In this document: positions 1 to 64,000 of the stretch, in pieces | Position numbering within the stretch: the first letter of the stretch is position 1 | How the letters are laid out: each line of letters opens with the position of its first letter | Translations under genes and position numbers: made by a program | Assembly (NCBI RefSeq): GCF_947498095.1 | Contig: NZ_CANMJE010000008.1 | Coordinates: 124,001-188,000, forward strand | Source: an uncultured Shimia sp. | GTDB lineage: Bacteria; Pseudomonadota; Alphaproteobacteria; Rhodobacterales; Rhodobacteraceae | DNA length: 64,000 nt | Reading direction: 5' to 3' | The notes under the pieces: model-generated | Database searches by the model: none | The model's input: only the letters and a program-made list of their open reading frames with translations | What the model was told of the DNA's origin: nothing

Positions 1-734
1 AACCCGTAAGGCAGTGGTTTGATGCTGGTGATCCAGGACGCTTTGGAGACGGCCCCAAAGTTTACCATGCCAAGAATATAAGCCAGCAGGTAACCCGCCA
101 ACAGCCCGATCAGAATGGCCGCGTTGGACAGAGAGCCCTTGGTAAAGAACTTGACCCCGAGCGCCACGATGACGACCGTCAGCGCCACAGACCAGTGCAG
201 CAAGGAGCCAAAGCTCTCGGCTTCCATCTGGAATTTGGCGGCGCCACCTGCCGCGTATTTGATCGCAACCGGGATCAGGTAAAGACCGATGGCCAGAATG
301 ACGAGGCCGGTCACTAGTGGTGGAAACAGCCAGCGTATCTTGCCAATAACGGCACCCAGACAGAAATGCAGCACGCCGCCTATGATACAGGCGGTCAGCG
401 CCACGCTAAGGCCTTGGGTCGCGGTGACCCCGGCCAGCACGCCAACAAAGGCAAAACTTGTGCCTTGCATGATCGGCAGACGCGCGCCCACGGGTCCGAT
501 CCCGACGGTTTGGAACAGCGTGGCGATGCCAGCAAACAGCATTGCCATCTGGATTAGGTAGATTTGCTCTGGTCCGCCAAAGGCCAGACCAGCAGCCCCC
601 GCGACGATGATTGACGGTGTAACGTTGGACGCGAACATCGCCAGCACGTGTTGAAACCCTAGCGGCACCGCCTGTGCGAGCGGTGGGGTTACGTTCGGAT
701 CACTATACTGTGTCCCTGTTGCAGTATCAGCCAT
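1..734 (-). CDS. NCS2 nucleobase (uracil/xanthine/urate) permease, C-terminus off window
   Basis: The gene starts at an ATG whose Shine-Dalgarno sequence AGGAG lies seven bases upstream, and runs off the left edge, so 244 N-terminal residues are visible. After a short hydrophilic N-terminus comes PLGFQHVLAMFASNVTPSI, the QH-containing first membrane segment of NCS2 nucleobase:cation symporters, followed by more hydrophobic helices. These inner-membrane carriers import uracil, xanthine or urate. The adjoining ureidoglycolate lyase and hydroxyisourate hydrolase genes favour a purine or urate substrate, but the substrate-defining C-terminal half is not visible. Confidence 0.88.
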   Translation of the reverse strand, partial: MADTATGTQYSDPNVTPPLAQAVPLGFQHVLAMFASNVTPSIIVAGAAGLAFGGPEQIYLIQMAMLFAGIATLFQTVGIGPVGARLPIMQGTSFAFVGVLAGVTATQGLSVALTACIIGGVLHFCLGAVIGKIRWLFPPLVTGLVILAIGLYLIPVAIKYAAGGAAKFQMEAESFGSLLHWSVALTVVIVALGVKFFTKGSLSNAAILIGLLAGYLLAYILGMVNFGAVSKASWITSIKPLPYG

Positions 735-823
735 ACGGAATTCTCCTGTTGGTATGGGGTTCTTGCTGTCTTCTTTTGCCGGACAGCTTTGGGTGATGGG
801 CAGGTGGGACCTGCCAGTGGTAT

Positions 824-1309
824 TCAGGACGACACAACCATGTAGGGGGTGTCGAACCAGAATTCTTCAAGGTTGTCGCCGGGTCCGATGCGGTCGACGA
901 CGGCAAAGAGACCGGGGGCCGTGAGAGGTGTGAGAACCCCGTGCCATGTGTTGCGGTGAAAGTTGATGGCCTGGCCAAGTGCCGTGACAAAGGCCTTTGG
1001 TGTGCCGGGCTTGCCGTGGTCATCCGGCGCTACAACCACAAGAAAAGGCGCCGGGGTCATGGGGATAAAGCTTTGCGAGCCCTCAGGGTGACGTTCCACC
1101 ATATCAAGAGTGTAGGGTAGGCTGCGCGGCTCGGCGTCAAACAGGCTGATCCCGGCACGGCCATCGGAGAAATCCAGCCGAGCAAGATCATGGTGACGTC
1201 CGCACAGGCCCTGATTAATGATTTTGTCCGGGCTGTCTTTCAGCGCCAGAACATCGCCAAAGGATGCGAAAGCCGACGCGGTCAGCGGTTCGGTCACGAT
1301 TGGCTTCAT
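824..1309 (-). CDS. allA: ureidoglycolate lyase
   Basis: A 161-residue cupin-fold protein. It releases urea from (S)-ureidoglycolate to give glyoxylate, the last step of the allantoin branch of purine breakdown. The family signature NFHRNTWHGVL is present near residue 118 and the C-terminus FWFDTPYMVV is typical. A GTG 30 bases upstream is in frame but has no ribosome site; the ATG at 1309 begins MKPIVTEPLT, as in family members, so it was chosen. It is 89 bases upstream of the permease on the same strand and divergent from uraH, consistent with a purine catabolic locus. Confidence 0.9.
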   Translation of the reverse strand: MKPIVTEPLTASAFASFGDVLALKDSPDKIINQGLCGRHHDLARLDFSDGRAGISLFDAEPRSLPYTLDMVERHPEGSQSFIPMTPAPFLVVVAPDDHGKPGTPKAFVTALGQAINFHRNTWHGVLTPLTAPGLFAVVDRIGPGDNLEEFWFDTPYMVVSS

Positions 1310-1499
1310 GACACACAATCCCTGTTCATCGCGGTGCACTTGATCATGCAGCCGTCTCCTATTGGTTCATTTGGTTCTATCTCAGAACAATCTGCGTGAC
1401 TTTCGCAAAAAAACTGAAAGACTTCTTTGCGACTTCTGCCTGTCTTATCCGCAACAAATGCGGGAAAACCGGGGCATATGAATAAAAAGGGGGCGTTTC

Positions 1500-1856
1500 A
1501 TGTCCGGATATCTCACCACACATGTTTTGGATACGGCGCGCGGCGTGCCTGCAGAAGGTATCAGGATCGCGCTTTTTCACCTATCCGGCGACAGCCGGGA
1601 AATGATTGCCGAGACAGTGACCAATGACGATGGCCGTACCGACAGTCCAATCTTGCCGCAGGATAAGTTCCAAACCGGGACCTATGAGTTGATCTTTTTT
1701 TGCGGGGACTATCTGCGTGATACCGGGCAGGCTGGGGACGATCCATTGTTTCTGGATGCTGTGCCGATCCGCTTTGGCATGTCAGACGGCGAGGCTCATT
1801 ATCATGTGCCGCTCTTGTTGTCGCCATATGGCTATTCGACCTATCGCGGCAGCTAA
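1500..1856 (+). CDS. uraH: 5-hydroxyisourate hydrolase
   Basis: A 118-residue transthyretin-related protein. It hydrolyses 5-hydroxyisourate, the product of urate oxidation, to OHCU. The N-terminal [14 protein letters not shown] block and the C-terminal YRGS tetrapeptide are both diagnostic of the family and supply catalytic His, Arg and Ser. The length matches the family. It is divergent from allA across 190 bases that should hold both promoters. The other enzymes of the pathway (urate oxidase or xanthine dehydrogenase, OHCU decarboxylase, allantoinase) are not in the window. Confidence 0.93.
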
Positions 1857-1957
1857 GCGTCTTAGGCAAGAGTTGCGGCAAGAACTGCATTGCTATTCAC
1901 ACATTTGAATGTCAGCATGTCGCGGATCGTTGATCTCGGATGCAGGAGGACAGTCAG

Positions 1958-2878
1958 ATGCGTTTGACTCGAAGAAAGTTCATCAGAAACGCAAGCGCAG
2001 GTGCGGCCTTAGTTGCCGCCCCACAGATGGTCTGGTCCTCTGATCAGGTGGCTTTGGGATCCATGCAGATACAGACGCTGTCTGACGGGTACCTTAGCTT
2101 GCCATTTGATTTCATCTTTGGACCGATGCCTTCTGACGTCGTTGTGCCGATCCTTGGTGAGTACGAGATTGGCAATGGCCCTTTGATGCCCGAATGTAAT
2201 GTCACGCTGATGCAGGACGGCACGCGCACGGTGTTGTTCGATACCGGCTCGGGCACTGGGTTTCAGGACAGCGCGGGTCTGTTGATTGATGCGCTGGATA
2301 TGGCTGGTGTGGCCCCCGAGGACGTGACCCATGTCGTGTTTACACATTGTCATCCAGATCACTTGTGGGGTGTGCTGGACGATTTCGACGACCCCCTGTT
2401 TACCGAGGCGACGTATTTGATGGGGCGCGCCGAATGGGATTACTGGTGGAACTCGGAAACCGTAGATACGATTGAACCCGCACGCACCACCATGGCAATC
2501 GGCGCCAAGCGACGCATGGAAATGATCGAAGACGCCGTGACATTCTTTGATGACGGTGAGGAAATTCTGCCCGGCGTTGCGGCGCGGGCCAGCTACGGTC
2601 ATACGCCCGGTCATATGGCGTTTGAACTGCGCCAAGGCAGTGACAGCGTGATGGTGGTGGGCGATGCCATCGGAAATCACCACGTTGCCTTTGCCGCCCC
2701 GCAGCTGGAAAGCGGATCGGATCAGGATCGTGCCATCGCGGTTGCGACCCGCCTGTCCCTGCTGGACCAGTTGGCGGCAGACAAGACCCGATTGATCGGC
2801 TATCACTTGCCCGGCGGTGGGATGGGCCATGTGGAACGCAAGGGCGATGTCTACCGTTTTGTGCCGGACGGCGCCTGA
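1958..2878 (+). CDS. Tat-exported metallo-beta-lactamase-fold hydrolase
   Basis: A 306-residue protein. The start is set by AGGAGG nine bases before the ATG at 1958; an earlier in-frame ATG at 1940 overlaps this ribosome site. The N-terminus carries a twin-arginine motif (RRKFIRNAS) and a hydrophobic stretch, so it is probably folded before export. The zinc motif THCHPDHLWG (H130, H132, D134, H135), GHTPGH, GDAIGNHH and a late YHLPGG histidine complete a full MBL metal site. The reaction is unknown; lactonases, glyoxalase II-like and quinolone-signal hydrolases share this architecture. Confidence 0.85.
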   Translation: MRLTRRKFIRNASAGAALVAAPQMVWSSDQVALGSMQIQTLSDGYLSLPFDFIFGPMPSDVVVPILGEYEIGNGPLMPECNVTLMQDGTRTVLFDTGSGTGFQDSAGLLIDALDMAGVAPEDVTHVVFTHCHPDHLWGVLDDFDDPLFTEATYLMGRAEWDYWWNSETVDTIEPARTTMAIGAKRRMEMIEDAVTFFDDGEEILPGVAARASYGHTPGHMAFELRQGSDSVMVVGDAIGNHHVAFAAPQLESGSDQDRAIAVATRLSLLDQLAADKTRLIGYHLPGGGMGHVERKGDVYRFVPDGA

Positions 2879-2893
2879 AACAGGAGATCAAAT

Positions 2894-2947
2894 ATGTCAG
2901 TCAAGCTCCAAACCCTTCCTGACGTGGTTGGGGGCCCTCTGGCATGA
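2894..2947 (+). CDS. possible 17-codon leader peptide coupled to gph
   Basis: A short open frame (MSVKLQTLPDVVGGPLA) starts 15 bases after the MBL-fold gene, behind a good CAGGAG ribosome site. Its TGA overlaps the gph ATG as ATGA. The gph start itself has only a G-rich stretch upstream, so translation of this peptide could deliver ribosomes to gph by coupling. Alternatively the ribosome site could be a relic. No homologue is known to me; the evidence is layout only. Confidence 0.35.
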   Translation: MSVKLQTLPDVVGGPLA

Positions 2948-3603
2948 AAGCCATCATTTTTGATCTGGATGGCACGCTGGTCGACAGTGCGCCCGACATC
3001 CATGCGGCGGTGAACCGGATGCTTGAGACCGAAGGCCAGCCCACGTTGGACTTGCCGACGGTGACCTCATTTGTTGGCAACGGCCTGCCCAAGCTGATCG
3101 AACGGGTGATGACACGGCAAGGCATAGATATGGCCGCGTTTGATCGCATCACCGCGGATGTTCTGGAGATCTATGAGACCACTCCGGCAACCTATGCGCG
3201 TCCCTATCCCGGCATGAAGCAGGCCTTGCAGGACCTCACTGGCGCTGGATACCGGATGGGGGTCTGCACCAACAAACCCTACAAGCCAGCCATAAACCTG
3301 CTGCATGACATGGGATTGGACGGGGTCTTTGACGTGGTGATTGGTGGCGACAGCACGCCTGCACGCAAACCAGACGCCTTGCCTTTGCAGGAAACTATCA
3401 AAGCCTTGCAGGCCGAAGAAGTCCTGTATGTCGGCGACAGCGAGATTGATGCGTCCACGGCACAAAATGCCCGCGTTGGCTTTGCGCTCTTTACCGAAGG
3501 CTATCGAAAACGCGCCGTGGCGAGCATTCCCCACGCCTATGCGTTTTCGGATTTTGGTCAGCTATCGGCGATTGTTTCGACGCATTTTCTGAGCAAAACT
3601 TAA
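2944..3603 (+). CDS. gph: phosphoglycolate phosphatase (HAD superfamily)
   Basis: A 219-residue HAD hydrolase that dephosphorylates 2-phosphoglycolate to glycolate, clearing a product of oxygenase activity or DNA-end repair. Motif I is DLDGTLVDS (nucleophile D7, acid D9), motif II CTNKP, motif III lysine in ARKPDALP and motif IV YVGDSEID. A helical cap lies between motifs I and II, as in the Gph/PGP subfamily. It lies downstream of the MBL-fold gene, linked by the short leader frame ending in ATGA. Assignment to Gph rather than another HAD sugar phosphatase is by overall similarity. Confidence 0.87.
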   Translation: MKAIIFDLDGTLVDSAPDIHAAVNRMLETEGQPTLDLPTVTSFVGNGLPKLIERVMTRQGIDMAAFDRITADVLEIYETTPATYARPYPGMKQALQDLTGAGYRMGVCTNKPYKPAINLLHDMGLDGVFDVVIGGDSTPARKPDALPLQETIKALQAEEVLYVGDSEIDASTAQNARVGFALFTEGYRKRAVASIPHAYAFSDFGQLSAIVSTHFLSKT

Positions 3604-3738
3604 CCTTTTTCCCCTTTCTTGCCGACCGTAAGGGCAGGCATTGTGAATTCCGAACGGCCTGACTAAAGTGGGCCTGCGAATGGGCCGATGGGGCGTTTCC
3701 TGCAGGACGGAAGCGGTCGGCCGATGGGAGGGTTAAGA

Positions 3739-4314
3739 ATGAAGACAGTTTTTGCAGCAGTTATCGCGGCCTGTGCCACGATGGTGGCGTCTATCGCGAT
3801 GGCAGGCGTGATCGAATTGACACCCGCCAGCCCTCAGCCGTCGGGCGTGAAAAAGGGGCTGAAGGTCAGCTACTTCACCGGTGATCGCCAGGTCCGCTCA
3901 TTGAGTTCGGCCAAGGGGCGTCTCAAAGGCAGCTCCAAACCGGGCAAGCCGCTCAGCGGGTTAAGCTATCCTGACAAGGGCAAGGGCGCGCCGGTTCTGA
4001 CGGCGGGCATCCCGGAATTGGTGGTTGCGGATATTCGTGGCTATATCAAGTTCGCCAAACCCGGTGTCTATGAGGTCGAGTTTTACTCCAATGACGGCAT
4101 GCAGGTTTGGATCGGTGGTCAATCGGTCTCAAAGGTGGACGGCATCACCCCTTGCGCCAGCGGTGGCCCGCAACAAGTGAAAGTCCCGTCGGCAGGCTGG
4201 TACGACATTCAGGCCATATATTTCCAGAAAGAGGGCACCGCCTGTCTGGAAGCGGAATGGAAGGCGCCGGGTGGATCGTTTGGGCTGATCCCTAACAGTG
4301 CCTTTGGGTATTGA
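3739..4314 (+). CDS. secreted PA14-domain-like protein
   Basis: A 191-residue protein. GGGAGG eight bases before the ATG at 3739 decides the start over an ATG 51 bases upstream. Residues 1-23 form a signal peptide ending in IAMA-G. The mature part resembles a PA14/GLEYA beta-sandwich: KVSYFTGD near the start, an FAKPGVYEVEFYSNDGMQVWIGG core and WYDIQAIYFQKEGTACLEAEW. PA14 domains bind carbohydrate or mediate adhesion. No catalytic domain accompanies it. Its transcript ends at a strong bidirectional terminator shared with the convergent gene. Confidence 0.72.
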   Translation: MKTVFAAVIAACATMVASIAMAGVIELTPASPQPSGVKKGLKVSYFTGDRQVRSLSSAKGRLKGSSKPGKPLSGLSYPDKGKGAPVLTAGIPELVVADIRGYIKFAKPGVYEVEFYSNDGMQVWIGGQSVSKVDGITPCASGGPQQVKVPSAGWYDIQAIYFQKEGTACLEAEWKAPGGSFGLIPNSAFGY

Positions 4315-4345
4315 TCCACGCTCTCGCGCACCAGAATGACCAAAC

Positions 4346-4369
4346 AAAGGGGCCACGCGGCCCTTTTTC
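4346..4369. terminator. bidirectional rho-independent terminator
   Basis: AAAGGG-GCC and GGCCCTTTTT form a GC-rich stem (one bulged G) around a short loop. There are T residues on the right and A residues on the left. It sits between the convergent PA14-like and HExxH genes and can serve both. Confidence 0.8.
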
Positions 4370-4374
4370 TTGTG

Positions 4375-5046
4375 TTAACGGCAGATGCCTTCGATCTTGG
4401 CATCTTTCCACGGAATGCGCAGTTGGTCGGGGCGGGGTAGCTCCCCCAGCGGCATGGCCTGGCTGATCAGGGACGCAAGACGCGCCGTGCGGGGCGCTTC
4501 GGGGTCCAGCATGGCGCAGCAGACGTATTCCTCGACGATGCTGGCCTGTTGCTCATAGCCGAACTCCAGAAACCTTGTGTCAGTCGAGATATCAAACAAA
4601 TAGGGATCGGCGCCGTTTTCATGCTCGCTGGCCGCGCGCAATGGGGAATAGCCGGTAATCTTGCGGTTCTGCCATTGCCAGACATGGGTGATCTCATGGG
4701 CAAACAGCATCGCGTCCATCAGGTCCATACGTTCTGGGTACCCGGCCATGAAATTCGGCTTGTGCCAGTCCTTGGCAAAATAGGCGGTGTTCCATACCAC
4801 CACGGCGGCGGGGGACACGGTGACCTCTTTGCGGGTGATTTCCGGCCAGATCCGTTCGCGGCAAGCCACTCGGGGGCGGGGTTCGCGGGTAAAGGTGAAG
4901 GAACTGAATGGCACATCGCGCACCACGGTCACGGCCTCGGGACGGATCGTGTCGCCCTGCAGGTCCTTGGCAAACTCGGCCTCGGACGGGGTCAGGCTAC
5001 GGGTACAGGATATCAGGACCAAAGGCAGAAAAAATCGCGCGCGCAT
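4375..5046 (-). CDS. putative lipoprotein with HExxH metallopeptidase-like motif
   Basis: A 223-residue protein. The N-terminus MRARFFLPLVLISCTRS has a lipobox ending at C14, so it is probably a lipoprotein. The sequence AHEITHVWQWQN contains H117-E118-x-x-H121, a zinc-peptidase signature, with a downstream SEHENGADPYLF segment that could supply a third ligand. Related DUF4157-type proteins are envelope proteins of unknown substrate. It is conserved in length with many hypothetical alphaproteobacterial proteins. Catalytic activity is inferred from the motif only. Confidence 0.65.
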   Translation of the reverse strand: MRARFFLPLVLISCTRSLTPSEAEFAKDLQGDTIRPEAVTVVRDVPFSSFTFTREPRPRVACRERIWPEITRKEVTVSPAAVVVWNTAYFAKDWHKPNFMAGYPERMDLMDAMLFAHEITHVWQWQNRKITGYSPLRAASEHENGADPYLFDISTDTRFLEFGYEQQASIVEEYVCCAMLDPEAPRTARLASLISQAMPLGELPRPDQLRIPWKDAKIEGICR

Positions 5047-5132
5047 GTCGCGACCCTAACAGCCTCGCCCGTTGGATCAAGCGGTGGACGCATGGGACCC
5101 ATCACTTGACCAAGGCCCGCGTCAAAAATGGC

Positions 5133-5438
5133 TCAGAGCGCTTTGCCGCTCAGACAGTGATGGTAGAAATGATTGTATTTCTGCTTGTCCGCCGCGTTGC
5201 CATTGATGCCCCCGATAAGGCCGCCGGTGACGGCCCCACGCTTGGCACCTTTTGAGCCATTGACGATGCCGCCAAGAGCTGCGCCGCCGACGATGCCTGT
5301 CGTGGCTCCGGCGGCCGTGGCGCTGCTGCCGGATTTCACCTTGGCATAAGAGTCGCAATAGGTCTGCGTGCGCTCTTGGGCATAGGCAGGGGATGTGGCC
5401 AGCATGGCGGCCACGAGGACAAGAGAAAGACGTTTCAT
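5133..5438 (-). CDS. small exported glycine-rich (glycine zipper) protein
   Basis: A 101-residue protein. Start chosen at 5438, behind CCGGAGATACCAACA. It has a signal peptide (MKRLSLVLVAAMLATSPAYA), then a Cys-containing TYCDSYAKVK segment, a glycine-zipper stretch (residues about 45-80, repeated GGxxGG) and a C-terminal HCLSGKAL. The two cysteines flanking the zipper probably form a disulfide. Glycine zippers of this type insert in or associate with the outer membrane. It is a paralogue of the next gene upstream. Confidence 0.7.
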   Translation of the reverse strand: MKRLSLVLVAAMLATSPAYAQERTQTYCDSYAKVKSGSSATAAGATTGIVGGAALGGIVNGSKGAKRGAVTGGLIGGINGNAADKQKYNHFYHHCLSGKAL

Positions 5439-5560
5439 TGTTGGTATCTCCGGAAAACTGCTCTGGGGTACCTCTGACATTTGGGCCGCAAAGGGCGCTG
5501 CCAAATGCGCCTAGGTGCCAAATTTTTGTGATACCGGGCCAAATAGGGACCGCAGGGGCG

Positions 5561-5881
5561 TTATTTTGGCGGCCAGGGCGCGGTCAGGCGACCACCGCTT
5601 AGACATTCCTGCAGGTAGTAGTCATAGACCTGCTTGTCCCATTGCCCGCCCCTGGCAGCCCCAAGAGCCCCTCCGGCGAGGGCGCCGCGATTGACGGCTG
5701 TTGAGCCCCCTTGGGTGGCCCCCGCTGCCGCCCCAGCCCATTTGCCACTGCGTCCGCCCCGCACCGTGCCCGCTTGCCCCGCCGAGGCGCGGGCGTATTG
5801 GTCACAAAATATGCCGGTACGCTCGTAGTCCTCCGCCAGGACGGGCAGGGGAAGGAGGGCGAGGATCAGGAAAAGGCGCAT
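5561..5881 (-). CDS. small exported glycine-rich protein, paralogue of its neighbour
   Basis: A 106-residue protein with signal peptide MRLFLILALLPLPVLA. The layout matches the gene at 5133-5438: GIFCDQYARAS near the mature N-terminus, an Ala/Gly-rich zipper, WDKQVYDYYLQECLSGGRL at the end. Cysteine positions and the CLSG tail are shared, so the two arose by tandem duplication. Function unknown; an envelope structural role is the simplest reading. A C-terminal tail TAPWPPK is not present in the sister protein. Confidence 0.66.
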   Translation of the reverse strand: MRLFLILALLPLPVLAEDYERTGIFCDQYARASAGQAGTVRGGRSGKWAGAAAGATQGGSTAVNRGALAGGALGAARGGQWDKQVYDYYLQECLSGGRLTAPWPPK

Positions 5882-5923
5882 GGGGGGAGTGTGGCAGAGG
5901 GTGTTTCGTCACTCAACCCATTG

Positions 5924-5942
5924 CATGATGCGCTGCATCATG
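5924..5942. promoter_or_regulatory. 8-bp-arm inverted repeat upstream of the glycine-rich gene
   Basis: CATGATGC-GCT-GCATCATG is a perfect inverted repeat. It lies 42 bases before the start codon at 5881 in a 267-base intergenic stretch that otherwise shows nothing I can name. Its size and place suit a dimeric repressor operator. No regulator gene is adjacent. Confidence 0.3.
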
Positions 5943-6148
5943 AACGCGCCCGACCCGCCCCCGTCGCACCAAAGGCGCACCGTTTATGGGGGCTCGCCTT
6001 TGTCGAGAAGGGCGGTCGCGTTTGCGCCCACCCATCGGATCGGGCGTGAGGGGTGTTGGGAAGGGGAGTGTTGGGTTGAGTTTTATCCCACCACTGGATC
6101 GAGGGGTGCGATCAATGGGCTGAAACAACACTTCAGCCTTTCAATGGC

Positions 6149-6778
6149 CTAGGCCAAATGAGTGGCAGGCCGCTCAACAAGCTCCAGCTTTTTATACATC
6201 CAATCGCCTGTTCGAATTTGCCAGAATTTGTATGGTTTCGACACATACAGTTTTTTGATCCCTGTAAACCGGTCGTGTCCCAAAATGTAGAGACGTACGT
6301 GCACTTTTTCATAGCTCATGAAAACATCCTCCAGTCTCAAGCCGCGCTCAGGCCGGAGAATGGACGTATTCTTGTGGATCGTAGGGCTTTTTTGCGGATC
6401 AAAAAGGCTAGATTCGTGAACTTTTAGTTGAATGTAGCGATGCCCTTTTCCGAACCGAAGTGAGTTGGAGAAAGTGGTTGGAATTGTGTAGTAATTCCAC
6501 CTTCTAGAGTCAGACTTGCTTGAGTCAGACTTGGCAATGTTGAACACAGATACCCTGCAAATGGCAGTTGTTTCAATTAGGTCGATCACTCCTTTCTTTT
6601 GGACCTTTGTGGTGTAGTGGCTCCGTTCCGAATGCTTGTGCTTGACGACATTGATCTTGTCGGAAAAAATGATTTTCGGACTGACTAACTTGTGAAACAC
6701 GCCTAGAGTAACAACCGCCGATAGAACGCCAACCGCGACTGCAATTGCCAATTCTATTGCGAAGATCTCCTCAAACAT
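6149..6778 (-). CDS. AT-rich orphan membrane-anchored protein
   Basis: A 209-residue protein. Start at 6778 overlaps the parE stop by eight bases. One N-terminal transmembrane helix (about residues 6-27) is followed by a beta-rich, basic domain with no family I recognise. The segment HVRLYILGHDRFTGIKKLYV loosely recalls the cytoplasmic beta domain of inward-rectifier-like channels, but there is no pore sequence. Base composition is far more AT-rich than parE and all neighbours, and Lys/Ile/Ser content is higher, which suggests lateral acquisition. It may be expressed as the tail of the parE transcript. Confidence 0.6.
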   Translation of the reverse strand: MFEEIFAIELAIAVAVGVLSAVVTLGVFHKLVSPKIIFSDKINVVKHKHSERSHYTTKVQKKGVIDLIETTAICRVSVFNIAKSDSSKSDSRRWNYYTIPTTFSNSLRFGKGHRYIQLKVHESSLFDPQKSPTIHKNTSILRPERGLRLEDVFMSYEKVHVRLYILGHDRFTGIKKLYVSKPYKFWQIRTGDWMYKKLELVERPATHLA

Positions 6779-8726
6779 CCAACTCCTCCACGAACCGCGC
6801 ATTCTCCTGAATGTATTGGAACCGCAGCTCGGGTTTTTTACCCATGAGGCGCTCGACCAGATCGCCGGTTTCACCTGGTTCATCCTCGTCAATCGTGACA
6901 CGGATGAGCTTGCGGGTTTTAGGGTCCATGGTGGTTTCTTTCAAATCCTTGGCGTCCATTTCGCCCAGACCTTTGAACCGCTGCACGTCAATCTTGCCTT
7001 TGCCGCCCAGCCCCTTTTCCATCAGCACGTCTTTTTCCGCGTCCGTGGCGACGTAAATGCGCCGCGCGCCTTGCGTCAGGCGGTAGAGCGGCGGGCAGGC
7101 GAGGTAGAGGTGGCCCTGATCAATCAGCGGGCGCATCTGGGTGAAAAAGAACGTCATCAACAGCGCCGCAATATGAGCGCCGTCGACGTCCGCATCGGTC
7201 ATGATGATAATCTTTTCATAACGCAGATCGTCGATGTTGAACTTCGTGCCCATGCCGCAGCCAAGGCTTTCGCAGAGGTCGGAAATCTCGGCGTTGCTTC
7301 CCAGCTTCGATGAGGCCGCGCCGAGGACGTTCAGGATTTTGCCTTTGAGCGGCAGAAGCGCTTGGGTTTTGCGGTCGCGGGCACCTTTGCCCGAGCCACC
7401 GGCCGAGTCACCCTCGACGATGAACAATTCCGTGCCTTCGCGGTCTTTCGACGAACAGTCTGTCAGCTTGCCCGGCAGGCGCAGTTTCTTGGTCGCGGAT
7501 TTGCGGGCGGTTTCCTTTTCCATGCGGCGGCGCAGGCGTTCTTCGGCACGCAGCACGAGGAAATCAAGGATAGCGCCCGCCGATTTGGTGTCGGCGGCCA
7601 GCCAGTTGTCAAAGTGGTCGCGCACCGAGTTTTCCACCATCCGTTGCGCCTCGACCGTGGCCAGCCGGTCTTTGGTCTGGCCGACAAATTCAGGCTCGCG
7701 GATGAAGCACGAGACCAGCGCGCCCGCGCCCGTGGTCAGGTCTTCGCGGGTGATGGTGGCGGCCTTTTTGTTGCTGACCAACTCGCCGTAAGCCTTGATA
7801 CCCTTGAGGATTGCGGCCCAGAACCCGGCCTCGTGAGTGCCGCCTTCGGGGGTGGGGACGGTGTTACAATAGGATTGGATGAACCCATCGCGCGAGGGCG
7901 TCCAGTTGATCGCCCATTCAACCTTGCCCGGCGCGTTGAACTTTTCGAAAGACACCGTGCCGCAGAATGGCTGGTCGGAATAGGTTGAGGCGCCCGACAG
8001 GGTCTCGTTCAGGTAATCTGACAGACCACCGGGAAAATGGAACTTGGCCTCGGCCGGGGTTTCGCCATCATCAATGCCGGTTTTCCAGCGGATTTCGACG
8101 CCCGAGAACAGATAGGCTTTGGAGCGCGCCATCTTGAACAGGCGGGCGGGTTTCAGTTTCAGAGAGCCGAAGATTTCCGGGTCAGGGTGAAAGGTGACAG
8201 CCGTGCCGCGACGGTTGGGAGCCGCGCCGATCTTGGCCAGTTTGCCCTGCGGGATGCCGCGCGCGAACTCCATCGCGTAAAGCTCTTTGTTGCGGGCAAC
8301 TTCGACGCGCAGATGGTCCGAAAGCGCGTTCACAACTGACGAGCCCACGCCATGCAGACCGCCCGAGGTTTCATAGCTGTCGCCAGAGAACTTGCCGCCT
8401 GCGTTCAGGGTGCAAAAGATGATCTCAAGCGCCGATTTTTTAGGGTCTTTCGGGTGAGGGTCGGTGGGGATGCCACGCCCGTTGTCGCACACAGAGACAT
8501 GGCCGTTTTCATGCAGCTCAATCTCGATCCATGTGGCGTGTCCCGCTACGGCCTCGTCCATCGAGTTGTCGACGATTTCGGCCACCATGTGATGCAGGGC
8601 GCGATCATCCTTGCCCCCGATGTACATGCCGGGGCGCAGACGCACGTGCTCCATGTCTTCCAGAACCTGGATGGAAGACGCGTCATAGTCGCTCGCGGTG
8701 GACGCGGTCAAAAGGTCGTTTGCCAT
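6771..8726 (-). CDS. parE: DNA topoisomerase IV subunit B
   Basis: A 651-residue type IIA topoisomerase ATPase subunit that pairs with ParC to decatenate chromosomes. GHKL ATPase motifs are IVDNSMDEAVAGHA and DNGRGIPTD near the N-terminus with SGGLHGVGSSVVNAL as ATP lid; the TOPRIM motif EGDSAGGSGKGARDR and DADVDGAHIA follow, and RFKGLGEMD near the C-terminus. Start at 8726 (MANDLLTAST) agrees with family length; in-frame ATG and other codons further upstream would add non-conserved residues. ParE rather than GyrB because the GyrB-specific insertions are absent. Confidence 0.95.
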   Translation of the reverse strand: MANDLLTASTASDYDASSIQVLEDMEHVRLRPGMYIGGKDDRALHHMVAEIVDNSMDEAVAGHATWIEIELHENGHVSVCDNGRGIPTDPHPKDPKKSALEIIFCTLNAGGKFSGDSYETSGGLHGVGSSVVNALSDHLRVEVARNKELYAMEFARGIPQGKLAKIGAAPNRRGTAVTFHPDPEIFGSLKLKPARLFKMARSKAYLFSGVEIRWKTGIDDGETPAEAKFHFPGGLSDYLNETLSGASTYSDQPFCGTVSFEKFNAPGKVEWAINWTPSRDGFIQSYCNTVPTPEGGTHEAGFWAAILKGIKAYGELVSNKKAATITREDLTTGAGALVSCFIREPEFVGQTKDRLATVEAQRMVENSVRDHFDNWLAADTKSAGAILDFLVLRAEERLRRRMEKETARKSATKKLRLPGKLTDCSSKDREGTELFIVEGDSAGGSGKGARDRKTQALLPLKGKILNVLGAASSKLGSNAEISDLCESLGCGMGTKFNIDDLRYEKIIIMTDADVDGAHIAALLMTFFFTQMRPLIDQGHLYLACPPLYRLTQGARRIYVATDAEKDVLMEKGLGGKGKIDVQRFKGLGEMDAKDLKETTMDPKTRKLIRVTIDEDEPGETGDLVERLMGKKPELRFQYIQENARFVEELDV

Positions 8727-8883
8727 GCTCGGGCTGCCCATTCTTAATGTTGGTTGGCGGCTATTATGGCAGGGCTCTGCGATAGGCGAAAGGGTGGAAT
8801 GACGCCCACTGGATAAGCCGCTGTCTTGGATTGCGAACTTGTGTTCTAGTGAGGTCATGACGGCCACAGTGAGAGGACATTCC

Positions 8884-9492
8884 ATGAGCTGGATCACGAC
8901 CATTCCCTATGACGAGGCCACCGGCAAGTTGAAGCGGCTGTATGACCGGGTGAAGGGGCCTGAAAACAATGTCGACAACATCATGATGGCCCACAGTCTG
9001 CGGCCGCATTCGATGGAAGGGCATATGGCGATCTACAAGTATGTGCTGCACCATTCGGGCAATGCACTGCCCAAGTGGTTTCTGGAATGTCTTGGGGTCT
9101 GGGTCTCATCGCTGAATGACTGCGCCTATTGCGTCGAACATCATTTTGCCGGGATGAAACGGTTGCTGCAGGATGATGCGCGGGCCGAGGCTTTGCGGCT
9201 GGCCATTGACGCAGGCGCCATTGAGGCAGCCCCCTTGGATCGTGCGCAAAAGGCGGCGATGGCCTATGCAAAGACGTTGACCAAGGCGCCTGCAACCCTG
9301 ACCGAGGCAGATATCCAAGGCCTGCGTGAGGTCGGGTTCGACGATGGGGAAATTCTCGAAATCAATCAGGTTTCGGCTTATTTCTCTTATGCCAACCGGA
9401 CGGTTCTGGGGCTCGGATGTTCGACCGATGGGGACGTTCTGGGTCTGTCACCCAACAATTCGGACAATCCTGACGACTGGAACCACAGCTAA
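8884..9492 (+). CDS. AhpD-like peroxidase-related (carboxymuconolactone decarboxylase family) protein
   Basis: A 202-residue helical protein. The ribosome site GAGAGGA precedes the ATG at 8884. The AhpD core carries the CxxCxxxH redox motif as C80-AY-C83-VEH-H87, followed by AMAYAKTLTKAP and a long GFDDGEILEINQVSAYFSYANR helix typical of the uncharacterised peroxidase-related subfamily. Proteins of this type reduce peroxides or act as disulfide reductases; substrate unknown. Divergent from parE over 157 bases. Confidence 0.82.
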   Translation: MSWITTIPYDEATGKLKRLYDRVKGPENNVDNIMMAHSLRPHSMEGHMAIYKYVLHHSGNALPKWFLECLGVWVSSLNDCAYCVEHHFAGMKRLLQDDARAEALRLAIDAGAIEAAPLDRAQKAAMAYAKTLTKAPATLTEADIQGLREVGFDDGEILEINQVSAYFSYANRTVLGLGCSTDGDVLGLSPNNSDNPDDWNHS

Positions 9493-9524
9493 TCCAACAT
9501 CAAGGAGACCTGAGTTTCCGCAAA

Positions 9525-9569
9525 CAAAGGGTTTCGAAACCCTTTGCTTAAGCAAATTGGAATTTGCTT
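9525..9569. repeat. two adjacent perfect palindromes between convergent genes
   Basis: Positions 9525-9546 are a perfect 22-base palindrome centred on TTCGAA (arms CAAAGGGTTTC). Positions 9550-9569 are AAGCAAATT-GG-AATTTGCTT, nine-base arms with a GG centre. They are separated by three bases. No T-run follows, so this is not a standard intrinsic terminator; it could be a dispersed palindromic element or a transcript-end stabiliser between the convergent genes. Confidence 0.6.
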
Positions 9570-9605
9570 GGTGCGCCGAAACAACAGGTGTGTTTTCTGG
9601 TTTGT

Positions 9606-9890
9606 TCAGGACCAGATGATTTGCAAGTCTTCCCGAAAGGCAAAGCGCTTCAGATGGGCGTCGACGACCTCTTGAAACCGCTTCAGATCAGCCTCATCCG
9701 GAACGTGAACCTGCAATTCGAGGTGGTTGGTGTGTGCCACCATTGAGAGCGTGTTGCCGCTCTCAAAGGCGATCTCACCAGCCTCGGGGGAAAACTTGGC
9801 CTGCGCCTTGTGCGACCAGTGCTTGCACAGTTGTTGCAAGTAGCGATTGGCGTTTTCTGTGTCGGCGGTAGCCGAGGCTGTTTGGGGCAT
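9606..9890 (-). CDS. DUF2218 family protein
   Basis: A 94-residue protein with the DUF2218 layout: RYLQQLCKHWSHK near the N-terminus, an acidic beta-hairpin region, then LELQVHVPDEADLKRFQEVVDAHLKRFAFRE and terminal LQIIW. The family is small, cytoplasmic, often near siderophore or metal genes, and has no established activity. Transcribed toward the palindromic element at 9525-9569. Confidence 0.75.
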   Translation of the reverse strand: MPQTASATADTENANRYLQQLCKHWSHKAQAKFSPEAGEIAFESGNTLSMVAHTNHLELQVHVPDEADLKRFQEVVDAHLKRFAFREDLQIIWS

Positions 9891-10008
9891 GGATGGCTCC
9901 GAGGTGGGCGCTGATTGACGTTAAAATCACCCTAGCAGAAGGTCGGCATAAAAGCGCCATAAGAACGATGCAAGAGGCATTGATTTTGCCCCGCGGGTTG
10001 CAGGGAAA

Positions 10009-10022
10009 TTGACGCACATCAA
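10009..10022. promoter_or_regulatory. FNR/FnrL-type box upstream of ppk2
   Basis: TTGAC-GCAC-ATCAA fits the FNR/FnrL consensus TTGAY-N4-RTCAA exactly and lies 58 bases before the ppk2 start codon, a distance compatible with activation. This suggests induction of polyphosphate kinase 2 under low oxygen. The assignment rests on the motif and position alone. Confidence 0.6.
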
Positions 10023-10080
10023 AGCGCTGGTTTCGTTGTTGCGTTAAGGTTCGCGCAAGTTCAGACAAATGGAGAATTCT

Positions 10081-11043
10081 ATGACCGCAACGCCTGCGAA
10101 CACCCCTGCTGCAATCAAAAAAGCTGCTGAAGAAGCCAAGGCCTCCGTACAACCCAACGGCGCAGTGGCAGCCAAGGCGCGCAAAACCTCACCCAGTGCC
10201 GAAGAGATCCGCCGCGCCTTTGAAAGCGGCGAATATCCCTATGACACAAAGCTGTCGCGCCGCACGTACGAGACACAAAAGGCCAAGATTCAAGCCGAAC
10301 TTCTCAAGGTGCAATTGTGGGCACAGGAAACAGGCCAGAAATTCGTCATGATCTTTGAAGGACGTGATGCGGCCGGTAAGGGCGGGACGATCAAACGCTT
10401 TACCGAGCACCTCAATCCTCGGGCGGCGCGGGTTGTGGCTTTGAACAAGCCTACCGACGAAGAGCGCGGCCAATGGTACTTCCAACGCTATATCGACCAT
10501 CTGCCAACGGCGGGTGAAATGGTGCTCTATGACCGCTCTTGGTACAACCGCGCCGGTGTCGAGCGTGTGATGGGGTTCTGTGAGCCGGGCGAATATCTGG
10601 AATTCATGCGTCAGACTCCTGATTTGGAGCAGATGTTGGTGCGCTCTGGCATCCGACTTTACAAATACTGGTTCTCGGTCACGCAAGACGAACAACGTCG
10701 CCGCTTTGAAAGCCGCGAGAGCGATCCTTTGAAACAGTGGAAGCTGTCGCCGATCGACAAGGCGTCCTTGGGTAAATGGGATGATTACACCGAAGCGAAA
10801 GAGGCGATGTTCTTTTACACAGACACCGCAGATGCGCCTTGGACGGTGATCAAGTCGAACGACAAGAAACGCGCGCGTCTGAACTGTATGCTGCATTTCC
10901 TGGATTCGCTGGATTATCCGGGCAAAGATATCAAAATCGCACATGCCCCTGATCCGTTGATTGTTTCAACGGCAAGCCATGTGATCCATCGCTCGGATCA
11001 CATTCTGGGTACAGCTCTGCACCCGGACACGCGCAAGAAATAG
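10081..11043 (+). CDS. ppk2: polyphosphate kinase 2
   Basis: A 320-residue P-loop kinase that uses polyphosphate to phosphorylate nucleoside diphosphates (or the reverse). GGAG seven bases before the ATG at 10081 sets the start. The first 45 residues are Ala/Lys-rich and probably disordered. Walker A is EGRDAAGKGGTIKRF (about residues 93-107), Walker B VLYDRSWYNRAGVERVMGF (D151), and a basic lid with QDEQRRRFESRESDPLKQWK follows. One PPK2 domain only, so class I. An FNR-type box lies in its promoter and a terminator is embedded in the facing gene. Confidence 0.93.
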   Translation: MTATPANTPAAIKKAAEEAKASVQPNGAVAAKARKTSPSAEEIRRAFESGEYPYDTKLSRRTYETQKAKIQAELLKVQLWAQETGQKFVMIFEGRDAAGKGGTIKRFTEHLNPRAARVVALNKPTDEERGQWYFQRYIDHLPTAGEMVLYDRSWYNRAGVERVMGFCEPGEYLEFMRQTPDLEQMLVRSGIRLYKYWFSVTQDEQRRRFESRESDPLKQWKLSPIDKASLGKWDDYTEAKEAMFFYTDTADAPWTVIKSNDKKRARLNCMLHFLDSLDYPGKDIKIAHAPDPLIVSTASHVIHRSDHILGTALHPDTRKK

Positions 11044-11061
11044 GGCGCTGCTTGCGTTGCG

Positions 11062-11703
11062 CTACAGGAGGGAGCGCAGCGCAGTCTGAACTGGCAGAAG
11101 CTCTGAAAAGGCGGTCTCGACCCACGCGGTCAGGCCGCCTTTTTTCAGAGCTGCTTCATCGGTGTCAAACCAAAGTGTCAGCCCCTTGCGCCGCAACAGG
11201 GCGCCATGTGGATGATCCTTGTCAAAGGGGGCTGGCACGCGCTTGAGCTCGGGCTCTCCCAGTCGTGCGCCATTGTCCGTGAGCGTCGCAATCATGGCCG
11301 CGATCGCACCGCCATTGCTGTCTGCGGCCTCTCGCCATCGCACAAGCGCGTCCTTATCAAAGCCGAAGACGCCTGCGCCCACACTGATGTAATCCGGGGC
11401 CACGCCAAAAAACCAATTCAAGCCGCCTTGGGACCAGAGCATATGCAGATGCGTGTGATAAGGGGTTTTGTCCTTGGAAAACCGCACGTCGCGATGTGGG
11501 CGAAACAATTTGGTTTCAACGGGCGCTCCGGTCATTTTTTCAAGACGGGCTCCTACGACGTCCAGAAACGCAAGCGCCGGCGCCTTGAGATCCGCCTCGT
11601 AGTACGACTTGTTGGCGGTGAACCACTCGCGGTTGTTGGACGCAGACAGATCGCCCAGAAAGCGACGTGCGTCGGGGACCAATGTGTCGAAAGTGTCGGT
11701 CAT
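11062..11703 (-). CDS. DUF2461 / TIGR02453 family protein
   Basis: A 213-residue protein. CGGAGCAAGG just before the ATG at 11703 selects this start over one 39 bases upstream. Hallmarks of the family are FLGDLSASNNREWFTANKSYYE at the N-terminus, LFRPHRDVRFSKDKTPYHTHLH in the middle and a KGLTLWFDTDE segment. Biochemical function is unestablished. Its 3' end is convergent with ppk2, and the coding DNA for residues about 191-208 doubles as the ppk2 terminator on the other strand. Confidence 0.85.
   Translation of the reverse strand: MTDTFDTLVPDARRFLGDLSASNNREWFTANKSYYEADLKAPALAFLDVVGARLEKMTGAPVETKLFRPHRDVRFSKDKTPYHTHLHMLWSQGGLNWFFGVAPDYISVGAGVFGFDKDALVRWREAADSNGGAIAAMIATLTDNGARLGEPELKRVPAPFDKDHPHGALLRRKGLTLWFDTDEAALKKGGLTAWVETAFSELLPVQTALRSLL
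11099..11152 (+). terminator. ppk2 terminator embedded in the convergent gene
   Basis: Arms AGCTCTGAAAAGGCGG and CCGCCTTTTTTCAGAGCT are complementary apart from two extra T. The GGCGG/CCGCC stem is followed by six T on the + strand, giving a good intrinsic terminator about 60 bases past the ppk2 stop. The same DNA encodes the ALKKGG...TAFSEL stretch of the facing gene. Confidence 0.65.
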
Positions 11704-11798
11704 CCTTGCTCCGTAGTTTTCGGTAGAGTGCCAGACAGACACCGCCAGCGCAAATCAACCGCTTGCCAGTTTCTCCAAAGCCTCCTAAGCCTTGGGGT

Positions 11799-13166
11799 AT
11801 GACCTCACCCATGTCTTACTCTCAGCACACGCGCGCCGTGGTGCGCCTTGGCCTGCCGCTTGTCGGCGGGCATATTGCGCATTTTGCCATTGGCCTGACC
11901 GACACGGTGATGCTGGGCTGGTACAGTGTCGAGGCGCTGGCAGCGGTGGTGCTGGGCAGCACGTTCTTCTTTGTAACGTTCATTTTTGGATCGGGATTTG
12001 CCATCGCGGTGATGCCGTTGGTGGCCGAAGCGCATGCTGCAAAAGATGAAGTCACGCTGCGGCGGGTCACGCGGATGGGGATGTGGCTGTCGGTGATTTT
12101 TGCGGCGACGATTCTGCCGCTGTTCTGGTATTCTGGGGCGCTATTGTCGCTGCTGGGACAAACCGAGGAAACCGCTGAGCTGGCGCAGCGCTACCTGCGC
12201 ATCGTGGGGCCGGGAATGGTGCCGGCGCTGCTGGTCATGGTGTTGAAATCCTATCTGGCCGCGCTGGAACACACGCGTGTCGTGTTCTGGGTGACAGTGG
12301 CGGCAGCGGTGGTGAATGCCTTTGCCAACTACGCGCTGATTTTCGGCAACTGGGGTTTTCCGGAACTTGGCGTCGGTGGTGCCGCAATTGCATCGCTCAT
12401 GGTGCAGATTGTCTCGCTGGCTGGTTGCGTGGCCTATGCAAAACTGGCCTTGCCCGAGCACACGTTGTTTGGCCGTCTGTGGCGCCCGGATTGGGACGCC
12501 TTTGGCCAGGTCTTTCGTCTTGGTGCACCGATCGGGGTCACCAACCTTTCCGAGGTGTCTCTATTTGCGGCCTCAAGTGTGATGATGGGCTGGCTGGGGA
12601 CAATCCCACTGGCGGCACATGGGATCGCGCTTCAACTGGCAAGCCTGGCCTTCATGGTGCAACTGGGGCTGTCGAGTGCCGCCACGGTGCGGGCAGGCAA
12701 CGCGATGGGACGCCGCGATGCACAGCATCTAAGCCGGGGCGCCATCGTGGCGATTGCATTGTCTTTGCTGGCGGGGGCTATCTCGGTGGTGGTGCTCTTG
12801 GTGTTCCCAGAGCAGCTTTTGTCGATGTTCATCAATCCGGAAGAATCCGAACGCGACGCGATCCTTGCCGTGGGCGTGTCGCTCTTGTTTGTGGCGGCTT
12901 TGTTCCAGGTCATGGATGGCGCTCAGGTTATGGCGCTGGGCCTGTTGCGCGGGGTTAAAGACACCAGCGCGCCCATGATTATCGCCGCCATCAGCTATTG
13001 GCTGATCGGCGTGCCCTGTGGTTATGCTTTTGGCTTTATTCTGGGCTGGGAAGGGGTCGGCGTCTGGCTGGGCCTTGTGGTTGGGTTGACGGTTGCCGCG
13101 ATCCTGTTGATGTGGCGTTTCTGGGGGCCGAAAATCGCCAGCCTGCGGCGGGCTTTTGCGGCCTGA
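11799..13166 (+). CDS. MATE family multidrug efflux transporter
   Basis: A 455-residue inner-membrane protein with about 12 transmembrane helices in two homologous halves. MATE landmarks include the opening LGLPLVGGHIAHFAIGLTDTVMLGWYS and the second-half counterpart GAPIGVTNLSEVSLFAASSVMMGWLG. NorM-type members exchange cationic drugs for Na+ or H+. Start is uncertain between ATG codons at 11799 and 11811; neither has a strong ribosome site. It is divergent from the DUF2461 gene. Confidence 0.9.
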   Translation: MTSPMSYSQHTRAVVRLGLPLVGGHIAHFAIGLTDTVMLGWYSVEALAAVVLGSTFFFVTFIFGSGFAIAVMPLVAEAHAAKDEVTLRRVTRMGMWLSVIFAATILPLFWYSGALLSLLGQTEETAELAQRYLRIVGPGMVPALLVMVLKSYLAALEHTRVVFWVTVAAAVVNAFANYALIFGNWGFPELGVGGAAIASLMVQIVSLAGCVAYAKLALPEHTLFGRLWRPDWDAFGQVFRLGAPIGVTNLSEVSLFAASSVMMGWLGTIPLAAHGIALQLASLAFMVQLGLSSAATVRAGNAMGRRDAQHLSRGAIVAIALSLLAGAISVVVLLVFPEQLLSMFINPEESERDAILAVGVSLLFVAALFQVMDGAQVMALGLLRGVKDTSAPMIIAAISYWLIGVPCGYAFGFILGWEGVGVWLGLVVGLTVAAILLMWRFWGPKIASLRRAFAA

Positions 13167-13173
13167 CCCGCAA

Positions 13174-13575
13174 TCACTCTCTCGTCAAACGATCCGCTTT
13201 TTTGCGTACCAGAACCGAGCGCAGGTCGTTCATCGCCAGAAGCAGCGCATCGGTGACGTCTTCCAGTTGTTCATCACTGGCCCGTGACTGCGCCCATTGC
13301 GTGGTCAGGTTCATGTGATCCACTGCCCGGTGAATGTCATCAATGTCCCGATGTGCCAGAATCTCTTGTCGTTCGACCATCCACTCGCGGATCGCCTCGA
13401 GGTCTTCTTGCGACAGGGTGCGGTCCCCGTGCGGTTTGATCTCGCCGTTGCGAATATTCACAACGGCGATTTGATCCATATCGATGCGTCGCTGACGGTT
13501 CTCGGTGTTCACCCGAAACACAAATGCCCCATTCTCACGAACACGGAAATAGTATTCAGGCAGTACAGCTGACAT
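13174..13575 (-). CDS. conserved hypothetical protein (133 residues)
   Basis: I do not recognise a named family. The protein begins MSAVLPEYYFRVRENGAFVFRVNTENRQRRIDM, a beta-rich segment, followed by a helical part LSQEDLEAIREWMVERQEILAHRDIDDIHRAVDHMN and a charged C-terminus. There is no signal peptide or membrane segment. It lies nine bases downstream of the aspartate aminotransferase stop on the same strand, so it is probably co-transcribed with it. Confidence 0.7.
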   Translation of the reverse strand: MSAVLPEYYFRVRENGAFVFRVNTENRQRRIDMDQIAVVNIRNGEIKPHGDRTLSQEDLEAIREWMVERQEILAHRDIDDIHRAVDHMNLTTQWAQSRASDEQLEDVTDALLLAMNDLRSVLVRKKADRLTRE

Positions 13576-13584
13576 CGCAGTCCC

Positions 13585-14805
<1,221 letters not shown>

Positions 14806-14872
14806 TCAATGCTTCCATGTCTTAGGGTGCGCCTCGCACCCGATCAAGCGCTTAGGCAAAGGAAGCTCGCAA

Positions 14873-15298
14873 ATGGCTGAAGATATCAGCGACGACGACT
14901 ATCATGACTATTGGTATGGCGATGACGTGGCGACGTTCGGGGACCGTTTGGCAGCAGCACGCGACTATCAGGGCCTAGGTCAGGAAGAATTTGCGCGGCG
15001 CCTTGGCGTCAAGCTGTCGACCGCGCGGGGTTGGGAAGACGATGTGAGCGAGCCTCGCGCCAACAAATTGCAGATGATGGCCGGGTTGTTGAACGTATCC
15101 GTTGTCTGGTTGTTGACCGGCGAAGGTGAAGGCATCTCATCGGCTCTTGACGAAGGTGAGACCTACAATCCCGAACTGGCCGGGCTTTTGGTGGAGTTGC
15201 GCGACGTGCGTGCGCAGATGAAGAACAGCCTCGACCAAATGGCGCGGCTAGAGAAAAAGCTGCGGTTGGTTGTGAAAGAGACTGAACCAAATGACTGA
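14873..15298 (+). CDS. XRE-family helix-turn-helix regulator
   Basis: A 141-residue protein. AAGGAAG before the ATG at 14873 fixes the start. After an acidic, tyrosine-rich lead (DDDYHDYWYGDD), residues about 22-82 form an HTH_3 domain: FGDRLAAARDYQGLGQEEFARRLGVKLSTARGWEDD. A C-terminal helix rich in Arg/Lys/Glu (about 105-135) could be a coiled-coil dimeriser. The stop overlaps the sdhE start by eight bases, so the two are translationally coupled. Targets unknown. Confidence 0.85.
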   Translation: MAEDISDDDYHDYWYGDDVATFGDRLAAARDYQGLGQEEFARRLGVKLSTARGWEDDVSEPRANKLQMMAGLLNVSVVWLLTGEGEGISSALDEGETYNPELAGLLVELRDVRAQMKNSLDQMARLEKKLRLVVKETEPND

Positions 15299-15554
15299 AA
15301 CGCATGAGCACCGCCTGAAACGGATGAAGATGCGCTCGATGCGGCGCGGCATCAAAGAGATGGATTTGATTCTGGAGCGCTATGCCGATGACAATCTGGC
15401 GCAGATGGATGCGCCAACTTTGGATCTCTATGATGCTCTGCTACATGAAAACGATCAGGACCTGTATCAGTGGGTGACCGGACAGGTCGCTGCACCCGAA
15501 AAGTTCTCGGCGTTGATCCACGATATCTCGCAGGCCATCTCGGGCTCCAAATAG
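15291..15554 (+). CDS. sdhE: succinate dehydrogenase assembly factor SdhE (FAD assembly factor)
   Basis: An 87-residue all-helical protein of the Sdh5/YgfY/DUF339 family, which promotes covalent FAD attachment to the SdhA flavoprotein. The essential RGxxE motif is present as R19-G20-I-K-E23, followed by MDLILERYAD and the family-typical LHENDQDLYQWVTGQ. The start codon lies inside the end of the preceding HTH regulator gene, an eight-base overlap. sdh structural genes are not in this window. Confidence 0.92.
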   Translation: MTETHEHRLKRMKMRSMRRGIKEMDLILERYADDNLAQMDAPTLDLYDALLHENDQDLYQWVTGQVAAPEKFSALIHDISQAISGSK

Positions 15555-15645
15555 ATCGCATTTTAAGCGATTACCGCACGACTTAACCTAATGTTCGTGT
15601 TTTTCCCCCAGTTTCCGATTTGAGGAATGACTGCCGGAGACAAAC

Positions 15646-16185
15646 ATGAGTATTCACGGATCGATTGGAGAGAAGACGGACAAGGGCTTTATGTTGTCTT
15701 ATCTGGATTCCCTTGCATTGGTTGAGCGGCTGCACCGCTTATTGCTGGATGTTATCAAGGATGAATTTGAACGCGTCGGCGTGTTGGAAATCAACGCGGT
15801 TCAGGCGTTGCTGCTGTTCAATATTGGCGACAACGAGGTGACCGCCGGCGAATTGAAATCGCGCGGGTACTATCAGGGCAGCAACGTCAGCTACAATCTC
15901 AAGAAGCTGGTTGAGATGGGCTATATGCACCACCAGCGCTGCGAGGTTGACCGTCGCTCGGTTCGCGTGCGTCTGACGCCTAAAGGGCGCGAGACTCACC
16001 TGGTTGTTGAGGCGCTGTTTGGCCGCCACGCCGAGGGCCTGCAATCCAAGGGTATTCTGGGGGCGACGGTATTGACGGTATCACCTTTGCCCTGCGTCGG
16101 GTCGAACGCTACTGGAGTGACCAGATCCGCTATATCTATTGATTTGCGCCAAGCGACCCGTAAGCGCTGCGCAGAGTTTTGGTAA
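15646..16185 (+). CDS. winged-helix (MarR-type) regulator with C-terminal frameshift
   Basis: The frame from 15646 encodes a conserved alphaproteobacterial MarR-like regulator: MLSYLDSLALVERLHRLLLDVIK, then a winged helix NEVTAGELKSRGYYQGSNVSYNLKKLVEMGY and DRRSVRVRLTPKGR wing. After about residue 138 it becomes unrelated sequence ending at 16185. In the next frame from about 16069 the DNA encodes DGITFALRRVERYWSDQIRY, which ends at a TGA at 16140-16142 and is what the family C-terminus looks like. One missing G in the five-G run at 16059-16063 explains this. It may be a sequencing error, a polymorphism or a true mutation. Confidence 0.8.
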   Translation: MSIHGSIGEKTDKGFMLSYLDSLALVERLHRLLLDVIKDEFERVGVLEINAVQALLLFNIGDNEVTAGELKSRGYYQGSNVSYNLKKLVEMGYMHHQRCEVDRRSVRVRLTPKGRETHLVVEALFGRHAEGLQSKGILGATVLTVSPLPCVGSNATGVTRSAISIDLRQATRKRCAEFW

Positions 16186-16208
16186 TGAGTGCGGGTCGTC
16201 CTAATCCG

Positions 16209-16916
16209 TCAGAGTTCGGGTGTTGACCCGGCCAGTGAGAGCCCTTGCAACTCACGCAAAAGTTTGCGCGCCATGGCGCGTTCATAGTCATCAAAACTCT
16301 GTGCAGTCTCAACAAACGCACCGGGGCCGCGAATAACATTGGCTGTGTAATAGGCGCTAAGTTCCTGTAGCGACAGTTTGGCGTTTCCACTGTCATCGCC
16401 AATGGTCAGCCCATTCACGACCAGCCAGCCGGGGCTTGGCACCGATTGGGGCAGGGGACCTGTATTGGATTTCCCGTCCCCGGAAATATCCAGCGTACGC
16501 TTGGGGCAATCAGATTGGATTTCCAGCAATTCCGTGCCGTAGGTTATCGCTGAGCCCAACGCAGTTGAGGGATCTGCGGGACGTCTTTGGGTTTGGTGCA
16601 ACAGAGCGATGATCTGATCCAGGTCCTGAAGCGTTGTCACCTCGGTCCAGCCGACCAGCAAACGGCGATTGAATTGACGTGGCCCGCTCCATTCAAAGAC
16701 CGCCAGACGCACAGGCCAATCTGGTTCGGCCAACAGAACCTCGCGTACTTCGGGCGCGCTCAGCGCGGCGGCCAAGCCATCCAATTGCAACCGATACTCG
16801 TTTGTGTCGACCGAGCCTGACACGTCCAGCCCCAGTGCCAGCGCCTGACGGCAGTCTGCCTGTGCGCCCGATGCGATCATGAGCGCAGCCAACAAAGGGA
16901 TGACCAGGCGCGTCAC
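16209..16916 (-). CDS. secreted DUF1194 (von Willebrand A-like) protein
   Basis: A 235-residue protein with signal peptide MTRLVIPLLAALMIASGAQA. The fold is vWA-like: LGLDVSGSVDTNEY carries a DxSxS MIDAS metal site, and LDISGDGKSN supplies a second acidic loop. DUF1194 proteins are exported and presumed to bind divalent metal and a ligand; no specific function is known. Its start overlaps the stop of the upstream paralogue by four bases (ATGA), so both are made together. Confidence 0.82.
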   Translation of the reverse strand: MTRLVIPLLAALMIASGAQADCRQALALGLDVSGSVDTNEYRLQLDGLAAALSAPEVREVLLAEPDWPVRLAVFEWSGPRQFNRRLLVGWTEVTTLQDLDQIIALLHQTQRRPADPSTALGSAITYGTELLEIQSDCPKRTLDISGDGKSNTGPLPQSVPSPGWLVVNGLTIGDDSGNAKLSLQELSAYYTANVIRGPGAFVETAQSFDDYERAMARKLLRELQGLSLAGSTPEL

Positions 16917-17626
16917 GGCTGGTCCATTTTCATGGTCACCGCCAAAGGTGCCAGTTCCCGTTCCAGCTTTCGGGTCATGGCCCGCTCGTAGTCGCCATAG
17001 TTCTGGGCTTCTTCCACAAAGGCGTTGGGGCCTCGGATCACCTCGCGGCGGTAATAGCCGGCGATGTCGATCGGCACCGCGGTGAATGCCGCCATGGATG
17101 TGCCTACTGTCTTAATGGCCAGTCCATTTACAGTGATGTTTTCAAAGGGAAAGTACTTGTAAGCTTTGTCTGGTGGGAACCCGTCGTTGTTCTTGCCGTC
17201 ACCACTCACATCCAGTGTTTTGGCTGTGCAATCCGGGCCGTTGGCCATCAATGCAGACGCATATGCCAAAGCCTGCCCTAGGGCCGTCGCTTCGGTATTG
17301 TTTGTGCGTTTTGATGCGCGCAGCAATTCTGCGACGTCCAGCAGATCCTGTGGCGTATCAATCATACGCCAATCCACCAACAGGCGCTGATGCTTGGCGC
17401 CGCTCCATTCAAACACGGCCAGAGCAACCGGTTGAGGAGACAGGAAAAATGCGCGCTCAACATCCGGTGCGATCAGCGCGTTGGCCAGGCCGCGCCGCTG
17501 AAACGTATCTTCCAGCGTGTCCACGGACGAGGACACGTCCAGCGCCAGAGCCAGCGCGAGGCGACACTCGGCCGCCTCAGCCTGAGCAGCCATCAACAGG
17601 CTGCCGAGGGCAAAAGCCCGGATCAC
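16913..17626 (-). CDS. secreted DUF1194 (von Willebrand A-like) protein, paralogue
   Basis: A 237-residue paralogue of the next gene. The GTG at 17626 overlaps the glyoxalase stop as GTGA and yields a normal signal peptide (VIRAFALGSLLMAAQAEAA); an earlier GTG at 17656 would add ten charged residues. MIDAS motif LALDVSSSVDT and LDVSGDGKNNDGFPP match the sister protein, as do the EVIRGPNAFVEEAQNYGDYERAM tail residues. Middle loops differ, so the two may bind different ligands or form a heteromer. Confidence 0.8.
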   Translation of the reverse strand: MIRAFALGSLLMAAQAEAAECRLALALALDVSSSVDTLEDTFQRRGLANALIAPDVERAFFLSPQPVALAVFEWSGAKHQRLLVDWRMIDTPQDLLDVAELLRASKRTNNTEATALGQALAYASALMANGPDCTAKTLDVSGDGKNNDGFPPDKAYKYFPFENITVNGLAIKTVGTSMAAFTAVPIDIAGYYRREVIRGPNAFVEEAQNYGDYERAMTRKLERELAPLAVTMKMDQP

Positions 17627-18051
17627 CAGTGTCCGACGCTGTCCATACTGGTCCACGGCTCTGCCGGTGCCAGAGCGTCACCCTGTTGCAGGAGTTCGAT
17701 CGAGATATTGTCTGGTGAGCGCACAAACGCCATGCGCCCGTCGCGCGGGGGGCGATTGATGGTCACACCATTGTCCATCAGGTGTTGGCACATCTCGTAG
17801 ATATTACCGACCTCGTAGGCGAGATGACCAAAATGCCGCGAGTCGCTGGGCAAGCCGTCATCGCCATCCCAGTTATAGGTCAGCTCTAAAGGTGTCTCTT
17901 CGTTGCCTTCCGAGGCCAGATAGATCAGCGTAAAGCGGCCCGCGTCACTGTCCCAGCGTCGGATTTCCTTGAGGCCAAGCAAGGCATAAAACGCCATAGA
18001 CGCCTCAAGATCGCTGACACGCACCATCGTGTGCAGGTATTTCAGATGCAT
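17623..18051 (-). CDS. gloA: lactoylglutathione lyase-like (glyoxalase I, VOC family)
   Basis: A 142-residue VOC-fold protein. AAGGGGA upstream of the ATG at 18051 sets the start. Features of glyoxalase I: KYLHTMVRVSDLEASMAFYALLGL, ETPLELTYNWD and FVRSPDNISIELLQQG supply the metal-binding His/Glu pattern (H7, E in LELTYN, H near 75, E in IELLQ). The enzyme isomerises the glutathione hemithioacetal of methylglyoxal. It is the first gene of an apparent three-gene unit with the DUF1194 pair. Confidence 0.85.
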   Translation of the reverse strand: MHLKYLHTMVRVSDLEASMAFYALLGLKEIRRWDSDAGRFTLIYLASEGNEETPLELTYNWDGDDGLPSDSRHFGHLAYEVGNIYEMCQHLMDNGVTINRPPRDGRMAFVRSPDNISIELLQQGDALAPAEPWTSMDSVGHW

Positions 18052-18182
18052 CGTTTTCCCCTTTGCATGTGTTGACGCGATCAAACCACTGCCTTGCCCA
18101 TGTTTCCAGTCCAAACCGCCTTGGCGCGCGTTCACGAAGTCTTTATGACTAGGCCAAGAACAATTCCCGGGGGGAAGAGCAG

Positions 18183-18986
18183 ATGCAGCAATATCTCGAT
18201 CAGTTGCGGATGATTCTGGAACATGGCCAAGACTCAACGGACCGCACCGGCACCGGTACGATCTCGCATTTTGGGATGCAGGCAATCTATCCGCTGGCCG
18301 ACGGCTTTCCGATGGTGACGACCAAAAAGCTGCACTTGCGTTCCATTATTCACGAACTTCTGTGGTTCCTCTCGGGCGACACGAACATCCGTTATCTCAA
18401 GGAAAACGGTGTTTCGATTTGGGATGAATGGGCGGATGAAAACGGGGATTTGGGGCCAGTTTATGGCCATCAATGGCGTCATTTTCCTAAATTTGGTGCA
18501 GAGGGTATTGGCGAGGTTGACCAAATTGCCGATCTGTTGCGGATGATCAAGACCTCGCCGGACAGCCGTCGCTTGATTGTCTCAGCCTGGAACCCCGGTG
18601 ACGTGCCAGATATGGCATTGCCGCCATGTCATACGCTGTGGCAGGTGCGGATCATCGGCAACAAGATGCATCTGCAGCTTTACCAGCGGTCAGCTGACAT
18701 GTTTCTGGGTGTGCCTTTCAACATCGCGTCTTATGCGCTGTTGTTGAAGATGCTGGCGCAGGTCACCGGATATGAGGCCGGTGATTTCATTCACGCAATC
18801 GGTGATGCACATATTTACTCGAACCATATGGAACAGGTTAAAACGCAGTTGGCGCGCACGCCCAAACCCTTGCCGCAGATACGGCTCAATCCCGACGTGA
18901 CCTCGCTGTTTGATTTCAAATACGAGGACTTTGAGGTGCTGAATTATGATCCCGATCCGGCGATCTCCGCACCTGTGGCGGTGTAA
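18183..18986 (+). CDS. thyA: thymidylate synthase
   Basis: A 267-residue enzyme converting dUMP to dTMP with methylene-tetrahydrofolate. The catalytic cysteine is C149 in [10 protein letters not shown]; the phosphate-binding [11 protein letters not shown] loop, [11 protein letters not shown] and [20 protein letters not shown] are all intact. The length and C-terminus APVAV match the ThyA family. The folA gene follows after three bases, so the dihydrofolate made by ThyA is recycled by the next product. Confidence 0.96.
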
Positions 18987-18989
18987 GGG

Positions 18990-19466
18990 ATGATCTCTCT
19001 GATCGTCGCCCGTGATCGCAATGGCGCTATTGGCAAAGGCAACGCAATCCCGTGGCATGCACCTGAAGACTTGAAGTTCTTTCAACGCGAGACGAGTGGC
19101 GCCGCTATCATCATGGGGCGCAATACCTGGGATAGTCTTCCGTTCAAGCCCTTGAAAAATCGCTTGAATATCGTGGTTTCGTCCAACCCTTCTCTGGCCG
19201 AAACCGTGTGCCCGTCGCTTGAGGCCGCAATTGATACCGCGCATGCGGCCGGGCACCGACGGGTTTACGGCATTGGCGGGTTTCGCATCTATCAAGACCT
19301 GTTGCCGTTGGCGCACCGGCTGCTGGTCACCGAGGTCGATCTGGACGTGCCGGATGCTGACACGTTTTTCCCGACTTTCGGTGATGATGAATGGGAGTTG
19401 ATTGGCAAGACACCGCTGCGGAACGACAGCCCAGCCTGTGTTGTGCATGAGTATCTGCGCCGCTAA
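18990..19466 (+). CDS. folA: dihydrofolate reductase
   Basis: A 158-residue NADPH-dependent reductase of dihydrofolate. Typical residues: MISLIVARDRNGAIGKGNAIPWHAPEDLKFF (Trp22/Asp27-equivalent active site), IIMGRNTWDSLP for the NADPH site, and GIGGFRIYQDLLP for the second glycine loop. It is in an operon with thyA, the standard arrangement. Confidence 0.95.
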   Translation: MISLIVARDRNGAIGKGNAIPWHAPEDLKFFQRETSGAAIIMGRNTWDSLPFKPLKNRLNIVVSSNPSLAETVCPSLEAAIDTAHAAGHRRVYGIGGFRIYQDLLPLAHRLLVTEVDLDVPDADTFFPTFGDDEWELIGKTPLRNDSPACVVHEYLRR

Positions 19467-19529
19467 CACGTCATAGCGACAGACACCGGCTGATGACAAA
19501 TCAGAAACGCTGCGTTTCCATAGTGGAAA

Positions 19530-19559
19530 TTGACAGCACGCCCAACATCGCCCTATTTT
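19530..19559 (+). promoter_or_regulatory. sigma-70-like promoter
   Basis: TTGACA at 19530-19535 and TATTTT at 19554-19559 are separated by 18 bases, close to the housekeeping consensus, and lie 45 bases before the small secreted protein gene at 19604. A short TTTCC...GGAAA inverted repeat sits just upstream. Confidence 0.5.
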
Positions 19560-19603
19560 CAATGCGTTAATGGCATTTTGTCCAAGCATAGGTGGGCTCT
19601 GCG

Positions 19604-19885
19604 ATGACAAAACTGATTTCTGCACTGATGGTGGCGACATGTCTGGCGGCGCCTGTTGGCGCACAAACCTGGAGCAGCAATGCCCCCCAGATCGGTCCGG
19701 TCAATCAGCCCGAAGGCATCCTGATCGAAGCTTATCCGACCTCAACAAACCATTGTCAGGCCGGATATCAACCAGTCGTTTTCGGAGGTGTCATCTGCTG
19801 CGGCAAGCCGAACGCAACCTATAATGCTTCCCACAGCGCGCCGGCCATGCAGCAATGTGCGGCAGGCACCAAGGGCTGCAGCTAA
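19604..19885 (+). CDS. small secreted cysteine-containing protein
   Basis: A 93-residue protein with signal peptide MTKLISALMVATCLAAPVGAQ. The mature part has five cysteines, in NHCQAGYQ, VICCGKPN and QQCAAGTKGCS, and no recognisable domain. The paired CC and terminal Cys suggest disulfides in the periplasm. An in-frame GTG twelve bases upstream is a weaker start. It stands alone behind its own promoter. Confidence 0.65.
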   Translation: MTKLISALMVATCLAAPVGAQTWSSNAPQIGPVNQPEGILIEAYPTSTNHCQAGYQPVVFGGVICCGKPNATYNASHSAPAMQQCAAGTKGCS

Positions 19886-19895
19886 GCAAGCGACA

Positions 19896-19912
19896 GGGGC
19901 GCCAGGCGCCCC
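19896..19912. terminator. GC-rich hairpin between convergent genes
   Basis: GGGGCGCC-A-GGCGCCCC is a perfect inverted repeat eleven bases after the secreted-protein stop and nine before the cold-shock stop. T-runs are poor on both sides, so termination would be weak or need help. Confidence 0.4.
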
Positions 19913-19920
19913 AGTGTTCG

Positions 19921-20127
19921 TCACACCGCTTTGATTTCGCCGGCCATCATCCGGCCGTCGCGACCTTCGACGAGCTCGTATTCGACCTTTTGGTTGTCCG
20001 CGAGCCCGGTCATCCCGGCGGCTTCAACCGCCGATATATGGACGAATACATCGTTTCCGCCGTCATCCGGCGCAATAAATCCAAACCCTTTGGTGGTGTT
20101 GAACCACTTGACGGTACCACTTGCCAT
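19921..20127 (-). CDS. cspA: cold-shock domain protein
   Basis: A 68-residue single-domain OB-fold nucleic-acid chaperone. AAGGAGA precedes the ATG at 20127. RNP1 is KGFGFIAP and RNP2 is DVFVHISAV, with the starting MASGTVKWFNTTKGF typical of alphaproteobacterial Csp proteins. The roughly 200 bases to the divergent arsC-like gene would hold its promoter and a long 5' leader; I see no clear cold-box element there. Confidence 0.93.
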   Translation of the reverse strand: MASGTVKWFNTTKGFGFIAPDDGGNDVFVHISAVEAAGMTGLADNQKVEYELVEGRDGRMMAGEIKAV

Positions 20128-20326
20128 ACCGCGTCTCCTTCCCAAGTCATTTTGTCCGGGGGATGAAACATGTCCCGAACCACATTTTGCAATGAAATCT
20201 GTTTGATGACAGATCTAGGTGCAAATGTAGGTCGAAGGATTGCACGGCGTATGTAAAAATCAAGCAAAACTGAATCAGAAAACCGTCAGTTGGTCGCTCC
20301 AAGACGGACAAAAAGTGGGAAAACCA

Positions 20327-20644
20327 ATGAACCTTTATGGGCTTAAGAACTGTGACACTTGTCGTAAGGCACTGAAAGAAATTGAAAATGCGCAGTTGGT
20401 CGACGTTCGAATAGAGGGTGTGCCAGAGGAAATTCTAACACGGGCACTGGATGAATTCGGCGGCAGTTTGCTTAATACGCGATCAACCACATGGCGGGGT
20501 TTGACGGAAGAAGAGCGTCTGGCGGCGCCATTGGACCTGTTGCACGCCCATCCGGCATTGATGAAGCGTCCACTGATTGACCATCAGGGTGCGCTGTACC
20601 TTGGCTGGGGCAAAGATGTGCGGGAGGCCCTTGGATTGGAGTAA
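20327..20644 (+). CDS. ArsC/Spx-family reductase-like protein
   Basis: A 105-residue thioredoxin-fold protein of the ArsC/YffB group. It begins MNLYGLKNCDTCRKALKEIE, with the CxxC pair C9 and C12, and ends with KRPLIDHQGALYLGWGKD. YffB-type members are glutathione-dependent thiol reductases; arsenate reduction is not shown and no ars genes are nearby. The start at 20327 fits the family N-terminus; the longer frame upstream from 20240 is not conserved-looking. Confidence 0.85.
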   Translation: MNLYGLKNCDTCRKALKEIENAQLVDVRIEGVPEEILTRALDEFGGSLLNTRSTTWRGLTEEERLAAPLDLLHAHPALMKRPLIDHQGALYLGWGKDVREALGLE

Positions 20645-20689
20645 ATCCGGGCTTATGTCGAATACCAGAGATCTAATGAGGACGAGTAA

Positions 20690-21058
20690 ATGCGCAATGC
20701 GGCCCTGACATTGGGGATTATCGCCGGAGTGTTCGGCATGTTTATCGGGTTTTTCAGCTGGGGCTATATCGAAGTCACGGAACGCTACAACGAAGTTGGC
20801 GAGCTGTTCAGCTATGTTGAGAACGAACAGTTGGTCAAAGCGGCGGGCCTGTTGTCACCGCTTTTGGCGATTGCGGGCGGGGCGATGTCTCGGGCCCGTG
20901 CCTTGTGGGGTGGCGTTTTGCTGATCCTGTCGGCGATCGGCATGTATGCGGCTTTTGGGTTTGGCGTCTTTACCATGTTCCCGATCTCTTTCGCGGCCCT
21001 TGGCGGCATCCTAGCGATTGCCGCTGGTAAGCCGGACGAACCTAAATCACACTTTTGA
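20690..21058 (+). CDS. small integral membrane protein
   Basis: A 122-residue protein with four hydrophobic segments (about residues 5-25, 50-64, 70-90 and 92-112) and a soluble loop EVTERYNEVGELFSYVENEQ after the first. It resembles DUF4064-like proteins but no motif settles this. GAGG lies before the ATG. Its 3' end overlaps the end of the convergent DoxX gene by twelve bases. Confidence 0.65.
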   Translation: MRNAALTLGIIAGVFGMFIGFFSWGYIEVTERYNEVGELFSYVENEQLVKAAGLLSPLLAIAGGAMSRARALWGGVLLILSAIGMYAAFGFGVFTMFPISFAALGGILAIAAGKPDEPKSHF

Positions 21059-21601
21059 AGCTGATCGCTTCGACAAAAGTCGGTCAAGGGACAGTGGCCC
21101 TGCGCCCTTGACCACAATGACTGCCATCAAGAATACCCATAGCGCGCGTTGATCCATGATCGCGCTGTTCTCGATCCGATCAAACCAAGCGCCAATGGTG
21201 CTGGCATCCGCGTGATGGCCGACAATGTCCGTGAGTGATTGCAGCACGATAAATCCGATCATGCCCACGGCCGCCAAGCGTGACAGCAGCCCCAGAACGA
21301 TCATCAACGGCAGGATGAACTCGGCCCATGTGCCGCCCAAAGCGACAGCCCAATGGAACAGTGACAGCTGTGATGTGTCGTAGCCTGCAGCCTCAAACAC
21401 CCGCGGGAAGATTTGAACATAGGCCCCGGTCGACGGTTGAAATAGTCCCAAAAACCCGTCGCCCAGTTTGGTCAGGCCAGAGTTCCAGAAGTAGAACAGC
21501 AGGACCGCTGCGAACAGAAATCGCGCCAGGGTTGGGATAATCCAGTCTGCCCGTTCTAACCTTGATAAAACGGAATTATGGAGTGAAATCAAGGCATTCA
21601 T
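21047..21601 (-). CDS. DoxX family membrane protein of the bufferin operon
   Basis: A 184-residue protein with four membrane helices. It begins LARFLFAAVLLFYFWNSGLTKLGDGFLGLF, characteristic of the DoxX/DoxD family, with FILPLMIVLGLLSRLAAVGM and a final helix ALWVFLMAVIVVKGAGPLSLDRLL. DoxX homologues are regular last genes of bufferin operons, where they are proposed to act in the membrane during export or redox handling. It lies nine bases downstream of the DUF2063 gene and ends in a twelve-base overlap with the convergent gene. Confidence 0.85.
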   Translation of the reverse strand: MNALISLHNSVLSRLERADWIIPTLARFLFAAVLLFYFWNSGLTKLGDGFLGLFQPSTGAYVQIFPRVFEAAGYDTSQLSLFHWAVALGGTWAEFILPLMIVLGLLSRLAAVGMIGFIVLQSLTDIVGHHADASTIGAWFDRIENSAIMDQRALWVFLMAVIVVKGAGPLSLDRLLSKRSASKV

Positions 21602-21610
21602 GCTGGTTCC

Positions 21611-22360
21611 TCAGGTGTTTGTAGACAAGATGGCTCGACAGGTCAGCAAGAGCGCGAGGCTGGCGCTGAGGTCGAAGTCCGGAGTGGATTGCGTGGCCAA
21701 TTCAGCGGCGTCCCCAAGGGTTTCGCCCGCAGCCAATGCGACGGCAAAGGCGCCGCCACCGGCGGGCATCAGCTGTGGTTCGGGATCAAAATCCCGACGT
21801 ACAATCAGCACGTCCTGAGCGCCTGCAGTGGGCTTGGCGGCCCCTTCAATCATGTTAAAGGCCCAGATGTCGTAGATCGGCCAGGGTGAGGTGGCAATCT
21901 CTACGGATGGAACCAGCTCAATTTTGGCGGTCGCCAGATTTTCCGGAGGGATCCGGGACAGGACGTCGTCGTCCATCTCAGCGGAATCCGCGGCGTGGTA
22001 AGAGCGCCTCATGGCCATTTCCATGTCCGCCACATCTCCGAGATAGCCGAGATGCTTCAAAGGTTCAAAGCCGCGCAGGAATGCGGGGAAGCTCGCGCCA
22101 TAGTACATCATGAGAGGGCTGCTCGGAGGGGATTGACGCAGGTATACGCCTGCGATTGCTTTGAAGTTTTCTTCGCCCAGAAGTTTTGCGATTGCCGGGA
22201 AGCCGGTTTCAAGCGCCTCGGTCAAGGAAACGGCCACATTGTTGCGGTAGACATCAAACCTTCGCCCGGCAGGGACACCATTGGCATCCTTTAACCCTGT
22301 TGGCGCTGCCAGATCGTTGTTCAACAACGCGGCGCGAAAATCTGATTGGGTGACACTCAT
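21611..22360 (-). CDS. bufC: DUF2063 family bufferin maturation partner
   Basis: A 249-residue protein. It starts MSVTQSDFRAALLNNDLAAPTGL and contains FDVYRNNVAVSLTEALETGFPAIAKLLGEENF, the signature of DUF2063/HvfC-type proteins. These partner the DUF692 enzyme and are thought to bind the precursor through a RiPP-recognition-like element. The ATG overlaps the bufB stop as ATGA, so the two subunits are made together, consistent with a complex. Symbol given by position and family. Confidence 0.85.
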   Translation of the reverse strand: MSVTQSDFRAALLNNDLAAPTGLKDANGVPAGRRFDVYRNNVAVSLTEALETGFPAIAKLLGEENFKAIAGVYLRQSPPSSPLMMYYGASFPAFLRGFEPLKHLGYLGDVADMEMAMRRSYHAADSAEMDDDVLSRIPPENLATAKIELVPSVEIATSPWPIYDIWAFNMIEGAAKPTAGAQDVLIVRRDFDPEPQLMPAGGGAFAVALAAGETLGDAAELATQSTPDFDLSASLALLLTCRAILSTNT

Positions 22361-23214
22361 GCCGCGACCTTTGCAAGGGCCTTGGCCGCGCGGGCGGCCT
22401 CGGATTCCAGTTCGGGCCACTCAGGCACATCATTGTCCCATTCAATTAGGATCGGACGCGGGCCAGCGCGCTCAAGCGTATGATCCAAGAGTGCCCAGAC
22501 CGGATCGACGACGGGTTTGCCGTGGCTGTCGATCAGCAGCGGCGCACCATGCTCATCTTCGTCCTCGTCATGACCGCCAAGGTGAATTTCTCCAACCAAT
22601 TCCAGTGGGTAATCGTCGATATAAGCGCGGGGATCATAGGTCAGGTTTGTGGCCGAGACAAAAACGTTGTTCACATCCAGCAACAGGCCACAGCCGGTCC
22701 GCTTGCCCAGTTCCCGAAGGAAATCCGGCTCGGACCATGTGCTTTCTTCAAACGCGAGGTAGCTGGAGGGGTTTTCTAGCATCATCTGCCGCTTGATGGT
22801 CTCTTGCAGTTGGTCGATGTGGTCGGCCACGCGGGTCAGAGTCTCATTCGTGTAAGGCAGGGGTAACAGATCATTCAGAAACGCGCTTTCATGGCTGGAC
22901 CAGGCAAGGTGTTCTGAAAAAACAGTGGGTTGAAGCCAGTCTACCAGATGTTTCAGTCGCGCCAGATGGTCGGCATCCAGATCGCGTTCACCGCCGATGG
23001 ACAGTCCGACGCCATGCACCGAGACCGGAAATCGTTCGGCGAGGTGACGTAGTTGGGCCAGCGGGCGACCACCGGCCCCCATGTAGTTTTCGGCGTGAAT
23101 TTCCAGCCAACCAACTGACCCGGGATCTTCCATGATGTTTTGGAAGTGTTGGGGTTTGTATCCAACACCTGGGGCATTCGGCAGGTCCGGGAAACGGGAT
23201 GTCACGTCAAACAT
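22357..23214 (-). CDS. bufB: DUF692 multinuclear non-heme iron oxidase (MNIO), bufferin maturase
   Basis: A 285-residue TIM-barrel enzyme. Family marks: GVGYKPQHFQNIM, WLEIHAENYMGAGG, VHGVGLSIGG, SEHLAWSSHES, LLLDVNNVFVSA, GEIHLGGHDEDEDEHG and LIEWDNDVPEWP; the His/Asp/Glu residues in these blocks ligate two or three irons. Relatives (MbnB, BufB) oxidise precursor cysteines to oxazolone/thioamide or thiooxazole groups. A GTG at 23256 would overlap the precursor gene, so the ATG at 23214 is preferred. Located directly after two DUF2282 precursor genes. Confidence 0.88.
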   Translation of the reverse strand: MFDVTSRFPDLPNAPGVGYKPQHFQNIMEDPGSVGWLEIHAENYMGAGGRPLAQLRHLAERFPVSVHGVGLSIGGERDLDADHLARLKHLVDWLQPTVFSEHLAWSSHESAFLNDLLPLPYTNETLTRVADHIDQLQETIKRQMMLENPSSYLAFEESTWSEPDFLRELGKRTGCGLLLDVNNVFVSATNLTYDPRAYIDDYPLELVGEIHLGGHDEDEDEHGAPLLIDSHGKPVVDPVWALLDHTLERAGPRPILIEWDNDVPEWPELESEAARAAKALAKVAA

Positions 23215-23239
23215 GGGGGCAGGCTTTCGGATTTGACAG

Positions 23240-23542
23240 TCAGCTTGGTAGGTCACGATCTAAGGCATCAAGCGCGGGGCTTCTTGGTGTGCCATCTGCT
23301 AGATCGGGTAGTTCAATTTCCAGGCATGTGCCCTCATCAACCAGTGTCCAGGCATTGCCCTGATAGTCCACGGTCGAAGTCCCAGCACAGGATGTTCCCG
23401 GTCCGGCCTTGCAGCCGTTTTCACCCGCCATCGAAATGCCAAAGCACTTTTCTTTTTTTGCGGCCGCTGCTGGATCTGCTTGTAGCGCCAGAGCAGTAGC
23501 AACTGCACCGGCCAGCGACAACGCTTTCAATGGGTCCGACAT
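23240..23542 (-). CDS. bufA: DUF2282 bufferin-type RiPP precursor, second copy
   Basis: A 100-residue precursor. AGGGAG five bases before the ATG at 23542 sets the start; the in-frame GTG two codons earlier sits on the ribosome site. A signal peptide (residues about 1-28, ending AAAA) precedes a core [19 protein letters not shown] with C33, C44, C52 and C73, and [15 protein letters not shown]. Four conserved cysteines are the modification targets in bufferins, which sequester copper in the periplasm. The mature region is nearly identical to the first copy; the acidic tail has diverged. Confidence 0.87.
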
Positions 23543-23639
23543 TTTCACTCCCTTTCACCTAATAGTTCGTTGATCTGAACAAATACTTACGAGGTTAAAG
23601 GATAAACATAGCACAAATTGTAGAGGTGTCCGCAAAGTT

Positions 23640-23665
23640 GGCCCCGACACATGTGCATCGGGGCC
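23640..23665. terminator. stem-loop between the two bufferin precursor genes
   Basis: GGCCCCGA and TCGGGGCC form a perfect eight-base stem with a ten-base loop, eleven bases after the stop of the first precursor. Only a weak T-run follows on the minus strand, so partial termination or 3'-end protection is likely. Either would make the first precursor more abundant than the enzymes. Confidence 0.55.
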
Positions 23666-23676
23666 AGAGAACCAGC

Positions 23677-23982
23677 TTATGCCGGCAGGTCACGCTCCAG
23701 CGCTTCCAGCGAGCCTTTGCGCATCGTGCCGTCTGCCTGTGCTGGCAGTTCTACTTCCATGCAGGTGCCCGCGTCGACGAGTGTCCAGGCGTTGCCTTGG
23801 TAGTCCACGGTCGAGGTGCCGGCGCATGTGGTGCCGGGGCCCGCGGCGCAGTCATTTTTGCCGGCCATCGAAACGCCATAGCACTTTTCTTTACCCGCTG
23901 CTGCGGCTTCGGTGTGGCTTACGGCGGTCAGGGCGGCTGCTACTGCGCTGGCGACGGCGAGTGTTTTTACGGTCTTCGACAT
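23677..23982 (-). CDS. bufA: DUF2282 bufferin-type RiPP precursor, first copy
   Basis: A 101-residue precursor, first gene of the operon; GGGAAGAG precedes the ATG at 23982. Signal peptide residues 1-29 (ending SHTEAAAA), then [26 protein letters not shown] and [15 protein letters not shown], placing cysteines at 34, 45, 53 and 74. The pattern matches BufA1 of DUF2282. Bufferins are exported, MNIO-modified ribosomal peptides that bind copper. The hairpin just downstream and the promoter-proximal position suggest it is the major product. Confidence 0.88.
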
Positions 23983-24126
23983 GGTGTTCTCTTCCCTAGT
24001 TAGGTTTGTCATTCGAGCCACCGTTTGAGGCGGCATGTGAAAAATCTAAGTCGGGAAGGGTCACACGTACCAATCACGGGGGCGTGTATCACGACCGCGT
24101 CAGAGGGTGTGACGGTTTCGTGAGGA

Positions 24127-24140
24127 TTCCAGCGCTGGAA
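24127..24140. promoter_or_regulatory. perfect 14-bp palindrome upstream of the bufferin operon
   Basis: TTCCAGCGCTGGAA lies about 145 bases before the first precursor start in the 233-base region between thrS and the operon. It could be an operator; it is also close enough to the thrS terminator to belong to that transcript end. No regulator gene is adjacent to help decide. Confidence 0.3.
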
Positions 24141-24152
24141 GGCGGCAAATGT

Positions 24153-24195
24153 TTCGAAAACGAAACGGGCGCGCCCGGTTTTCCCGGACGCGCCC
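24153..24195 (-). terminator. thrS terminator
   Basis: On the minus strand GGGCGCGTCCGG and CCGGGCGCGCCC pair over twelve bases (one G-U) around a five-base loop, followed by a T-rich stretch GTTTCGTTTTCG. It starts about 20 bases after the thrS stop. Confidence 0.75.
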
Positions 24196-24215
24196 GCCGA
24201 TTGTTGCAATCGATG

Positions 24216-26198
24216 TTACGCTAGGTCAGGAGGCGTGGCCTCAATCGCGAGTTGGCTCACGATTTCGTCCAGTGTCTGGACTTTGCTTTGCTTCTCACCC
24301 AAGCGGCGGGTTGAAACGGTGCCTTCTTCGACCTCTTTCTTGCCGATGGCCAGAATGACCGGAACCTTGCCAACCGAATGCTCGCGGACCTTATAGTTGA
24401 TCTTTTCATTGCGCAGATCGGCCTCGGCGCGCACGCCAACTGCTTTCAGGGCTTCGACAACCTCAAGGCAATAGTCATCCGCATCCGAGACGATTGCGGC
24501 CACAACAACCTGACGCGGCGCCAGCCAGAACGGCAGTTTGCCTTCCCAGTTCTCGATCAGAATGCCGACAAAGCGTTCGAACGACCCAAGACAGGCGCGG
24601 TGCAGCATATAGGGGCGGTGCTTGCCGCCATCCGCCGCAATGTAAGTCGCATCCAGACGCTCGGGCAGGTTGGGATCAACCTGGAAGGTGCCACATTGCC
24701 AGACCCGGCCAATGGCATCCGTCAGGTAAAAGTCGAGCTTTGGCCCATAAAAGGCGCCATCACCCGGTTCCAACGTGTAGTCACGGCCTACGGCCTTGAT
24801 CGCGTTCTCCAGCGCACCTTCGACGTAATCCCAGCTTTCATCACTGCCGACGCGCTTTTCAGGGCGGGTGGCGAACTTGATCTCGAACTCAGGGAAACCG
24901 AGTTCGCTGTAGATATCCGCGAGGAAGTCGATGAACTTGGCGCATTCTTCCTGAATCTGCTCTTCGGTGCAGAAGATATGCGCATCGTCCTGCGTAAAGC
25001 CGCGCACACGCATGATGCCGTGCAGCGCGCCCGAGGGTTCAAATCGCGCACAGGATCCAAACTCGGCCAGCCGCAGGGGCAGGTCGCGATAGGATTTCAG
25101 GCCCTGATTGAACACCTGCACGTGGCAGGGACAGTTCATCGGTTTCAGCGCGTTGATGCGCGTGTGTTCGTGGCTCTTGGCACTGGCGTCATCGTTTTCA
25201 CCATCACGGCTCTCGTCGACTTCGACGATGAACATGTGGTGCTGATACTTTTCCCAGTGGCCCGAGGCTTCCCACAGTTTGCGGTCCACAACCTGCGGCG
25301 TGTTGATTTCCTGATACCCGCCCGCACGTTGCTTGCGGCGCATGTAATCCTGAAGCTGGGTGTAGATCGTCCAGCCATTGGGGTGCCAGAACACCTGACC
25401 GGGGGCTTCTTCCTGCATGTGGAACAGATTCATTTCGCGGCCCAGCTTACGGTGGTCGCGTTTTTCGGCCTCTTCAAGGAAGTGCAGGTGCTTTTTCAGG
25501 TCTTCCTTGTTTTTGAAGGCCACACCATAGATGCGCTGCAATTGAGCGTTTTTGCTGTCACCACGCCAATAGGCGCCCGAGACGCGCATCAGTTTGAAGG
25601 CGTCGGCAGGGACCTGACCAGTATGTTGCAGGTGTGGGCCACGGCAAAGATCCTGCCAATGGCCGTGCCAATACATGCGCAGCGGCTCTTCGCCGGGAAT
25701 GGCGTCAATCAGCTCAACCTTATAAGGCTCGTTGTTGGCCTCGTAGAACTTGACCGCGCGATCACGATCCCAGACCTCGGTGGTAACCGGGTCACGGCGA
25801 TTGATGATCTCTTTCATCTTCTTCTCAATGGCGCCCAAGTCTTCAGGCGTGAACGGCTCGTCGCGGTCAAAGTCATAATACCAGCCATGTTCGATGACCG
25901 GGCCGATGGTGACTTTGACGTCGGGCCAGATTTCTTGCACGGCGCGGGCCATGATATGGGCGCAGTCATGCCGGATCAGTTCCAGCGCTTCGGCGTCACT
26001 GTCTTTGAGGGTATTGATGGCGATTGTCGCATCGGCGCTGATCGGCCATTGAAGATCCCAGTGCTTGCCGTCGACAGTGGCGGAAATCGCCTTTTTGCCC
26101 AAGCTGCTAGAGATCGATGCCGCCACAACGGCAGGGGTAACGCCGCTCTCGAAAGAACGTGCATTGCCATCAGGAAAAGTAAGGGAAATATCGGCCAT
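24216..26198 (-). CDS. thrS: threonine-tRNA ligase
   Basis: A 660-residue class II synthetase that charges tRNA-Thr. Domains in order: TGS (1-62), editing domain with [12 protein letters not shown] (about 76-87) and HGWYYDFD, catalytic core with NCPCHVQVF zinc site, [25 protein letters not shown] motif 2, and a C-terminal anticodon-binding domain from [16 protein letters not shown]. All zinc ligands and editing histidines appear present. A 50-residue charged insertion ([17 protein letters not shown]) before the catalytic site is common in alphaproteobacteria. Confidence 0.97.
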
Positions 26199-26355
26199 GT
26201 GCCTATAGCTCCTCGTCAGTTTGGCGCCTACGGGACGCCCGGTTGCGGGTATGTGGTTCGGGGCAGGTTTTGCGCCTTTGGCCGGGCCAAGTCAAGCGGG
26301 CTTTCAAGGCCGCGTCGCGAAGGCTAAGGTCGCGTCAGACAACAAGGGATCGACA

Positions 26356-27105
26356 ATGAGCGTCACGCAATTCTTTGACAGCCCCCAAGGGCGTCGCATC
26401 GCCTATCACAAAAGTGGAACCCAAGGGCCTACTGTGGTTTTTCTGGGGGGGCTGAAATCCGACATGGAAGGCACCAAAGCCGTGTATCTGGAGGCCTGGG
26501 CACATAAGCGCGATCAAGCGTTTCTGCGGTTTGACTACTCCGGGCATGGGGAAAGTTCTGGCACATTCGAAGACGGGTGCATCGGCGACTGGCACGAAGA
26601 CACGCTGGCGGCCATAGATGCCCTGACCACGGGACCACTGATTGTGCTTGGCTCCTCGATGGGGGGCTGGCAGGCGCTGTTGCTCGCGCGGGCAATCCCT
26701 GAGCGTATCGCGGGCATGGTCACAATCGCCGCCGCACCAGATTTTACTGAAGACAGTTATTGGGCGGGTTTCACAGACTCGCAGAAACAGGCCTTGGATG
26801 TTGTCGGCCACGTGGAATTACCTTCGGATTACATGGAGCCCTATATCATCACCCGTCGGATGATCGAAGACGGCCGCAAAAACCTGGTTCTGCGCGCGCC
26901 TCTGGCGTTGCCTTTCCCGGTTCGCATGTTGCAAGGCACCGAAGATACGGCGGTCGACAGGGATGTGGCGCTAAAACTGTTAGATCATGCCGAAGGCGAC
27001 GATATTCGACTGACTTTGGTGAAGGGTGCGGACCATAGGTTCTCTGATGAGACTTGTCTGAAGCTGATCGAAAAGAGCGTCGAGAAGGTCATTATGCGAG
27101 GATAA
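26356..27105 (+). CDS. alpha/beta hydrolase (ABHD10/acyl-esterase-like)
   Basis: A 249-residue hydrolase. AAGGGA before the ATG at 26356 fixes the start. Beta-strand and oxyanion segment VVFLGGLKSDMEGTKA, FDYSGHGESSG and the nucleophile elbow VLGSSMGGWQA are clear; the acid lies in MLQGTEDTAVD and the histidine in KGADHRFSD. The subfamily resembles mammalian ABHD10 and bacterial short-chain carboxylesterases. It is divergent from thrS and followed after eight bases by a second hydrolase gene. Confidence 0.82.
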   Translation: MSVTQFFDSPQGRRIAYHKSGTQGPTVVFLGGLKSDMEGTKAVYLEAWAHKRDQAFLRFDYSGHGESSGTFEDGCIGDWHEDTLAAIDALTTGPLIVLGSSMGGWQALLLARAIPERIAGMVTIAAAPDFTEDSYWAGFTDSQKQALDVVGHVELPSDYMEPYIITRRMIEDGRKNLVLRAPLALPFPVRMLQGTEDTAVDRDVALKLLDHAEGDDIRLTLVKGADHRFSDETCLKLIEKSVEKVIMRG

Positions 27106-27113
27106 GTTGTAGA

Positions 27114-28097
27114 ATGCGAACATTTGGGCGTTTTTTGGGACGGAGCCTTCTGGTCCTTGTTCTGGCCAGTCTCGCGCTGTGGATATTCGGGCCATACGAG
27201 CGGATTTCGGTTGTGCCGAGCCATGACCCTGCGGCCATCGGCGCGGATGTCGAAGCGTATCTCGCCGCGCAAGAGGCAGAGATTTCCGACATAACACCCG
27301 GAACCGAAAAACGTGTCATTTGGTACGACGAGCCGGGTACAAAAACGCCACTGTCCATTGTCTATGTGCATGGATTTTCGGCCACGTCCGAAGAAATCCG
27401 ACCTGTGCCTGACATGGTGGCCCGGGAATTGGGGGCGAACCTGCACTACACGCGGCTCGCGGGGCACGGACGTCCGGGGGGGGCCTTGGCCAAAGCCAGG
27501 GCGCAAGAGTGGATGACCGACATGGCCGAGGCACTTGAGATTGGGCGGCGCATTGGTGATGAGGTCATCGTGATCTCAACTTCAACAGGGGCGACCTTGG
27601 CCGCCGAAGCCGCTTTGCAGCCCGCAATGATGGAGCGTGTCAAAGGGCTGGTGATGATTTCGCCAAACTTCCGGATCAATGACCCGACGGCTGGTGTGCT
27701 GACCATGCCCGCCGCCCGCTATTGGGTGCCAGTAGCTGCCGGAAAAACCCGGTCATGGGAGGGGCAGAACGAGGGCCATAACACTTACTGGACCACAACC
27801 TATCCGACAGAAGCCCTGTTTCAGATGGCAGCACTGGTTCAACATAGCGTTGCGCAGGATTATGGTGCGGCGACACATCCCGTTCTGTTCTGGTTCTCAG
27901 ATGCGGATGGGGTTGTCGATCATGCCGCGACGCGCGAGATTGCCGGGCAATGGGGTGGCCCAGTGACATTGGAAGCGCGGACGCTTGGTGAGGGCGATGA
28001 TCCCTACAATCATGTCATCGCGGGCGACATACTCTCCCCCGGTCAAACGCAAATTACCACAGTAAATATTATTAATTGGATCAACAATTTAACATGA
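27114..28097 (+). CDS. membrane-anchored alpha/beta hydrolase
   Basis: A 327-residue protein with an N-terminal membrane anchor (FLGRSLLVLVLASLALWIFG). The hydrolase domain has VYVHGFSATSEEIRPV, RLAGHGRPGGALAKA and the nucleophile in VISTSTGATLAAEAA, where the usual first Gly of GxSxG is Ser. The acid is in WFSDADGVVDH and the histidine in DDPYNHVIAGD. It is probably a periplasm-facing esterase or lipase. It is co-oriented and tightly spaced with the preceding hydrolase. Confidence 0.75.
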   Translation: MRTFGRFLGRSLLVLVLASLALWIFGPYERISVVPSHDPAAIGADVEAYLAAQEAEISDITPGTEKRVIWYDEPGTKTPLSIVYVHGFSATSEEIRPVPDMVARELGANLHYTRLAGHGRPGGALAKARAQEWMTDMAEALEIGRRIGDEVIVISTSTGATLAAEAALQPAMMERVKGLVMISPNFRINDPTAGVLTMPAARYWVPVAAGKTRSWEGQNEGHNTYWTTTYPTEALFQMAALVQHSVAQDYGAATHPVLFWFSDADGVVDHAATREIAGQWGGPVTLEARTLGEGDDPYNHVIAGDILSPGQTQITTVNIINWINNLT

Positions 28098-28109
28098 AAG
28101 GCTCATTTG

Positions 28110-28559
28110 ATGAGTGAAACAATGCAGCCGCGTGTGAGCTTGATCACGCTTGCGGTCGACGATCTGGAAAAGAGCGCTTCGTTTTACGAGGCGCTTGGTT
28201 GGAAACGGGTGGAAAGTCCGGATGGTGTGATTGCATTTGATTTGATTGGCCAGACGCTAGGTCTTTATCCCAAAGCGGCGTTGGCGGATGAATTGGGCAT
28301 CGAGACACAGGACATTGGCGGGTTTTCTGGCATAACACTGGCCCACAATCTCCGCGAGAAAGAGCATGTAGCGCCATTGTTGGCGAAGGCCGAAGCGGCG
28401 GGGGCGAAAATCCTCAAGCCTGCGCAGGACGTTTTCTGGGGTGGGCACCACGGGTACTTCGCAGACTTGGATGGGCATATTTGGGAGATTGCGTGGAACC
28501 CGTTTTCACCTTTGTCCCCTGGAGGCGCGTTCCGGTGGACGGGTTACGCAGAGTCATAA
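28110..28559 (+). CDS. VOC-family (glyoxalase/bleomycin resistance-like) protein
   Basis: A 149-residue VOC protein. It has two beta-alpha-beta-beta-beta modules: VSLITLAVDDLEKSASFYEALGW, then a DVFWGGHHGYFADLDGHIWEIAWNP metal-site half. The HHGYFADLDGHIWEI pattern is typical of the uncharacterised VOC subgroup near glyoxalases. Starts at an ATG 12 bases after the preceding stop; a TTG immediately before is in frame but unlikely. Substrate unknown. Confidence 0.82.
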   Translation: MSETMQPRVSLITLAVDDLEKSASFYEALGWKRVESPDGVIAFDLIGQTLGLYPKAALADELGIETQDIGGFSGITLAHNLREKEHVAPLLAKAEAAGAKILKPAQDVFWGGHHGYFADLDGHIWEIAWNPFSPLSPGGAFRWTGYAES

Positions 28560-28646
28560 TCCGCCGAAGCGCTTGACGGGGCTTGCGACTGGACCGACAC
28601 TGACACCGCGGGCAACGGACCCCGCGTAAGGCAAAAGGCAAGCACC

Positions 28647-29357
28647 ATGAGCGAACCGCTGGTTCTCTTACCCGGTATGATGTGTGACGCGCGGTTGTTT
28701 GGACCGCAGATTGCGGAGCTCTCTTCGGAGTTTGTCGTGACAGTCGCCCCAATCACCCAAGGTGAACGTATCGAAGAGATTGCCTCGTCGATCCTGTCGC
28801 AGTTACCAGCGAAATTTGCGCTGGCAGGGCTGAGCATGGGGGGGGTCGTCGCGATGGAGATCCTTCGCCGGGCGCCTGACCGCGTCACGCGCGTGGCCTT
28901 GATGGACACCAACCCGCTGGCGGAAACCCCACAGAGTTCAGCTGCTTACGAGCCGATGATCGTTGGTGCGCGGGCAGGGCGGCTGGAGCAGGTTCTGACC
29001 GAGTTCATGCGGCCTGAGTTTCTGGCGCCGGAACCTCAGCGCACAGAGGTTTTGGCGCTTGTGCGCGAGATGGGGTTGTATCTGGGGTCGGACGTCTTTG
29101 TCCGGCAAGCCCGAGCGCTGCAACGTCGGCGCGATCAGCAGGGCACATTGCGGCGTTGCAAGGTGCCCGCATTGGTTCTGTGTGGCGAATACGATGGTCT
29201 GACGCCGCCGAAACGCCACAGTTTCATGGCCGAATTGATCCCCTATGCTGAGCTGATGGTCATCAAGAATGCCGGTCATTTGCCGACACTCGAACAACCC
29301 GCAGCCACAACCGAGGCGTTGCGGACCTGGATGAAACAACCCTTTGTTCTGCAATAA
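28647..29357 (+). CDS. alpha/beta hydrolase (esterase-like)
   Basis: A 236-residue hydrolase. Opening LVLLPGMMCDARLFGPQI is typical of the MhpC-type fold; the nucleophile elbow is LAGLSMGGVVAMEIL, acid in LCGEYDGLTPP and histidine in KNAGHLPTLEQP. The triad is complete. Substrate unknown; homologues in this group act on esters or enol-lactones. It runs toward phaZ, with a shared terminator between the two stop codons. Confidence 0.82.
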   Translation: MSEPLVLLPGMMCDARLFGPQIAELSSEFVVTVAPITQGERIEEIASSILSQLPAKFALAGLSMGGVVAMEILRRAPDRVTRVALMDTNPLAETPQSSAAYEPMIVGARAGRLEQVLTEFMRPEFLAPEPQRTEVLALVREMGLYLGSDVFVRQARALQRRRDQQGTLRRCKVPALVLCGEYDGLTPPKRHSFMAELIPYAELMVIKNAGHLPTLEQPAATTEALRTWMKQPFVLQ

Positions 29358-29385
29358 AAAAGGGGCCTGAACGGCCCCTGATTTT
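29356..29385. terminator. bidirectional terminator between hydrolase and phaZ
   Basis: AGGGGCC-TGAAC-GGCCCCT forms a seven-base GC stem. On the minus strand it is followed by TTTTTT, making a strong phaZ terminator; on the + strand a GATTTT tail gives weaker termination for the hydrolase gene. Confidence 0.82.
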
Positions 29386-29401
29386 CATGAATTGTGCCGC
29401 C

Positions 29402-30697
29402 TTACGCCGCGGCGTTTTTGTTTGCTGGCTTCTTGGCAGCTTTGGCTTTTGCTTTAGGCTTGGGCGCTTCGGCGTTGGCGTCGATAAACTCAAGCACCAA
29501 AGGCCGGATGTTGTTGCGCCAGCTCTTGCCAGCGAAAATGCCGTAGTGACCGGCGTTTGGCTCAACATAGCTGGCCTTTCTATCGTCCGGCAGACCGGTG
29601 CACAGATCAAGTGCCGCCACACATTGTCCGGGAGCAGTGATGTCGTCTTTGCCACCTTCAACAGTTTTTACGGCGACCGTCGTGATCTTGCCGATATCGA
29701 CCTTGCGGCCCCCGACGACAAACTCATTGTTGGCGATCTCACCGTTTTTGAAAATACGCTCCACTGTCGATAGGTAGAACTCGGCTGGCATGTCCATGAC
29801 CGCCAGATATTCATCATAGAACCGGTTGTGGGCGTCGTGGTCCGACGCTTCGCCGCGTACGACGCGCTGAATTTGGTCCTGGAACGCTTTTGAATGGCGT
29901 TCGCCGTTCATCGACATGAAGGATGCGAGCTGAAGCAGGCCGGGATATACCATGCGACCAACGCCGGGGTACTTAAAGCCGACGCGCTGAATCATCATCT
30001 CTTCGAGCTGGCCCATCGTCACGCGATGGCCAAAGTCGGTCACATCCGTCGAGGCAGCATTGGGATTGATCGGTCCGCCAATCAGGGTCAACGAGCGTGG
30101 CTGTGCATCAGGGTCTTCGCCCGCGAGGTAGGCCGTAGCCGCCAGTGTCAGTGGCGCGGGCTGGCACACGGCGATTACATGCGTGTCCGGGCCCATTTCT
30201 TTCAGGAAATCAACCAGATACAGCGTGTAGTCCTCGATGTCGAATTTGCCTTCGGACACAGGAATGTCACGCGCATTATGCCAGTCTGTCACGTAGACTT
30301 CGCAATTTACGATCAGGCTTTTGACTGTTGAGCGCAGCAGGGTGGCATAGTGACCGGACATCGGGGCAACCAACAGGATCTTGCGCGGTTGCGTCTCGCG
30401 ACCGGCAACATTGAAGTGGATCAGATCGCCAAACGGGCGTTCAACCACGGTTTCAATATTGACCAGATGGTCCTTGCCGTCTTCACAGGTAAAGGTGCGA
30501 ATACCCCAGTCGGGTTTGACCACCATGCGCTGGAACGTACGCTCAGTAACTTCGCCCCAGGCGCGCATCCACTCCAACGCAGGGTTGGGCATAAGCGAAA
30601 AAACCGGGTACGATGCCATGGCAAGGGCAGATGCGCCCATCCACTGGTTGGTATTGCGGACGGTGTCCATCCAATCATACGTGGCCATGTATCGCAT
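29402..30697 (-). CDS. phaZ: intracellular polyhydroxyalkanoate depolymerase
   Basis: A 431-residue enzyme that hydrolyses granule PHB to hydroxybutyrate. AGGAGA before the ATG at 30697 sets the start. Landmarks: YDWMDTVRNTNQWMGASA, DWHNARDIP, and VIAVCQPAPLT, where C178 sits at the position of the lipase-box nucleophile as usual for this class. The C-terminal 20 residues are Lys/Ala/Pro-rich, recalling phasin tails and absent from the minimal enzyme, so they may bind granule or DNA. Divergent from phaC across 101 bases holding a PhaR-type operator. Confidence 0.93.
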   Translation of the reverse strand: MRYMATYDWMDTVRNTNQWMGASALAMASYPVFSLMPNPALEWMRAWGEVTERTFQRMVVKPDWGIRTFTCEDGKDHLVNIETVVERPFGDLIHFNVAGRETQPRKILLVAPMSGHYATLLRSTVKSLIVNCEVYVTDWHNARDIPVSEGKFDIEDYTLYLVDFLKEMGPDTHVIAVCQPAPLTLAATAYLAGEDPDAQPRSLTLIGGPINPNAASTDVTDFGHRVTMGQLEEMMIQRVGFKYPGVGRMVYPGLLQLASFMSMNGERHSKAFQDQIQRVVRGEASDHDAHNRFYDEYLAVMDMPAEFYLSTVERIFKNGEIANNEFVVGGRKVDIGKITTVAVKTVEGGKDDITAPGQCVAALDLCTGLPDDRKASYVEPNAGHYGIFAGKSWRNNIRPLVLEFIDANAEAPKPKAKAKAAKKPANKNAAA

Positions 30698-30769
30698 GGG
30701 CGTCTCCTGTTTTACCGGGTATTGAGAGCCCGGAAATTCGTTTGCCCTGTTAAGAGCCATGGGTTTATG

Positions 30770-30780
30770 CTGCGTAGCAG
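30770..30780. promoter_or_regulatory. PhaR-type operator upstream of phaC
   Basis: CTGC-GTA-GCAG matches CTGCN3GCAG exactly. It lies 18 bases before the phaC start in the 101-base phaZ-phaC divergent region, so a bound repressor could block both promoters. Two further exact copies occur before phaP. Confidence 0.7.
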
Positions 30781-30798
30781 CGAGAATAGGACCAATTT

Positions 30799-32598
30799 TT
30801 GAATATGACAACTAAAGAGAATGCCGAAAGCGCGAATCTGGACAAAATGAACGCCAATCTTGCGCGCGTTGAAGAGTTGTCGGCACGTCTGGTCGACGTG
30901 ATGACGCGCCGTAAACCACTGCGCACGGAATTGAACGCGCCAGACGGCGAAGTCTTTGTAAACGCTGCAAATGCTTACGTTCAGGCGATGATGCAGGACC
31001 CGGGGAAGATGTTCGAACATCAACTGGAGTACTGGACCAAGTCGGTGCGGCATTTCGTCGATGCTCAAAATGTCTTAATGCACGGCAAGCTGGAAGCAGC
31101 CCCCGATGACACCCCCACGGACCGGCGTTTTTCCAATCCTTTGTGGCAGTCTCACCCCTATTTCAACTTCATCAAACAGCAATACATGCGCAACGCAGAC
31201 GCCATTCGGCAAGCGGTTTCGGATATTAAGGGGATTGAAGGCAAGGATAAGCAGCGGCTTGAGTATTTCTCGCAGCAGATCATCGATATGATGTCGCCGA
31301 CGAACTTTCTGGGGATGAATCCGGACGTTCTGGAGAAAGCGATCGAGACCGAAGGCGAATCGCTGGTGAAAGGGTTGGAGAACCTGATTTCCGATCTTGA
31401 GGCCAATAACGGCGAGCTGGTGGTGCGTCTTGCCGATGAAAGTGCCTTTGAAATAGGCAAGAACATCGCGACCACGCCGGGCAAGGTGGTGTATCGCAAT
31501 CGCATGTTCGAGCTGCTGCAATACAGCCCGTCTACAGAAACAGTGCATGAGATCCCGCTGATCATCTTTCCGCCCTGGATCAACAAATACTACATTCTGG
31601 ATCTGAAAGAGCAGAACAGCATGATCAAATGGGCGGTCGATCAGGGCTACACTGTCTTTATTGTGAGCTGGATCAACCCGGATCGCACGTACCGAGAGGT
31701 GGGGCTGGACGAATATATCGAAGATGGTTTCCTGACCGCGATCGACGAGGTCAAGAAGCTCACCAGCCAAAAACAGGTTAATGCCGTAGGCTACTGCATT
31801 GCGGGAACGACCTTGCATCTGACGTTGTCCCTGATGAAACAGCGCGGCGACAAGTCGGTCAAAAGCGCGACGTTCTTCACGACGCTGACGGATTTTGGCG
31901 ATCAGGGTGAGTTTACGCCGTTCCTTGGCAATGACTTTATTGACGGGATTGATGATGAGATCGAAGACGAAGGGCTGCTGCGCTCATTTATCATGCAGCG
32001 CACATTCTCGTACTTGCGATCCAACGATCTGGTCTATGGGCCTGCAATCAAAAGCTACATGATGGGCGAGGCGCCTCCGGCGTTTGACCTTTTGTATTGG
32101 AATGGCGATGGATCTGGTTTGCCGGGTAAGATGGCGCATCAGTATTTACGTGAACTTTGCCAGGAGAATGAATTCGTCGGTGATGGCATCGAGCTGTGCG
32201 GCGAGCGGTTGCATATCTCGGATGTGGACGTGCCGTTGTGTTCAGTCACCTGTGAGACCGATCACATCGCGCGCTGGAAAGATTGCTATCACGGGTTCCA
32301 ACAGACCAAGAGCCGCTCAAAGACATTCATTGTTTCTGAGTCCGGCCATATCGCTGGCATCGTGAATCCGCCCTCGAAAAAGAAATACGGCCACTACACC
32401 AACAAGGACGTTAAAGGCACTGCCGACGACTGGATGGCAGGGGCCACGTTCAACGAAGGCTCGTGGTGGCCGGTTTGGGATAAGTGGCTTTCGGCCAAGT
32501 CTGGCAAGCAGGTTTCGGCCCGCGAACCCGGTGATTCGGAGCATCCTGTGCTAGAAGATGCCCCCGGAACCTACGTTCGGGTTCTCGCAACACGCTGA
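30799..32598 (+). CDS. phaC: class I poly(3-hydroxyalkanoate) synthase
   Basis: A 599-residue enzyme polymerising (R)-3-hydroxyacyl-CoA into storage polyester at the granule surface. The catalytic cysteine is C333 in VGYCIAGTTLHL; the usual GYCxGGT has Ala for the first Gly here. Asp (CETDHIARW) and His (SESGHIAGIVNPP) complete the triad, and FPPWINKYYILDLK is conserved. AGGA is seven bases before a TTG at 30799; the ATG at 30805 is thirteen bases away, so the TTG start is slightly favoured. First gene of phaC-phaP-phaR. Confidence 0.96.
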   Translation: MNMTTKENAESANLDKMNANLARVEELSARLVDVMTRRKPLRTELNAPDGEVFVNAANAYVQAMMQDPGKMFEHQLEYWTKSVRHFVDAQNVLMHGKLEAAPDDTPTDRRFSNPLWQSHPYFNFIKQQYMRNADAIRQAVSDIKGIEGKDKQRLEYFSQQIIDMMSPTNFLGMNPDVLEKAIETEGESLVKGLENLISDLEANNGELVVRLADESAFEIGKNIATTPGKVVYRNRMFELLQYSPSTETVHEIPLIIFPPWINKYYILDLKEQNSMIKWAVDQGYTVFIVSWINPDRTYREVGLDEYIEDGFLTAIDEVKKLTSQKQVNAVGYCIAGTTLHLTLSLMKQRGDKSVKSATFFTTLTDFGDQGEFTPFLGNDFIDGIDDEIEDEGLLRSFIMQRTFSYLRSNDLVYGPAIKSYMMGEAPPAFDLLYWNGDGSGLPGKMAHQYLRELCQENEFVGDGIELCGERLHISDVDVPLCSVTCETDHIARWKDCYHGFQQTKSRSKTFIVSESGHIAGIVNPPSKKKYGHYTNKDVKGTADDWMAGATFNEGSWWPVWDKWLSAKSGKQVSAREPGDSEHPVLEDAPGTYVRVLATR

Positions 32599-32623
32599 TT
32601 TTAATAGAAAATCAAAAATTATT

Positions 32624-32634
32624 CTGCAGTGCAG
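32624..32634. promoter_or_regulatory. PhaR-type operator, distal copy, before phaP
   Basis: CTGC-AGT-GCAG fits CTGCN3GCAG exactly. It is one of two sites spaced 29 bases centre to centre (about three helical turns), so both lie on the same face of the DNA. Located 105 bases before the phasin start. Confidence 0.7.
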
Positions 32635-32652
32635 CAAAAAAATCTTGAAATG

Positions 32653-32663
32653 CTGCGCTGCAG
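32653..32663. promoter_or_regulatory. PhaR-type operator, proximal copy, before phaP
   Basis: CTGC-GCT-GCAG is the second exact CTGCN3GCAG site, 66 bases before the phasin start. Paired sites with helical phasing suit cooperative binding and tight control of phaP by polymer level. Confidence 0.7.
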
Positions 32664-32728
32664 AAAGCATATTGTTGGCAGGATACAACAGCGGGTTGGC
32701 CCCGCGAGATCACTTAAGGAACTGTCAA

Positions 32729-33178
32729 ATGGCTAAAACTCAAGATATGACCGCGATGCTGAAAGACATGATGGGCGCATTCCCCGTTGATACTTCGGCA
32801 ATGGAAGATGCATTCAAAAACACCGCATCTTTGAACGAAAAACTGACTGGTGTTGCTCTGGACGCCGCCGAGAAATCTTCGGAAATCTCGTCGAAATGGA
32901 CCAAAGACACCCTGGCGAAACTGGCCGACATGTCGAAAGCCAAAGCTGAGCCAGCCGACTATGCCAAAGCGATGACCGATTTCGCTTCTGCTCAGGCTGA
33001 AGTTGCTGCTGAAAACATGGCTGCCTTCGCTGAAGTTGCGAAAAAAGTTCAAATGGAAACTGTTGAACTGCTGATGGCTGCTGGCAAAGACGTCACCGAA
33101 GAGGCGACTGCTGCTGTTAAGAAAGCCACCAACGACGTGACCACGGCTGCTAAGAAAGCAACCGCGAAAGCGAAATAA
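32729..33178 (+). CDS. phaP: phasin
   Basis: A 149-residue granule-coating protein. AAGGA precedes the ATG at 32729. It is almost entirely amphipathic helix (residues about 5-130), with DAFKNTASLNEKLTGVALDAAEKSSEIS and KAMTDFASAQAEVAAENMAAFAEVAKKVQMETVE typical of alphaproteobacterial Phasin_2. A C-terminal Ala/Lys repeat (KKAT repeated) ends the protein. Two PhaR-type operators lie upstream and a strong terminator follows, so it can be expressed separately at a high level. Confidence 0.93.
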   Translation: MAKTQDMTAMLKDMMGAFPVDTSAMEDAFKNTASLNEKLTGVALDAAEKSSEISSKWTKDTLAKLADMSKAKAEPADYAKAMTDFASAQAEVAAENMAAFAEVAKKVQMETVELLMAAGKDVTEEATAAVKKATNDVTTAAKKATAKAK

Positions 33179-33230
33179 GAAAAACGCGAAATTGCGGCGC
33201 CTCCCTCCTCCCTGATGGTGCCGAATGCGT

Positions 33231-33260
33231 GGGCGAGCCAATGGCTCGCCCTTTCTTTTT
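33231..33260 (+). terminator. phaP terminator
   Basis: GGGCGAGCC-AAT-GGCTCGCCC, a perfect nine-base stem with a three-base loop, is followed by TTTCTTTTTG. It separates phaP from phaR. Confidence 0.88.
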
Positions 33261-33270
33261 GTTTCCTTTT

Positions 33271-33298
33271 TTGCTGCACTCGCATAGACTTTGCTGCA
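33271..33298. promoter_or_regulatory. TTGCTGCA direct repeats upstream of phaR
   Basis: TTGCTGCA occurs at 33271-33278 and 33291-33298, two helical turns apart, in the short phaP-phaR spacer. These resemble half-sites of the CTGCN3GCAG operators and could mediate weaker autoregulation of phaR. Confidence 0.4.
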
Positions 33299-33327
33299 AC
33301 GCGCAAAAAACTCTTGGGGAGATGCAT

Positions 33328-33870
33328 GTGGCCGAAGACAACAAACCGCTTCTGATCAAGCGTTATGCGAGCCGCCGGCTCTATAATACCGAGACCAGCG
33401 ATTACGTGACGCTGGACGATATTGCCGGATTTATCCGTGATGGCCGCGAGGTCCAGATCGTCGATCTTAAGACTGGCGACGACTTGACCCGCCAGTACCT
33501 GCTGCAAATCATTGCTGAACATGAAAGCCGTGGTGAAAACATGCTGCCGGTTAATGTGCTGAATGATCTGGTGCGCAGCTATACCAACCAAGCACAAAGC
33601 ATGATGCCGCAGTTCCTGCAGGCCTCGTTCGATATGTTCCGGGACGGGCAGGAAAAGATGATCGGTGGTGGCATGAAAATGCCTGGCCTCGAAGTGATGC
33701 AAGCGCAGCAAGAGGCGTTTATGAAGGCGTTGACCGGCGGCTTGGGTGGCTGGACCGGCGGTGCTGGGGAACCTGAGGCGACCAAAGAGAAAGCCGAAGA
33801 AGGCGAAGACCTCGACGATATTAAGAAACAACTGGCCGAATTGCAGTCCAAGCTTAACAAGATGAGCTAA
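33328..33870 (+). CDS. phaR: polyhydroxyalkanoate synthesis repressor PhaR
   Basis: A 180-residue regulator that binds PHB granules and, when free, represses phaP and other pha genes. The ribosome site GGGGAG abuts an ATG at 33322 but is six bases from the GTG at 33328, which gives the family N-terminus (V/M)AEDNKPLLIKRYASRRLYNTET; that start is chosen. The N-terminal PHB/PHA accumulation domain spans about 1-65; the C-terminus has a Lys/Glu coiled coil DDIKKQLAELQSKLNKMS. The transcript ends at a 13-base stem terminator. Confidence 0.94.
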   Translation: MAEDNKPLLIKRYASRRLYNTETSDYVTLDDIAGFIRDGREVQIVDLKTGDDLTRQYLLQIIAEHESRGENMLPVNVLNDLVRSYTNQAQSMMPQFLQASFDMFRDGQEKMIGGGMKMPGLEVMQAQQEAFMKALTGGLGGWTGGAGEPEATKEKAEEGEDLDDIKKQLAELQSKLNKMS

Positions 33871-33892
33871 GCAAACGTCAGCACAAACAACG

Positions 33893-33926
33893 AAAAGCCC
33901 CGGTCCTGTGACCGGGGCTTTTGTTT
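33893..33926. terminator. strong bidirectional terminator after phaR
   Basis: AAAAGCCCCGGTC-CTGT-GACCGGGGCTTTT is a perfect 13-base stem, then TGTTTT. The A-run on the left lets it also stop transcription from the convergent DegT gene. Confidence 0.9.
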
Positions 33927-33986
33927 TGCGGCTAACCAGATTTTCGGTAAGGCTTGGGCAGTCAGTCGCTTGCTGGACGGTTGTCT

Positions 33987-35204
33987 CTATGTTCCATAGG
34001 CGCGGGCTTGGCCCATGACATCTTCGGCAGCGCCGGTCAACGCGCCTGCGATAGTATCCAACTCATCGCGCTTCAGCCGTGCGGGCAGGCGCACATCACA
34101 CGCTTTCATCAGCATGGCGCGGGTCTGCGGCAACTCGGGCAGGTCCTTGATGAATTGCCAGTTCCAAAAGGCGCGGGCGTTGTCTGTGGACTGACCAAAG
34201 ACCTGCACTTTGACGCCGCGCTGGTTTGCCGCCGCCTGAAAGGCGAGGATCTGATCGTTGTCCAAGCCCACCAGGTTGAACTGAATCGAATCCGGCGCGC
34301 GATCTTCTGCTGCGAGCTTATCCGGCACAGCCAGCCAAGGTGAGGTGTTCAAGAGGCCCGCGACGTAGTCGTGATTGGCGCGACCGTCACGCACCCGGCG
34401 CGGCACTTCGGTCAGTTGCGGGCGGATGATTGCCGCGGACAGGTTATTGAGCCGCAAATTATAAAGCGGCAATTGGTTCTGCCATTTCGCAAAGGCCGCT
34501 TGCAGGTCGCCCGCGTTGTCGCCCTCGGGGGCTTTGTGCTTTTGCCAGTTATGCTCATATGCGCCGGACATGATGACCGCGCGTGCCACAAGATCGGCAT
34601 CGTCAGTGACCAGAATGCCGCCTTCGCCGGCATTGACCAGCTTATAGGACTGGAAGGAAAAGCATCCAACGCGCCCAATGGTGCCGATCTTGCGTCCATG
34701 CCATGTGGTGCCAAGACTGTGCGCGGCGTCTTCGATAACGGGGATGTCACGGGCGTCGCAAAGCGCCATGATCGCATCCATATCCGAGGTATGTCCGCGC
34801 ATGTGGCTGATGATGACGGCAGAGATGTTGTCATCCAGCCGTTGCTCAAAATCAGCCACGTCGATGCGATAGTTTTCGCCCACTTCGCACAGCACGGGCA
34901 CACAATCCGCGTGTGCCACCGACGAGGGTACGGCGGCAAATGTGAAGCCGGGGATCAGCACCCGCGCATCGCGGGGCAGGTTGAGGGCCTTGAGCGACAG
35001 GAACAGCGCTGCAGAACAGGACGAAACCGCCAGTGCGTATTTCGTTCCCATCATCTCGGCAAATTCGGATTCCATCAGCGAAACAGGGGCATCCTGCGGC
35101 GCAGTGTACCGAAACAAGTCGCCAGATTGCAAAAGGCGTTCAACCTCGGCTTTGGCGGATGCGGGGATGGGCTCGGCGTCATAGACATTCGGCGGAAGTG
35201 TCAT
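33987..35204 (-). CDS. DegT/DnrJ/EryC1-family PLP aminotransferase
   Basis: A 405-residue fold-type I PLP enzyme. PLP site: GCFSFQSYKLVNAGEGG, with the Schiff-base lysine in SYK; substrate loop MRGHTSDMDAIMALC and PVIEDAAHSLG are typical. Members usually aminate keto-sugars, but here it sits in a gamma-glutamyl amine catabolic block, so a small amino or aldehyde intermediate is possible. Start is the ATG at 35204; a GTG at 35213 is an alternative. Family assignment is firm; substrate is not. Confidence 0.85.
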   Translation of the reverse strand: MTLPPNVYDAEPIPASAKAEVERLLQSGDLFRYTAPQDAPVSLMESEFAEMMGTKYALAVSSCSAALFLSLKALNLPRDARVLIPGFTFAAVPSSVAHADCVPVLCEVGENYRIDVADFEQRLDDNISAVIISHMRGHTSDMDAIMALCDARDIPVIEDAAHSLGTTWHGRKIGTIGRVGCFSFQSYKLVNAGEGGILVTDDADLVARAVIMSGAYEHNWQKHKAPEGDNAGDLQAAFAKWQNQLPLYNLRLNNLSAAIIRPQLTEVPRRVRDGRANHDYVAGLLNTSPWLAVPDKLAAEDRAPDSIQFNLVGLDNDQILAFQAAANQRGVKVQVFGQSTDNARAFWNWQFIKDLPELPQTRAMLMKACDVRLPARLKRDELDTIAGALTGAAEDVMGQARAYGT

Positions 35205-35356
35205 AGATTTCACTTTGCTTAATTAATGCTTTGGGAAATATAAATAGAGGGCGAGGCAAAATCCAGCCCCAACATCCCAAGAACCATGACGTTTCCATGA
35301 AAAACCCCACGGCCAGAGGGCCGCGGGGCGAATTTCCGCGCATCAGGTGAGCTGCG

Positions 35357-36664
35357 TCAGAACCCAAGCCGATCGCGCAGGGAAAACCACGTCATGGCCA
35401 GAACCAAAAGGGGGGTGCGCAACCCGGCGCCACCTGGGAAAGCCGGGGCTGGAACACGGGCCATCGTGTCAAAGCCTTCGCTTTGTCCTGCAATCGCCTC
35501 GGCCACCAGCATGCCGGCATGGGTTGCGGTGCCGACGCCATGACCAGAATACCCCGACGCGGTGATCACGCTGGATCCGAGACGCGCAAAAAACGGCATG
35601 CGTTTCATGGTGATGCCCAATGTGCCACCCCAGGCATAGTCAATCTCGATATCGGCAAGCTGTGGGTAGATCTCGGTCATGGGCTTGCGCACCACAGCGG
35701 CAATGTCTTCGGGGAAGCGGTAGCCATAGGTCTCACCACCGCCAAACAACAACCGCTTGTCATGACTCAGCCGGAAATAGTTGATCACGAATTTGCTGTC
35801 GGCAATGGCCAAGTCGCGGCGCAGAACACCGTCCAGTTCTTCGTCGCTGAGCGGACGGGTCGCTGCGATATAATTGTTGATCGGCATAACCCGCGCGGCC
35901 ACCTTGCGCTCGAGGTTGCCGAGGTATCCATTGCAGGCCAGCACCACATGTTCGGCAACAACGCGGCCCTTGTCGGTCTTGACGACATTCGGACTGCCTT
36001 TTTGCACCCCGTGCACATGGGTGTTCTCATAAATCCGAACGCCAGCCGCTTTGGCGGCACGGGCCAATCCCAAGGCATAAGCCAAGGGGTGCAAATGCCC
36101 CGCAGACATGTCCAGCGATCCTCCGACGTACTTGGGTGACGGACAGATGGCCTGCATCTGGTCGCGATCCAGCGTTTCGATCTGGTCATAGCCGTATTCA
36201 TTCTGCAGATGTTCGACATAGCGGTGTTCCGAGCGCACATCCCGATCGCTGAAACAGGCATGTGCGATGCCCGGCTTCAGATGGCACTCAATATCGTGCT
36301 TTTCGATCAATCCCTTGGTCACCTGCTTGGATTCTTCCGCCAACAGCCAGAGCTTGTGTGCGTCCTCAATGCCTAAGAGGTGTTCAATCTCGTCCTGCTC
36401 CATGCGCTGGCCCGAGCCCAACTGGCCGCCATTGCGTCCCGAGGCGCCAAACCCAACGCGATGAGCCTCAATCAAGGCAACGTCATAGCCGCGCTCGGCC
36501 AGATGCAAAGCGGTCGAAAGTCCGGTGTAGCCCGCGCCGACCACACAAACATCTGCCTTGGTCTCCCCGCGCAACGCGGCAAACGGCTCGAGCTGTGTTG
36601 CCGTGGCAGCGTACCAGCTGTCTGGATACTGGCCTTGTTTGTCATTGGAATAGAGCAGGTTCAT
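35357..36664 (-). CDS. puuB: FAD-dependent oxidoreductase, gamma-glutamylputrescine oxidase-like
   Basis: A 435-residue DAO-family flavoenzyme. AAGGGGGAT before the ATG at 36664 sets the start. The FAD motif is VCVVGAGYTGLSTALHLAERG and the flavin site GFGASGRNGGQLGSGQRM is that of PuuB/OrdL; HLHPLAYALGLARAAKAAG follows. PuuB oxidises gamma-glutamylputrescine to the aldehyde with H2O2. It is directly downstream of a PuuA-like ligase, with the two in the normal pathway order. Confidence 0.85.
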   Translation of the reverse strand: MNLLYSNDKQGQYPDSWYAATATQLEPFAALRGETKADVCVVGAGYTGLSTALHLAERGYDVALIEAHRVGFGASGRNGGQLGSGQRMEQDEIEHLLGIEDAHKLWLLAEESKQVTKGLIEKHDIECHLKPGIAHACFSDRDVRSEHRYVEHLQNEYGYDQIETLDRDQMQAICPSPKYVGGSLDMSAGHLHPLAYALGLARAAKAAGVRIYENTHVHGVQKGSPNVVKTDKGRVVAEHVVLACNGYLGNLERKVAARVMPINNYIAATRPLSDEELDGVLRRDLAIADSKFVINYFRLSHDKRLLFGGGETYGYRFPEDIAAVVRKPMTEIYPQLADIEIDYAWGGTLGITMKRMPFFARLGSSVITASGYSGHGVGTATHAGMLVAEAIAGQSEGFDTMARVPAPAFPGGAGLRTPLLVLAMTWFSLRDRLGF

Positions 36665-36679
36665 GGCAATCCCCCTTGC

Positions 36680-36712
36680 CTTCATTTTGGCAAAAATACT
36701 CGCGCCGCAGGC
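36680..36712. repeat. copy of a short dispersed intergenic repeat
   Basis: On the minus strand the core GCGCGAGTATTTTTGCCAAA closely resembles GGCGGGAGTATTTTGGCAAT at 47143-47164. Both are non-coding, beside or between same-strand genes. Repeats of this form are common in roseobacter intergenic DNA as I remember them. Confidence 0.45.
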
Positions 36713-36752
36713 TTCAGGCGCCAAAGCGCCCGAAAACCTGACGTGCGGCGGA

Positions 36753-38111
36753 TCATACGTTCAACAGAAGATGCTCGCGCTCCCAAGGAGAGATCACGCC
36801 CAGGAATTCTTCGTATTCCGTGCGCTTCACGATCGAATAGACACGGGCGAATTCTGGTCCCAAAACCTCATGCAGGTCTTTGGCTTCATCAAAGATATCC
36901 AGTGCTGCGCTCATTTCGCGCGGAATATCCTCTTCGCCTTCATAGGCATCACCTTTGAACTGCGCGTCGGGGCGTTCCTTTTCCATCATCCCAAGATAGC
37001 CGCAGGCCAGCGAGGCCGCGATCGCCAGATAGGGGTTACAGTCCATTCCGGCCAAACGGTTTTCAACCCGGCGGGCAATGGGTTTGGAGATCGGGATACG
37101 GATACCGGTGGTGCGGTTGTCACGCGCCCATTCCAGATTGATCGGGGCCGCGTGATCGCGCACGTAGCGACGATATGAGTTTACGTAAGGCGCAATCAAT
37201 GGGATCGCGGCGGGCATATGGTTCTGCAAGCCGGCGATAAAGTGAAAGAACGCGTCCGTATCTCCACCCTGTGGCCCGGAAAAGATGTTTTCCCCGGTCT
37301 CAATGTCGATAACCGAGTGGTGGATATGCATCGCACTGCCCGGTTCATCGCTGATGGGTTTGGCCATGAACGTGGCATAGCAGTCGTGACGCAGGGCTGC
37401 CTCGCGGATCAGCCGCTTGAAGTAGAACACCTGATCGGCCAGCGCGATAGGGTCGCCGTGCAACAGGTTGATCTCAAGCTGACCTGCACCGCCTTCTTGG
37501 GTGATCCCGTCGATGTCGATGCCTTGCGCTTCGGCGAAATCATAGATGTCGTCGATTACGGGGCCGAACTCATCCACTGCGGTCATCGAATAGGCCTGAC
37601 GTGCGGCCGCCGGACGACCCGAACGTCCCATCATCGGCTCGATCGCTTTGGCGGGGTCGATGTTGCGAGCGACGAGGTAAAACTCCATCTCAGGCGCGAC
37701 AACGGCCTTCCAGCCTTTCTTGGCATAGAGGTCAACAACCCGCTTCAGAACATTGCGGGGGCTGTATTCAATAGCGTTGCCCTCCACGTCGTAGGCGTCG
37801 TGGATGATCTGCAGGGTCCAGTCCCCTGTCCAGGGGGCTGCCGTCGCAGTGCTCCAATCGGGGCGTAGGACCATGTCCTTTTCGATAAAGCCTTCATCGC
37901 CAGCGGCTTCGCCCCAGCCACCGGTGATGGTCTGGTAGAAAATCGAATCCGGCAGGTGAAAGAACTCCTGTGTGGCGAATTTCTTGGCAGGCACGGCCTT
38001 GCCGCGGGCAATGCCCGGCAGGTCCGAGACGATGCATTCAACCTCGTCGAGTCGTTTGCCGTCGATATAGTCCAGTGCAGCCTGCGGGATATTTTTCATC
38101 CAATTGGCCAT
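36753..38111 (-). CDS. puuA: glutamine-synthetase-family ligase, gamma-glutamylputrescine synthetase-like
   Basis: A 452-residue ATP-dependent ligase. The GS-type catalytic motifs are present: APEMEFYLVAR, GAGQLEINLLHGDPIALADQV, MAKPISDEPGSAMHIHHS for the ammonia/ATP site and RRVENRLAGMDCNPYLAIAA. The spacing matches PuuA, which joins glutamate to putrescine. The ATG overlaps the amidotransferase stop (TAATG). With puuB next it can start the gamma-glutamyl route; amine specificity beyond putrescine cannot be read from sequence. Confidence 0.88.
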   Translation of the reverse strand: MANWMKNIPQAALDYIDGKRLDEVECIVSDLPGIARGKAVPAKKFATQEFFHLPDSIFYQTITGGWGEAAGDEGFIEKDMVLRPDWSTATAAPWTGDWTLQIIHDAYDVEGNAIEYSPRNVLKRVVDLYAKKGWKAVVAPEMEFYLVARNIDPAKAIEPMMGRSGRPAAARQAYSMTAVDEFGPVIDDIYDFAEAQGIDIDGITQEGGAGQLEINLLHGDPIALADQVFYFKRLIREAALRHDCYATFMAKPISDEPGSAMHIHHSVIDIETGENIFSGPQGGDTDAFFHFIAGLQNHMPAAIPLIAPYVNSYRRYVRDHAAPINLEWARDNRTTGIRIPISKPIARRVENRLAGMDCNPYLAIAASLACGYLGMMEKERPDAQFKGDAYEGEEDIPREMSAALDIFDEAKDLHEVLGPEFARVYSIVKRTEYEEFLGVISPWEREHLLLNV

Positions 38112-38791
38112 TATGCACGCTCCTTGCGGAAGAAATCCGCCATTTGATCTGCGAAGGTTTCGTTTGCCAGGGGTTGGTCAAGCCTTGTCTCCGCTTCGTC
38201 CAGCTGATCCTGTGGGACAACGCCTTTGCCGCGGGTGTTGATCAGCCCGTCGATAAAGGCTGCGCCAAATTCGGGGTGGGGCTGGATCGTCAGGATCTGA
38301 TCACCATAGATCAGGGCGGCGTTTTCGCAAAAGTCATTGCTGGCCAGCACGACCGCGCCCTCAGGGCGTTCGGTCACCTGATCCTGATGCCAGGCGTTAA
38401 AGGCCATCTCGACGCCGCCAAAGTCATAAGTCTGACGCCCAACAGCCCAGCCGCCTGCAAACTTCTCAACCTTGCCGCCCAAAGCCTGAGCAATGATCTG
38501 GTGGCCAAAGCACACACCGATCAGCGGATCTCCAATATTTGCAATCTCGCGAATTAAGTCTTCAAGCGGAGGGATCCAGTCATGATCCTCGTAGGCCCCG
38601 TGCTTCGAGCCGGTGATCAGCCAGCCATCCGCGTCCTCGATTGAGGCCGGGAACTGATTGTCCACCACGCTAAAGACTTCAAATTCAAACCCCTGGTCTC
38701 CCAGAAGCTTCACGAACATTTCGCCATAATCGCCGAGATCTTCTTTAAGCTCGTCCGGGGAATGGCCGGTTTGCAGAATACCGATTTTCAT
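38111..38791 (-). CDS. class I glutamine amidotransferase-like protein
   Basis: A 226-residue class I GATase domain standing alone. Catalytic Cys is in LIGVCFGHQIIAQALGG and His/Glu in TIQPHPEFGA, so the triad is intact. In this neighbourhood it may hydrolyse a gamma-glutamyl amine or acid, the role PuuD plays, although PuuD is a different subtype; GMP-synthase-like stand-alone domains are the nearest form. Its stop overlaps the puuA start. Confidence 0.82.
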   Translation of the reverse strand: MKIGILQTGHSPDELKEDLGDYGEMFVKLLGDQGFEFEVFSVVDNQFPASIEDADGWLITGSKHGAYEDHDWIPPLEDLIREIANIGDPLIGVCFGHQIIAQALGGKVEKFAGGWAVGRQTYDFGGVEMAFNAWHQDQVTERPEGAVVLASNDFCENAALIYGDQILTIQPHPEFGAAFIDGLINTRGKGVVPQDQLDEAETRLDQPLANETFADQMADFFRKERA

Positions 38792-38800
38792 ATGTCACCG

Positions 38801-38815
38801 ATTTTTTGATCAAAT
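38801..38815. promoter_or_regulatory. TTTTGATCAAA operator-like element, copy 1
   Basis: ATTTTTTGATCAAAT lies ten bases before the amidotransferase start codon. Its exact reverse complement occurs at 40297-40311 upstream of the second glutamine-synthetase-like gene. The core TTTGATCAAA is palindromic, so one regulator could bind both. Confidence 0.55.
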
Positions 38816-38922
38816 TAAGCCTAACCGAGCGAATCGCTTCCCGCAAGAGGGCGCAAATCGCCGGTCTCTCTGGTGTCGTCCTTCCGCGCATGGGCTGTCG
38901 CCCGGTGCTTGCGCAGAAGGGC

Positions 38923-40239
38923 TCAGACTCTTTCGAGGTAGAGCTTCCAGTGGTCTTTTTCAGGCATCTCGGCCAATTTGGCCAGTTCCTGTCGCTTGGT
39001 CATCACAAGGTTTTCGATGAGCTGCGCAGGCAGGCAACGGGCAATGAAAGCATCGCTTTCAAAGCGGTCAATGGCCGCGCGCCAGTCTGGTGCCAGCTGC
39101 GGCAGGTCCAGATCATAGGCATTGCCGGTGATTGGGGCAGGGGGTGTCAGCCCCTCTTCGATGCCTTCGATGGCGGCACCCAGAACACAGGCCAGCATCA
39201 GGTAGGGGTTGATATCGCCGCCGGCCACACGATGTTCGATCCGGCGCGCCTGATGCGGACCACCGGGTATGCGGATTGCAGCTGTGCGGTTTTCATAGGC
39301 CCAGCACGCGCCCGTCGGTGCATGGGCGCCAGGCACCAGTCGATCATAGCTGGGGCCATGCGGGGCAAAGATCAGGGTCGATGCCGGCATGGCCTGCACA
39401 CAGCCCGCAACCGCTTGTAAAAGGGTTTCAGTGCCTTCGGGCCCGCCATTGTCAAAGACGTTGTCGCCGTCGCTGTCCAGCACGGAGAAATGAACATGCA
39501 TACCGTTTCCGGCATCGTCCAAATAGGGTTTCGCCATGAAACTGGCGGCCATGCCGTGCTTGCGCGCGATACCGCGCACGAGGAATTTGAACAACCAGGC
39601 GTCGTCTGCGGCACGAAGGGCAGCCTGATGGGTCAGGGTTACTTCAAACTGGCCCAGACCGCTTTCGTTGATGATGGTCTGGACCGGCAGGCCCATTGCG
39701 GTGCATCCGTCATAGAGCTCGGTAAAAAAAGCATCGAACGCATCAAGTTCATCCACGGATAGAATATCTGGACCAAACAGGCGTTGATTGCTGCGCGGAT
39801 CACGCGGCGGTTTGGGACGCTTGCCGTTGGGATCAACCAGGCTGAACTCCATTTCGGTCGCCGCCATCACGGACCAACCCCTTGCCTCGAAGCGCGCCAA
39901 AACAGCAGCCAAAGCCTGACGCGGATCACCAAAGAAGGGGCTGCCATCTTCCAGATGCATCGTCAGTGGTACCAACGCCGAGGGAGTGCCCAACCAAGGC
40001 ATCGGCACAGGACCACGATCTGTCGGGTACAATATGCCGTCAGCATCGCCGGTCTCAAACACCAGTGGAGAGTCTTCGACATCTGCGCCCCAAACGTCGA
40101 CGTTCAGACAAGAGAGCGGCATACGAATGGCGCCTTTGGCCAGCTTGGCGCCATATGAGGCTGGCACGCGTTTGCCACGCATCTGGCCGTTAAGGTCGGA
40201 TGCGGCAACGCGAAGGGTCGAAAACTGGCTCAGGTCCAT
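38923..40239 (-). CDS. glutamine-synthetase-family ligase (second copy)
   Basis: A 438-residue paralogue of the puuA-like protein. GS motifs: TEMEFSLVDPNGKRP, GLGQFEVTLTHQAALRAADD, MAKPYLDDAGNGMHVHFS and RRIEHRVAGGDINPYLMLA. The N-terminal part differs more, and the protein lacks the WMKNIP-type start of PuuA. It may ligate glutamate to a different amine or act with the first copy. It sits at the head of the block with its own upstream operator, 131 bases before the amidotransferase gene. Confidence 0.83.
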   Translation of the reverse strand: MDLSQFSTLRVAASDLNGQMRGKRVPASYGAKLAKGAIRMPLSCLNVDVWGADVEDSPLVFETGDADGILYPTDRGPVPMPWLGTPSALVPLTMHLEDGSPFFGDPRQALAAVLARFEARGWSVMAATEMEFSLVDPNGKRPKPPRDPRSNQRLFGPDILSVDELDAFDAFFTELYDGCTAMGLPVQTIINESGLGQFEVTLTHQAALRAADDAWLFKFLVRGIARKHGMAASFMAKPYLDDAGNGMHVHFSVLDSDGDNVFDNGGPEGTETLLQAVAGCVQAMPASTLIFAPHGPSYDRLVPGAHAPTGACWAYENRTAAIRIPGGPHQARRIEHRVAGGDINPYLMLACVLGAAIEGIEEGLTPPAPITGNAYDLDLPQLAPDWRAAIDRFESDAFIARCLPAQLIENLVMTKRQELAKLAEMPEKDHWKLYLERV

Positions 40240-40296
40240 GTCGTGGCTCCGGTGGAATTTGTCCGTTTTTAACTCAGTGGTCCGGCTCTGTCCATA

Positions 40297-40311
40297 ATTT
40301 GATCAAAAAAT
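40297..40311. promoter_or_regulatory. TTTTGATCAAA operator-like element, copy 2
   Basis: ATTTGATCAAAAAAT is the exact reverse complement of the 15-base element at 38801-38815 and lies 58 bases before the second ligase gene. Two such exact 15-base matches beside related genes are unlikely by chance. Confidence 0.55.
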
Positions 40312-40321
40312 GGACTCGCAC

Positions 40322-40345
40322 TGTGTGAAGCCGCTTTCTCACACA
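40322..40345. promoter_or_regulatory. TGTGTGA inverted repeat
   Basis: TGTGTGA and TCACACA are separated by ten bases (17 bases centre to centre) in the divergent region between the ligase gene and the DUF2846-like gene. It is compatible with a second operator, for example GntR- or LacI-like, but no regulator is adjacent. Confidence 0.35.
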
Positions 40346-40458
40346 AATGTGTTGACCGATCCTATCGTCTGCACGCCATACTATTCCATGTAATTGATTG
40401 TATGTCGCGTCGGTGCACCTGGCCGTCGCTGAAACAGGTTTCATGGGAGATTGAACCA

Positions 40459-40881
40459 ATGACAACTTTATCCAGACGCCAGATGATGACCGCCGTGGTG
40501 GCGGCAACCGCTGCAGCTGCGATTGTGCCAGTCGCAGCTATGGCGCAAAACAGCATTCCCGATCCCAAGGCTGGCATGGGCCAGATTGTATTTTATCGCT
40601 CTGGCTCGACGGCTGGGAGTGCGGTGCGCTTCACCATTCAGGATGCCAACGGCAAGACCGTGGCCGACCTTAAGCGTGGCGCGGTGAACGTGGTCGACGT
40701 ACCACCCGGCGACAACTTTTTTAGAGTGCCCGAGGCCAACAACACCGAGGGCACCATTAAAGTGGCGGCAGGGCAAACCCTCTATATCCGCTGCTACCTT
40801 AACGCGGCGACCTTCTCAGGAAAGCTGCAGTTCGAAGAAGTCTCGAAAGAGCGTGCCTATAAAGATCTGCGCATCAAATAA
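40459..40881 (+). CDS. exported DUF2846-like protein
   Basis: A 140-residue protein. GGGAGA before the ATG at 40459 decides the start. The N-terminus TLSRRQMMTAVVAATAAAAIVP has paired arginines and a hydrophobic segment ending AMA-Q, so Sec or Tat export is likely. The mature beta-rich part (MGQIVFYRSGS, FTIQDANGKTVADLKRGAVNVVDVPPGDNFF, YIRCYLNA) resembles DUF2846. No function is known. It is a single gene, inserted between two minus-strand blocks. Confidence 0.7.
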   Translation: MTTLSRRQMMTAVVAATAAAAIVPVAAMAQNSIPDPKAGMGQIVFYRSGSTAGSAVRFTIQDANGKTVADLKRGAVNVVDVPPGDNFFRVPEANNTEGTIKVAAGQTLYIRCYLNAATFSGKLQFEEVSKERAYKDLRIK

Positions 40882-40902
40882 ACTGTATTAAGCGGTTTCG
40901 CC

Positions 40903-41709
40903 TTAACGAATGATGTTGGGGCGGAACCGCATTTTGGCCTTGGCCTCTTGTGGCAGGTGCCGGTTCAACCGGTTGTTCACCAACCCAAACACCCCAACCA
41001 CGATCAGTGTCAGTATGATGAAATACATCGCCAGGATTGGGTAGGGGATGAACGGGTTGAACGTCTTATCGGCAAAGTAGCTGGCGTAGTACAAGGCGTC
41101 TCCGCGCTGTCCCAGTACCGGGAAGCCGGAAAAGAACACCAACGTGGTCGCGTGAAACAGAAAAATCGCTTCGTTCGTATAGGCAGGCCAAGCTAGGCGC
41201 ATCATTGTCGGGAAGACGATCCGACGGAACCGCGACCACCCAGACATGCCATAAGCATCCGCTGCCTCTGTGTCGCCCTTGGGGATCGACAACAGCGCGC
41301 CGTAGAAGATTTCGCCGGAATAGGCGGCGGTATTGCAGAACAAAACCACCAGAGCGCCTAACCAAGCGGCTGTAAACGGCGACAGGAACGGCACGGATTG
41401 TTTCAGCGAGAGAAACACGAAATAGGCAAAGAAGAACTGAATAAAGAGCGGTGAGCCGCGGAAAATGAAGATGAACCATTCCGACGGCTTGCGAAACAAA
41501 GGGTTGGCCGAGTTCTTGCCAACCGCCAGCGCCGTGGCAAAGAAGAACCCGGTGATCAGAGCGATTGCACCGAAGTAGATATTCCAGAACATGCCCGAGC
41601 CGATCAGCGTAAACTGTTGGCATAGGGTAAAGTCGGTTTTGGGCAGCAGACGTTCACCGATGCCAATCGAGCGCAGCGCATAGTCCTGAATGGTGACCCA
41701 ACAACTCAT
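40903..41709 (-). CDS. amino-acid-type ABC transporter permease (HisM-like)
   Basis: A 268-residue permease with about five membrane helices. The EAA loop DTEAADAYGMSGWSRFRRIVFPTMMRLAWP couples to the ATPase; FRGSPLFIQFFFAYF is typical of the HisM/OccM subfamily for basic amino acids and opines. The GTG/ATG start overlaps the stop of the other permease gene by four bases. With the neighbours it forms a complete importer beside the polyamine-type catabolic genes. Confidence 0.87.
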   Translation of the reverse strand: MSCWVTIQDYALRSIGIGERLLPKTDFTLCQQFTLIGSGMFWNIYFGAIALITGFFFATALAVGKNSANPLFRKPSEWFIFIFRGSPLFIQFFFAYFVFLSLKQSVPFLSPFTAAWLGALVVLFCNTAAYSGEIFYGALLSIPKGDTEAADAYGMSGWSRFRRIVFPTMMRLAWPAYTNEAIFLFHATTLVFFSGFPVLGQRGDALYYASYFADKTFNPFIPYPILAMYFIILTLIVVGVFGLVNNRLNRHLPQEAKAKMRFRPNIIR

Positions 41710-42590
41710 GCCTCGGCCCTCCGCTGTGCTTCTCCGCCTGCGGTGGCCTGCCCGTGGGTCAAACGCTTCATGATGCGCTCGAGCACCACTTCCGAGACCT
41801 TAGTAAAGGTGAGGTAAAAGACCAGCAGCGCAAGGAAGTACCACATGCGCCAGTCACCGTGCGGATAGTCCGTAAAGCGGGCGTTTTTGGTGCCGCCCAG
41901 TTCACGCGCCCAATAGACAATGTCTTCGACGCCCAAGAGGAACAACAGCGGTGTGGCCTTGATTAGCACCATCCACAAGTTCGAGAGGCCAGGCAGGGCG
42001 TAGACCCACATTTGCGGCACAAGAATGCGCCAAAAGGTCTGGCGGCGGGTCATGCCATAGGCCTCGGCGGTTTCAAGCTGCGCGCGTGGAACGGCGCGCA
42101 TGGCGCCAAACAGAACGTTGGCGGCAAAGGCGCCAAAGACGATGGCAAAGGTCAGTACAGCAAGGAAAAATGCATAAGTCTCGTGCACCCATTGCGGTGA
42201 TTCAGACAGCGGCAATTTGGCGGCGGTACAAACGACAAAGTCATTGCCCTGCCGGATTGGTTCAGACCAGTCGGGGCATTTCACCTTGTGGCGCATCCAC
42301 TCGAAGCCCTGATCCAAAGCGATCACAAAAAACATGAAAAAGGCGATGTCCGGAACGCCGCGCACGATCGAGGTGTAGCCTTTGCCCAGCCAGCGCAACG
42401 GTGCGATGTGTGATCGCGCGGCGGTGGCGGCTGCAAACCCGAACATCAGTGCAACAGGTGCGGTGATCGCCAGCAAAACAAGGACCGTGACTACCGAAAT
42501 ATAGAGCCCCATATGCTTGCCGGTCGTGAGGTAGCAAGACAGCCACATCATCCCCTCGAGCGTGTCGGGTTCCGTACAATAGGAAAACAT
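41706..42590 (-). CDS. amino-acid-type ABC transporter permease (HisQ-like)
   Basis: A 294-residue permease. Helices surround RGVPDIAFFMFFVIALDQGFEWM, a family-typical segment, and the EAA loop is QLETAEAYGMTRRQTFWRILVPQMWVYALPG. A long periplasmic insertion (RHKVKCPDWSEPIRQGNDFVVCTAAKLPLSE) contains two cysteines that could bond. It pairs with the HisM-like gene, overlapping it by four bases. Confidence 0.87.
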   Translation of the reverse strand: MFSYCTEPDTLEGMMWLSCYLTTGKHMGLYISVVTVLVLLAITAPVALMFGFAAATAARSHIAPLRWLGKGYTSIVRGVPDIAFFMFFVIALDQGFEWMRHKVKCPDWSEPIRQGNDFVVCTAAKLPLSESPQWVHETYAFFLAVLTFAIVFGAFAANVLFGAMRAVPRAQLETAEAYGMTRRQTFWRILVPQMWVYALPGLSNLWMVLIKATPLLFLLGVEDIVYWARELGGTKNARFTDYPHGDWRMWYFLALLVFYLTFTKVSEVVLERIMKRLTHGQATAGGEAQRRAEA

Positions 42591-42672
42591 CTATCGGTCT
42601 GTCCTTGTCCCTTGTGCGCACTCGGCTTTTTTTTGAGGCTCGGTTTCGTATGGCCTCGTGCCGAGGTGCAAT

Positions 42673-42703
42673 CGGGTCCGCAAGCGTGGGGCTTGCGGAC
42701 CCG
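42673..42703 (-). terminator. 13-bp stem-loop between binding-protein and permease genes
   Basis: CGGGTCCGCAAGC and GCTTGCGGACCCG pair perfectly around GTGGG, 23 bases after the binding-protein stop. No T-run follows, so it is better read as an RNA-protecting or attenuating stem that keeps the binding protein more abundant than the permeases. Confidence 0.55.
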
Positions 42704-42725
42704 GAAAATCCCATGTGGGATCAGA

Positions 42726-43436
42726 TTACCACTGAGAAGATACTTCCCACTTGGCGATCAATGTGTTCAGCGTGCCATCGTCTTTCATCGACTGGATGGC
42801 AGCGTCAAACTTGGCGCGCAGCTCTTGATCCGACTCGCGGACGCCCATGCCAACGCCGCCACCGATCATTTCGGTGCGTTCAAGCAGAACAAGACCGTCC
42901 GAGCCCACGACCGTGTCGAGGAAGCTCTGGTCAGCCAGAACGGCGTCGGCTTCGCCGTTACGAACGGCAGCAACTGTTTCTTCGGGTGTGGCGAACTCGA
43001 TCAGGGTCCAACCTTTTTCAGCGATAAAGGCCGCTTGGATTGTCGCAGCCTGTGCTGCAATCACGCCACCTTCAACGTCCAGACCGGCGTCAAGCGCGGC
43101 AAATGCCGAAGGGTCCGGGGGCGTGTAGGCTTGGGTGAAGTCGATGACTTCATCGCGCTCTGCAGTCACCGACATGCCAGCGATGATGGTGTCATAGTTG
43201 CCTGAGACGAGGTTGGGAATGATTGTGTCCCAATCGTTCTTGACCCACTCACAGGTCAGCTCAGCGCGCTTGCAAAGCTCGTCGCCCAACTCGCGCTCAA
43301 AGCCGTCAATTTCACCGGCATCGTTGACGAAGTTCCACGGTGCATAAGCACCCTCGGTGCCCATACGCACCACGTCTGCAGTTGCAAATCCGGCGGCCAG
43401 CGCCAGAGCTGCAGTGCTGAGGATCAGTTTTTTCAT
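42726..43436 (-). CDS. periplasmic amino-acid/amine-binding protein of ABC importer
   Basis: A 236-residue solute-binding protein. GGGAG before the ATG at 43436; signal peptide MKKLILSTAALALAAGFATA. SBP_bac_3 features: RMGTEGAYAPWNFVNDAGEIDGFERELGDELCKR, the NDWDTIIPNLVSGNYDTIIAGMSVTAER hinge, and IAKWEVSSQW. Cluster 3 members bind polar amino acids or opines. The adjoining catabolic genes suggest a positively charged amine or amino acid, which is inference. Confidence 0.88.
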   Translation of the reverse strand: MKKLILSTAALALAAGFATADVVRMGTEGAYAPWNFVNDAGEIDGFERELGDELCKRAELTCEWVKNDWDTIIPNLVSGNYDTIIAGMSVTAERDEVIDFTQAYTPPDPSAFAALDAGLDVEGGVIAAQAATIQAAFIAEKGWTLIEFATPEETVAAVRNGEADAVLADQSFLDTVVGSDGLVLLERTEMIGGGVGMGVRESDQELRAKFDAAIQSMKDDGTLNTLIAKWEVSSQW

Positions 43437-43467
43437 AGTCTTACTCCCAGTAGTTTGGTCTTGGTTT

Positions 43468-44280
43468 TTAATGGTCTGCAGTGGCTGACAGAAAGCCTTG
43501 CAGCCGTTCAGATTTGGGTGAGCCGAACAGACTTTTCGGATCACCTTCTTCTTCGATGAGGCCCTGATGCAGGAACACGACGTGGTCGCTCACATCATGG
43601 GCCAATTTCATATCGTGCGTCACGATCAGCATGGTGCGGCCTTCTTCGGCCAGCGACTTGATCACGCGCACCACTTCTTGTTCCAGTTCTGGATCCAATG
43701 CCGAGGTCGGTTCGTCAAACAACAGCGCTTCAGGTTCCATGCACAAGGCGCGCGCGATGGCGGCGCGCTGCTGCTGGCCGCCAGAAAGCTGCGCAGGATA
43801 GACATCGTGCTTGTCGGAAATCCCCACCTTGTTCAGATAGGCATGGGCCGAAGCTTCGACCTCTGCGCGGTCGCGGCCCAGAACAGTCAGGGGTGCTTCC
43901 ATCACATTTTGCAAGATGGTCATGTGGGACCACAGGTTGAACTGTTGAAACACCATCGACAGGTTGGTTCGAATGCGCAGCACCTGTTTGGCATCAGCCG
44001 GGTGACGCCCGTGGCCTTCGCCCTTCCAAGTGACCGGCTCGCCTTTGAACAGGATGTCGCCCTGCTGGCTGTCTTCCAAAAGGTTGGCGCAGCGCAGGAT
44101 GGTCGACTTGCCCGATCCAGAGGATCCGATCAATGAAACAACGTCGCCGCGATGGGCCTTGATATCCACACCCTTGATGACCTCAAGGTCACCATAAGCT
44201 TTGTGCAGATTGCGAATTTCCAGAACAGGGGTCGTGTCAGACAAGTTGGCAGGCTTTATATTATTGGGTCCGGTCCCCAT
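43468..44280 (-). CDS. amino-acid-type ABC transporter ATPase
   Basis: A 270-residue ATPase. Walker A SLIGSSGSGKSTIL, Q-loop VFQQFNLWSHMT, signature LSGGQQQRAAIARAL, Walker B LLFDEPTSALDPE and H-loop VTHDMKLA are complete. HisP/GlnQ-type. The ATG at 44280 lies before the conserved region; a TTG at 44307 is in frame but has no ribosome site. Gene order ATPase, binding protein, permeases suggests one operon. Confidence 0.9.
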   Translation of the reverse strand: MGTGPNNIKPANLSDTTPVLEIRNLHKAYGDLEVIKGVDIKAHRGDVVSLIGSSGSGKSTILRCANLLEDSQQGDILFKGEPVTWKGEGHGRHPADAKQVLRIRTNLSMVFQQFNLWSHMTILQNVMEAPLTVLGRDRAEVEASAHAYLNKVGISDKHDVYPAQLSGGQQQRAAIARALCMEPEALLFDEPTSALDPELEQEVVRVIKSLAEEGRTMLIVTHDMKLAHDVSDHVVFLHQGLIEEEGDPKSLFGSPKSERLQGFLSATADH

Positions 44281-44385
44281 AAGGGGCGAAAAAATGAGCA
44301 ATTGCAACTTGCAAAACGGTTGACCCTAGGAGAGATGCATCAAAGTGGACGCCCTGCCTGCCGAAACGGCAGTCACCCTGATGCC

Positions 44386-45129
44386 TTAAAGGGCTTCGGG
44401 CGAAGCCGGGGTTGCCACCGCGAGGTAGGCACTGGCAGGGATCTGGACCAATCCTTGCAACCCCAGAACCGCGCGATCCGCATCTGACATGTGGGCGATG
44501 GCATGGCTAAGGGCCGCGCGGATCTCGGTCGGGTTTTGTCTGGGCCCGGTGATAAAGGGCAAAGTCGGTGTAGGATTAGTGCGCCCAATGACATGCAAGT
44601 CTTTGGCAAAACTATCGTAGCGAAGGATCATTTCCCAGGTCAGCGCGTCTAGTGAGGCAAAGTCCGCGGATTTTTCTGCGACCGCCCGTGCGGACAGATA
44701 ATGCGCGTCAGTTTGCAGCCGTGTTTCAGGCGTGTGGCCCAGCGCAGTCAGATGGGCAATTGGCGCCGCCCAGCCCGATTGGGACATGGGTTCGTTATAG
44801 GCAAAAGTCCCTGTGCAGAGCGTCGAAAGCGACGCCTGCGCATTGTCTTTATGGGTGATCAAAACGCTGAAATAATGTCCGGCCGGACAGTCTGGCAGCC
44901 CATAATCCGGCGTTGCGACCAGTTGAACTTGCCGATGCAGGCGTACGCGATAGGGCATGCCGCAGGTCTGAGCAAAGACCAGATCGGGGTCAGTCCATAT
45001 CTCAAAGTAGTCCCGCTCACGATCCAAAGTGGCCGGGCCATAGCCCAATTGCGTGCGCACGGAGAGCCAAAGGCGATCATTGGCGTCCCGAGTTTCGGGG
45101 CGATCATACATGCCCAGCATGGCCGTCAT
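44386..45129 (-). CDS. PhnD-like solute-binding-fold protein without signal peptide
   Basis: A 247-residue protein with the PhnD/phosphonate-binding-like fold: MYDRPETRDANDRLWLSVRTQLGY, FAQTCGMPYRVRLH, GTFAYNEPMSQSGWAAPIAHL, and a late IPASAYLAV. It starts right after ATGA overlap with the TerB-like gene and has no export signal, so it is cytoplasmic or its signal has been lost. No ABC partner is adjacent. It may be a ligand sensor rather than a transporter component. Confidence 0.7.
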   Translation of the reverse strand: MTAMLGMYDRPETRDANDRLWLSVRTQLGYGPATLDRERDYFEIWTDPDLVFAQTCGMPYRVRLHRQVQLVATPDYGLPDCPAGHYFSVLITHKDNAQASLSTLCTGTFAYNEPMSQSGWAAPIAHLTALGHTPETRLQTDAHYLSARAVAEKSADFASLDALTWEMILRYDSFAKDLHVIGRTNPTPTLPFITGPRQNPTEIRAALSHAIAHMSDADRAVLGLQGLVQIPASAYLAVATPASPEAL

Positions 45130-45563
45130 GCGGCGCTGACCCTTTGACGCGCCAGGGCGCTGTCGCGGTCGTTGATGCCCAAAAGGTTGGCTGCCAAACG
45201 CACAACAGCGTCTTCTTCGGCGTCGCGTACGCCGTCTGCCAGCACCACGCGCCACAGGGCTTCGATTACCCGGGTTCGTTCATCGTGGGGTACCGCATCT
45301 TTGATCGCGCGGGTAAAGCGCACAGTATCCGGGGCATCGGCCTCAACCGCTTCACCTTCGCGGCGCAGGGCGGCGGCCTCAAAAGGTGATAGGGCGTATC
45401 GTCTGGCCAAAACCTTGTCGATCTGGTCCATTTCCTCGCCTGAGTAATGCTCATCGGCGCGGGCAATCCGCACCAAAAGCGCGGTCAGAGCCAGTCGCTC
45501 ATCATCCACGCTGAGGCCCTGTTCGGCGCCAGCGCTCAATCTTTTGAAAAAACCTGCAATCAT
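45126..45563 (-). CDS. TerB-like helical protein
   Basis: A 145-residue all-helical protein of the TerB/DjlA-like group: LALTALLVRIARADEHYSGEEMDQIDKVLA, then RTRVIEALWRVVLADGVRDAEEDAVVRLAANLLG, two acidic EF-like loops (ADEHYSGEE, ADGVRDAEE) that could bind metal. Start at 45563 fits the family; GTG at 45584 is possible. The next gene encodes a related protein. Tellurite resistance itself is not implied. Confidence 0.78.
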   Translation of the reverse strand: MIAGFFKRLSAGAEQGLSVDDERLALTALLVRIARADEHYSGEEMDQIDKVLARRYALSPFEAAALRREGEAVEADAPDTVRFTRAIKDAVPHDERTRVIEALWRVVLADGVRDAEEDAVVRLAANLLGINDRDSALARQRVSAA

Positions 45564-45649
45564 ATCATCATCCGATCTAGGCACTGTCGCGGGATAGTCA
45601 AATCCGCCTGTTTGGGAAACGCTGGAATAACCTGCAGAAGGTCATGCCC

Positions 45650-46066
45650 TTAGATGGGCCGATCCTCGGGTTTGATGCCAAAGATCTTTTCAATCTCTAA
45701 CAGGGTTTCGTCCTCTTCGGGCGCATGGTCGCCATCAGCCATGATCACGCGCCACATGGCTTGGATCATCTCAAGCCGATGCGGGTAGTCCACGGTCTGG
45801 CGAATGAGCAGCGCAAAATCCGGCGTGCCGGGGGCCTGCGCTTCGAGCTTTTCGCAGGTGGCCCTCATCTTGGCGGCCTCAATCGGGTTCAGGCTAAAGC
45901 TGTCCGCCAGAATCCGGTCGATTTCACCGATCTCAACGGCGTCATAGTGATGGTCAGACTTAGCCACACGCACCAGTAAGGCGCCAAGTGCCAGATGTTC
46001 GTCAGGCTCGGGCAGGGCGGGGGCTTCGGGTTTGCCCTTAAGGCGTGCAATCAGGCTTTCAAACAT
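45650..46066 (-). CDS. TerB-like helical protein, paralogue
   Basis: A 138-residue paralogue of its neighbour, beginning MFESLIARLKGKPE. The repeated layout is LALGALLVRVAKSDHHYDAVEIGEIDRILADSFSL and MIQAMWRVIMADGDHAPEEDETLLEIEKIFG; both acidic loops (KSDHHYDAVE, ADGDHAPEE) are kept. The stop of the upstream DUF1330 gene overlaps its start by one base. Presumably both TerB-like proteins work together or as a gene pair with shared expression. Confidence 0.78.
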   Translation of the reverse strand: MFESLIARLKGKPEAPALPEPDEHLALGALLVRVAKSDHHYDAVEIGEIDRILADSFSLNPIEAAKMRATCEKLEAQAPGTPDFALLIRQTVDYPHRLEMIQAMWRVIMADGDHAPEEDETLLEIEKIFGIKPEDRPI

Positions 46067-46359
46067 CAGCCGTCATATCCTTCGACGATGACCAACTCAC
46101 CTTCGGACACGTTGATACGCAGGGCGCGCGCCTCTTGGTATTCTGGAGAATGGTAGCATTCTACCGCGACTTCATAGCTGGGGAATTCGATCACCACATT
46201 GCGCGAGCGGGCGTCGCCCTCGACCGCTTCGAAATTGCCGCCGCGGGTCAGGAACCGCCCGCCGAATTTCTGAAACGCAACCCCGTTGGCTGCCACGTAT
46301 TTCATGTATTGATCGATGTCCTGAACGTCGATGCGCCCGATCCAATAGCCTTTGGCCAT
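46066..46359 (-). CDS. DUF1330 domain protein
   Basis: A 97-residue ferredoxin-like-fold protein: AKGYWIGRIDVQDIDQYMKYVAANGVAFQKFGGRFLTRGG and NVVIEFPSYEVAVECYHSPEYQEARALR are the family hallmarks. DUF1330 proteins dimerise like antibiotic monooxygenases; no activity is established. One-base overlap with the TerB-like gene (ATG/TGA). Confidence 0.87.
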   Translation of the reverse strand: MAKGYWIGRIDVQDIDQYMKYVAANGVAFQKFGGRFLTRGGNFEAVEGDARSRNVVIEFPSYEVAVECYHSPEYQEARALRINVSEGELVIVEGYDG

Positions 46360-46391
46360 CTGCGTGTCCCCCTTGGTTATTGTGTGCCACC

Positions 46392-47096
46392 TTAAAACAG
46401 CATGCGCTCAATCTGAAAGAGGATATCGTCCAAGGCAATCCCTCCGGGGTCGGTATTTGTTATCATGATGCCCGCGACATGCGGCGGGGAGAGTGTTCGA
46501 AACCCATGTTCCGAGACGCCTTCGCCGGGATGAATGGACGCGCGCCCGATCAGATTCCCTTGTCGGTCAAAGACATGGACAACCACAGAGCCACGCATCG
46601 AGGCTTGCCCCAAGGGGCTGTCATAGGCGGCATGAAGGCGAAAGCCGAACGCAGGTTGATCGTGGTCAAACAACACCGCAAACGCGCCTTCACCGCGCCC
46701 GGAAATGTCCTGAAATCCCAGCGGGCCAAGCGGCAGGACGGCATTGGAGCCAAACCCCCGATGATGGGCAATCGAGAGGTTGCGCCACGGGGCGCCCGTA
46801 CGAAGTGTCAAAGGGGCACTGGCCTGTGGCTCTGAAAGCGTGTCGTGGGGTTGACCGGTTTCACTCGGCGCAGACCCCAAGGTCTGGCCGGCAAAATGCT
46901 CGCCCACCCACGCGCCTTTGAGCCGCATCAGGTGATCAAAGTTGAACCCCGGCTCAGACCGCTGCGGCAGTGTCTCAAAGGTCAAAACCGAAGAAAGCTC
47001 TTTTTCCAGATCGGCATAAGGCACCGGGAGGATGTCGGCCCATACAGGCGCGCCGAAGGCCTGACCAAAACATAGAAGAACTCCGAGGAACCGCAT
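46392..47096 (-). CDS. secreted hypothetical protein, member of a tandem pair
   Basis: A 234-residue protein with signal peptide MRFLGVLLCFGQAFGAPVWA. Mature features: LTFETLPQRSEPGFNFDHL, WVGEHFAGQTLG, LTLRTGAPWRNLSIAHH, GEGAFAVLFDHDQPAFGFRL and a C-terminal GIMITNTDPGGIALDDILFQ. The same blocks recur in the gene at 47176-47838, so the two are paralogues of a lectin-like beta-sandwich shape. No known family. Confidence 0.7.
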   Translation of the reverse strand: MRFLGVLLCFGQAFGAPVWADILPVPYADLEKELSSVLTFETLPQRSEPGFNFDHLMRLKGAWVGEHFAGQTLGSAPSETGQPHDTLSEPQASAPLTLRTGAPWRNLSIAHHRGFGSNAVLPLGPLGFQDISGRGEGAFAVLFDHDQPAFGFRLHAAYDSPLGQASMRGSVVVHVFDRQGNLIGRASIHPGEGVSEHGFRTLSPPHVAGIMITNTDPGGIALDDILFQIERMLF

Positions 47097-47135
47097 TGGG
47101 CAAGGCTAGCCAATCAGCGGGCGCGCGAAAAGGCT

Positions 47136-47171
47136 GGATGCCTCCGGCGGGAGTATTTTGGCAATACGAAG
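47136..47171. repeat. copy of a short dispersed intergenic repeat
   Basis: GGCGGGAGTATTTTGGCAAT within this stretch matches the minus-strand element at 36680-36712. It fills most of the 79-base spacer between the two secreted paralogues. Confidence 0.45.
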
Positions 47172-47175
47172 GGGT

Positions 47176-47838
47176 TTAATGCAAAAGGCTGAGGATTGCC
47201 GCTTTGTCGAATTTCAGATTGTCGAGAGCGATGCCTTCGGGATCATTGTTGGTGAGCAAAAGACCCGCGATATCGGTTTGCTCATCACTGCGCAGAAACC
47301 CATGTGTGGATTCGGACAAGGGACCAATCCTGTGGGTGTCCAGTATGCGCCCATCGCGAGACAGGAACCGAAGGGTGGCGTGTCCCTGTTCGCCGCCACG
47401 AATATCCAGGGCAATGGCGCTTTGGTCATAGTCAAAGATCATCGCAATCGCGCCTTCACCCACGGCTTCGGTCTTGGGGAAACCACGCGGGCCGTGGCCC
47501 TGCAGCACCGAGGTTCGCATCAGCCGCAGGATACCCAGAGCCTGTCCGGGCGCGCCGGGCAACAGGGTCAGGGGTGCGCTGGCCGGGCCGGGAACAACGT
47601 CAAAATCACCTTCGGCCTCAAGCGGCTGACCGACAAACCGCTCGCCGAACTGCACGCCGTTTTGTTCGAGAATACCGTCGATCTTGCGCCCGATGCCAAA
47701 GGACGAGGGCAGGTCGTCAAAGGTGATGTGACGCGACAGGATCAGGCTCTCGGCAGGCACAGGACAAACCGGCCGCTCGCAGGCCCACGCGGGCAGGGCG
47801 GTCACAACAGTCAGGCAAAATGCAAACAGGCTGCGCAT
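47176..47838 (-). CDS. secreted hypothetical protein, paralogue of the downstream gene
   Basis: A 220-residue protein with signal peptide MRSLFAFCLTVVTALPAWA. ITFDDLPSSFGIGRKIDGI, GVQFGERFVGQPLE, LTLLPGAPGQALGILRL, GEGAIAMIFDYDQSAIALDI and GLLLTNNDPEGIALDNLKFD match the paralogue block for block. Two cysteines near the N-terminus (ACERPVCP) are specific to this copy. Function unknown. Confidence 0.7.
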   Translation of the reverse strand: MRSLFAFCLTVVTALPAWACERPVCPVPAESLILSRHITFDDLPSSFGIGRKIDGILEQNGVQFGERFVGQPLEAEGDFDVVPGPASAPLTLLPGAPGQALGILRLMRTSVLQGHGPRGFPKTEAVGEGAIAMIFDYDQSAIALDIRGGEQGHATLRFLSRDGRILDTHRIGPLSESTHGFLRSDEQTDIAGLLLTNNDPEGIALDNLKFDKAAILSLLH

Positions 47839-47883
47839 GACCCTTAGCCTAGCGCAGCCTGTGCAGTTTTCAAAATTTTTGGG

Positions 47884-49527
47884 TCAGACCAGGCGCGAGT
47901 TATCTTTTGCAGCGCGCACGAAATCTTTGAACAGAGGGTGCGGATCGAAGGGTTTTGATTTCAGTTCGGGGTGAAACTGAACCCCGATAAACCACGGATG
48001 ATCCTTCCACTCTACAATCTCGGGCAGGCGCCCGTCCGGTGACAGACCTGAGAAATGCAGGCCACATTTCTCCAGTTTGTCGCGATAGGTCATGTCGACC
48101 TCGTAGCGGTGGCGGTGACGTTCGTCGATGGCGGTGCCGCCGTAGACTTCGGCCACTTTGGAACCCTCGGTCAGGACCGCGTCATAGGCGCCAAGACGCA
48201 TGGTGCCACCCTTGTCATCACTGGCCTTGCGCGTGACTTTGGCGTTGCCCTGAACCCATTCTTTCAGGTGATAAACCACAGGCTCAAAACGTTTTCCGCC
48301 GGCTTCATGGTCGAACTCTTCCGAGCCAGCCGTGGTGATGCCTGCCACATTGCGGGCGGCCTCGATCACGGCCATCTGCATCCCGAGACAGATCCCCAGA
48401 TAGGGGATACCTCTTTCGCGGGCAAACTGCGCGGCCTTGATTTTGCCTTCGGTGCCGCGTTCGCCAAAGCCGCCGGGAACCAGGATCGCATCGTAGCCTT
48501 CGAGGTAAGGTGCGGCGTCGGTTTTATCGAACACTTCCGCATCAACCCATTTGACGTTCACTTTGACACGATTGTGCATGCCGCCATGGGTCAGTGCCTC
48601 TTTGATCGACTTATAGGCGTCTTCCAGTTGGGTATACTTGCCGACAATCGCCACATTGACTTCACCATCGGTGTTTTGGATACGGTCGGCCACGTCTTCC
48701 CAAACCCGCAGGTCGGGTTTTGGGGCAGGAGCAATGCCAAAGGCATCCAGAACCGCCTGATCCAGCCCTTCGTGATGATAGGCCAACGGAGCCTCATAGA
48801 TGGACTTGAGGTCATAGGCCGCGACAACGGCCTCTTTGCGGACGTTGCAGAACAGCGCGATCTTGCTGCGCTCTTTCTCGGGGATTGGTTGTTCCGATCG
48901 GCACACAAGGATGTCCGGCGCGATCCCGATGGATTGCAGTTCCTTGACCGAGTGCTGTGTTGGTTTGGTCTTCAATTCACCGCTTGCCGCGAGATAAGGC
49001 AGAAGTGTTAGATGCATGAAAATGCACTGGCCACGCGGCTTGTCGTGGCTGAACTGGCGAATGGCTTCAAAGAAGGGCAGGCCTTCGATGTCGCCGACGG
49101 TGCCACCAATCTCGCAGAGCATAAAGTCAACTTCGTCATCGCCTATGTTGATGAAGTCTTTGATCTCATTTGTGACATGGGGCACCACCTGAATGGTTTT
49201 GCCCAGATAATCGCCGCGACGTTCGCGTTCCAGCACGTTGGAATAAATGCGCCCGGATGAGACTGAGTCGGTCATGCGGGCCGGAACGCCAGTGAAGCGT
49301 TCATAGTGGCCGAGGTCCAAATCGGTCTCGGCGCCGTCGTCGGTCACGAACACTTCGCCATGCTCGAACGGCGACATCGTGCCGGGGTCAACGTTGAGAT
49401 AAGGATCAAGCTTACGCAGCCGAACCGTATATCCGCGCGCCTGTAAAAGCGCGCCCAAAGCTGCTGACGCCAGACCTTTGCCTAACGACGAAACAACACC
49501 ACCCGTAATGAAAATATATCGCGCCAT
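47884..49527 (-). CDS. pyrG: CTP synthase
   Basis: A 547-residue amidotransferase making CTP from UTP and glutamine. N-terminal ligase P-loop [39 protein letters not shown], then C-terminal GATase with [16 protein letters not shown] (nucleophile Cys) and [16 protein letters not shown]. Start at 49527 gives the family N-terminus [10 protein letters not shown]; longer frames upstream are unsupported. secG lies upstream on the same strand, a common alphaproteobacterial order. Confidence 0.96.
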
Positions 49528-49742
49528 AGGCTCGCGATCCCCCGTGATTATAGTCTGCTCTTCAGCGTTTTTTTGAGGTGCCCACACGCAACGATTCGCG
49601 GCAGAAATTGCGGCAGCATCACGGGACTTACGTCTTATAAGATTCGCAACAATTTGGCAACCGGACCGCAAGATGCTGTTGCGACCTGATTAGTTTTCTC
49701 AAATTGTGGTGTGATGGAGCCACAGGGCCCCAGCAGGGTTGA

Positions 49743-50096
49743 TCAGTCGGCGCGTGGAACCAGCGGCGTGTCACCATCGGTTGGTGGCAGCAGGTCAGAT
49801 CCCTCGGGTTCTGTGGTCTCAGCTGCTGGCGCAGGCGCATCGCCCAAACGATCCAGAACCGAGCTGCCAGCCGAGTTTTGCGCGGCAAGAATGGTCAGCG
49901 TGATCGACGTACAGATAAACGCAATGGCCAGGACCCAGGTCAATTTGCCAAGGGCTGTGGCCGCCGAACGACCAGAAACGGCACCACCGCCTCCGCCGCC
50001 CATACCCAGACCGCCCCCTTCTGAGCGTTGCAACAGCACAGCGCCGATCAGCGACAGCGCAAGAAGAAGGTGAATGATTAGGACAACGTTTTGCAT
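49743..50096 (-). CDS. secG: protein-export membrane protein SecG
   Basis: A 117-residue subunit of the SecYEG translocon with two helices (residues about 3-20 and 52-71), joined by a cytosolic loop LLQRSEGGGLGMGGGGGG typical of SecG. The C-terminal 40 residues are Asp/Glu/Pro-rich and weakly conserved. 215 bases separate its stop from pyrG. Confidence 0.93.
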   Translation of the reverse strand: MQNVVLIIHLLLALSLIGAVLLQRSEGGGLGMGGGGGGAVSGRSAATALGKLTWVLAIAFICTSITLTILAAQNSAGSSVLDRLGDAPAPAAETTEPEGSDLLPPTDGDTPLVPRAD

Positions 50097-50347
50097 GAGG
50101 ACCTGTTGTAACAGCGTTCGGTTGGTTCAGCGCGCTATGTAGGCAGTTTTGTGGCGCGGGGCAAGCGACTTTCGGTGTGAGTGTTACGAGAACGCGACCT
50201 GAACGCCGAGATTGGCCAGAAAGCGGCCAGTTAAGAACATATTCAAGCCCTTGTCCTATGCCAATTTCATCGGCAGCGCGAAGCATTTGCGACACAAAAA
50301 GACTTTGAAAACCACGACCAGAGACAACCTTAGAGCAGGTTTTAGCA

Positions 50348-51397
50348 ATGGCGATTACAGTTTACGGGGCATTTCGAAATGCCACGACAATGTCGGACAA
50401 TACGGCGACCTATGCGACGAATGGGGCGACCTTTCAGATTTCCAGCTACAGCACGATCACTTTTGAGGATGGCGCTGATGGAAGCATTATCGACGGGGAT
50501 AACGCCAGCAATGAATCCCCTAATGATACCACCCAAACCTATTCGGGAAACGCGATCGCATGGGACTGGACAGTTCAGGTCAACGATGGAACCAACAACT
50601 ATGAAATTGGCGTGCTCGATTATGACGATGATGGCGACGGGTCCTTTGACTATCCGGGTGGAGAGCAAGCCTATTTTCTGGTGTTTTTCGGGGACATTCC
50701 ACCGCTTAACACAACGCTGACCATTGGTACCATTACTGACAACGGGCCATCTATCGACGTTGACACAGCCGTGCCTTGTTTTGTCGAAGGCACGGAAATC
50801 GAAACCCCCAACGGGCCTGTCGCGATTGAAACGCTGCAAGTCGGGGACAAAGTCATGACGCTCGACAACGGACCTCAAGCCATACGCTGGATTGGGTGTC
50901 GCGAATTGGGCTTGCGGGAATTGGTGTTAAAACCACGCCTGCACCCCATCCGGATTGTTGCGGACGCATTGGGGCCGGGTATGCCAAGTCGGGACCTGTG
51001 TGTTTCGCCCCAGCATCGCATGTTTGTGCGGTCCCCCATCGTCAAACGCATGTTCGGCGTTGATGAAGCACTTATTCCAGCCATCAAACTGGTCGGAATT
51101 CCCGGGATCTTTGTGGATCGCATCAGCCAGCCTGTCACGTATCTGCACTTGCTACTTGATAATCACGAAGTGCTGTTTGCCGAGGGCGCGCCTGCGGAAA
51201 GCCTTTTGACCGGACCGGAAGCGATGAAAAGCATCGGTGAAGATGCGCGCCAAGAGCTGCGTGACATTTTCCCGGACCTGGATCTGGAACATCATGTGCC
51301 AGAGGCGGCGCGGTACATTCCGCAAAAGGGGCGCAAGGTAAAATCCATGGTCGCGCGGATGATCAAGAACGACAAGGATCTGGTCGCAGAGCTTTAA
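50348..51397 (+). CDS. Hint (hedgehog/intein-type) domain protein
   Basis: A 349-residue protein. The N-terminal 140 residues are acidic and Asp/Asn/Thr-rich ([15 protein letters not shown] is calcium-binding-like). The Hint_2 domain begins at [27 protein letters not shown] (C144 as the splice/cleavage cysteine) and has [11 protein letters not shown] histidine. Roseobacter Hint proteins are often secreted by type I systems; no signal peptide is present. The domain could self-cleave behind C144; no splice ester partner is visible, so intein splicing is unlikely. Confidence 0.85.
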
Positions 51398-51488
51398 ACG
51401 GACTGGCCCGAGTTTGGTCTGCCTGAGATTGCGCGAGGTGCATTTCCGCGCTGGACAGACCCGGGCAACCTCTGCCAATCTCGCGGCC

Positions 51489-52109
51489 ATGCCCCATGAT
51501 CATGACCACGACCACCCGCACACCCTTTTGCCGCCTGAACCTGCCTTGCGAGTTCGTGCGCTGGAAACCATCCTGACCGAGAAGGGGCTGATTGATCCCG
51601 CCGCGCTGGATGAGATCATCGAGACCTATCAACACAAGATCGGCCCGCAAAACGGGGCCAAGGTTGTGGCACGGATCTGGTCCGATCCGACCTTTCGGAA
51701 GGGCATGCTGGACGAACCAATGCCGCTGTTGGAAGAACTGGAGTTTTATGGCCGTCAGGGCGAGCACATGGTGATCGTTGAGAACACGCCCGAGGTTCAC
51801 AATGTGGTCGTCTGCACCTTATGCAGTTGTTACCCTTGGCCTTTGCTGGGAATTCCGCCCGGCTGGTACAAATCGGATGCCTATCGGTCTCGTGTGGTGC
51901 GGGAACCGCGCAAGGTTCTGGCCGAGTTTGGCGTGGATGTTCCCGATGACAAGAAAGTTCGCGTGTGGGATTCCACCGCCGAAGTCCGTTACTTGGTGGT
52001 GCCTGAGCGTCCTGAAGGCACGGAAGGAATGGACGAAGACGCGCTGGCCGCTTTGGTCACGCGCGATTCCATGATCGGCACCGGGCTGGCCCTGAGGCCA
52101 GAGGCATGA
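51489..52109 (+). CDS. nthA: nitrile hydratase alpha subunit (cobalt type)
   Basis: A 206-residue subunit. The claw motif [12 protein letters not shown] places the metal cysteines at C109, C112 and C114, with Thr after the first cysteine as in cobalt enzymes (Ser in iron type). The N-terminus [10 protein letters not shown] is strikingly His-rich and might bind metal. Nitrile hydratase turns nitriles into amides. The start at 51489 follows no strong ribosome site. ATGA overlaps link it to nthB. Confidence 0.93.
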
Positions 52110-52780
52110 GCCGCGTACATGATATGGGTGGGCGCTATGGCGACGGCGCGGTGAACCCCGCGGACAACGCAACCTTTGCCCAGGACTGGCATGCGCGCGC
52201 CTTGGCGCTGACGCTGGCAGCCGGCGCTTTGGGGCAGTGGAATATCGACGTCTCACGCCATGCCCGCGAAACGCTCAGCCCCAAGGATTACAGCCGGTTT
52301 TCCTATTACGAGAAATGGCTCGCCGGGCTGGCCGACATGTTGGTTAATCTTGGCGTGCTCACACGAGAAGAGCTGAAGGCGGGCCATGCAACGGGTGTGT
52401 CCGAACTGGCCTCGCGCATTCTCAAAGCGGATGCTGTGGCCGGTGTTCTGGCCAAGGGCAGCCCCTACACCCGCGACGGCGCCCCGAATGCAGAGTTTAA
52501 ACCCGGAGATCGGGTCAAAACCCGCCGTCCGGCACACAATATCCAGGTGGCAGGCGGGCACACACGGTTGCCGGGCTATGCCTCGGGCTTGATTGGTGAG
52601 GTTGTCCTGTTGCACGGCGCTCATGTGCTGCCGGATTCCAACGCGCATGGATTGGGAGAGGCGGCCGAGCCCTTGTATGCCGTGGCGTTTGCCGCCCGCG
52701 ATGTTTGGGGGGATGAGGCCGGGGCATGGGACGAAGTCGTCCTGGACCTCTGGCAAAGTTATCTGGAGCCCACAGCATGA
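52106..52780 (+). CDS. nthB: nitrile hydratase beta subunit
   Basis: A 224-residue subunit. [14 protein letters not shown] at the N-terminus and [33 protein letters not shown] in the C-terminal half are conserved, as is the C-terminal [11 protein letters not shown]. It completes the heterodimer active site with arginines that bind the alpha cysteines. ATGA overlap with nthA and with the next gene, so three proteins are translated in sequence. Confidence 0.92.
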
Positions 52781-53091
52781 GCCGCCCGGAGCCCATCTTT
52801 GAGGCCCCGTGGCACGCACAGCTCTTTGCTCTCACGGTGCATCTGCACGAAAGAGGGGTTTTTGACTGGCCGCAATGGACAAAAGACTTTGGCGCGACCC
52901 TTGCCGAGCATCGTCTGTCCGGGGATTTGAACGGCGGTGACGATTATTTCAACGCCTGGCTGGCCACGCTGGAAAAGGTGCTGGTGTCAAATGACATGGC
53001 CCCACCAGCCTCGGTCGCTTCCATGCGGGACGCCTGGGAACAGGCCTACCTTGCAACGCCGCATGGCAAGCCTGTACGCTTGGGCGATTAA
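52777..53091 (+). CDS. nitrile hydratase accessory protein (activator)
   Basis: A 104-residue protein of the P14K/NhlE-like activator group: FEAPWHAQLFALTVHLHERGVFDWPQWTKDFGATLAEH and DYFNAWLATLEKVLVSN match beta-subunit-like N-terminal segments. In cobalt enzymes such proteins escort the alpha subunit during cobalt insertion. It is the third gene of the overlapping nth operon. No downstream amidase is visible. Confidence 0.87.
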   Translation: MSRPEPIFEAPWHAQLFALTVHLHERGVFDWPQWTKDFGATLAEHRLSGDLNGGDDYFNAWLATLEKVLVSNDMAPPASVASMRDAWEQAYLATPHGKPVRLGD

Positions 53092-53115
53092 GCAAACGTT
53101 CGAGAAAGTTGTGAT

Positions 53116-53511
53116 CTAGCTGTCGACATTGTCCATGTCGACCTGTCCCGACAGCATCCGGCGCACAATGGACCAGCTGAGCCCTATGCCCAGAACGATG
53201 GAGAGCGCAAGGATCGCGATCCAAGTGTTGACGTCGGGATTTTCCAGATTGAGCATACCCCAGTCATAGAGCACCCAGACCAGTGCCGCGACCACGGCAA
53301 GCACAAGGAACATGCCAAATCCGCCGATCGAGCGCAGCGTCGCGCGCAGGTAGATGATGTACCAGATCACAAGCAACAGCCCGAGCAGCACCGCAAATGG
53401 TTGTTCTTCTACATAGTTGTCCATTGTCCAGCGGCTATAATTCCACTGGGTTGGATTGTATGTCTGGGCCAACAGCAAAAATGCGAAGACTCATCGTAAC
53501 GGCAAACTCAT
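53116..53511 (-). CDS. DUF6524 membrane protein with in-frame TGA at codon 7
   Basis: Reading from the ATG at 53511 (AAAGGAAAAGG upstream) gives MSLPLR, then TGA at 53491-53493, then VFAFLLLAQTYNPTQWNY and the rest of a 131-codon frame. Family members as I recall carry Trp at this place (RW-FAF), so TGG to TGA is the likely change. Three helices (about 8-24, 40-58 and 62-82), IIYLRATLRSIGGFGM and LGIGLSWSIVRRMLSGQVD are well conserved. Translation could also begin at TTG 53478 or ATG 53424. Partial function is possible. Confidence 0.7.
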
Positions 53512-53636
53512 CGTACCCTTTTCCTTTGGTTTGCGAAAATTTCACGCTTCTGTCCAGTGCTGCGGCGAATTTGCGGTTTCGCGTCGCAGGTAAGATGGCT
53601 AAAAGGACGCGGGTTGACCGCTGAAAAGGAACTGTT

Positions 53637-54932
53637 ATGGCAAACGTCGTCGTCGTAGGCGCCCAATGGGGTGATGAAGGCAAAGGCAAGATCGTGGATT
53701 GGCTCAGCGAGCGGGCCGACGTGATCGCCCGGTTCCAGGGCGGGCACAACGCGGGCCACACCCTCGTCATCGACGGCAAGGTCTATAAGCTGCACGCACT
53801 GCCCTCGGGTGTTGTACGGGGTGGCAAGCTCTCGGTGATCGGCAATGGCGTGGTTCTGGACCCCTGGCACCTGATCAACGAGATCGAAACAGTTCGCGCG
53901 CAAGGCGTTGATATTTCACCCGAAACCCTAATGATTGCCGAGAATACTCCGCTGATCCTGCCGATCCACGGCGAGTTGGATCGCGCCCGCGAAGAGGCCG
54001 CCTCAAAAGGCACCAAGATTGGCACAACCGGTCGTGGCATCGGCCCATGTTACGAAGACAAGGTGGGCCGTCGTGCGATCCGAGTTGCGGACCTGGCGGA
54101 TGAGGCCACGCTTGAGGCGCGTGTGGACCGCGCATTGCAGCACCATGACCCGCTGCGCAAGGGATTGGGAATCGAAGCGGTCGACCGAGACGCGTTGATC
54201 GCGCAGTTGAAAGAGATTGCGGCAAAGATTCTGCCTTTTGCCGCCCCTGTTTGGAAAGTGCTCAACGAAAAGCGCAAATCCGGTAAACGGATTCTGTTCG
54301 AAGGCGCGCAAGGCGCGTTGCTGGATATCGACTTTGGCACCTATCCTTTCGTGACCTCGTCCAACGTGATTGCAGGGCAGGCGGCAACGGGTGTGGGCAT
54401 CGGCCCGAACTCGATCGATTTTGTTTTGGGCATCGTCAAGGCCTATACCACCCGTGTGGGCGAAGGCCCGTTCCCGACCGAACTTGAGGATGCGGATGGC
54501 CAGCGCCTGGGCGAACGGGGCCATGAGTTTGGCACCACCACCGGGCGCAAACGCCGGTGTGGTTGGTTCGACGCGGCCTTGCTGCGCCAGACTTGCGCCA
54601 CGTCTGGCGTCAGCGGCATTGCCCTGACCAAGCTGGACGTTCTGGATGGCTTTGAAACTCTGAAAATCTGCGTCGGCTATGACCTTGATGGGGAGCGGTT
54701 GGACTATCTGCCAACAGCGGCGGATCAACAGGCACGCTGCACACCGATCTACGAAGAAATTCCAGGGTGGAGTGAATCAACCGAAGGCGCACGCAGCTGG
54801 GCAGACTTGCCTGCCAACGCCATCAAATACGTGCGCCGCGTTGAAGAGTTGATCGATTGCCCGGTTGCCCTAGTATCAACCTCGCCAGAACGCGAAGACA
54901 CGATCCTCGTGACGGACCCCTTCGCAGACTAA
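53637..54932 (+). CDS. purA: adenylosuccinate synthetase
   Basis: A 431-residue GTP-dependent enzyme joining IMP and aspartate. P-loop [54 protein letters not shown], the 300-region [14 protein letters not shown] and C-terminal [16 protein letters not shown] are all present. It is a standard-length bacterial PurA. DUF2842 follows within ten bases. Confidence 0.97.
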
Positions 54933-54942
54933 GGAGATCGCT

Positions 54943-55176
54943 GTGGCACTCACATACAAGGCCAGACGGCGCTGGGCACTGGTGATCCTGGTGATCGGCC
55001 TGCCCATCTATATTGTCCTCGCGGTGACGTTGGTGAACGTGCTGAACCGTCCCGGATTTCTGGTGGAGCTGTTGATCTATATCGGCCTTGGGATCGCTTG
55101 GGTCTTGCCCTTCAAGGGGATCTTCAAAGGCATAGGTCAGCCGGATCCGGATGAAGCCCCACAGGGCGACGAATAA
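54943..55176 (+). CDS. DUF2842 membrane protein
   Basis: A 77-residue protein with two helices (about 11-33 and 38-57), beginning VALTYKARRRWALVILVIGLPIYI. The GTG start is preceded by AAGGAGAT. It ends with a short acidic tail. DUF2842 is an alphaproteobacterial family of unknown role; position after purA suggests co-transcription. Confidence 0.8.
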   Translation: MALTYKARRRWALVILVIGLPIYIVLAVTLVNVLNRPGFLVELLIYIGLGIAWVLPFKGIFKGIGQPDPDEAPQGDE

Positions 55177-55185
55177 GCAGGAACA

Positions 55186-55213
55186 ATGCGCACCTTCGGG
55201 TGCGCATTTTTGT
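55186..55213 (+). terminator. intrinsic terminator after DUF2842
   Basis: ATGCGCACC-TTCG-GGTGCGCAT is a nine-base stem on a stable UUCG tetraloop followed by TTTTTGTTT. It ends the purA transcript. Confidence 0.9.
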
Positions 55214-55226
55214 TTGAAAGGGTGTC

Positions 55227-56516
55227 ATGCCAGAGAAAACGGCATTGGTTCTTGGGGCCTCAGGGCTAATCGGCAAGGCCTGTGTCTCGGCCTTGGCCGA
55301 GGCAGGGTTCTCGGTAACCGGGGTCAGCCGAACCCGCCCCAAGAGCGTGGTCTGCAATTGGGTTCAGGCGGACCTAACCCGTTTAGACCCAAAGGATTTT
55401 CATGATCTTCTGGCCGATACTGAGGTAGTGGTGAATGCGGCAGGTGCTCTGCAAGATGGCGCCGAGGACTCGCTAGAGGCGATCCATGTCGGAATGATCC
55501 AAAATCTTGTGACGACATTGGAGGGCCGTGCGACCCGCGTGGTTCAGATCAGCGCGGCGGGCGTGTCCGAAGATGCCGACACCGCGTTTTTTGAAACCAA
55601 GGCCCGAGGTGACGCGCATTTGATGCAGCACCACAAATCGTGGGTGGTCCTGCGCCCCGCGTTGGTGATTGGAGCCGAAGCCTACGGTGGCACAGCGCTG
55701 TTGCGGGCCTATGCGGGCTTTCCGGGCGTTGAATGGCGCTTGTTCGATGGTGTGACCATCCAAACTGTTGCCCTGACCGACCTCGCCAACGCGGTGGTGC
55801 TGGCTGCGACGGGCCAGATAGCCGAAGGCACACTAGCCGACTTGGCCGAAGAAGAGGCCAGGTCGTTTCTAGACGTGTCGCGCCAGATTCGAGACTGGCA
55901 GGGGTTTTCCGGCAAGCGGTTGCCTCTGTCCTTGTCTCGATGGGTGCTGCGTCTGACAGGACGGGCCGCCGATGGGTTGGGCTGGCTTGGATGGCGATCT
56001 CCGCTACGCAGCACGGCATTAAGTGTCATGCAAAGCGGGATTGCGGCGGACAGGCACAGTTGGCGCTTGGCCGGCGGCCCACCAATGATGGCGCTGGAAG
56101 AGACCCTCTCAAAACTGCCGGCCCACAGTCAGGAACGCTGGTTTGCCCGGATGTATCTGCTGTTGCCGCTGAGCATTGCAGTGCTGGCGCTGTTCTGGAT
56201 TGCTTCGGGTGTGATCGGTGTTTTGCAGTTCACTCAGGCGGCGGATATCCTGACCTCGCGCGGCATGGGCTTTGAGTTGGCCAGCCTGTTGGTTCTGGGG
56301 GGCGCCGTGGTGGATGTCGCCCTTGGTATGTTAATCCTGATCCGTCGACGCGCCCGGTTAGCGGCCTTAGGGATGTTGGCGGTCTCGATCGTCTATTTAC
56401 TCGGAAGTGCGATCTTGGCGCCTGCGCTGTGGCTCGACCCATTGGGGCCAATGGTCAAAGTTCTGCCCGGTATGATCGCCGCCCTGATCCCGGTTTTGTT
56501 CCTCGAGGACCGTTGA
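55227..56516 (+). CDS. SDR (NAD(P)H-binding) and DoxX-like fusion membrane protein
   Basis: A 429-residue two-part protein. Residues 1-about 210 form an extended SDR: LVLGASGLIGKACVSALAEAGFS Rossmann start, VVNAAGALQDG and VVQISAAGVSED. The C-terminal 140 residues have four helices in DoxX-like arrangement beginning MYLLLPLSIAVLALFWIASGVIG. The fusion and the following DUF2269 gene form a common two-gene set. A quinone- or flavin-linked membrane redox role is plausible, not shown. Confidence 0.83.
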   Translation: MPEKTALVLGASGLIGKACVSALAEAGFSVTGVSRTRPKSVVCNWVQADLTRLDPKDFHDLLADTEVVVNAAGALQDGAEDSLEAIHVGMIQNLVTTLEGRATRVVQISAAGVSEDADTAFFETKARGDAHLMQHHKSWVVLRPALVIGAEAYGGTALLRAYAGFPGVEWRLFDGVTIQTVALTDLANAVVLAATGQIAEGTLADLAEEEARSFLDVSRQIRDWQGFSGKRLPLSLSRWVLRLTGRAADGLGWLGWRSPLRSTALSVMQSGIAADRHSWRLAGGPPMMALEETLSKLPAHSQERWFARMYLLLPLSIAVLALFWIASGVIGVLQFTQAADILTSRGMGFELASLLVLGGAVVDVALGMLILIRRRARLAALGMLAVSIVYLLGSAILAPALWLDPLGPMVKVLPGMIAALIPVLFLEDR

Positions 56517-56986
56517 TGGACACCTATACAATTCTGTTGTTCGCGCATCTCGTCGGCGCCTGTGTTTTGCTAGGCACCGGGGCAGGGATCGCGTTTTTCA
56601 TGGTGATGGCACAGACGGGCCATAACCCGGCCCTCATTGCGCATGTGTCAGGCACGGTGGTGATTGCCGATACGGTTTTCACGGCCACGGCTGCCGTGGC
56701 GCAACCGATAACAGGCTGGTTGCTGGCGCGCGAAGTTGGCTGGCCGCTGCTTGAAGGCTGGCTGCTTTGGGCAATCCTGTTGTATCTGGTGGTGGGCGCG
56801 TTCTGGTTGCCGGTGGTGTGGATACAGATCCGACTGCGGGATCTCGCAAGGGCCGCGCGAGATGCAGGAGCCGCATTGCCCGAGGCCTACCACCGCCTGT
56901 ACCGCATCTGGTTTGCCTGTGGGTTCCCGGCTTTTGTCGCAGTTCTTGGTATCTTGTGGCTAATGCTGACCAAGCCCGTCCTTTGA
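56516..56986 (+). CDS. DUF2269 membrane protein
   Basis: A 156-residue protein with four helices: YTILLFAHLVGACVLLGTGAGIAFF, GTVVIADTVFTATAAVAQPITGWLL, WLLWAILLYLVVGAFWLPVVWIQ and a final CGFPAFVAVLGILWLML. The family is linked to SDR-DoxX fusions, as here. TGATG gives a one-base overlap with the upstream gene, so the two are co-translated. Confidence 0.85.
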   Translation: MDTYTILLFAHLVGACVLLGTGAGIAFFMVMAQTGHNPALIAHVSGTVVIADTVFTATAAVAQPITGWLLAREVGWPLLEGWLLWAILLYLVVGAFWLPVVWIQIRLRDLARAARDAGAALPEAYHRLYRIWFACGFPAFVAVLGILWLMLTKPVL

Positions 56987-57000
56987 ATTGGCTGGTACAC

Positions 57001-57029
57001 AAAGAAAAACAGGGGCCGTGTGGCCCCTG
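57001..57029. terminator. bidirectional terminator between DUF2269 and acidic-protein genes
   Basis: CAGGGGCC-GTGT-GGCCCCTG is an eight-base stem. On the minus strand it is followed by TTTTTCTTT, ending the acidic-protein transcript; on the + strand CTTGTT gives weaker function. Confidence 0.85.
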
Positions 57030-57055
57030 CTTGTTCTCAAATCTGATGTGACGAC

Positions 57056-59221
57056 TTAACCGGCAGCGCGGTCTTCGGGACGAAACCCAATTTCGTCAGA
57101 CGCCGTGAAACGGCCACCGGAGACTTTGGCAATCTTGTTGTCACGCAACAGTTGGCCAAAGCCACGCAGGCTGTCTTCGCGGCTGTACTCGCCATCGCTC
57201 ATGCCTTGGGCCATGCGCACGATCATCGGGCGCGAGAAAACGTCCAGCCCCTCGACAAATGTCAGATAGGCGGCGGCTGCTTCCAGAACCTGCGGCAGGC
57301 TATGCGCACCAACGGAGTCAGCAAACTCGGCAAAGTCACCGGCACTGTCGCTGACCGGGCTTGCATCCGCGGCCTCGGCACGTTCTGCCGCAGAAACACG
57401 ACGCGGGCGAACAGGGGCGCGCGGTGTCTCGTTGGCAGGCTCGGCCGTTTCGGCGGCCTGGGGTTCTTCTGGCGTATCCACACGCTGTTCAGCCACCAGT
57501 TTCAGCGGAGCCGGGGATTCGCGTGGCGTTTCCGGCGCTTCTGCAACCTGTGGGCGGCGCGGGGTTGCTGCGGCCTCAAGCGGGCTGATCACATTGGCCA
57601 GATCATGGCGATAGGCTTCGGTCGCATCGCGGTTCTTGCCCAAATCCGATCCAGCCTTTTGTTCGGCTTTGGTGGCGGCAACCGCGGCGCGCAGATGGGC
57701 AATCGCCTGACGACGACGCGACCCTTGCGGCTCTTCCATGTGGGTGTCAGCTTCCTGCATCAGGCGCGACATGTCCGCGTCACTCTGCTGGCTGACCTCT
57801 GAGAGGTGCTGGCTGCGCGAAGGGCGCACGGGTTCATCGGGGTCGGCACCAATCGCAATGACCGGCTCGTCATCGTCTTCGTCATCAACCTCGCCGTTCA
57901 GCTCGGCTTCGACCTCGGCCAATTCGGCCAACAGTTCGGCCTCTTCTGCATCGCTGAGACTGCTTGGCGCTGCGACATCGGCCATCGCACCACTTTCGTC
58001 GTCGAAATCATCTTCGTCGTCTTCGACAGGCTCTGCTTCAAGCAGCCCGTCGTCCAGGGCAGCCTCGAAGTCTGCCTTTTTCATACGGATGACGCGGGCG
58101 CGGACGGGCTGAACCGGTTCAGGATCAACATCAGCCTCCACGTCAGCCACAACTTCTTCTACGAGGTCTTCTGCCACGTCTTCTTCGAGATCATCAGTGG
58201 CATCGATTGCGGCGGCTGCAGCGGCCATATCGCCGTCAAGCGTCAGGACATCTTCCTCAGGCTCATTCAGCTCAGGCATCATGAGTTCGGCGTGTTCATC
58301 TTCGATGTAGTCACCTTCGGAAGGGACATCGCGAGATTTCGACACAACGGCGCGGATGCGCTGCAGTTTGGCCGCGATGCTGTCCGAATCTGTCTCGGTT
58401 TCGACCGGGGCAGGTTCATCGGCTTCGGCGGTAAACTCTTCCTCAGCGGCCTCTGTCAGGTCGTCTTCTTGCGCGGTGTCTTCACCGGACGCATCCAGAA
58501 TGCCCGCGATCAAAGTGTCATCGGCCTCGGTAGTTTCTTCAACGACTTCGGCGTCCTCAACCACGTCGAGAGGTTCTGCATCATCATCAATGGCGACGAT
58601 TTCAGTGTCAGCTACGTCTTCCGCGTCGACAGTGTCTTCGGCCAGTTCTTCTTCTGCCGCAACCAGGCCGTCCTCTTCGACGTCTGCTTCGGCGATAGCT
58701 TCTTCGGCCGCGTCGTCCACAACAGGTTCTTCAACCGCTTCGGCAATCACGTCCTCTGCGGCGTCTTCAACAAGCTCTTCGGCTTCGGCAACCTCGGGCT
58801 CTGGCGCGGTGACCGCTTCCAGAACGCTTTCGGTCACATCGACGACCTCTGGCTCGGCTTCGGCCTCGGACGCCTCATCGACAACCGTATCTTCTTGCGA
58901 GACCTGGGGCTGTTCTTCGGGTTTTTCTTCGATGGCCGGGGTATCCACTTCGGCCTCGGCCTCAGGGGCGGTCGTCGTCAAGACGATGGCGCCGTGTTCC
59001 GTACGTGCCTGAACACGACGTTCCACTTCGCGCTCGGCGATCCGGGCCAGCATTTCTGCGTCAGGGGTGGGAGGCTCCGCGCCAAAGTACCGATCGTCTG
59101 CGGCCAGATCGCGGAAATACTCTGCGATTGCCTTCATCGTATCAAACGAGTCGTCGAACCCTTCCAGGGTACAGGAGAACGTCCCGTATGAGACTGTCAA
59201 AACCTTGTTATTCGTAACCAT
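57056..59221 (-). CDS. large acidic protein with conserved ends and disordered middle
   Basis: A 721-residue protein. The N-terminus (about 1-70, VTNNKVLTVSYGTFSCTLEGFDDSFDTMKAIAEYFRDLAADDRYFGAE) and C-terminus (about 640-721, EFADSVGAHSLPQVLEAAAAYLTFVEGLDVFSRPMIVRMAQGM... RGFGQLLRD) are folded and conserved. Residues about 85-480 are dominated by Asp, Glu, Ala and Val with almost no aromatic residues, strongly acidic and likely disordered. Related roseobacter proteins are often annotated as chemotaxis or lipoprotein with no support. Function unknown. Confidence 0.75.
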   Translation of the reverse strand: MVTNNKVLTVSYGTFSCTLEGFDDSFDTMKAIAEYFRDLAADDRYFGAEPPTPDAEMLARIAEREVERRVQARTEHGAIVLTTTAPEAEAEVDTPAIEEKPEEQPQVSQEDTVVDEASEAEAEPEVVDVTESVLEAVTAPEPEVAEAEELVEDAAEDVIAEAVEEPVVDDAAEEAIAEADVEEDGLVAAEEELAEDTVDAEDVADTEIVAIDDDAEPLDVVEDAEVVEETTEADDTLIAGILDASGEDTAQEDDLTEAAEEEFTAEADEPAPVETETDSDSIAAKLQRIRAVVSKSRDVPSEGDYIEDEHAELMMPELNEPEEDVLTLDGDMAAAAAAIDATDDLEEDVAEDLVEEVVADVEADVDPEPVQPVRARVIRMKKADFEAALDDGLLEAEPVEDDEDDFDDESGAMADVAAPSSLSDAEEAELLAELAEVEAELNGEVDDEDDDEPVIAIGADPDEPVRPSRSQHLSEVSQQSDADMSRLMQEADTHMEEPQGSRRRQAIAHLRAAVAATKAEQKAGSDLGKNRDATEAYRHDLANVISPLEAAATPRRPQVAEAPETPRESPAPLKLVAEQRVDTPEEPQAAETAEPANETPRAPVRPRRVSAAERAEAADASPVSDSAGDFAEFADSVGAHSLPQVLEAAAAYLTFVEGLDVFSRPMIVRMAQGMSDGEYSREDSLRGFGQLLRDNKIAKVSGGRFTASDEIGFRPEDRAAG

Positions 59222-59365
59222 TATCGCGGGTCCTTTGCACTACTCAACAGAGTGTTTACCACGGGAGGCAAGACAAAAGCTGACCGATTCTGTGAAAGTC
59301 AGCGTATCATTTAGTGGCCAGAATGTGGCGGAAAACCCTTTTGACGGGAAAACGGGGGCTGACAG

Positions 59366-60043
59366 GTGGGTATTGTTCACGAATTGGAACCAATAACGCT
59401 GATTGGCGGCGGATTGGTGCACAATGACGATTTGAGTGCCTGTTTGGACCTTGCGCCACATTTGGTCGCCGCAGATGGCGGGGCATTGACCGCGCTGGAT
59501 TTAGGACACATGCCCAAGGCCGTCATCGGGGATATGGACTCAAGCCCAGACCTCGTGGCGCGCGGAGTGCCCGCGGCGGCGATCCATCAGATTGCCGAAC
59601 AAGACAGCACGGATTTTGACAAGGCCCTGCGAAACATCTCGGCGCCTCTGGTGCTGGGCGTTGGGTTCACTGGCAAGCGGGTTGATCACGAACTGGCCTG
59701 TTACAATGCCTTGCTGCGCCATGCTGACCGGCGCTGTATTCTGATTGGCAGCGATGATGTGATCTGCCTGTGTCCGCCTTCGCTACCGTTGGATTTGGAG
59801 GCGGGAACGCGGGTCTCGCTGTTTCCGCTGGCCACGGTCACTGGCCGATCCAAAGGATTGCAGTGGCCACTGGACGGTAGTGAGTTTGCGCCGAGCGGAA
59901 TGATTGCAACGTCCAACTGTGCGACTGGAGCCGTGCAGCTGGATTTGGCCGAACCGGGCATGTTGGTGATCCTGCCCAAAGCCTGTCTGGAGATTTTGGT
60001 TAAGGCACTTCTGGCGCAGCCCGGCTCATGGTCCGCTCTCTAA
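59366..60043 (+). CDS. thiN: thiamine pyrophosphokinase
   Basis: A 225-residue enzyme converting thiamine to thiamine diphosphate. The active-site residues are AADGGALTALDLGHMPKAVIGDMDS and EQDSTDFDKALR; LVLGVGFTGKRVDHELACYNAL and GCATGAVQL are family features. GTG at 59366 after GGGGG is the start. The last 44 bases overlap the end of the convergent DMT gene. Confidence 0.92.
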   Translation: MGIVHELEPITLIGGGLVHNDDLSACLDLAPHLVAADGGALTALDLGHMPKAVIGDMDSSPDLVARGVPAAAIHQIAEQDSTDFDKALRNISAPLVLGVGFTGKRVDHELACYNALLRHADRRCILIGSDDVICLCPPSLPLDLEAGTRVSLFPLATVTGRSKGLQWPLDGSEFAPSGMIATSNCATGAVQLDLAEPGMLVILPKACLEILVKALLAQPGSWSAL

Positions 60044-60908
60044 GAACCACATACAGGCCCGCGGCGATGGTCACGCAGATTCCGATAGCGGCCAACCCGT
60101 TTGGCAGATCTGAGAACAGCAGCCAGCCGATCAGCGTGGCAAATGGAATTTCCAGATACTGCATCGGCGCGAGTGTGGCTGATGGCGCATAGCGCAGAGA
60201 CCACGTCATCAAAAGATGGGCCAGCGTGCCCAGAACACCAATGAACAACAAGAGTGACGAGGTCGTCAGATCGGTCGAGACCACTTGCAGTTCGGGGATC
60301 TCGATGGACTCGCCCACGAATAATAATGGCAGGATGACAACCGTGGCCATTGTCCCGCTGACCGCTTGCAAGCTGATAGGGTCGGTTTGTTTGGCGATCT
60401 GGCGGGTAATCAGCATGAACAGTGAGAACACCACAGCGACCACCAACGGCAACAGGGCAGGGGCTCCGACCTCGGCAAAACTGGGTTGGATCACCAAAAG
60501 GGTTCCGACAAAGCCAACGACACAGGCCATGATACGACGGCTTCCAACCTCTTCTCCCAGAACCATCTTACCCAAGAGCAACATCAGGAACGGCATCACA
60601 AAGGCGATGGCCACGGCGTCGGCCAGGGGCAAGTAGCGAAGCGCGGTAAACATGGCGCCAATCCCGATGATGTGTAATGCGGTGCGCATAACAACCAGCC
60701 CCAGCACTCGCCCGCGCATCATCCATGGGCGTCCGGTCAATAGTACGACTGGAAACAGGATCAGGGCCTGAACTGCAAAGCGCACCAGCAATAGCTGGCC
60801 TAGTGGTACAGTCTCACCGAGGATTTTGGCCACGGCATCGCCGAGCGGCGCGAGGACGCAAAAGCCAAGCATAAGCATGATGCCAAGTAGGGGACGGTCC
60901 TGAGCCAT
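60000..60908 (-). CDS. EamA/DMT-family transporter
   Basis: A 302-residue permease with ten helices in two EamA halves: GDAVAKILGETVPLGQLLLVRFAVQAL and a second ALVGTLLVIQPSF-type repeat. It probably exports or imports amino acids or metabolites; members such as RhaT, YdcZ and S-adenosylmethionine carriers share this fold. The convergent 44-base overlap with thiN contributes codons to both frames. Confidence 0.88.
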   Translation of the reverse strand: MAQDRPLLGIMLMLGFCVLAPLGDAVAKILGETVPLGQLLLVRFAVQALILFPVVLLTGRPWMMRGRVLGLVVMRTALHIIGIGAMFTALRYLPLADAVAIAFVMPFLMLLLGKMVLGEEVGSRRIMACVVGFVGTLLVIQPSFAEVGAPALLPLVVAVVFSLFMLITRQIAKQTDPISLQAVSGTMATVVILPLLFVGESIEIPELQVVSTDLTTSSLLLFIGVLGTLAHLLMTWSLRYAPSATLAPMQYLEIPFATLIGWLLFSDLPNGLAAIGICVTIAAGLYVVLRERTMSRAAPEVP

Positions 60909-60984
60909 GGTCCGACCCTAGGCTGGAAGAGAATCCGGTGCAATCGCCTTATACGTGCAATTCCCTCACGTCACCGAAAGGCGC

Positions 60985-61016
60985 AAAAAAACGGGCCGGT
61001 TTTTGCAACCGGCCCG
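60985..61016 (-). terminator. terminator of the liv operon
   Basis: On the minus strand CGGGCCGGT and ACCGGCCCG form a nine-base stem with a seven-base loop, followed by seven T. It ends the livF transcript 50 bases past the stop. Confidence 0.92.
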
Positions 61017-61067
61017 CGAGAATTTGGGTTGGACTGAAAATCCGCCAATACTTCCGAAACGTAATCC

Positions 61068-61823
61068 TCAGATCGCGAGGTATTCGGCGCGCAGTTCCTC
61101 GTTGCCGAGAACCTCATCAGCCGAGCCGTCAAAGACGATCCCACCGGTATCAAGGATGACTGCACGATCCGCCAGTTCCAGCGCGCGCACGGCGTTTTGT
61201 TCAACGATGATCGTCGTCATGCCCTGTTCCTTGATAAGGCGCAGGGTCTTTTCAATCTCATCAACGATAACCGGGGCGAGACCTTCGTAAGGTTCGTCCA
61301 AGAGCAGCACTTTGATGTCGCGCGACAGGGCGCGTGCAATGGACAGCATCTGTTGTTCGCCGCCGGACAGGGTTACACCTTCCTGTTTGCGGCGCTCGCC
61401 GAGGCGGGGGAACAGATCGTAGAGGCGTTCGAGGGACCAACCGATCGGCGGAGCAATCTGCGCCAGCTGGATGTTCTCTTCGACCGTCAGGCCCGGAATG
61501 ATGCAACGATCTTCCGGGACCAAGCCGATGCCAACAGCTGCGGCCTCGTAGCTCTTCATCATGTGCAAGGGCTTGTGGTCCAGCCAGATTTCCCCGTGGG
61601 TGACCTGGGGGTCATCCATGCGCGCAATAGAGCGCAGGGTTGACGTCTTGCCAGCACCGTTGCGTCCCAGCAGCGCGAGAATTTCACCCTCGTGCACGTT
61701 GAACGAGATGTTCTGCACGATGTAGCTTTCGCCATAGTAGCTTTCCATGTTCCAGACGGACAGGAAGGCTGGGGCGGTTTCCGCGTGGCTGTGGCCTTTG
61801 GAGAAGTCGGGTTTAACGTTCAT
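61068..61823 (-). CDS. livF: branched-chain amino acid ABC transporter ATPase
   Basis: A 251-residue ATPase of the LivF type. It has an unusual N-terminal extension MNVKPDFSKGHSHAETAPAF before LSVWNMESYYGESYIVQN. Walker A LGRNGAGKTSTLRSI, signature LSGGEQQMLSIARAL, Walker B LLLDEPYEGLAPVIVDE and H-loop VEQNAVRAL are intact. Members of the LivFGMHJ system import leucine, isoleucine, valine or related amides. The livG gene precedes it in the operon. Confidence 0.92.
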   Translation of the reverse strand: MNVKPDFSKGHSHAETAPAFLSVWNMESYYGESYIVQNISFNVHEGEILALLGRNGAGKTSTLRSIARMDDPQVTHGEIWLDHKPLHMMKSYEAAAVGIGLVPEDRCIIPGLTVEENIQLAQIAPPIGWSLERLYDLFPRLGERRKQEGVTLSGGEQQMLSIARALSRDIKVLLLDEPYEGLAPVIVDEIEKTLRLIKEQGMTTIIVEQNAVRALELADRAVILDTGGIVFDGSADEVLGNEELRAEYLAI

Positions 61824-61834
61824 CTGATTTCTCC

Positions 61835-62590
61835 TTATGCCGACTCACCCAGATACGCTTCGCGCACCTTGGGATGGCCTTTGATGTTTTCCGGATTGTC
61901 TTCGACCAGCGGGGTGCCTTGTGCCAGCACGGTGATGCGCTGCGCAAGGCTGAACACAACATGCATGTCGTGTTCGATGATCGCGATTGTGATGTCGCGT
62001 TCATCGCTGATCTGTTTCAAGAGATCGATGGTGTTGTTGGTGTCAGCACGTGCCATGCCCGCCGTTGGTTCGTCCAAAAGCAGCAGACGTGGCTCTTGGG
62101 CTAGGCACATGCCGATTTCGAGGCGGCGTTTGTCACCGCGAGACATAGAGGCTGCATGCATCTCACGCTTGTCGGCCATATTCATATCGACCAACATCGC
62201 CTCGGCTTTTTCCACGATGTCTTTTTCGTCCATCATGTTCTCAATCGCATGCATACGGAACGAACCGTCGCGTTTGGCAAAGCAGGGGATCATCATGTTT
62301 TCCATCACCGAGAGATCGCTAAAGATCTCAGGGGTCTGGAACACGCGCGAAATGCCCATCTGGTTGATCTCGTAGGGGGTGCGTCCCAAGACCGACTGAC
62401 CGTCAAACATGACGCTTCCGGTATCGGGGATGAGCTTGCCCACGAGGCAGTTCAGCAGGGTGGATTTGCCAGCCCCGTTTGGGCCGATGATCGCGTGAAC
62501 GCTGTTTTCCTTAACGCTCAGGTTGACGTCGCCCAGGGCCTGCAGGCCGCCGAACCGTTTGCCAACGTCTTTGACTTCAAGAATACCCAT
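61835..62590 (-). CDS. livG: branched-chain amino acid ABC transporter ATPase
   Basis: A 251-residue LivG-type ATPase. Walker A GPNGAGKSTLLNCLVG, signature SRGDKRRLEIGMCLA (a divergent LSGG), Walker B LLLDEPTAGMARADTN and HDMHVVFSLAQR are complete. The characteristic helical insert of the LivG group lies between Walker A and signature. It is in an operon with livM, ten to fifteen bases apart. Confidence 0.92.
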   Translation of the reverse strand: MGILEVKDVGKRFGGLQALGDVNLSVKENSVHAIIGPNGAGKSTLLNCLVGKLIPDTGSVMFDGQSVLGRTPYEINQMGISRVFQTPEIFSDLSVMENMMIPCFAKRDGSFRMHAIENMMDEKDIVEKAEAMLVDMNMADKREMHAASMSRGDKRRLEIGMCLAQEPRLLLLDEPTAGMARADTNNTIDLLKQISDERDITIAIIEHDMHVVFSLAQRITVLAQGTPLVEDNPENIKGHPKVREAYLGESA

Positions 62591-62602
62591 CAGTCAGTCT
62601 CC

Positions 62603-63808
62603 TTATTCAGCAGGTTCGGTTTTGGGGCCGGCATCGGAGTCTTCCGATTTGCCGCGGTTCTTGATCCATTTGCCAATGCGTTGGCCACCTTCGACCAGAC
62701 CACCGGGCAGGAAGATCACAACCAGCATAAAGAGAATGCCGAGAGTGAGGTGCCAGCCTTTGCCCACGAAGGGGTGGATGATGAAGACCACAAAGTCTTC
62801 CAAGCCATCCGGCAGGAACGCGAACCACTGATGCAGAACCGCATCGTTGATCTTCGAGAAAATGTTCTCAAAGTACTTGATAAAGCCTGCGCCCAGAACC
62901 GGACCGATCAAGGTGCCGGTGCCACCAAGGATGGTCATCAGAACAACCTCACCCGACGCTGTCCACTGCATGCGCTCAGCGCCTGCAAGCGGGTCCATTG
63001 CAGCCATCAGGCCACCGGCCAAACCAGCATAGGCCCCCGAGATCACAAACGCCGCGAGCGTATAGGGACGAGGGTTAAGGCCTGTGTAGTTCAGACGCGT
63101 CTGGTTCGATTTGATTGCACGCAGCATCATGCCGAAAGGTGAGCGGAAGATGCGGATGGCGAGGTAGAACACGGCCAACATGACAACGGCACATAGGTAG
63201 TAGCCTGTGTTGAAGTCAAACGCCCAAGGGCCGACATTCATGGTGTAGGTGCTGTTCATGTATAGCCCGAACAGATGCGGGAAGTCCTGCATGCCTTCAG
63301 GGTGGAACATTTGCGGGTCATTTGGATAGACCTGCAGGCCGGTTTCACCGTTGGTCAGGTTGAACTTGGGGTTTGACAGAACAGAGTAGGCCAGCGCGAA
63401 CATCATCTGAGCAAATGCCAGTGTCAGGATCGAAAAGTAGATCCCTGAGCGCCGCAGGCTGACATAGCCCATCAGCACCGAGAACACCGCTGCAACGATC
63501 ACGGCCAGCAAGATGGCGGGCACTACGTTGTAAGTGAAGAGCTTAAAGATCCACACCGCGGCGTAAGAGCCCACACCCAGAAAGGCTGCGTGACCAAAGG
63601 ACAGGTAGCCCGTCAGGCCAAACAGGATGTTAAAGCCGATGGCGAAAATCCCGAAGATCACAAAGCGCTGCATCAGATCCGGATACCCGGCGTTGAACTG
63701 CGCCATCGCGCTGTCTGTCGGGAAGGGGTTGAGGAAGAAGGGTGCAAACATGGTCAGCACCGCAACAGCGATCAAAAGTGTCATGTCTTTCTTGTTTAGT
63801 CCAAGCAT
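62603..63808 (-). CDS. livM: branched-chain amino acid ABC transporter permease
   Basis: A 401-residue LivM-type permease of about ten helices. Marks: [95 protein letters not shown] and [22 protein letters not shown] 70-residue periplasmic insert (residues about 135-190, [15 protein letters not shown]) is a bit longer than usual. GGAGG inside the livH end serves as ribosome site. Confidence 0.92.
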
Positions 63809-63812
63809 AGTC

Positions 63813-64000
63813 TTATTCCTCCATCACGCCTTTGCGACCCATCAGCCCGCGTGGACGGGTGAGAAGCACGATGATGGCGACAAGGTAGATGATAATCTGG
63901 TTGATGCCGGGGATGGTCGTTGTCGCCCAGGTGGTTGAGGCGAAGCTTTCCAGAATACCCAGCATAAATCCTGCCAGAACGGCGCCGGGCAACGAGCCCA
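63813..64000 (-). CDS. livH: branched-chain amino acid ABC transporter permease, N-terminus off window
   Basis: The last 61 residues of a LivH-type permease are visible: [54 protein letters not shown]. The protein end GVMEE is followed by TAA five bases before the livM start, with GGAGG embedded in the last codons acting as the livM ribosome site. The start is beyond the right edge. Confidence 0.88.

Follow-up and report, generated by a model that had tools for sequence, protein, structure and literature searches.

A Buf1-type bufferin locus with tandem precursors, a recurrent stem-loop and a conserved upstream box in a Shimia-like roseobacter

The window, a 64,000-nucleotide stretch of DNA from an uncultured Shimia sp., comes from a Shimia-like roseobacter and carries a Buf1 bufferin locus of the ordinary sort. 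Five genes on the minus strand (21047-23982) encode two DUF2282 precursors, a BufB-type MNIO, a DUF2063 partner, and DoxX (Table 1). The whole genome contains one MNIO gene and three DUF2282 genes; the third, bufA-3, is unlinked and has no MNIO gene beside it. In our reading, this is probably a Buf1-type operon with one enzyme and three precursors that are separately controlled. The gene set and the tandem arrangement are already known in kind. It offers sequence handles: the stem-loop and the upstream box may bear on dosage, and the residue before the second cysteine (Cys2) may bear on specificity.

Table 1. Features of the bufferin locus in window coordinates.
Feature	Position	Strand	Evidence
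doxX-family membrane protein gene	21047..21601	-	PF07681 25.9 bits (cut-off 23.6)
bufC, DUF2063 partner, 249 aa	21611..22360	-	PF09836 89.5 bits (cut-off 27.2); structure model
bufB, MNIO bufferin maturase	22357..23214	-	NCBIfam NF050167 376.8 bits (cut-off 310); similar to PDB 3bww
bufA-2, second DUF2282 precursor, 100 aa, four Cys, Gly before Cys2	23240..23542	-	PF10048 77.7 bits (cut-off 22.4)
Stem-loop directly 3' of bufA-1, 12 pairs, 4-base loop	23639..23666	-	hairpin scoring
bufA-1, DUF2282 bufferin precursor, 101 aa, four Cys in mature part	23677..23982	-	PF10048 83.9 bits (cut-off 22.4)
-10-like element TTAGAT	24044..24049	-	near-fixed distance from box; candidate, sequence only
Conserved box TnACGn4yGTGAnnCACGn4yGTGAnTGG upstream of bufA-1	24070..24102	-	alignment, box model, genome scans
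Predicted terminator-like hairpin behind upstream thrS	24164..24198	-	15 pairs then TCGTTTTCGA

Profile searches, the check proposed by the sequence-only reading of this DNA, placed all five gene products above their Pfam cut-offs, in the order that it had given and on the minus strand. The DUF2063 and DoxX assignments agree with it, the latter by a slim margin. It was also right that bufB and bufC overlap as ATGA and that nine bases separate bufC from doxX; among the 76 related loci in which both bufB and bufC were found, 70 show a 4-base overlap. Its extent of 21047..24036 probably reaches too far at the upstream end, where the ribosome-binding site and the relatives make ATG 23982, preceded by AGGGAAGAG, a likelier start for bufA-1 than 24036. 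Comparison with relatives likewise places the start of bufB probably at ATG 23214 rather than at GTG 23256.

The bufB product, which had been called a DUF692 MNIO, scored 351.8 bits with Pfam MbnB_TglH_ChrH (cut-off 25) and passed the MNIO_BufB equivalog, while the HvfB, ApyH, MbnB, and ChrH models all remained below their cut-offs. Its histidine, acidic, and asparagine motifs recur in 3bww and do not vary across 17 aligned sequences; the BufB set comprised 77 of the 81 possible rows, the other four having no frame in the motif search. The proposed bufferin assignment is supported by this MNIO score and by the BufC model (pLDDT 93.5), which matches the TglHI complex and 3dee (8hci chain A, 8hi7 chain A, and 3dee), and the gene order agrees with that of Buf1, bufA-bufB-bufC with doxX often next. 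The C-terminal part of BufC is probably RRE-like; this draws on the whole-chain match, since the model matched single RRE proteins weakly (E about 4). The oxazolin (hvf) type was rejected with HvfB at 240.5 of 360, HvfC at 35.9 of 142, and HvfX at 21.7 of 80 bits, all below cut-off. Buf2 was rejected as well, because the precursors have four cysteines only and the Cu_RiPP_BufA2 model of NCBIfam (Buf2, 6/12 Cys) gave 18.7 bits for bufA-1 against a cut-off of 60 and no match for bufA-2.

Among known systems, the available text of PMC8224329 describes a DUF2282-DUF692-DoxX cluster that is copper-induced in Caulobacter. That Buf1 cluster (CCNA_03363-03366) shares with the Shimia locus the DUF2282 precursor with four cysteines and a signal-like N-terminus, the MNIO (DUF692), the partner, and DoxX; in contrast, Shimia has a tandem pair and an unlinked third precursor, no NrsF, a different promoter box, and a stem-loop. 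Tandem precursors beside one MNIO and stand-alone bufferin genes are both in print in the accessible part of PMC12452194, so that multiple precursors per MNIO and precursors apart from MNIO genes are shared likenesses; the accessible main text has no mention of Rhodobact-, hairpin, stem-loop, or promoter. In the oxazolin/captophorin clusters (hvf, fon, ngo), according to the portion of PMC12668002 at hand, an MNIO and a DUF2063-type partner install 5-thiooxazoles; the enzyme pair is shared, whereas EGKCG-repeat precursors are theirs only.

Each precursor has the four cysteines of the earlier description in its mature part, and both N-termini, judged by eye, resemble Sec signals, with basic residues at the start, then a hydrophobic segment, and an end rich in Ala. 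The sequence-only reading overstated matters with near-identical cores and different tails: identity between the mature parts is 74%, and the tails differ at a few positions only. Across tandem loci, the residue before Cys2 is Asp in 15/15 first copies and Gly in 13/15 second copies, and Pro replaces Gly in the tail of all 15 second copies. Gly before Cys2 is not peculiar to second copies, since of 63 single-precursor loci four (L033, L059, L082, L083) have it too, the other 59 having Asp. Mean identity is 79% among second copies and 87% among first copies.

In the precursor tree (56 rows chosen from the precursor set plus the second orphan; the set omits the fragment L049 and duplicate copies of the window), the second copies and two orphans share one side of a branch with support 98/81. 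Both bufA-2 of the window and bufA-3 group there with the second copies of relatives. About 195 bp upstream of the orphan relative are kept with the gene, with 84% identity over 505 bp between two species, and the orphan line may therefore carry its own promoter. Among the matches listed, tandem precursors occur in 14 of 25 species of the genus and a single precursor in the other 11, so the second copy is dispensable. Within the family, more than one DUF2282 copy is rare (5 of 211 DUF2282-bearing genomes). Remnants of copy 2, sought by eye in three frames at seven single-precursor loci, were not seen.

Of 80 loci, namely the window and 79 others (L043, with no precursor on its contig, is omitted), 72 have a strong stem-loop (score >=24) after the first bufA. 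The same score was reached by 6/800 dinucleotide shuffles, 16/790 random windows, and 18/118 other co-directional gaps. The window hairpin has a z of -2.94, and 0/200 shuffles fold equally well. The eight loci that miss the threshold include L007, a Shimia-type tandem. A stem-loop after the second bufA was found in 2 of 17 cases, L020 and L044, which are tandems that do not belong to the Shimia-type set. The eight bases after the stem-loop contain a median of 2 T, compared with 2.5 after other strong hairpins of the same loci; as these counts are alike, a leaky terminator and a stabiliser are indistinguishable. The stem-loop is absent from the list of a terminator scan that requires a T run, and an Rfam search returned one sub-threshold match, located elsewhere.

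With two-way training, the box scored above 0 in 22/22 Shimia-group and 55/57 other upstream regions, L083 and L084 having no convincing box, and the best of 790 shuffles reached -0.1 with the full model. The loci used are those among the matches listed, some twice per genome, with approximate starts and an unreliable score for L087; the upstream-region comparison covered 79 sequences, L043 and L049 being omitted. At the -10-like position relatives show cTAnnnT, in an alignment that omits L083 (7 mismatches), and a simple sigma-70 scan listed no match there. A scan of 198 family genomes at <=1 mismatch gave 34 matches, all at DUF2282 loci, with 0 for the reversed control, and thus no wider regulon beyond bufferin loci; in one of these genomes (G063), the box sits between bufA and bufB. 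The same search for a wider regulon within the Shimia genome gave 1 perfect and 7 three-mismatch matches (reversed control 2).

The second copy and the orphan seem to have no box. Before copy 2, the window has 8 mismatches to the 23-base core, within the 6 to 10 seen over it and 12 further tandems of the Shimia type; shuffled longer stretches come to 5 to 10. L023 and L026 are omitted (empty gap from the chosen start), and the gap of L005 and L024 is shortened by an upstream start. The other two tandems have 3 (L020) and 10 (L044) mismatches, and the two orphans 9 and 8. Reading by eye the representatives of the largest neighbour-gene clusters of 74 loci revealed no recognisable regulator. SigF-type control, and with it the SigF/NrsF-controlled subtype, was rejected: NrsF had 0 matches in the genome with a positive Caulobacter control, and GTAACC-N16-CGAA, which we take to be the motif of such control, was not seen upstream by eye. 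NrsF is present in 29/198 family genomes. Consequently, the copper control of Caulobacter is not transferable here.

From homology to characterised relatives, we infer the cysteine modification and copper binding of these peptides. BufC would grip the exported precursor at the signal peptide, the iron-cluster enzyme BufB would convert the two central cysteines into thiooxazoles, and the modified peptide would be exported by Sec and sequester copper in the periplasm. A single BufB would thus serve three differently wired precursors, whose expression levels are predicted from position and sequence. The abundant product would be bufA-1, as expected from the box in front of it and the stem-loop behind it. 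Because bufA-2 is placed 3' of the stem-loop, 134 bases from bufA-1 and 25 bases before bufB, it would be made near the enzyme level, or from a promoter within the 134-base gap. The unlinked bufA-3 would rely on its own conserved upstream region.

Could the second copy provide dosage only, as a redundant or slowly decaying extra substrate whose sequence differences are immaterial? We regard this as possible, if somewhat doubtful. Copy 2 retains all four cysteines and much the greater part of the core, has drifted more than copy 1, and is absent in 11/25 of the listed genus species, and its Gly before Cys2 also serves the 4/63 single-precursor loci. However, some of the differences are common to nearly all second copies (Gly in 13/15, tail Pro in 15/15), and a position behind the stem-loop without a box is poorly suited to raising dose. 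An alternative in which the stem-loop is a full terminator, with bufA-1 a separate transcript and the rest driven by a promoter before bufA-2, appears unlikely. The hairpin strength (z -2.94), the 38% G+C of the 96 bases from hairpin to bufA-2, and the upstream region kept with the orphan, whose line may carry its own promoter, would fit it. Yet the same hairpin between bufA and bufB in single-precursor loci would sever the enzyme unless a further promoter exists, scans of the gap gave no box and no sigma-70 consensus match, and the hairpin is missing from the output of the terminator scan.

A role of the peptides with some other metal or stress instead of copper is, in our judgement, quite improbable. 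The genome lacks the SigF/NrsF pair that goes with the copper-induced cluster of Caulobacter, the box marks no further gene that could hint at a signal, and the authors of PMC12452194, in its accessible part, allow other metals for some bufferins; against this, the MNIO scores above the cut-off of the BufB equivalog, and the members of that equivalog that have been characterised handle copper as far as the available literature describes them. With copper sequestration by separately controlled precursors as the preferred reading, a further proposal concerns specificity. The metal site of copy 2 may differ, because Gly replaces Asp before the second cysteine. It is conceivable, albeit speculative and on balance unlikely, that paralogous bufferins are split between Asp and Gly at the thiooxazole-joining residue with differing metal affinity, and that the cell blends them to metal load through the control of each. 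If so, bufA-1 would be driven from a dedicated promoter box, bufA-2 would be enzyme-coupled behind the stem-loop, and bufA-3 would come from an independent locus.

Bufferin clusters are widespread, and the matching of precursors to enzymes and the control of SigF-less clusters appear little covered in the portions of the literature at hand. The recurrent stem-loop and the bufferin-only box give handles on both questions in a marine group, and the two paralogues amount to a natural experiment: they can show what the residue preceding a modified cysteine does to modification or metal binding.

Further upstream, a palindrome TTCCAGCGCTGGAA at 24127-24140, which we take to resemble CueR half sites, is common to part of the genus only and lies far from the -10-like element. 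Beyond it, the hairpin at 24164..24198 probably separates the operon from thrS.

The five genes of the bufferin-type operon proposed by the sequence-only reading were recovered on the minus strand in the order bufA-1, bufA-2, bufB, bufC, doxX (5' to 3'), and a Pfam profile search placed 5/5 proteins above the cut-off for their expected families, DoxX by a narrow margin. Assignment of bufB as a bufferin-type MNIO (DUF692) maturase also held, with 376.8 bits against the NCBIfam equivalog MNIO_BufB (cut-off 310) and scores under the cut-offs of the NCBIfam HvfB, ApyH, MbnB and ChrH models. Entry 3bww matched across most of the bufB length, and the histidine, acidic and asparagine motifs were invariant in 17 aligned sequences. 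A sequence search returned no solved structure for the DUF2063 partner, bufC; its model, built on an alignment of 36 sequences including the window's own, had a pLDDT of 93.5 and matched chain A of 8hci and of 8hi7 (TglHI entries) as well as 3dee (NGO1945). Since chain D of the TglHI entries is given as the DUF692 protein, their chain A is read here as the partner, TglI.

Features of the bufferin operon and its control regions (window positions)
Feature	Position	Strand	Remark
box TnACGn4yGTGAnnCACGn4yGTGAnTGG	24070-24102	-	upstream of bufA-1; putative promoter box
bufA-1	23982-23677	-	DUF2282 Pfam match
stem-loop	23639-23666	-	strong hairpin directly 3' of bufA-1; z -2.94
bufA-2	23542-23240	-	DUF2282 Pfam match
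bufB	23214-22357	-	Pfam match; NCBIfam MNIO_BufB
bufC	22360-21611	-	Pfam match; structure model
doxX	21601-21047	-	Pfam match, narrowly over cut-off

Upstream of the operon lies a thrS gene followed by a terminator-like hairpin, so the bufferin genes are probably transcribed on their own. Among 74 related loci, a thrS-like gene was located upstream in 59 and an ArsC-like gene downstream in 36. The closest relative of the window BufB in the genome collection came from Shimia gijangensis (89% identity), which identifies the host, as judged from sequence, as a Shimia-like roseobacter. Its genome (4.08 Mb, 51 contigs) carries 1 MNIO gene and 3 DUF2282 genes, namely the tandem and one unlinked. Near the operon, positions 19592-19885 (+) encode a cysteine-rich protein of 97 aa whose start is signal-like and which matched no Pfam family at E 0.001; a few of the related loci carry a look-alike close to their operon (a cluster of 5).

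Bufferins and their gene set have already been published, as have precursors in tandem and precursors on their own (PMC12452194). No paper on this locus was found in the open-access library searched, nor was anything found there on bufferin with Roseobacter, and the single paper there that came up for Shimia together with DUF692 is on a different genus; the main text of PMC12452194 contained no mention of a hairpin, stem-loop or promoter. The finding is sound and of a known kind, and its regulatory and paralogue details merit a specialist's note.

The putative box upstream of bufA-1 is followed after ~20 bases by cTAnnnT. Because its consensus was initially taken from Shimia rows, the box was cross-checked: a model from 56 other sites gave 26.7 to 45.3 bits for 22/22 Shimia-group sequences, and a model from the 22 Shimia-group sites scored 55/57 others above 0, with loci L083 and L084 failing. 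Family scores under the full model had a median of 38 and a minimum of -13.9, and the best of 790 letter shuffles reached -0.1. The box was not found in 51 DUF2282 loci outside the family among the matches listed, where 29 class loci scored ≤1.0 and 22 phylum loci ≤-2.9; the 3 same-family loci of the phylum sample scored 30 to 38. The core has one mismatch-free occurrence in the host genome. Allowing ≤1 mismatch, the full pattern matched 34 times in 34 of 198 family genomes (reversed pattern, 0). All 34 matches are at bufferin loci, as established from listed DUF2282 positions for 26 and from reading the DNA of the other 8 and of genome G063; the box is just upstream of DUF2282 in 25 of those 26, and overall 33 precede a precursor. 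The remaining one, in G063 (L185:1220-1252), lies between bufA and bufB rather than upstream of bufA. Copy 2 (the second precursor of a tandem) and the unlinked orphan precursors seem to lack the box. The Caulobacter cluster has a SigF system that includes NrsF (PMC8224329). NrsF is absent from the host genome and present in 29/198 family genomes. A palindrome upstream of the box, TTCCAGCGCTGGAA (24127-24140), is common to part of the genus and far from the -10-like element; it resembles CueR half sites.

A simple stem score ≥24 within 70 bases was obtained after the first precursor in 72/80 loci (71/79 when the window is not counted), compared with 6/800 dinucleotide shuffles and 16/790 random windows. 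The 8 loci under this threshold were L007, L010, L020, L029, L044, L060, L066 and L077. Left arms were diverse, with 71 different ones among the 80 loci. In the same loci, the score was reached in 18/118 other co-directional gaps and 12/51 convergent gaps, and after the second precursor in 2/17 (L020 and L044, neither of which belongs to the Shimia-type set). By search level, among the matches listed, this score was reached in 26/28 genus, 12/29 class and 10/25 phylum loci, some genus loci sharing one genome and 3 phylum loci belonging to the window's family. T residues after the stem-loop are few, as they are after other strong hairpins of these loci; a terminator scan requiring a T run did not list it. 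The stem-loop may be a leaky terminator or a stabilising end, and its simplest use would be to provide more precursor than enzyme. In the genus, copy 2 is situated on the enzyme side of it.

Mature parts compared across 15 tandems were on average 87% identical within copy 1, 79% within copy 2, and 73% between the two copies of one genome (window, 74%). Six consistently differing positions passed the cut. The residue directly before Cys2 was Asp in 15/15 first copies and Gly in 13/15 second copies (His 1/15, Asp 1/15), and a tail position was Gly in copy 1 versus Pro in copy 2 (15/15 each). In 63 single-precursor loci the residue before Cys2 was Asp 59 times and Gly 4 times; Asp is therefore the usual state, and Gly also occurs outside second copies. 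In Buf1, the two central cysteines carry the modification (PMC12452194), and in fontiphorin the residue preceding the cysteine participates in the thiooxazole ring (PMC12668002), so the Asp/Gly difference could, by analogy, be placed to alter the modification or the metal site. At that residue FonBC tolerates Ala, Arg and Thr and is impaired by Phe and Glu, and conservation around Cys in DUF2282 peptides is described as low (PMC12668002).

DUF2282 was detected in 25/25 species of the genus; among the matches listed, two matches within ~460 bases (by coordinates) occurred in 14/25 and an extra unlinked copy in 2/25. A family sample of 295 genomes, nearly one per genus, contained DUF2282 in 211/295, with more than one match in 5/211. 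Among 80 loci retrieved by BufB similarity, 79 had a precursor and 16 had two; the window and 14/16 tandem loci share one common arrangement; the tandems of L020 and L044 seem to have arisen by duplications of their own. A 56-precursor tree of mature parts, resting on 71 columns only, put the 15 copy-2 sequences together with two orphans to the same side of a branch that has support 98/81; a wider quick tree of 97 rows clustered them less firmly (83) and included L020_1of2. One gain followed by several losses would fit the BufB tree without proof, since the tandem state takes 6 changes for 16 tandem rows.

The orphan precursor of the host (L113 7107-7409) has four cysteines and a DUF2282 score of 77.3 bits. 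Its region shares with L114, from a second species, a 505-base stretch (L113:7106-7604) that is 84% identical and spans the orphan gene and ~195 bases upstream; no further similarity was detected at E 1e-5 across the two 14-kb regions. This sole match suggests that the orphan gene and its likely promoter stay together, as though the two had moved jointly. It has already been suggested that a precursor whose gene is not near an MNIO gene may be modified by an MNIO from another locus, or not at all (PMC12452194). The segment from the stem-loop to bufA-2 (23543-23638) is possibly a candidate promoter of the copy-2/orphan paralogue line. It has 38% G+C and contains TTGTGCTATGTTTATCC, which by eye resembles the region upstream of the orphan precursors.
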